DNA from: a bacterium
GTDB lineage: Bacteria > Patescibacteriota > Minisyncoccia > Phycocordibacterales > VMEP01
Assembly (NCBI GenBank): GCA_030699625.1
Contig: JAUYLU010000070.1
Coordinates: 1 to 17,553, forward strand
Direction: 5' to 3'
DNA: 17,553 nucleotides
The notes under the pieces were generated by a model, which saw nothing but the letters and a program-made list of their open reading frames with translations, ran no database searches and was not told where the DNA came from. Made by a program: the position numbers and the translations under genes. This document shows, piece by piece, positions 1-17,553 of this stretch; positions within the stretch are counted from its first letter, which is position 1, and the number at the start of each line of letters is the position of its first letter.

Positions 1-25
1 CGTGTCTGTCACCCACGATTACTTG

Positions 26-96
26 TTGCGGGGGGCCGATTCGAACGGCCGCCTCAAGGTTATGAGCCTTGTGACCTACCACTGGTCCACCCCGCG
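26..96 (-). tRNA. Initiator tRNA-fMet (anticodon CAT)
   Basis: The reverse strand folds into a complete 71-nt cloverleaf: acceptor CGCGGGG/CCCCGCA, D stem GACC/GGTC, anticodon stem CAAGG/CCTTG around loop CTCATAA (anticodon at 62-64), a 4-nt variable loop, and T stem GGCCG/CGGCC with loop TTCGAAT. Two features mark it as the initiator rather than elongator Met or Ile2: position 1 (C) is unpaired with position 72 (A), as transformylase recognition requires, and the D stem has A11:U24 instead of the usual Y11:R24. The anticodon stem has AGG/CCU, so only two of the three classical G:C pairs are present. No CCA is encoded; the discriminator A is followed by CAA. Partial copies of the gene lie just upstream (132-149, 174-201, 278-294). 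Confidence 0.93.
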
Positions 97-131
97 ATAT
101 GATTTTCAAGCTACTCGTTCCGGATTGCAAG

Positions 132-149
132 AGGCTCATAACCTTGAGG
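132..149 (+). repeat. Inverted copy of the tRNA-fMet anticodon arm
   Basis: These 18 nt are the exact reverse complement of 52-69, which covers most of the anticodon arm of tRNA-fMet. In a minus-strand precursor this segment would lie 5' of the tRNA and could pair with the whole anticodon arm over 18 bp. It sits between the tRNA and the truncated direct copy at 174-201. Function is unknown. Confidence 0.8.
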
Positions 150-173
150 TTATTCGCGCTATTGTCTCCTTTG

Positions 174-201
174 GACCTACCACTGGTCCACCCCGCGATA
201 T
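174..201 (-). repeat. Truncated duplicate of the tRNA-fMet 5' end
   Basis: These 28 nt are identical to 73-100, which hold the D arm, the 5' acceptor strand and 4 nt of 5' flank of tRNA-fMet, in the same orientation. A shorter third copy of 17 nt matches 84-100 and lies at 278-294. Neither copy continues into an anticodon or T arm, so neither is a functional tRNA. They may be scars of recombination or insertion at the tRNA 5' end, or remnants of tandem duplication. Confidence 0.85.
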
Positions 202-205
202 TAAT

Positions 206-233
206 AACTTACAACTGACAACTTACAACATAA
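206..233 (+). repeat. Heptamer array A, AACTTAC-like, four units
   Basis: Four consecutive 7-nt units are visible: AACTTAC (206-212), AACTGAC (213-219), AACTTAC (220-226) and AACATAA (227-233). It has the same 7-bp period and a composition similar to the arrays in the pilin region (GACAACC type), but lies between two partial tRNA copies in non-coding DNA. Confidence 0.75.
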
Positions 234-246
234 GGAACACCACTTC

Positions 247-279
247 CCTGCCTGCCGCGACGTCCGCGGCGCAGGCAGG
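247..279. repeat. GC-rich hairpin with CCTGCCTG/CAGGCAGG arms
   Basis: CCTGCCTG (247-254) followed by CCGC pairs with GCGG (266-269) and CAGGCAGG (272-279), with a 2-nt bulge and the 7-nt loop GACGTCC. The right arm runs straight into the third partial tRNA copy (278-294). There is no clean T run on either side, so an intrinsic terminator is not supported. A REP-like palindrome or RNA-processing structure is possible. Confidence 0.7.
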
Positions 280-321
280 TCCACCCCGCGATATGCTTTC
301 AATTTTCCTCTCCTCCTAAAG

Positions 322-340
322 AAAAAACGCTGAAAAGCGT
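322..340 (-). terminator. Possible short intrinsic terminator after the HEPN-like gene
   Basis: On the minus strand ACGCT-TTTC-AGCGT is followed directly by TTTTT and then CTTT, the form of a rho-independent terminator, 40 nt past the stop of the upstream gene. The stem is only 5 bp, and a good promoter lies immediately upstream (347-375), so it may instead be a 5' hairpin or attenuator of the tRNA transcript. Confidence 0.45.
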
Positions 341-346
341 GCCGAA

Positions 347-375
347 AGTATACAAAAGCAGGCGGCAAAAGGCAA
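347..375 (-). promoter_or_regulatory. Candidate sigma70-type promoter upstream of tRNA-fMet
   Basis: On the minus strand TTGCCT (370-375) is separated by exactly 17 nt from TATACT (347-352). It lies between the stop of the HEPN-like gene and the tRNA region, so it would transcribe the partial tRNA copies and tRNA-fMet. The predicted start, near 340, coincides with the small hairpin at 322-340, which makes early termination or attenuation conceivable. The other 97-321 sequence holds only the repeats listed separately. Confidence 0.45.
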
Positions 376-380
376 CCGCG

Positions 381-1013
381 CTAGATGAAATGAAATTCGC
401 GGAAGACTTCCTCGTAGAGATTGACTATGCGCCGCGCTTCGCGCTGGGAGAGGACGAACGAGCCCTCGTGGGCGATGCGGTTCCGCACCTTGTGCGCCTC
501 CCAGGCGCTCTGGATGCTCGAAAAATCCGAGGGTTCGACCGCCATGAGCCGCTCGCCCAAATTCTCGCCGCGGAAGCCCATGCGCCGCACCATGTCGTCG
601 AGCATGTTGTCGGCCTCGAGGACGGCGAGCTTCCAATCGGAGGGATTCGCGGAATTGACGCGCTCCTCTACGACGGGCCAGCGGTCGTCCTTCGGCGTCG
701 CTTCGGGCGGCGTCGCCACGATGCGGCTGAGCTCGCGCTCCTCTTCTTTCCGGAGCTCATAGAGGCGTATCGAGCAGTAGATGATGACGGTGATGAAGAA
801 AATGGCGAAGATGGAAAGCACGCCCTTCAGCGTGAAAAGGAAGGGGGAGATGCCGGCGGCGGCGCCCGAAAGCTCCTCCGCTCCGCCGGGAAGCCCGCCG
901 CCAAAGAGATAATGGTCGGCTACCCTGTACAGCCACTCCCAAAATTCGTAGACCTGGAGAAAAAGGTAGTCTACGTTCAAAAAACGCGGCTCGAACGGTT
1001 TTTCGAATTGCAT
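381..1013 (-). CDS. Single-pass membrane protein with C-terminal HEPN/DUF4145-like domain
   Basis: A 210-residue protein. An N-terminal segment rich in aromatic residues (1-55) precedes one strong membrane helix (about 60-83), a charged juxtamembrane helix (about 84-97), a Pro-rich linker, and a mostly helical C-terminal domain (about 125-210). That domain contains R177-N-R-I-A-H182, which matches the R-x4-6-H signature of HEPN RNases, in the position expected between a helix bearing AVLEADNMLDDMV and a final helix. HEPN or DUF4145-like domains often act as RNases in toxin or defence contexts or as binding modules. Here the protein follows gatA by 28 nt, has no recognisable antitoxin partner, and may be a conserved CPR membrane protein of unknown role. 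The fold assignment is motif-based inference. ATG at 1013 is preceded by a weak AAGAAG. Confidence 0.75.
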   Translation of the reverse strand: MQFEKPFEPRFLNVDYLFLQVYEFWEWLYRVADHYLFGGGLPGGAEELSGAAAGISPFLFTLKGVLSIFAIFFITVIIYCSIRLYELRKEEERELSRIVATPPEATPKDDRWPVVEERVNSANPSDWKLAVLEADNMLDDMVRRMGFRGENLGERLMAVEPSDFSSIQSAWEAHKVRNRIAHEGSFVLSQREARRIVNLYEEVFREFHFI

Positions 1014-1028
1014 CGCTTCTTATTGAAA

Positions 1029-1034
1029 AGTATA
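1029..1034 (-). promoter_or_regulatory. Candidate -10 box for the HEPN-like gene
   Basis: TATACT on the minus strand lies in the 28-nt gap between the gatA stop and the next ATG, 16 nt before that ATG. The hexamer 17 nt upstream (GTTCGA) is a poor -35, so this call is weak. It would give a very short 5' UTR. Confidence 0.3.
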
Positions 1035-1041
1035 CAACGGT

Positions 1042-2454
1042 TTACCGTTCCTCGAACGCCTTGCCGATATCAAAAAGGGCGCGGTCGGCGCGGTAGGGCG
1101 CGATGAGCTGGAGCGAGAGCGGGAGCCCCTCCGCGCTTTTCCCGGACGGGACGGAGAGGGCGGGGAGGCCCGCGAGGTTTGCCGGCACGGTGAAGATGTC
1201 CTCGAGATACATCGAGAGCGGGTCTTTGGCCTTTTCCCCTATCATGAACGCGGGGCTCGGCGTCGTCGGCGTGGCGATGGCGTCGACGTGCCTAAACGCC
1301 TCTTCGAAATCGCGCTTGATGCGCCCGCGGGCGCCCATGGCCTTCCCATAATAGGCGTCGTAATAGCCCGCCGAGAGCACGTAGGTGCCGAGCAGGATGC
1401 GGCGGCGCGTCTCTTTGCCGAACCCCTCGCCCCTCGTCTTCATATAGGTCGCGAGCAAATCGCCGCCTTTTACGCGCTCGCCGTAGCGGACGCCGTCGTA
1501 GCGCGCGAGGTTCGCCGAAACTTCGGCGGGCATGATGATGTAGTAGGCGGCAAGCGCGTACCGCGCGTGCGGAAGCTCGATCTCCTTTATTGAAAATCCT
1601 TTCGCCTCGAGCCGCCCGAGCGACTCTTTGAAATTCGAGAGCGTTCCCTTGTCCACTCCCTCGCTCTCGACGAAGGCCTTCGGCACGCCGATGGCTTTCG
1701 TTTTTCCTCCGGCGCGCGCCCGCATCGCGTCGGGAAGCGAGGTGCTGTCGAAAGAATCGTGCCTCGCGATGACGTCGAAGATCGTCTCCGCGTCCTCGAC
1801 GGTCTTCGCGAAAGGCCCTATCTGGTCGAGCGAGCTTCCCATGGCCATGAGCCCGAACCGCGAGACCATGCCGTAGGTGGGCTTCATGCCGACCACGCCG
1901 CAGAACGCGGCGGGCTGCCTGATGGAGCCGCCGGTGTCGGAGCCGAGCGCCCCGAGGGCGCCGCCCATGGCGACTGCGGCGGCCGAACCGCCCGACGAAC
2001 CGCCGGCCACGCGGGCGGGGTCATGCGGGTTCTTCGTCACGCCGAACGCGGAGTTCACGGTGGACGAGCCCATGGCAAATTCGTCCATGTTGGTGCGGCC
2101 GAGCACGATCGCTCCCGCCTCTTTCAGGAGCTTCACGGCCGTGGCGTCGTACGTGGCCCGGTAGCCCGAGAGGATTTTCGAGGCGGCGCTCGCGACCTTC
2201 CCCTTCGAAAGGATATTGTCCTTGAGAGCGAGCGGGATGCCAGCAAGCGGGCCCGCCGTCCTCGTCTTGAGCTTCCTGTCCGCCTCCTTCGCGGCGGCGC
2301 GGGCGTCGTCGAACACTTCGAGGTAGGCGTTCAGTTCGCCGTTTTTCTTTTCCACTTCCTTGAGGCACGCCTCGGTGAGCTCGAGCGCGGAGAGCTCTCC
2401 CCCCGCGAGAAGCTCCCGGGCGTGCCGTATGGTGAGCATGCCAAGGTCGTTCAT
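1042..2454 (-). CDS. gatA: Asp-tRNA(Asn)/Glu-tRNA(Gln) amidotransferase subunit A
   Basis: A 470-residue amidase-signature protein. The Ser-cisSer-Lys catalytic triad is visible: K78 in ALKDN, S153 in the GGSSGGSAAA block (151-160) and S177 in GSDTGGSIRQP (171-181). GatA frees ammonia from glutamine and channels it to GatB, which amidates Glu-tRNA(Gln) or Asp-tRNA(Asn). Full family length. The ATG overlaps the gatC stop as ATGA (2451-2454), so translation is coupled to gatC. gatB is not in the window and must lie elsewhere. Other amidases are possible on sequence alone, but pairing with gatC makes GatA secure. Confidence 0.96.
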   Translation of the reverse strand: MNDLGMLTIRHARELLAGGELSALELTEACLKEVEKKNGELNAYLEVFDDARAAAKEADRKLKTRTAGPLAGIPLALKDNILSKGKVASAASKILSGYRATYDATAVKLLKEAGAIVLGRTNMDEFAMGSSTVNSAFGVTKNPHDPARVAGGSSGGSAAAVAMGGALGALGSDTGGSIRQPAAFCGVVGMKPTYGMVSRFGLMAMGSSLDQIGPFAKTVEDAETIFDVIARHDSFDSTSLPDAMRARAGGKTKAIGVPKAFVESEGVDKGTLSNFKESLGRLEAKGFSIKEIELPHARYALAAYYIIMPAEVSANLARYDGVRYGERVKGGDLLATYMKTRGEGFGKETRRRILLGTYVLSAGYYDAYYGKAMGARGRIKRDFEEAFRHVDAIATPTTPSPAFMIGEKAKDPLSMYLEDIFTVPANLAGLPALSVPSGKSAEGLPLSLQLIAPYRADRALFDIGKAFEER

Positions 2455-2729
2455 AGCACTTGGTCCACTTTGATGTAATCGCCTTCCCGCTCGGGCGCTC
2501 CGGCGAGCAGCTCTTCCGACGTGGCGAGCGGGCGCTTGTACGGCACGTCGTCGCGCATGACATTCCGAAGTTCTCCTGCCGCGTGCGGAGGTTCGGCGTC
2601 CGCAAGTTCCCGGATTTCGCCCACGTAGCCCAAAATCGACTTGAGGTCTTCGAGAAGCCCTTTCTTTTCTTCGTCGGAAATCTCGATGCGCGAGAGCGCG
2701 GCGAGCCGTTCGATATCCTCCTTCTTCAT
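2451..2729 (-). CDS. gatC: Asp/Glu-tRNA amidotransferase subunit C
   Basis: A 92-residue protein from the ATG at 2729 (MKKEDIERLAALSRIEISDEE), typical in length and start for GatC, the small subunit that wraps around and stabilises GatA-GatB. An in-frame ATG at 2750 would add seven residues. The shorter start is preferred because it aligns with the family and because the motif CTTCTAATGGG abuts this ATG exactly as related motifs abut the pilB and pilM starts. The last bases overlap gatA by ATGA. Upstream lies the 111-bp inverted-repeat element. No canonical Shine-Dalgarno sequence is seen. Confidence 0.92.
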   Translation of the reverse strand: MKKEDIERLAALSRIEISDEEKKGLLEDLKSILGYVGEIRELADAEPPHAAGELRNVMRDDVPYKRPLATSEELLAGAPEREGDYIKVDQVL

Positions 2730-2839
2730 CCCATTAGAAGTTCGGTGCATACAGTACTTTTACCATTAAAGAAGCCGCGAGGCGACTTCGCATGGAAACC
2801 TTCAGTATGAAACAAGTTCTCGGTGAGCTTCTAACGGGA
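2729..2839. repeat. 111-bp inverted-repeat element upstream of gatC
   Basis: The left arm TCCCATTAGAAGTTC (2729-2743) and right arm GAGCTTCTAACGGGA (2825-2839) are inverted copies with two mismatches, one a G:U pair in RNA. Transcribed toward gatC, the 3' arm ends on the A of the gatC ATG. The element is flanked by TTCA on both sides (2725-2728 and 2840-2843), which could be a 4-bp target duplication or chance. The interior has no clear promoter or ORF. The remaining gap to the ligA stop (2840-2863) holds nothing recognisable. Confidence 0.7.
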
Positions 2840-2863
2840 TTCATGCGGGTCATCGTAGCAGAA

Positions 2864-4885
<2,022 letters not shown>

Positions 4886-4888
4886 TTA

Positions 4889-4894
4889 CCCTCC
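4889..4894 (-). promoter_or_regulatory. Strong ligA ribosome-binding site inside an inverted-repeat arm
   Basis: The minus strand reads TTTAGGAGGGTAAACTATG. AGGAGG is a perfect Shine-Dalgarno at good spacing. The same bases form the 3' arm of a 15-bp perfect inverted repeat, whose 5' arm (CCCTCCTAAATTTTT on the minus strand, 4981-4995) would fully base-pair with and hide the site in any transcript reading through from the pilin genes. Confidence 0.8.
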
Positions 4895-4914
4895 TAAATT
4901 TTTAGAATAAATAG

Positions 4915-4943
4915 ATTCTATCGGTAGTCGTGGTTTTATCCAA
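4915..4943 (-). promoter_or_regulatory. Candidate ligA promoter
   Basis: On the minus strand TTGGAT (4938-4943) is followed after 17 nt by TAGAAT (4915-4920). The predicted start near 4908 would produce an mRNA with the ribosome-binding site but without the upstream pairing arm at 4981-4995. Confidence 0.4.
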
Positions 4944-4995
4944 TACATCCCGGGAAAGTGCAATTTTGCAATAAATGGTGAAAAATTTAGGAGGG

Positions 4996-5529
4996 CTAGT
5001 ACACGATGCGGATGGCGCGCTCGACGCGGCGCGGGTCCGCGGTATTGCACGTATTGAACCCTTCCGACTCGATCTTGGTGCTTTCGCCGAACTTGGCGAC
5101 CGTCACGATGACGCAGTGGGTCGCGGTATCGATGTCGAAGGTGGTGGTGGCGGCGCTCCCCGTGCGCACCACCGAATCGAACGGCATGATGGAGACGCCG
5201 CCGCAGGAGGCCGCCCCGCCGTAGAGGGCGCTGTCGCTCGAGGTCGGGAAAATGCCTTGCTTCGCGTCCCAGAAGAGCGCGCATTCGGCGCCGCTGTCGG
5301 CGGCATAGAAGGCAAACTGGGATTCCCGCCCCGACGAGGCGAGGATAGACTGCTTCAGGATGAGATTGAACACGGCAAGGCCGATGGCGAGGAGGATGCC
5401 CGAGAGAAGGACGGCGAACGGCAGGATGAAACCGCGGGCAGGCGTTAGGCTATAGGAATTAGGCTTTAGGTTTCGCCCCTGTTTTACCAAATTGCTTTTA
5501 TTTCCTATTAATTTTATATTTTTGCTCAT
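4996..5529 (-). CDS. GspK/PilX-like minor pilin
   Basis: A 177-residue prepilin. A long leader (1-33) ends in ARG|F34, the predicted PilD cleavage site, followed by a hydrophobic helix (34-58) and the segment FYAADSGAECALFW, which I associate with CPR PilX-like pilins. The mature protein lacks Glu at +5 (FILPF), a feature of GspK-type tip subunits. It is the last of four minor pilins (H-, J-, I-, K-like), so the set probably forms the fibre-tip initiation complex. The leader residues NLKPNSYSLTP are translated directly from a heptamer array (5436-5470). A second array of opposite sense lies just before the ATG, so the start region could fold on itself. No classical Shine-Dalgarno is seen apart from AGG/GGGG within that array. 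Confidence 0.82.
   Translation of the reverse strand: MSKNIKLIGNKSNLVKQGRNLKPNSYSLTPARGFILPFAVLLSGILLAIGLAVFNLILKQSILASSGRESQFAFYAADSGAECALFWDAKQGIFPTSSDSALYGGAASCGGVSIMPFDSVVRTGSAATTTFDIDTATHCVIVTVAKFGESTKIESEGFNTCNTADPRRVERAIRIVY
5436..5470 (+). repeat. Heptamer array B (NNNNAGG x5) inside the GspK-like leader
   Basis: Five exact 7-nt units ending in AGG: GGGCAGG, CGTTAGG, CTATAGG, AATTAGG, CTTTAGG. The array is coding on the opposite strand and supplies leader residues up to the prepilin cleavage site. Confidence 0.85.
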
Positions 5530-5538
5530 TTTTTATTC

Positions 5539-5573
5539 CCTAACCCCTAGCGCCTAATTTCCTAATTCCTGCC
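5539..5573 (+). repeat. Heptamer array C (CCTANNN) just upstream of the GspK-like gene
   Basis: CCTA or CCTG repeats start at 5539, 5546, 5553, 5561 and 5568 (spacing 7, 7, 8, 7). The array occupies the 46-nt gap between the GspI-like stop and the GspK-like ATG. Its sense is opposite to array B; GGAATTAGG here, read on the minus strand, is exactly complementary to CCTAATTCC in array B. Confidence 0.82.
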
Positions 5574-5575
5574 CG

Positions 5576-6202
5576 TTATTGCCAGTTGAAGACCGACTCC
5601 TTGAGAACGAAGCTCTTGGTGAGCGTCCCGTTCGCCCACAGCATCTCGACCTCGATGCGCAGTTCGTTCGCGTTCGGATCGCCCGACGGCTCGTAATACA
5701 TTTTAATGGTGCGGCGGAACGGCGTCTCGTTCCCGTCCTGGTAATTGTAGAGGCCGGCGCTGTCCTGCCGGAGATATTCGCAGGTCGACCCGCATGCCGC
5801 GATGGTGTTCCATTTCGCATCGATACTGCAGCCGTTCGGGTTGTTGGCGACGAGACAGTCGCGGATGCCCGGCGGATTCGAAGTGCCGGGGTTCGCCTTG
5901 AAGGTGGCCCACGTCGAGCCGGCGAGCGTCACGTTGTCGCGCTTGCTCCGGATGAACTCGATGGCCTCCTGGGCGAGATAGAAGGCGGTGACCTGGTCTC
6001 TCGTATAGTTCGCAAAGAAGAACCCCTTCGCCACGATGGAGAGCGGGCCGACGATGGCGGTGATGAGCACGAAGGTGGCCACGAGCGTCTCGATGAGGGT
6101 GAAGCCCCGAGACGACCGACAACCAACAACTGACAACTGTGCACCGGAACCCGGGACATTATCGTTGTTCGTCGTGGGTTGTGTGTTGTCAGTTTTCATC
6201 AT
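5576..6202 (-). CDS. GspI/PilV-like minor pilin
   Basis: A 208-residue prepilin. The ATG at 6202 overlaps the stop of the preceding pilin (ATGA), so translation is coupled; a second ATG follows at 6199. A 33-residue leader ends SSRG|F34TLIE, with Glu at +5, followed by a hydrophobic helix and YLAQEAIEFIRSKRDN, characteristic of GspI/PilV-type minor pilins. Several Cys residues in the C-terminal domain may form disulfides. The leader is almost entirely encoded by an 87-bp cassette of opposed heptamer repeats (6111-6197) that also forms the leader of the GspH-like pilin. An upstream extension of this reading frame to 6553 runs through the GspJ-like gene in the wrong frame and is not credible. 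Confidence 0.87.
   Translation of the reverse strand: MMKTDNTQPTTNNDNVPGSGAQLSVVGCRSSRGFTLIETLVATFVLITAIVGPLSIVAKGFFFANYTRDQVTAFYLAQEAIEFIRSKRDNVTLAGSTWATFKANPGTSNPPGIRDCLVANNPNGCSIDAKWNTIAACGSTCEYLRQDSAGLYNYQDGNETPFRRTIKMYYEPSGDPNANELRIEVEMLWANGTLTKSFVLKESVFNWQ
6111..6197. repeat. 87-bp leader cassette D (opposed heptamer arrays)
   Basis: On the plus strand there are four GACAACC-like heptamers (6111-6138), a 24-nt loop with CCCGGG (6139-6162) and five NGTTGTN-like heptamers (6163-6197), giving a hairpin with a quasi-complementary stem. Same length and architecture as 7428-7514; the five-heptamer arms of the two copies match at 32 of 35 bases. It is translated in full as the prepilin leader. 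Confidence 0.88.
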
Positions 6203-6786
6203 GAGTCGAGGCGGCGCTGGGAAACTCCCGTCTGTATCGTGAACGTCGAGACGGTCCCCTTGAACGAGGCGGTTCCCGAGACCGAAATGGTGACCCGCGG
6301 CTGCTTCCCGTCGCCCGCCGCCGTGCCGGTCACGTAAAACGCGAGGGAGGTGATGGTAAGCTCTTCCGAGGTAAGGGGAAGGAAGCTCCCCGCGCCGCCC
6401 GAGGCAAGCGAGCGCTCGATCCGCCCGCCGGAGAGCCGATAGACGATCTGGTCGTCTGGATCCGAGGCGCTTCCTTTGTACCCCTCGAAGGCGATGGTAT
6501 TCTCGCCCGCCGGGCAATCGGCGGGCGAGGTGTACGCGCCCGTCGCTCCGCAATGGTACACCGTCCCCATGCGGAGATTCCTCGCCATGTTCTCCATGGC
6601 GAAATTAAGGTTGTCCATGACGGTGCGGGAGAGCTGGGCCCGCTTATTGGAATCGTTGATGGAGATGACCGCGCCGACGGCGACGAGCATGACGATGGAG
6701 AAGAGCGCCGTCGCCACCATTATCTCGACGAGCGTGAGGCCCCCTTGGGTAGTTTTCAGTCTGTAGTTTTTAGTTTTTAGTTCCAT
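6199..6786 (-). CDS. GspJ/PilW-like minor pilin
   Basis: A 195-residue prepilin with a 16-residue leader ending TQGG|L17, then L-T-L-V-E21 (Glu at +5) and a hydrophobic helix to about residue 42. The following SNKRAQLSRTVMDNLNFAMENMARNLRMG fits GspJ/PilW N-terminal helices, with an extracellular beta domain to the C-terminus. It is the second of the four minor pilins after pilD and is probably part of the tip complex. Leader residues ELKTKNYRLKTT come from heptamer array F. Upstream is a purine-rich array giving several GGAG ribosome-binding sites; GGAG about 8 nt before the ATG is well placed. Confidence 0.85.
   Translation of the reverse strand: MELKTKNYRLKTTQGGLTLVEIMVATALFSIVMLVAVGAVISINDSNKRAQLSRTVMDNLNFAMENMARNLRMGTVYHCGATGAYTSPADCPAGENTIAFEGYKGSASDPDDQIVYRLSGGRIERSLASGGAGSFLPLTSEELTITSLAFYVTGTAAGDGKQPRVTISVSGTASFKGTVSTFTIQTGVSQRRLDS
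6748..6782 (+). repeat. Heptamer array F (NNNAGTY x5) in the GspJ-like leader
   Basis: Five exact units: GGTAGTT, TTCAGTC, TGTAGTT, TTTAGTT, TTTAGTT. They are coding on the minus strand as the leader peptide, ending two bases before the start codon. Confidence 0.85.
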
Positions 6787-6788
6787 TT

Positions 6789-6830
6789 CCTAACTCCTTG
6801 CTCCTGCCTCATTACTCCTCTCTCCTGATT
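6789..6830 (+). repeat. Heptamer array G (CCTNNCT x6), multiple Shine-Dalgarno-like sites
   Basis: Six exact 7-nt units: CCTAACT, CCTTGCT, CCTGCCT, CATTACT, CCTCTCT, CCTGATT. On the minus strand they read as repeated AGGAG, giving tandem ribosome-binding sites before the GspJ-like ATG (6786). The array fills the entire gap back to the stop of the GspH-like gene. Confidence 0.85.
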
Positions 6831-7516
6831 CATTCTATGGAGATCTGTCCGGTGCTCCAGACCACCACCGTCTTATATAAATCCTTCTGAGGAGGCTCGA
6901 CCGATATTTCCGCCTTTTGGTACGTGACGTCGGGCCCCGCCCCGTAGGTGCCGAGGATGTTCGCGTCGGGGTCGGGGCGGACGAAGGAAATGTTGAGATA
7001 GTCGAGCGGCCCTTCTCCCGCGGAAGGACTGGTGCAGTCACGCTGGCCGTTCGGCCGCACGGCGCAGATTTTCCGGAGCGAGTCCCCGCTCGCGATGGCC
7101 ACCTTCTCGAGGCACTCGGGCGACGACGAGCAGCTCCCGCTCACGTCGTACTTCTTGTTGTTGTTCGTGTCGGTGTAGAGGATGAACGAAAAAAGGTCGG
7201 CGCTCGTGAAGTAGACGCCGTATCCCGGGAACGCGCCCGAACCCGCGGTGGTCTCCTTGACCGAGAGGCCGTACACCTGCGCCTGCCTCACCTCGAGCGC
7301 CATGAGATGCGCGAGGTTCTGGATGGAGACCTTGTGGTTGAAGCCGGGATAGTTCGCGAGCACCATGGCGGAGATGAGCCCGAAGATGCCGATGACCACG
7401 AGAAGCTCGATGAGCGAAAAACCCCGAGACAACCGACAACCGACAACCGACAACCGTGCAGCGGAGCCCGGGCTATTGCCGTTGTTCGTTGTGGGTTGCA
7501 TGTTGTCAGTTTTCAC
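6830..7516 (-). CDS. GspH/FimT-like minor pilin
   Basis: A 228-residue prepilin from a GTG at 7516 that overlaps the pilD stop (GTGA), implying coupled translation; an ATG at 7501 is the alternative. The leader ends LSRG|F33SLIE with Glu at +5, followed by LLVVIGIFGLISAMVLANYPGF, matching FimT/GspH-type pilins. The C-terminal domain has four Cys (including CSSSPEC). Leader residues KTDNMQPTTNN to SVVGCR are encoded by the 87-bp cassette at 7428-7514, nearly the same as in the GspI-like pilin. A much longer reading frame to 8353 merely runs antisense-like through pilD in another frame and is rejected. Confidence 0.86.
   Translation of the reverse strand: MKTDNMQPTTNNGNSPGSAARLSVVGCRLSRGFSLIELLVVIGIFGLISAMVLANYPGFNHKVSIQNLAHLMALEVRQAQVYGLSVKETTAGSGAFPGYGVYFTSADLFSFILYTDTNNNKKYDVSGSCSSSPECLEKVAIASGDSLRKICAVRPNGQRDCTSPSAGEGPLDYLNISFVRPDPDANILGTYGAGPDVTYQKAEISVEPPQKDLYKTVVVWSTGQISIE
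7428..7514. repeat. 87-bp leader cassette E (opposed heptamer arrays)
   Basis: Four perfect GACAACC units (7428-7455), a 24-nt loop with CCCGGGC (7456-7479), then CGTTGTT, CGTTGTG, GGTTGCA, TGTTGTC, AGTTTTC (7480-7514). Same length, order and loop as the copy at 6111-6197. It runs from the coupled stop/start overlap of pilD and the GspH-like gene to just before the prepilin SRGF. Confidence 0.9.
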
Positions 7517-8316
7517 CACAGGCCGAGAAAGAAAAGCGAAAGCGAGGGGAAAAGAAAATCGGGGGGCACAAGGAGCGCGATTCCCGTCCCGAGCACGAGG
7601 AAGGGCGCGAAGGGAATTTCGCTCTTCATTGTAAAGCGTCTGCCCCGCAAAAACAATAAAACGGCCGCCACGGCGGCGCCCGTCCAGAAGGCGAAGAGGA
7701 ACGCCATGACGCTCCCCGCCGCGCCCAGAAGCCAGCCGAGGCCGAGGGCGAGCTTCGCGTCGCCGAGCCCCATCCATCTGCCTCCTGAAAGGAAGTAGAA
7801 GAGCGCGAAAGGAAGGGCGAGGGCGGGACCGGCGAGGAGCGCGGACGAAAGCGTTTCTCCCCCGATCGGGAAAAAGAACGGACGCGCGAGCGCAAGAAGC
7901 GCGAAGAGGTAGACCATGCCGTCGGGGATGACCATGTGCCGCAGGTCGTATGCGGCGATAATGACGAGAAGGGCGGCAGCAGCGAAAAGATAGAGCGTGA
8001 AGAGCGCGAGCGGCACTCCGCCGTAAAGGCCCGCCGCGTAGGCGTAGACGATAGCGAAAAAAATAGCGGTCGAGAGCTCGACCAGAGGATACTGCCACGA
8101 AAGCCGCGACTGGCACGAGGCGCAGCGGCCGCGGAGGAAGAGGAACGAAAGCACGGGAATCATCTCGTAGAAACGGAGCTCCTTCCCGCAATAGAGGCAC
8201 AACGACCTCCCGAAGAACGTCATGCCGGTGTGGTAGCGGAATACCACCACGTTCAAGAAACTCCCGATGACGGCGCCGAAGAGGAACGAAATAAGGACGA
8301 ACGGCTCTATATCCAT
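7513..8316 (-). CDS. pilD: Type IV prepilin leader peptidase / N-methyltransferase
   Basis: A 267-residue polytopic membrane protein. N-terminal GSFLNVVVFR (18-27) and two CxxC pairs (C40/C43 and C65/C68) form the zinc-binding cytoplasmic loop of the methyltransferase domain. The aspartyl protease pair is D124 (AAYDLRHMVIPD) and D186 in the GLGD motif. It cuts prepilins after Gly and methylates the new N-terminus, so it should process all five pilins in the window. It heads the minor-pilin operon and its stop overlaps the next start. Probable promoter 8325-8353 would start the mRNA only about 2 nt before this ATG, suggesting leaderless translation. Confidence 0.95.
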   Translation of the reverse strand: MDIEPFVLISFLFGAVIGSFLNVVVFRYHTGMTFFGRSLCLYCGKELRFYEMIPVLSFLFLRGRCASCQSRLSWQYPLVELSTAIFFAIVYAYAAGLYGGVPLALFTLYLFAAAALLVIIAAYDLRHMVIPDGMVYLFALLALARPFFFPIGGETLSSALLAGPALALPFALFYFLSGGRWMGLGDAKLALGLGWLLGAAGSVMAFLFAFWTGAAVAAVLLFLRGRRFTMKSEIPFAPFLVLGTGIALLVPPDFLFPSLSLFFLGLW

Positions 8317-8324
8317 ATATTGGA

Positions 8325-8353
8325 ATTATATGCGCCATGAACATATATCCCAA
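8325..8353 (-). promoter_or_regulatory. pilD promoter, TTGGGA-17-TATAAT
   Basis: On the minus strand TTGGGA (8348-8353) and a perfect TATAAT (8325-8330) are separated by 17 nt. The -10 box ends 9 nt before the pilD ATG, so the mRNA should begin 0-3 nt from the start codon. The -35 overlaps the base of the terminator hairpin at 8352-8387. Confidence 0.65.
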
Positions 8354-8387
8354 ACGAAAAAACCCCTGCTCGGGGGTTTTTTCGTTT
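8352..8387. terminator. Bidirectional intrinsic terminator after the major pilin
   Basis: AAACG-AAAAAA-CCCC (8352-8366) pairs perfectly with GGGG-TTTTTT-CGTTT (8373-8387), with a 6-nt loop. A-tract and T-tract on the two sides give a terminator readable in both directions. It lies 40 nt past the major pilin stop on the minus strand and separates that gene from pilD. Confidence 0.9.
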
Positions 8388-8427
8388 CTGCGTCAGTCCG
8401 CGTGAAATCCGCGATAGTGTCCGCGTC

Positions 8428-8883
8428 CTAGGGCTTCACGTCGTAGATGGGGTCGGTGCCTGCCGCGTCCGTACCGCCGCCGGTGCAGACCGTGCCTGCC
8501 GCCGCGTCCGCATCGTTGTCGTCGAGGGTGTTCGGGTCCTGCTCAAGCGTCGCCCACATGTGGTACGACGAGCAGGTCGAGCCCGAACCGAGCGCCGCGT
8601 AGCCGTACGGCACTCCCGTGGAGGGATCGTTCGGGATGGCCGAAATGTATCCCGGCGTCACTAGGTTCGCGGTCGAAAGCGCCAGGGGGTAATTCCTGTT
8701 CGCGTCGTAATAGAGCTCGAGCGCGAGCTGGAGCTGTTTCAGGTCCGCCACCCGACGCGCGTCGCGCGATTTCATGCGGGCGCTGTTCAGGGAGGCGAGC
8801 ACCACCGACGACAGGATGCCGATGATGGCGATGACGACCAGAAGTTCGATAAGGGTAAAACCTCGTTTAGTATTTCTACTCAT
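8428..8883 (-). CDS. Probable major type IV pilin
   Basis: A 151-residue prepilin from the ATG at 8883 (MSRNTKRGFTLIE). The short basic leader is cut after G8, leaving F9-T-L-I-E13 with Glu at +5 and a classical LLVVIAIIGILSSVVLASL helix. The region DARRVADLKQLQLALELYYDANRNYP is typical of major pilins and G-type pseudopilins, and two Cys near the C-terminus may form a disulfide loop. An in-frame ATG 42 nt upstream (8925) would add 14 residues that fit no leader pattern. Unlike the four minor pilins, its leader contains no repeat array. Its own extended -10 promoter (8938-8946) and strong terminator suggest a separate, highly expressed unit, which supports the major-pilin call. Confidence 0.88.
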   Translation of the reverse strand: MSRNTKRGFTLIELLVVIAIIGILSSVVLASLNSARMKSRDARRVADLKQLQLALELYYDANRNYPLALSTANLVTPGYISAIPNDPSTGVPYGYAALGSGSTCSSYHMWATLEQDPNTLDDNDADAAAGTVCTGGGTDAAGTDPIYDVKP

Positions 8884-8937
8884 AAGCTTGCGTTGTATAA
8901 GGGGTAAAACGACCATTGTCTTCAACAGCTCTTTTAA

Positions 8938-8946
8938 AGTATAGCA
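8938..8946 (-). promoter_or_regulatory. Extended -10 promoter of the major pilin
   Basis: TGCTATACT on the minus strand fits TGnTATAAT with one mismatch. No -35 match 17 nt upstream. The predicted start near 8931 gives a 5' UTR of about 48 nt. Confidence 0.55.
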
Positions 8947-8985
8947 GGGGCGACGGAAGAGAGGGGCGGAGGGTTATCCACATTG

Positions 8986-9020
8986 AATCAGGCGTTAGAA
9001 GTTAGGCGTTAGGAGCTAGG
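8986..9020 (+). repeat. Heptamer array H (NNNNAGG/A x5)
   Basis: Five exact units: AATCAGG, CGTTAGA, AGTTAGG, CGTTAGG, AGCTAGG. It lies in the 239-nt gap between pilC and the major pilin gene, non-coding. It faces array I of opposite sense about 70 nt away; between them is a small hairpin CCGCA/TGCGG (about 9061-9080). Confidence 0.82.
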
Positions 9021-9092
9021 GAATGCAGAAGAAATTACAGACTTAATGACCGCAAATTGCCCGCAAGCTAAAAACTGCGGAGCGGCCTTCTT

Positions 9093-9116
9093 CCTAGTCT
9101 CCTAATCCCCTAATCG
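9093..9116 (+). repeat. Repeat array I (CCTANNNN), just past pilC
   Basis: Three 8-nt units CCTAGTCT, CCTAATCC and CCTAATCG begin 7 nt from the pilC stop. The period is 8 here rather than 7. With array H it forms a TTAGG...CCTAA inverted pair, the same arrangement as arrays B and C. Confidence 0.7.
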
Positions 9117-9122
9117 CTACCC

Positions 9123-10331
9123 TTAGATTCCGCCCGCGATGTTGTAGATAGGCACGAGGACCGAGGTGAGGAGAAGGCCGACGCCGAGGCCGAGGAGGAC
9201 GATGAGCACGGGCTCGATGAGGCCGACGAGCGTGTCGACGGCGTTTTCCACTTCCCGGCGATAGAACTTGGCGAGCGTTTTCAGGATGAAGCCGAGCTCG
9301 CCCGTCTCCTCGCCCACCTTCACCATTTGGACCATGATGGCGGGAATGTGGACCGGATAGCGCGAGAAGGCGTCGGACACGGCGCTTCCCCCTTTGACGA
9401 GCTCCTGCACGTCGCGGAGGAGGTTCTCGTACACCCTGTTGTCGACGACGCTTGCGGTGATCTCCACCGCGCGGAGCATCGAGATGCCGGAACCAAGCAT
9501 GGTGTCCATGTTGTCGGCGATGCGGGAGAGATAGAGCTTCCGATAAAGGTCGGACACGTACGGGATGGAGAGCTTCAGGCTGTCGAAATAGAGCCGCCCC
9601 CCTTCCGAGCCGCGGAGCCTCCACAGATAGAGGCCCGCCACCACGAGGATGACGAGGAAGAAGATGCCGTAATCGATGAGGAACTGGCTCATCCCCACCA
9701 CGATCTTGGTATAGAAGGGAATGTCCTGGCCCGATTCGACGAGGATGGCGGAGAGCTTCGGGATGACGAGGGTGAGCATGAGCACCATGACCGCGATGAA
9801 AGTGACGACGACGAACACCGGGTAGATAAGGGCGTTCCGCGTTTTCACCGTGAGCTCGTACGAGCGGTCAAGATAGTCCGCGAGGAAGAGAAAGGTCTCA
9901 TTGAGCTTCCCCGACTCCTCGCCGGCGCGCACCATATTGACGTAAAAGGCGGAGAAAATATCGGGATGTTTCCCGAGCGCCCCCGAAATGGGGACGCCCG
10001 CCTGCACGTCGTCGGCGATTTGGGAAAGCTTTTCCCGAAGGAGCAGGTTCTCCGATTCGCCGCCGAGGAGACGGAAGGCCTTGACGGCGGAGACCTGCGC
10101 TTCAAAGAGCGTCGAGATTTGGCGCGAGATGATGACGACGTCCTTGAGCGAGACCCGCTCGAAGAGCGAGAAATTCCGCTCGAAGAACGGCTTTTCGTCC
10201 TCTTCGGCGACGGAGACGATGATGAGGTTCCGCCGCTGGAGCGCGAGGATGGCGAGGTCCTTCGAGGGCGCGTCGATGATGCCCTCGGTCTCCTTGCCGC
10301 TCGCCTCGATCGCTTTGTACTTGAAGACCAT
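9123..10331 (-). CDS. pilC: Type IV pilus inner-membrane platform protein PilC
   Basis: A 402-residue protein of normal length with the N-terminal FKYKAIEASGKETEG segment and two T2SS-F domains (about 65-187 and 268-390), each with the conserved GEESGKL / GEETGEL element (136-143 and its repeat). Hydrophobic helices lie at about 168-192, 212-237 and 365-392. PilC is the platform through which the PilB and PilT motors add or remove pilin subunits. It starts 6 nt after the pilT stop, within the same operon, without an obvious Shine-Dalgarno. Confidence 0.96.
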   Translation of the reverse strand: MVFKYKAIEASGKETEGIIDAPSKDLAILALQRRNLIIVSVAEEDEKPFFERNFSLFERVSLKDVVIISRQISTLFEAQVSAVKAFRLLGGESENLLLREKLSQIADDVQAGVPISGALGKHPDIFSAFYVNMVRAGEESGKLNETFLFLADYLDRSYELTVKTRNALIYPVFVVVTFIAVMVLMLTLVIPKLSAILVESGQDIPFYTKIVVGMSQFLIDYGIFFLVILVVAGLYLWRLRGSEGGRLYFDSLKLSIPYVSDLYRKLYLSRIADNMDTMLGSGISMLRAVEITASVVDNRVYENLLRDVQELVKGGSAVSDAFSRYPVHIPAIMVQMVKVGEETGELGFILKTLAKFYRREVENAVDTLVGLIEPVLIVLLGLGVGLLLTSVLVPIYNIAGGI

Positions 10332-10337
10332 GGAGGA

Positions 10338-11399
10338 TTAGATGAGGCGCTCGAGCCCCTTGGGGTTCAGCGAATAGGCATGGGCATCCTCGATGGAAAT
10401 CTCGCCACGGCGGACGAGGTCGACGAGCGAGCGGTTCATGTCGACCATGCCCTGCTCGAAGCCGGTTTCGATGACGATGTCGATCTCCTGCGTCTTCCGC
10501 TCGCGGATGAGGTTCGCCACCGCCTTGTTGTTGATGAGGAGCTCGTAGGCGGGAATGAGGCCTCCCGAAACGCGCTTGATGAGGCGCTGGGAAAAGATGC
10601 CGATGAGCGAGCCCGCGAGCTGGAGGCGGATCTGCTCCTGCTGTCCCGCCGGGAACGAGTCGATGATGCGGTCGATGGTCTGGGAGGCGTTATTGGTGTG
10701 AAGCGTCGAGAGAACAAGGTGCCCAGTCTCGGCGGCGGTCACCGCGGTCGACATGGTTTCGGGGTCGCGCATCTCGCCGATCATGATGACGTCGACGTCC
10801 TGCCGGAACGAACGGAGGAGAGCGCTGTGGAAATCCTTGGTGTCGATGCCCACCTCGCGCTGATCGATGATGGACTGCCGCGGCTCGAACACGTACTCGA
10901 TGGGGTCCTCGATGGTGACGATGTGCTCCTTGCGCTCGCGGTTGATGAGGTCGATCATGGCGGCGAGCGTCGTCGATTTGCCCTGCCCCACCGGGCCGAC
11001 CACGAGGAAGAACCCCTGCTTCTTCTGGGCGAACGCCTCGATGATGGGCGGCAGGTTGAGCTCCTTCACGTCCTTGATCTTCGGAATGAGGCGCAGCGCG
11101 ATGCCCGCCATGCCGCCGTGGAAGAAGGCGTTCCCCCTGAGACGCGCCGTGCCCTTGAAACTGTACGAAAAATCGACTTCCTGCGTTTCGAGGAACGATT
11201 TGTATTTTTCCTCCGACAGGAGCTCTTTCAAAATGCCAAGCGCGTCCTCTTTCGAATACGGCGCGCGCTTCGCGAGCGTCACGAGCTCGCCGGTGACGCG
11301 CACGGACGGCGGGCGGCCCGCCGAGATGTGGAGGTCGGACCCGCCCTCCCTGACGACGGTGGTAATGAGCTCTTCCACTTCTTTTTTATAGTCGGTCAT
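10338..11399 (-). CDS. pilT: Type IV pilus retraction ATPase PilT
   Basis: A 353-residue hexameric secretion ATPase. Start SDLHISAGRPPSVR (21-34) is typical of PilT. Walker A is GPVGQGKSTT (135-144), a variant of GPTGSGKSTT that keeps the essential GKS. The Asp box IEDPIEY (163-169), Walker B with VIMIGEMRDPET (204-215) and the His box HLVLSTLHTNNA (227-238) are all present. The C-terminal region LIRERKTQEI corresponds to the AIREGKTHQI motif of retraction ATPases. The ATG overlaps the response regulator stop (ATGA). Confidence 0.95.
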   Translation of the reverse strand: MTDYKKEVEELITTVVREGGSDLHISAGRPPSVRVTGELVTLAKRAPYSKEDALGILKELLSEEKYKSFLETQEVDFSYSFKGTARLRGNAFFHGGMAGIALRLIPKIKDVKELNLPPIIEAFAQKKQGFFLVVGPVGQGKSTTLAAMIDLINRERKEHIVTIEDPIEYVFEPRQSIIDQREVGIDTKDFHSALLRSFRQDVDVIMIGEMRDPETMSTAVTAAETGHLVLSTLHTNNASQTIDRIIDSFPAGQQEQIRLQLAGSLIGIFSQRLIKRVSGGLIPAYELLINNKAVANLIRERKTQEIDIVIETGFEQGMVDMNRSLVDLVRRGEISIEDAHAYSLNPKGLERLI

Positions 11400-11788
11400 T
11401 TGTTTTTTCCCATGATGTCGAGTACGTGCATGATCACTTCCGAAGGCGTGGCGGAGGCCTTGACGATGTAGCCCGCGGCGCCGAGCTCCTTGCCCCGTTC
11501 AATGTCGGACTGTTGGCCGCGGTTCGAAAGGACGATCTTCGCCGCCTGCGGCGCGAGACCCTCCTTGTTGATGGCGGCGAGGAGCTCGAAGCCGTCCATC
11601 TTCGGCATCACCACGTCGAGGAGGATGATGTCGGGCGCGAGGCCGCGGCGGAGGGCGTCGAGCGCGAAATCAGGGCCGAGCGCCGTGTGGACGTCGAAGC
11701 CCGATTCGCTGAACTTGAGGGCGTACATGTCGATGAGGAAATTATCGTCGTCAACGATGAGTATGGTGTTTTTCTTCCCGTCCGCCAT
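11396..11788 (-). CDS. Single-domain response regulator (CheY/PilG-like) in the pilus operon
   Basis: A 130-residue stand-alone receiver domain. Acidic pocket D13-D14-D15, phospho-acceptor D58 (IILLDVVMPKMDG), S88 (IVLSNRG) in the Thr/Ser switch position and K110 (YIVK) are all present, so it should be phosphorylatable. There is no output domain. It lies between pilB and pilT, overlapping pilT by 4 nt, so it may tune motor activity or twitching direction as PilG/PilH do; that role is inference. No histidine kinase is in the window. An extended -10 promoter (11797-11805) sits 9 nt before the ATG. Confidence 0.92.
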   Translation of the reverse strand: MADGKKNTILIVDDDNFLIDMYALKFSESGFDVHTALGPDFALDALRRGLAPDIILLDVVMPKMDGFELLAAINKEGLAPQAAKIVLSNRGQQSDIERGKELGAAGYIVKASATPSEVIMHVLDIMGKNK

Positions 11789-11796
11789 GTGTGTTC

Positions 11797-11805
11797 AGTA
11801 TACCA
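11797..11805 (-). promoter_or_regulatory. Extended -10 promoter before the response regulator
   Basis: TGGTATACT on the minus strand matches TGnTATAAT with one mismatch, in the 35-nt gap after pilB. Its -10 box ends 9 nt before the ATG, the same spacing as at pilD, implying a leaderless mRNA. No -35 hexamer. Confidence 0.5.
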
Positions 11806-11823
11806 ATAGAAAACGAGCCGTCC

Positions 11824-13532
<1,709 letters not shown>

Positions 13533-13533
<1 letters not shown>

Positions 13534-13635
13534 CCCATTAGAAATTAAGACTCATAACGTGCTGTTTTTAGGGCTGTTCGACCTTTGTATGCATTATTTT
13601 TGGGAGACATACGCTTTTGTGAATTTCTAACGGGA
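13533..13635. repeat. 103-bp inverted-repeat element upstream of pilB
   Basis: TCCCATTAGAAATT (13533-13546) and AATTTCTAACGGGA (13622-13635) are 14-bp inverted arms with one mismatch that is G:U in RNA. On the minus strand the 3' arm ends on the A of the pilB ATG. The interior contains GTATG...CATAC and a weak TTCACA-19-AATAAT but no clear promoter. The remaining gap to the next gene (13636-13728) is GC-rich with CGGGCCCG; I see no terminator or ORF in it. Confidence 0.75.
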
Positions 13636-13728
13636 CAAGTCCTTGTTATTTGTTTTTGACCGCGGCCCCTGGCAGGACTCATGCGATTGAAATGTGAGGC
13701 ACCGGGCCCGTGGCGCCGGTACGGCGGC

Positions 13729-14049
13729 CTATTGCGCGGCGGGCTCTTCGACGCCGATGGGCGCGAACGGGTTCCCCCGGCCGGTGACGCCCGAATCGGG
13801 AAGGATGACGGAAAAATCCTGAAGATTCTCGAAGAGGGGCGACGAGAAGACCTCCTCGTCGAGCCTGATGTTGTTCAAGGAAAGGAGCACGGTAAGAAGC
13901 TCCCTTCCCTTCACGTCCTGCGCGGAGAGAAGCGGGGTCTCGGACACGAGGGGCGATGTGGGCGGCCCCGATTTCAAGAAAAAGGAGTAGACGAAGAAGG
14001 CCGCGACGAGGGCGAGGACCGAGAACAGGATTTTGCGCGTGCGCGTCAT
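13729..14049 (-). CDS. Small T4P alignment-complex protein, PilP-position
   Basis: A 106-residue protein with an N-terminal membrane helix (about 7-25), a linker rich in Pro and Ser, a helical segment DVKGRELLTVLLSLNNIRLDEEVFSSPLFENLQDF (given here as residues 45-79 by position, ending NLQDF) and the C-terminal motif NPFAPIG (93-99). It starts 4 nt after the pilO stop, in the place where Proteobacteria carry pilP, but it has no lipobox and no visible PilP beta domain. I recognise it as the small protein that follows PilO in CPR pilus clusters. Its role as a PilN/O partner is inferred from position. Confidence 0.8.
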   Translation of the reverse strand: MTRTRKILFSVLALVAAFFVYSFFLKSGPPTSPLVSETPLLSAQDVKGRELLTVLLSLNNIRLDEEVFSSPLFENLQDFSVILPDSGVTGRGNPFAPIGVEEPAAQ

Positions 14050-14053
14050 GGGT

Positions 14054-14602
14054 TCATTTTAGCCAATAGGTCTTTATTCTCACGTTGTGCTGGCTCACTC
14101 CCAGGTCGCCCGAGACGCTGAACGAGACACTCTCGATGTCGACGACGCGGAGGCTCTTTTCGAGGTCCTCCATGAACGAGACGAAGTTCCGGTACGGCCC
14201 GTCGACCGCGAACTCGAGCGAGACGGAACCGAACGGCTTGTCGCTTGCGCCGATGAGGTCGCGCTCCTTGTTCCTGTCGGCCTTGCTGTCGAGGCGGATG
14301 TTCTTCACCGACATGCCGTACTTCGCCGCCATGCGGTCGAGCTCGAGCACGAGGCGCACGTTGTCGACGTTGTTCGGCACCATCCGCTCGAGCCGCTCTA
14401 TCGAAGCGACGGGGAACGCATTGAAGCGCTCCCGAAGCTCGTCGCGCTTCGCCTGGAGCCGCTTCGAATTGTCGAGCGCCTGCTCGTACGAAGCCTTCTC
14501 CTGCGTGAGCGCCTGCACTTCTTTGTAGTACGGGTCGGTGAAGAAATAGAAGATGCCGATGGCGGCGGCGGCGAGGACGATGGGAAAAATGAGGCGGGTC
14601 AT
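14054..14602 (-). CDS. pilO: Type IV pilus alignment protein PilO
   Basis: A 182-residue bitopic protein: a membrane helix right at the N-terminus (about 4-21), a coiled coil (about 26-62) and a C-terminal ferredoxin-like domain with VSLEFAVDGPYRNFVSFMEDLE, the hallmark of PilO. With PilN it forms the periplasm-facing heterodimer that couples PilM to the fibre base; in a CPR cell this faces the region outside the single membrane. Its ATG overlaps the pilN stop (ATGA), so the two are translationally coupled. Confidence 0.9.
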   Translation of the reverse strand: MTRLIFPIVLAAAAIGIFYFFTDPYYKEVQALTQEKASYEQALDNSKRLQAKRDELRERFNAFPVASIERLERMVPNNVDNVRLVLELDRMAAKYGMSVKNIRLDSKADRNKERDLIGASDKPFGSVSLEFAVDGPYRNFVSFMEDLEKSLRVVDIESVSFSVSGDLGVSQHNVRIKTYWLK

Positions 14603-15222
14603 GGCTGTTCTTCCACAGATGCTTCTGCAGGAGTGGTTCCCTCGCGGGCAATGACATCCTTATAGTACACGAGTGACGGATTGATCGAGGCGAAGAAATC
14701 GAAGGTGACGTTGCCCTGGCTGTCGAGGTTCAGGTTCGAAAAGATGTGGTCGGTGAAGTATTTCGATTTGCCGAACACGTCCGATTGCACCGCCACGTAC
14801 GCGTAGCTCCGCGCCTGTCCCGACATGACAAGCTCGATCTTCTTCGAATCGGTGAAGGTGTAGGTGAACTTGTTGAAGCGCAGGTTGGGGATGGTGTTCG
14901 ATTCGAGAAGGGCGAAGACCGGAGAGATGACGGTGTGCGAGGCAAGGATCTCCTTCGCCGACTCGATGCGCTTGTCGAGGCGCTCGAGCTCGACGATGAG
15001 CGACGGTTCGAAGGCCCGCTCCGCCCGCTCAAGGGCCGCGCTCATGGTCTTGATCTCGTTCGAGAGGAGAAGCTTGTAGAAAAAGACGCCGACGCCCGCG
15101 AAGAGCGAGGCGAAGAACACGAGGGTGGCAAGCAGCATGAAAATGCCTATGGGGGCCTCGCGCATCGCCACCCCTTCCTTGGCGAGCGACTTCTTTGGTA
15201 TGAATGACGTTTGCTGGTCCAT
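14599..15222 (-). CDS. pilN: Type IV pilus alignment protein PilN
   Basis: A 207-residue bitopic protein from the ATG at 15222 (MDQQTSFIPKKSLAKEG). The cytoplasmic N-terminus with FIPKK takes the place of the INLLP-type peptide that binds PilM. One membrane helix (about 24-50), a coiled coil (about 55-95) and a C-terminal domain follow. A start 60 nt upstream (15282) is possible but would add a basic stretch unlike PilN. It sits between pilM and pilO and is coupled to pilO by a 4-nt overlap. The 91-nt gap to pilM contains a candidate extended -10. Confidence 0.88.
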   Translation of the reverse strand: MDQQTSFIPKKSLAKEGVAMREAPIGIFMLLATLVFFASLFAGVGVFFYKLLLSNEIKTMSAALERAERAFEPSLIVELERLDKRIESAKEILASHTVISPVFALLESNTIPNLRFNKFTYTFTDSKKIELVMSGQARSYAYVAVQSDVFGKSKYFTDHIFSNLNLDSQGNVTFDFFASINPSLVYYKDVIAREGTTPAEASVEEQP

Positions 15223-15238
15223 CCGCTGTGCTTCTTTT

Positions 15239-15247
15239 ATTTTACCA
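15239..15247 (-). promoter_or_regulatory. Weak extended -10 before pilN
   Basis: TGGTAAAAT on the minus strand resembles TGnTATAAT (TAAAAT, one mismatch), 17 nt before the chosen pilN ATG. No -35. It could add transcription within the pilM-pilO operon. Confidence 0.3.
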
Positions 15248-15313
15248 CGCAGAAAGGCCGTCGGGCGCCGCGTGGCGGGCATATGGGGAAAAGCGGCGTC
15301 CAGGCGCGGCGCG

Positions 15314-16444
15314 TTAGAGGTCCTGGAGTTTTTTGAGCGCGAGCCCTATGGCGACCGCGAACTCCGGCCCCGCTTCCTGCAAGAGCTGATCGAGGAAGGC
15401 GGGCGCTTCCACCTTGGCGAACGGGTCGCCGAACGCCACTTCCGCCTGGAGCGTGCGCGCCGCCTCCTCCTTGAAGCCCTTGAGGAGCACGCCGCCGCCG
15501 GTGAGTATCACTTTGCCGATGGTCGCGTTGTGCTTTTTCTCGTAATTGAGGAGCACGCGGTTCACCTCGGCAAGGAGGTAGTCGGTGGAGAGCCGGACGG
15601 TCTCGGCCGCGTTTTCCGCTCCCGCGCCGCCGGTGAGCCCCTTTTCGCGCTTCAGCGCTTCGGCCTGGTCGAAGGAAATGCCGAGCGACTTCGAAAGGGC
15701 CACGGTGATGTCCTGCGAGCCGCGGTCGATCACGTGCGAGGCCCGCACCACGCCGTATTCGACGACCGAGAGCTTCGTCTTGCCCGCGCCCATGTCGAGC
15801 ACCATGACGAGCTTCATGTCGCGGCCGAACGACGAGCGGATGGTGCTGAATATCTCTATCTCGAAAAACGGGTTCTCGAGCGCGTTTTGTTTCGCCACGT
15901 CCCGGTACTTGGCGACGGCGTCGTTGTGGATGGCCGCGAGCATGATCTGGACGGTCTTTCCCTTTCCGTCCGCCGTCGTCGCCGCGCCCTCCCCCGCCGT
16001 CTCGTACTCGTCGCTCGCCGGAATGGCCCACCAATCGAGCGAGACCTCGGCGATGGGCACGGGAATGTACTTTCTCGCCTCGATGGGAATGATGGCGGCG
16101 AGCTGCGATTCGGAGACCTTGGGAAGCTCGATGATGGAGACGAGGCTCGCCGAAAACGGGATGGAGAGCGCGGCGTTTTTGGTGGTAACGTTCGATTCCT
16201 TCAGGATGTCGGCGAGCGCCTCGGCGATCTTCTCCGAGGGAAGGTTGGTCATCTGGCCGAGCCGAAGCCCCGCGTACGGACCGAGGGCGAGCTCGCCGTA
16301 GGTTTCGAGGATGGCCCGGCCGCCTTTTTTCTTGAGCTGGACCACCTTTGCGAAGGAGGAACCGATGTCGATGCCCACCACGCTCCCGTCCTTTTTCCCC
16401 ATGAGCGAAGAGAATTTCAAAACGCCCTTGAACGGATTTTCCAT
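15314..16444 (-). CDS. pilM: Actin-like pilus assembly ATPase PilM
   Basis: A 376-residue FtsA/actin-fold protein. Phosphate-1 loop GIDIGSSFAKVV (24-35), phosphate-2 loop VLDMGAGKTKLSVV (215-228) and the adenosine motif VILTGGGVLLKGF (312-324) are present, with the PilM-specific EARKYIPVPI (122-131). It is cytoplasmic, binds the PilN N-terminal peptide and links the platform to the motors. It heads the pilM-N-O-small protein unit and diverges from comF. The ATG abuts CTCTAACAGG, the same motif type as at gatC and pilB, and is preceded by a strong leader hairpin. I see no convincing promoter. Confidence 0.95.
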   Translation of the reverse strand: MENPFKGVLKFSSLMGKKDGSVVGIDIGSSFAKVVQLKKKGGRAILETYGELALGPYAGLRLGQMTNLPSEKIAEALADILKESNVTTKNAALSIPFSASLVSIIELPKVSESQLAAIIPIEARKYIPVPIAEVSLDWWAIPASDEYETAGEGAATTADGKGKTVQIMLAAIHNDAVAKYRDVAKQNALENPFFEIEIFSTIRSSFGRDMKLVMVLDMGAGKTKLSVVEYGVVRASHVIDRGSQDITVALSKSLGISFDQAEALKREKGLTGGAGAENAAETVRLSTDYLLAEVNRVLLNYEKKHNATIGKVILTGGGVLLKGFKEEAARTLQAEVAFGDPFAKVEAPAFLDQLLQEAGPEFAVAIGLALKKLQDL

Positions 16445-16454
16445 CCTGTTAGAG

Positions 16455-16495
16455 ATAGGGAACGCGTGCTCTACGAACAGAGGGCGTTTCCCTAT
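16455..16495 (-). promoter_or_regulatory. Leader hairpin of pilM
   Basis: ATAGGGAACGC (16455-16465) pairs with GCGTTTCCCTAT (16484-16495) with one bulged base, extended by CTCT/AGAG around a 6-nt loop. Its base is 10 nt before the pilM ATG, separated by CTCTAACAGG. There is no T tract, so a translational or mRNA-stability role is more likely than termination. Confidence 0.65.
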
Positions 16496-16540
16496 GATTA
16501 ATTTTAAAATTCTTTCTCATTTTTATATCGGGCGTTCCCG

Positions 16541-16648
16541 TCCTGTTAGAAGCAGGTCGCGGTCGCTGTGCCGCCATTCACGCTCTCACTTAGTTTACGA
16601 CTACTTTGCATATGTTAGTTTTTGCCGCGACCGCGGCTTCTAACAGGA
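16541..16648. repeat. 108-bp inverted-repeat element between pilM and comF
   Basis: TCCTGTTAGAAGC (16541-16553) and GCTTCTAACAGGA (16636-16648) are perfect 13-bp inverted arms; inside them CGCGGTCGC-type sequence continues the pairing. The arm sequence is the same type as the gatC and pilB elements. A further partial copy TTTAACAGGA follows at 16651-16660, and TCTCTAACAGGA abuts the pilM ATG on the other strand. The flanking 16496-16540 is AT-rich with no ORF. Confidence 0.78.
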
Positions 16649-16651
16649 TCT

Positions 16652-16680
16652 TTAACAGGACCATGTGTCAAAATTATACC
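16652..16680 (+). promoter_or_regulatory. comF promoter, TTAACA-17-TATACC
   Basis: TTAACA (16652-16657, five of six matches) lies 17 nt before TATACC (16675-16680). The -10 box ends 6 nt before the ATG at 16686, so the transcript would begin at or one base into that codon. It overlaps the GTG at 16665, which argues against that start. Confidence 0.5.
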
Positions 16681-16685
16681 ATCCT

Positions 16686-17444
16686 ATGAGAGGCAGGGAA
16701 CAGAACCATTCCGCTCCGCTTGTTCCGGAGTGGCTTATACTGGGGAAGAACCCGCTTCTCATGGGACTCTTCGGCGCCATGCTCGACTTCCTCTTCCCGC
16801 TTCGCTGCGAAGGCTGCGGGCGCGAGGGAGCGTATCTCTGCGAAATGTGCCTCTACGCGCTCCCGCGGGCGAGAGCCGCGCGCGAACCGTGGATAGCGGC
16901 AATCTACGAATACCGTTCTCCCGCCGTGCAAGGAGCGCTCTGGAAGCTCAAGTACCGGGGCGTCGCGGACATCGCGGGACTCTTCGGGAAAATCCTCTAC
17001 GACCTTGCCCGCCTAAATTTTGCGCCGCAAAATTTAGGCGGGCGAGCCCTCCTCGACGTTGCCGAAAAAGACGCGTTGAAAAATCACGGAAAGATATCCC
17101 TCGTGCCCGTACCGCTTTCGGAACGGAAGGCGCGCGAACGCGGCTACAACCAGGCAGAGCTCCTCGCGCGGGCCATGGCCCGGGAAGACGCCGAGGGGCT
17201 CTTTTCGCTCGAACTCGCGCTCCTCGCGCGGACGAAAGACGGCAGGAGCCAGATGAGCATACGGGATCGGAGCGCGCGCGAAGCGAACGTGCGCGGCGCC
17301 TTCGCCGCGCACGAGACGGCGAAGGGGCGCCGCATCGTCCTCGTCGACGACATCGCGACCACCGGCGCGACGCTCCGCGCGGCCCGCGACGCGCTCCTTG
17401 CCGCCGGCGCCCGCGAGGTCACCGCCGTCGTCGTGGCGCATTAG
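16686..17444 (+). CDS. comF: ComF family phosphoribosyltransferase
   Basis: About 252 residues from ATG 16686; ATGs at 16761 and 16779 are real alternatives, the last giving the family-typical MLDFLFPLRCEGCG start. A four-Cys zinc ribbon (C41, C44, C52, C55) precedes a type I PRTase fold with PVPLSERKARERGYNQAELLA (by position about 138-160) and the PRPP-binding loop LVDDIATTGAT (219-229). ComF proteins support natural transformation, but their substrate is uncertain. It is the only plus-strand gene and is divergent from pilM, consistent with a DNA-uptake role for the pilus. Odd feature: a 37-bp perfect palindrome (17007-17043) is translated in frame as about residues 108-120. Confidence 0.92.
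   Translation: MRGREQNHSAPLVPEWLILGKNPLLMGLFGAMLDFLFPLRCEGCGREGAYLCEMCLYALPRARAAREPWIAAIYEYRSPAVQGALWKLKYRGVADIAGLFGKILYDLARLNFAPQNLGGRALLDVAEKDALKNHGKISLVPVPLSERKARERGYNQAELLARAMAREDAEGLFSLELALLARTKDGRSQMSIRDRSAREANVRGAFAAHETAKGRRIVLVDDIATTGATLRAARDALLAAGAREVTAVVVAH
17007..17043. repeat. 37-bp perfect palindrome inside comF
   Basis: GCCCGCCTAAATTTTGC (17007-17023) and GCAAAATTTAGGCGGGC (17027-17043) form a perfect 17-bp stem with a 3-nt loop. It is translated as roughly ARLNFAPQNLGGRA without breaking the frame. The core CCTAAATTTT is shared with the arms of the ligA-upstream element (4889-4995). Confidence 0.92.
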
Positions 17445-17446
17445 TC

Positions 17447-17512
17447 CCGTAGTAGATTTTGACATTGCGCCGAAGGCGCGGGGACGAACGCCTATGTCAA
17501 AATTCACTACGG
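17447..17512. repeat. Inverted repeat with nested hairpin after comF
   Basis: CCGTAGTAGATTTTGACAT (17447-17465) and ATGTCAAAATTCACTACGG (17494-17512) are 19-nt inverted arms with two mismatches. Inside is GCGCC-GAA-GGCGC (17467-17479). It begins 2 nt after the comF stop. It lacks a T run, so it is a possible processing or mRNA-end structure rather than a clear intrinsic terminator. Confidence 0.75.
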
Positions 17513-17533
17513 AATTAGAAAAAGCATGTGGGC

Positions 17534-17539
17534 TATGCT
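17534..17539 (+). promoter_or_regulatory. Possible -10 box at window end
   Basis: TATGCT within GGCTATGCTAAAG resembles the major-pilin -10 context (GCTATACTTTAAA). No -35 match 16-17 nt upstream. It may serve a plus-strand gene beyond the window. Confidence 0.22.
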
Positions 17540-17553
17540 AAAGTGCCTTCACT

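Follow-up and report, generated by a model that had tools for sequence, protein, structure and literature searches.

Short degenerate tandem arrays of period 7 between genes and in prepilin leaders of an uncultured bacterium

In the survey of long prokaryotic SSRs by Mrazek et al. 2007, heptanucleotides reportedly outnumber all other classes in the majority of genomes, and polymerase-contact slippage is said to have been proposed there for heptanucleotide repeats. The excess of heptamers in bacteria has been attributed to DNA polymerase making contact over 7 nt. The closest described systems are found in Xanthomonas, whose GGGAATC / (GGGANTN)n repeats are degenerate heptamers, 89-93% intergenic, with close convergent inverted pairs (Rehm et al. 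2015, PMC4692102). Two species share the flanking genes for most of these repeats, whose length and sequence nevertheless differ, and similar heptameric repeats, GGGGA(C/T)T, occur in Nostoc (PMC4692102). In Beggiatoaceae, TAACTGA heptamers are located next to start codons, over ribosome-binding sites, Shine-Dalgarno (SD) motifs are scarce and translational regulation has been proposed (MacGregor 2015, PMC4679880). TAACTGA-type direct repeats are also reported from some Cyanobacteria and Bacteroidetes, the indels between two Cyanothece strains are mostly in 7-nt increments, and BOGUAY has one indirect repeat among 169 sets (PMC4679880). Slippage at heptamers is a published proposal for other bacteria (PMC4679880, PMC4692102). 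An earlier note on the DNA studied here knew of no described element with this property, which these heptamers contradict: degenerate intergenic heptamers with inverted pairs are of a kind already published. What is new here is the spread in the phylum, the recurrent gain at orthologous junctions, the capture of arrays within prepilin leaders, and the genomes with period 8.

The arrays described below share with the Xanthomonas repeats the period of 7, a degenerate unit with conserved positions, a mostly intergenic placement and inverted pairs. They differ in that Xanthomonas has one G-rich unit per organism, with G-quadruplex potential, whereas many A/T-rich units are found per genome here, and in that arrays within prepilin leaders are a feature of the present genome. 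The 68 contigs of the organism's own genome (G000) contain no (GGGANTN)2, whichever strand is read. With the Beggiatoaceae repeats, the arrays share a sense-strand heptamer of the AACT type immediately ahead of starts and the low number of SD sites, while the Beggiatoaceae unit is exact and, in BOGUAY, indirect repeats are rare, and here units are degenerate and inverted pairs frequent. Four tandem copies of TAACTGA are present in the relatives G038 and G136; in the 68 contigs of G000 there are not even two in a row.

The features of the window, i.e. the whole 17,553-nt stretch that was analysed, are collected in Table 1. Each of the 11 listed stretches (ten with period 7, one with period 8) was extended by 6 flanking bases and compared separately with 2000 dinucleotide shuffles of itself, and all 11 were significant (p 0.0005-0.004, the weakest being 5539-5573), which bears out the periodicity reported in the earlier note. 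A scan of the window with Rfam at gathering score gave no match except the tRNA, and scans of loci in four relatives gave no credible match.

Table 1. Arrays, inverted arms and leader cassettes of the window (p, dinucleotide shuffle test; z, computed fold against shuffles).
Feature	Positions	Strand	Test	Context
tRNA-Met	25-96	-		near the array at 206-233
Heptamer array, AACTTAC/TACAACT type	206-233	+	lag-7 identity 0.81, p 0.0005	
Inverted pair, left arm, unit NNTTAGG	5436-5470	+	p 0.001	minus strand codes for a portion of the N-terminal region (putative leader) of ORF 4996-5529 (no Pfam match); pairs with 5539-5573, z -3.01
Inverted pair, right arm, unit CCTAANN	5539-5573	+	p 0.004	spacer separating prepilin ORF 5576-6202 from ORF 4996-5529
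Leader cassette, hairpin element	6108-6202	-	fold z -1.81	encodes the initial ~33 residues of prepilin 5576-6202, ending at the RGFTLIE site
Leader cassette, left arm, unit GACAACN	6111-6139	+	p 0.0005 (6111-6138 tested)	
Leader cassette, right arm, unit GTTGTNN	6163-6197	+	p 0.001	
Array TAGTTTT	6748-6782	+	p 0.0005	minus strand codes for leader MELKTKNYRLKTTQGG of prepilin 6199-6786
Array of CTCCTNN units	6789-6830	+	p 0.002	upstream of prepilin 6199-6786; no hairpin with 6748-6782 in the fold, z +0.73
Second leader cassette	7425-7517	-	fold z -2.90	prepilin 6830-7516; hairpin built like a ladder, helices of 5-6 bp alternating with small internal loops
Second leader cassette, left arm, perfect (GACAACC)4	7428-7456	+	lag-7 identity 1.00; TRF 100% matches	
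Second leader cassette, right arm	7480-7514	+	p 0.0015	
Left arm, unit NNTTAGG	8986-9020	+	p 0.0005	spacer between prepilin 8428-8925 and PilC 9123-10331; folds with 9093-9116, z -2.01
Right arm CCTAATCN, period 8	9093-9116	+	lag-8 identity 0.81, p 0.0005	immediately after the pilC stop codon

Since the listed arrays were chosen by eye, the unbiased test is a scan of the whole genome (68 contigs, 558,164 bp, with five N-only contigs of 13,132 bp excluded). In these 558 kb, 84 segments were found at lag 7, compared to 2-7 (mean 4.2) when the sequence was shuffled ten times within 500-bp blocks and to 11, 5, 14, 4, 8 and 2 segments at lags 4, 5, 8, 10, 11 and 13. Chance and base composition are ruled out by the local and genome-wide shuffles. 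Lags 6, 9 and 12 gave 41, 41 and 49 segments, of which 38, 32 and 46 were mostly coding, as codon structure would give, and lags 14 and 21 are harmonics of 7. The over-represented unit length is the one known from bacterial intergenic heptanucleotide SSRs. The region 5436-9116 contains 4 segments at the genome-wide threshold, where the density elsewhere in the genome would predict 0.53 (p 0.002); that there are just 4 is because several of the listed arrays are weak. The claim that the arrays surround the pilin genes stands in so far as they are about seven times denser there than in the rest of the genome, but the latter is also strongly enriched over shuffles, so that an element specific to pilin genes is ruled out. 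Likewise, many different units share one period genome-wide, which makes the suggested common generating process reasonable, although the units are not unrelated within the window, where most are reverse complements or copies of one another. As 64 of the 84 segments lie mainly between genes, in a genome with a coding fraction of 0.786, shifting of the reading frame, which the earlier note had raised for coding arrays, is not what matters most. Genes were called with a crude codon model of our own, which affects this placement as well as the start/stop orientation and SD counts below.

Eight of the 11 arrays of the window form four reverse-complement pairs (5436/5539, 6111/6163, 7428/7480 and 8986/9093), and four of its five elements fold better than most shuffles (z -1.8 to -3.0). 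Two of the pairs, at 6111-6197 and 7428-7514, represent the same element in two copies and encode prepilin leaders: the leader parts of 5576-6202, 6830-7516 and a third locus (L010, C2) align over 121 columns with 86% mean column identity, the mature parts hardly being alignable. Three prepilin genes carry a copy of one hairpin as their leader cassette. Genome-wide, an inverted partner within 130 bp and with a score of at least 12 was found for 21 of 81 arrays, compared to 2, 3 and 0 of 81 in the reversed, complement and direct controls, respectively, and over all sets for 42 of 203 arrays (controls 12, 13 and 11); arrays less than 130 bp from a contig end were left out (3 of 84 in G000, 5 of 208 in all sets). 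The excess is small when the partners are compared to flanks of arrays elsewhere in the genome (21 of 81 arrays versus 7, p 0.07 in a paired test), and in the all-sets count 43 of 61 G000 arrays have no partner at score 12. Convergent inverted pairs like those of Xanthomonas are a property of G000 (21 versus 2 reversed) and not of G027, where partners barely exceed the control (9 versus 7 of 57). This and the comparison with flanks count against the explanation favoured below. A fixed handedness of the hairpins is ruled out (10 keto-left, 7 amino-left).

The arrays fill the spacers in which they are found. At the 33 of 288 co-directional junctions with an array (spacers below -30 or above 400 nt left out), a median of 10 nt of spacer remains once the array is subtracted, and the listed distances have medians of 3 nt from array to stop and 7 nt from array to start. 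No preference for co-directional junctions was seen when compared to divergent and convergent ones (5 of 67; Fisher p 0.51). The best 80 of 346 loci, the most similar pair of which has 91.5% identity over 3.6 kb, were compared at orthologous junctions with spacers between -60 and 500 nt. The PilT-PilC junction contains an array in 11 of 80 loci (control-lag mean 1.5) and none in 69, with median spacers of 88 and 10 nt, respectively, and the RR-PilT junction in 5 of 70 (control 0.5), with median spacers of 92 and 6 nt. Arrays at orthologous junctions of related species mostly have different units, which argues against their common descent.

The arrays are also oriented relative to genes. On the sense strand, those before starts carry ACT in 41 cases, AGT in 16 and neither in 24, compared to 22 ACT and 32 AGT after stops (Fisher p 0.001), a second measure picked after a keto/amino measure had given a weak bias at starts (amino-rich 18 versus 11 in G000, 10 versus 12 in G027). 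Partnerless arrays alone keep this bias (p 0.011; gene-overlapping arrays were retained there, and totals differ by one from the full count). An SD-like motif precedes 2 of 81 starts with an array and 190 of 2131 without. Unit pairs at a distance of at most 1 make up 14.5% within the own genome, compared to 8.8% and 6.6% between genomes and 8.1% for shuffled letters. Mismatches are concentrated in few columns (0.944 versus 0.891, sd 0.018, n 31, for simulated arrays passed through the same detector; arrays below 28 nt or with fewer than 3 mismatches excluded). A much stronger concentration (350 versus 289, sd 10) shrank under this control, the first test being inflated because the detector favours concentrated mismatches. 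Low-complexity segments were dropped from the partner, orthologous-junction, period, orientation and unit-sharing counts, and segments above 60, 70 or 110 nt from the column, partner, co-directional-junction, orientation and unit-sharing analyses. Palindromic sequence is tolerated within coding regions in the case of the Rickettsia palindromic elements. The one coding array checked here, in rsmA, differs from these in bringing no gain in length: the protein aligns without gaps to 9 homologues, so that the array substitutes for sequence and an in-frame insertion is ruled out.

The period itself varies. G124 has 5 segments at lag 8 and 1 at lag 7 (165 kb, sampled irrespective of hits), pattern counts show period 8 instead of 7 in other genomes of the phylum as well, and both periods are found within G298, G113 and G099. 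This speaks against a universal 7-nt polymerase footprint, which would not predict it. No excess was seen for a period-9 pattern (52 matches in 40 genomes, reversed control 98) or a period-6 pattern (40 matches, control 70). Neither of two candidate enzyme families, considered as a cause, is significantly associated with arrays across genomes: the own genome, at 87.8% completeness, gave no match to reverse transcriptase (RVT_1), and Y1 transposase is present in 12 of 16 array-rich and 13 of 25 other genomes (41 genomes, split by hand on array count; Fisher p 0.195), with no match to PF01797 in the array-bearing G006, G011, G013 and G038.

The explanation we tentatively favour, at somewhat less than an even chance, is that the arrays arise by slippage and fold-back copying in short intergenic spacers, turn over fast and are kept where harmless. 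They would form one class of short, degenerate tandem repeats spread over the whole genome, of period 7 here. Replication slippage would extend a short seed by one unit per step, and at times an inverted arm would be added through fold-back (template-switch) copying, giving a hairpin with a ladder-like stem. Such arrays, probably with no strong function, would persist in stop-to-start spacers and in prepilin leaders that are later cleaved off. Several results count against this explanation: a fixed step does not predict the differing period of G124, plain slippage does not predict the replacement in rsmA, and the ACT/AGT orientation, the higher sharing of units within than between genomes and the confinement of mismatches to few columns also weigh on that side, although the last could equally come from copying of mutated units. 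The orientation, together with the scarcity of SD-like motifs and the folding of most window elements, would be in agreement with the arrays being selected RNA elements, an ACT-rich sense strand aiding SD-less starts (e.g. by offering S1 or cold-shock proteins a series of binding sites) and hairpins of paired arms uncoupling or stabilising neighbouring messages. The Beggiatoaceae work, where placement and SD scarcity are the same and translational regulation is proposed (PMC4679880), points the same way. We nevertheless consider selection on the RNA unlikely, if a serious contender, as orthologous operons mostly lack arrays, units differ between species, most own-genome arrays are partnerless, one window element does not fold, and an array filling the spacer would itself eliminate the SD motif.

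That the same junctions are filled in some loci and empty in others could also reflect insertion of small palindromes that are mobile, like REP/REPIN or MITE elements, and the near-identical leader cassettes at three loci, the sharing of units within a genome and the further dispersed inverted-repeat elements of the same genome are in agreement with this. However, among the elements compared, the three leader cassettes alone align over their full length, the other arrays, for which units and the largest families of a self-comparison of intergenic stretches were considered, sharing at most the unit. Y1 transposase is not significantly associated with the arrays, and we consider mobility improbable. 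Within-genome sharing, a genome-specific period and a conserved unit core with certain variable columns would likewise be expected of a dedicated enzyme or template writing units of fixed step, usually 7 but 8 in certain genomes; with neither tested enzyme family tracking the arrays, and both periods in three genomes and in the window itself (9093-9116), we regard it as quite improbable. Least credible, to the point of being very improbable, is that gain or loss of units switches the pilin genes as contingency loci (phase variation): arrays do lie in and beside prepilin genes and seven is no multiple of three, but the arrays are mainly intergenic genome-wide and degenerate units should slow slippage.

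Should a lineage-specific generator, enzyme or template, write units at junctions, of 7 nt in the majority of array-rich genomes of the phylum and of 8 nt in a minority, and fold back for the inverted arm, for which we see only a slim chance, the period would be a heritable property of that machine and not of DNA polymerase. The differing dominant period within one phylum makes the explanation by a 7-nt polymerase contact testable. Type IV pilus genes keep their order, and since a given junction is empty in some species and filled in others, such loci offer sites for a before-and-after comparison. The oddly long, low-complexity leader peptides annotated in these genomes are explained by fusion of arrays to prepilin leaders.

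Every one of the 11 periodic stretches listed in the earlier note stands out against 2000 local dinucleotide shuffles (p 0.0005-0.004), and the period of 8 claimed for 9093-9116 is borne out. The lag-7 scan against shuffled sequence that the note proposed was run on the source genome G000 (73 contigs totalling 571,296 bp; completeness 87.8%), of which the window makes up the entire contig C6, with genome-wide counts covering 558,164 bp once the contigs consisting entirely of N (C25, C26, C53, C55 and C72) had been dropped. At the chosen threshold, this genome holds 84 lag-7 segments, a strong excess over the mean of 4.2 in 10 shuffles within 500-bp blocks, and 64 of the 84 are mostly intergenic. 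Lags 4, 5, 8, 10, 11 and 13 give 11, 5, 14, 4, 8 and 2 segments, respectively, and lags 14 and 21 are harmonics of lag 7. Lags 6, 9 and 12 give 41, 41 and 49 segments, which are mostly coding (38, 32 and 46), as codon structure predicts. The pilin cluster (5436-9116) contains 4 lag-7 segments, against 0.53 expected from the remaining genome (p 0.002). Together with the genome-wide excess, this indicates that the feature is spread over the genome and especially dense in the cluster, so that the description of the arrays as surrounding the pilin genes stands for local density but not for a restriction to these genes.

A pattern of four ACT-N4 units (period 7), which is blind to genomes whose arrays use other units, has matches in 24 of 41 relatives; in a phylum sample of 286 genomes it is found in 153, and its period-8 counterpart (ACT-N5) in 62. 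Forty genomes picked for many period-7 or period-8 matches contain 1786 period-7 matches (630 in the reversed control) and 248 period-8 matches (49), and periods 9 and 6 fall below the reversed control, with 52 (98) and 40 (70), respectively. The high period-7 control could partly be accounted for by arrays of the TCA type, which may exist too. Period-8 matches outnumber period-7 ones in 10 of the 40 genomes. In stretches not picked for matches, the 165 kb of the relative G124 contain 5 lag-8, 4 lag-16 and 1 lag-7 segments, while the 146 kb of G092 contain a single lag-8 segment and no lag-7 one, 4 of its 10 stretches being on contigs already with matches; given this excess and the thin count in G092, G124 is the single firm period-8 case. 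Stretches picked for matches hold 10 lag-8 and 0 lag-7 segments in G124, 5 and 0 in G092, and both periods, mainly 7, in G298, G113 and G099. The corresponding lag-8 and lag-7 counts are 3 and 0 in G281 and 1 and 0 in G173 (unselected). Degenerate period-8 arrays (ACTRYTTC, ACTCTNNA) in the style of the period-7 ones are seen in G124 (loci L185-L188 and L205-L214) and G092 (L203).

The units had been taken to be unrelated, which does not hold within the window, where 8 of the 11 arrays make up four reverse-complement pairs. In RNA folding each pair gives a stem made up of short helices between which lie small internal loops (see table), and the two arrays of a fifth element, 6748-6830, show no pairing with each other (fold z +0.73). 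An inverted partner within 130 bp (score at least 12) accompanies 21 of 81 arrays in G000, compared with 2, 3 and 0 of 81 in the reversed, complemented and direct controls. Against the flanks of other G000 arrays the figures are 21 and 7 of 81 (paired test, p 0.07), the high flank count probably being due to unit types common to many arrays. By set, partners number 18 vs 2 of 61 in the own genome and 15 vs 3 of 85 in other loci, with no clear excess in G027 alone (9 vs 7 of 57); all sets pooled give 42 of 203, vs 12, 13 and 11 in controls. Among 38 adjacent array pairs, 17 are inverted, with gaps of 13-86 bp, 4 are direct and the remainder neither.

Periodic arrays, repeats and gene junctions (window coordinates unless a locus is named; RR, response regulator gene; junction control, mean count at lags 5, 8, 10 and 11)
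Feature	Position	Result	Control	Median spacer with / without array (nt)
Array pair	5436/5539	fold z -3.01	2/200 shuffles as good	
Array pair	6111/6163	fold z -1.81	9/200 shuffles as good	
Array pair	7428/7480	fold z -2.90	2/200 shuffles as good	
Array pair	8986/9093	fold z -2.01	7/200 shuffles as good	
AAAACTN array in rsmA	L071 (C63) 1581-1615	gene by NCBIfam TIGR00755		
Dispersed inverted-repeat element	2730-2838			
Dispersed inverted-repeat element	13534-13634			
Dispersed inverted-repeat element	16445-16647	nested copy 16542-16647		
Heptamer-like run with inverted repeat	13534-13660			
Heptamer-like run with inverted repeat	L035 (C27) 4007-4208			
Heptamer-like run with inverted repeat	L036 (C28) 2549-2696			
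PilT-PilC		array in 11/80 loci	1.5	88 / 10
RR-PilT		array in 5/70 loci	0.5	92 / 6
PilM-PilN		array in 5/59 loci	0.75	
PilO-PilP		array in 2/58 loci	1.75	
PilP-PilB		array in 2/59 loci	0	
PilB-RR		array in 1/62 loci	0.5	
PilN-PilO		array in 0/62 loci		
LigA-GatC		array in 0/15 loci		
GatC-GatA		array in 0/18 loci		
GatA-HEPN-like		array in 0/14 loci		

One hairpin of G000 encodes the leaders of three prepilins, two in the window (5576-6202 and 6830-7516) and one on contig C2. The hairpin of prepilin 6830-7516 lies at 7425-7517, and the PilD belonging to this prepilin at 7513-8316. The DNA of the three leader hairpins aligns over 121 columns with a mean column identity of 86%, and the mature parts are hardly alignable. 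Both window prepilins match the N-terminal methylation motif of Pfam, and the C2 one matches no Pfam family. Among 214 prepilin-like ORFs of the loci examined, 22 have a lag-7 array within 130 nt before the cleavage site, some of these lying outside the leader proper, and lags 5, 8, 10 and 11 give 4, 4, 12 and 5; lag 10 is thus elevated as well, the random-place rates being 1.5% at lag 7 and 0.2% at lag 10.

Arrays occupy 33 of 288 co-directional junctions, 3 of the 32 divergent ones and 2 of the 35 convergent ones, rates which do not differ significantly (p 0.51). Once the array span is subtracted, the median spacer at the 33 co-directional junctions is 10 nt, and co-directional spacers without an array have a median of 51 nt. 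The relatives' loci are the best 80 of 346 PilC loci (PilC identity 58-67%), the named ones among these 80 belonging to Candidatus Nomurabacteria and kin, e.g. Kaiserbacteria, Campbellbacteria and Adlerbacteria, and G000 itself is therefore probably one of the Patescibacteria. Type IV pilus gene order is conserved in 12 of the 12 loci listed, which makes the junctions comparable across loci. The array units at orthologous junctions are mostly different between species.

Other repeats were also observed in G000. Its dispersed elements amount to 40 terminal-repeat pairs (nested ones counted separately), most of 95-285 bp and some nested, with terminal inverted repeats CC(A/C/T)(A/G)TTAGA...TCTAA(C/T)(A/G/T)GG; the families compared are located in intergenic stretches. 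Versions of CCCGTTAGA...TCTAACGGG occur in 11 of 41 relatives, with up to 18 per genome and 0 in the reversed-pattern control, and the exact CCTGTTAGA version, at the spacing searched, in G000 alone among the 41. At three places, elements of one inverted-repeat family either adjoin or contain a heptamer-like run (AACAGATAACGGATAAC / TTGTTATTTGTT type), which indicates that the two repeat classes are sometimes joined. The palindrome TATTCTCTAATTCG-NN-CGAATTAGAGAATA, perfect or near-perfect, is present at six sites (C10, C16, C38, C67 and twice on C68), adjoining heptamer arrays at C10, C16 and C67. Rfam at gathering score reports tRNA alone in the window, and gives no credible match in the loci of four relatives.

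Heptamer arrays had been thought to correspond to no described element, yet passages in PMC4692102 and PMC4679880 already present arrays of this kind. Among the listed titles and abstract openings of open-licence papers (20 of 42 and 15 of 1,245), there was no account of such arrays in Patescibacteriota. Cyanobacterial STRR sequences and the heptamers of tRNA-Leu introns are further comparisons. As to the origin of the arrays in this phylum, a unit common to a pair of elements (at most 1 difference) is found in 14.5% of own-genome pairs vs 8.8% and 6.6% between genomes, and in 8.1% after letter shuffling; within G027 the values are 12.4% vs 4.3% letter-shuffled. The concentration of variation in a few unit columns is a modest excess once controlled. 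Neither reverse transcriptase (8 of 16 array-rich vs 9 of 25 other genomes) nor Y1 transposase (12 of 16 vs 13 of 25) is significantly associated with arrays, and G000 itself has no RVT_1 profile match and one for Y1.

The main rival explanation is that the arrays are under selection for a role in translation. Orientation was counted for arrays within 30 nt of a start or stop, taken from G000, from G027 and from another 88 loci. On the sense strand, those upstream of starts are ACT in 41 cases, AGT in 16 and neither in 24, while those after stops are ACT in 22, AGT in 32 and neither in 31 (ACT/AGT contrast, Fisher p 0.0011). The contrast is 26/10 at starts and 16/22 after stops for partnerless arrays (p 0.011), and 16/6 and 7/10 for paired ones (p 0.059). 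Of 81 starts preceded by an array, 2 have an SD-like motif, vs 190 of 2131 array-free starts. The rsmA array encodes a variable loop immediately before the conserved NIPYYIT motif and aligns without a gap against 9 homologues, which means that here it took the place of sequence of equal length and was not added. This case, the orientation bias and the genome-specific period are left unexplained by a combination of slippage and fold-back copying. That combination, which we consider slightly less than an even prospect, may account for most of the observations: replication slippage would lengthen arrays, fold-back copying would add the inverted arm, and gene junctions and cleaved leaders would tolerate the products.
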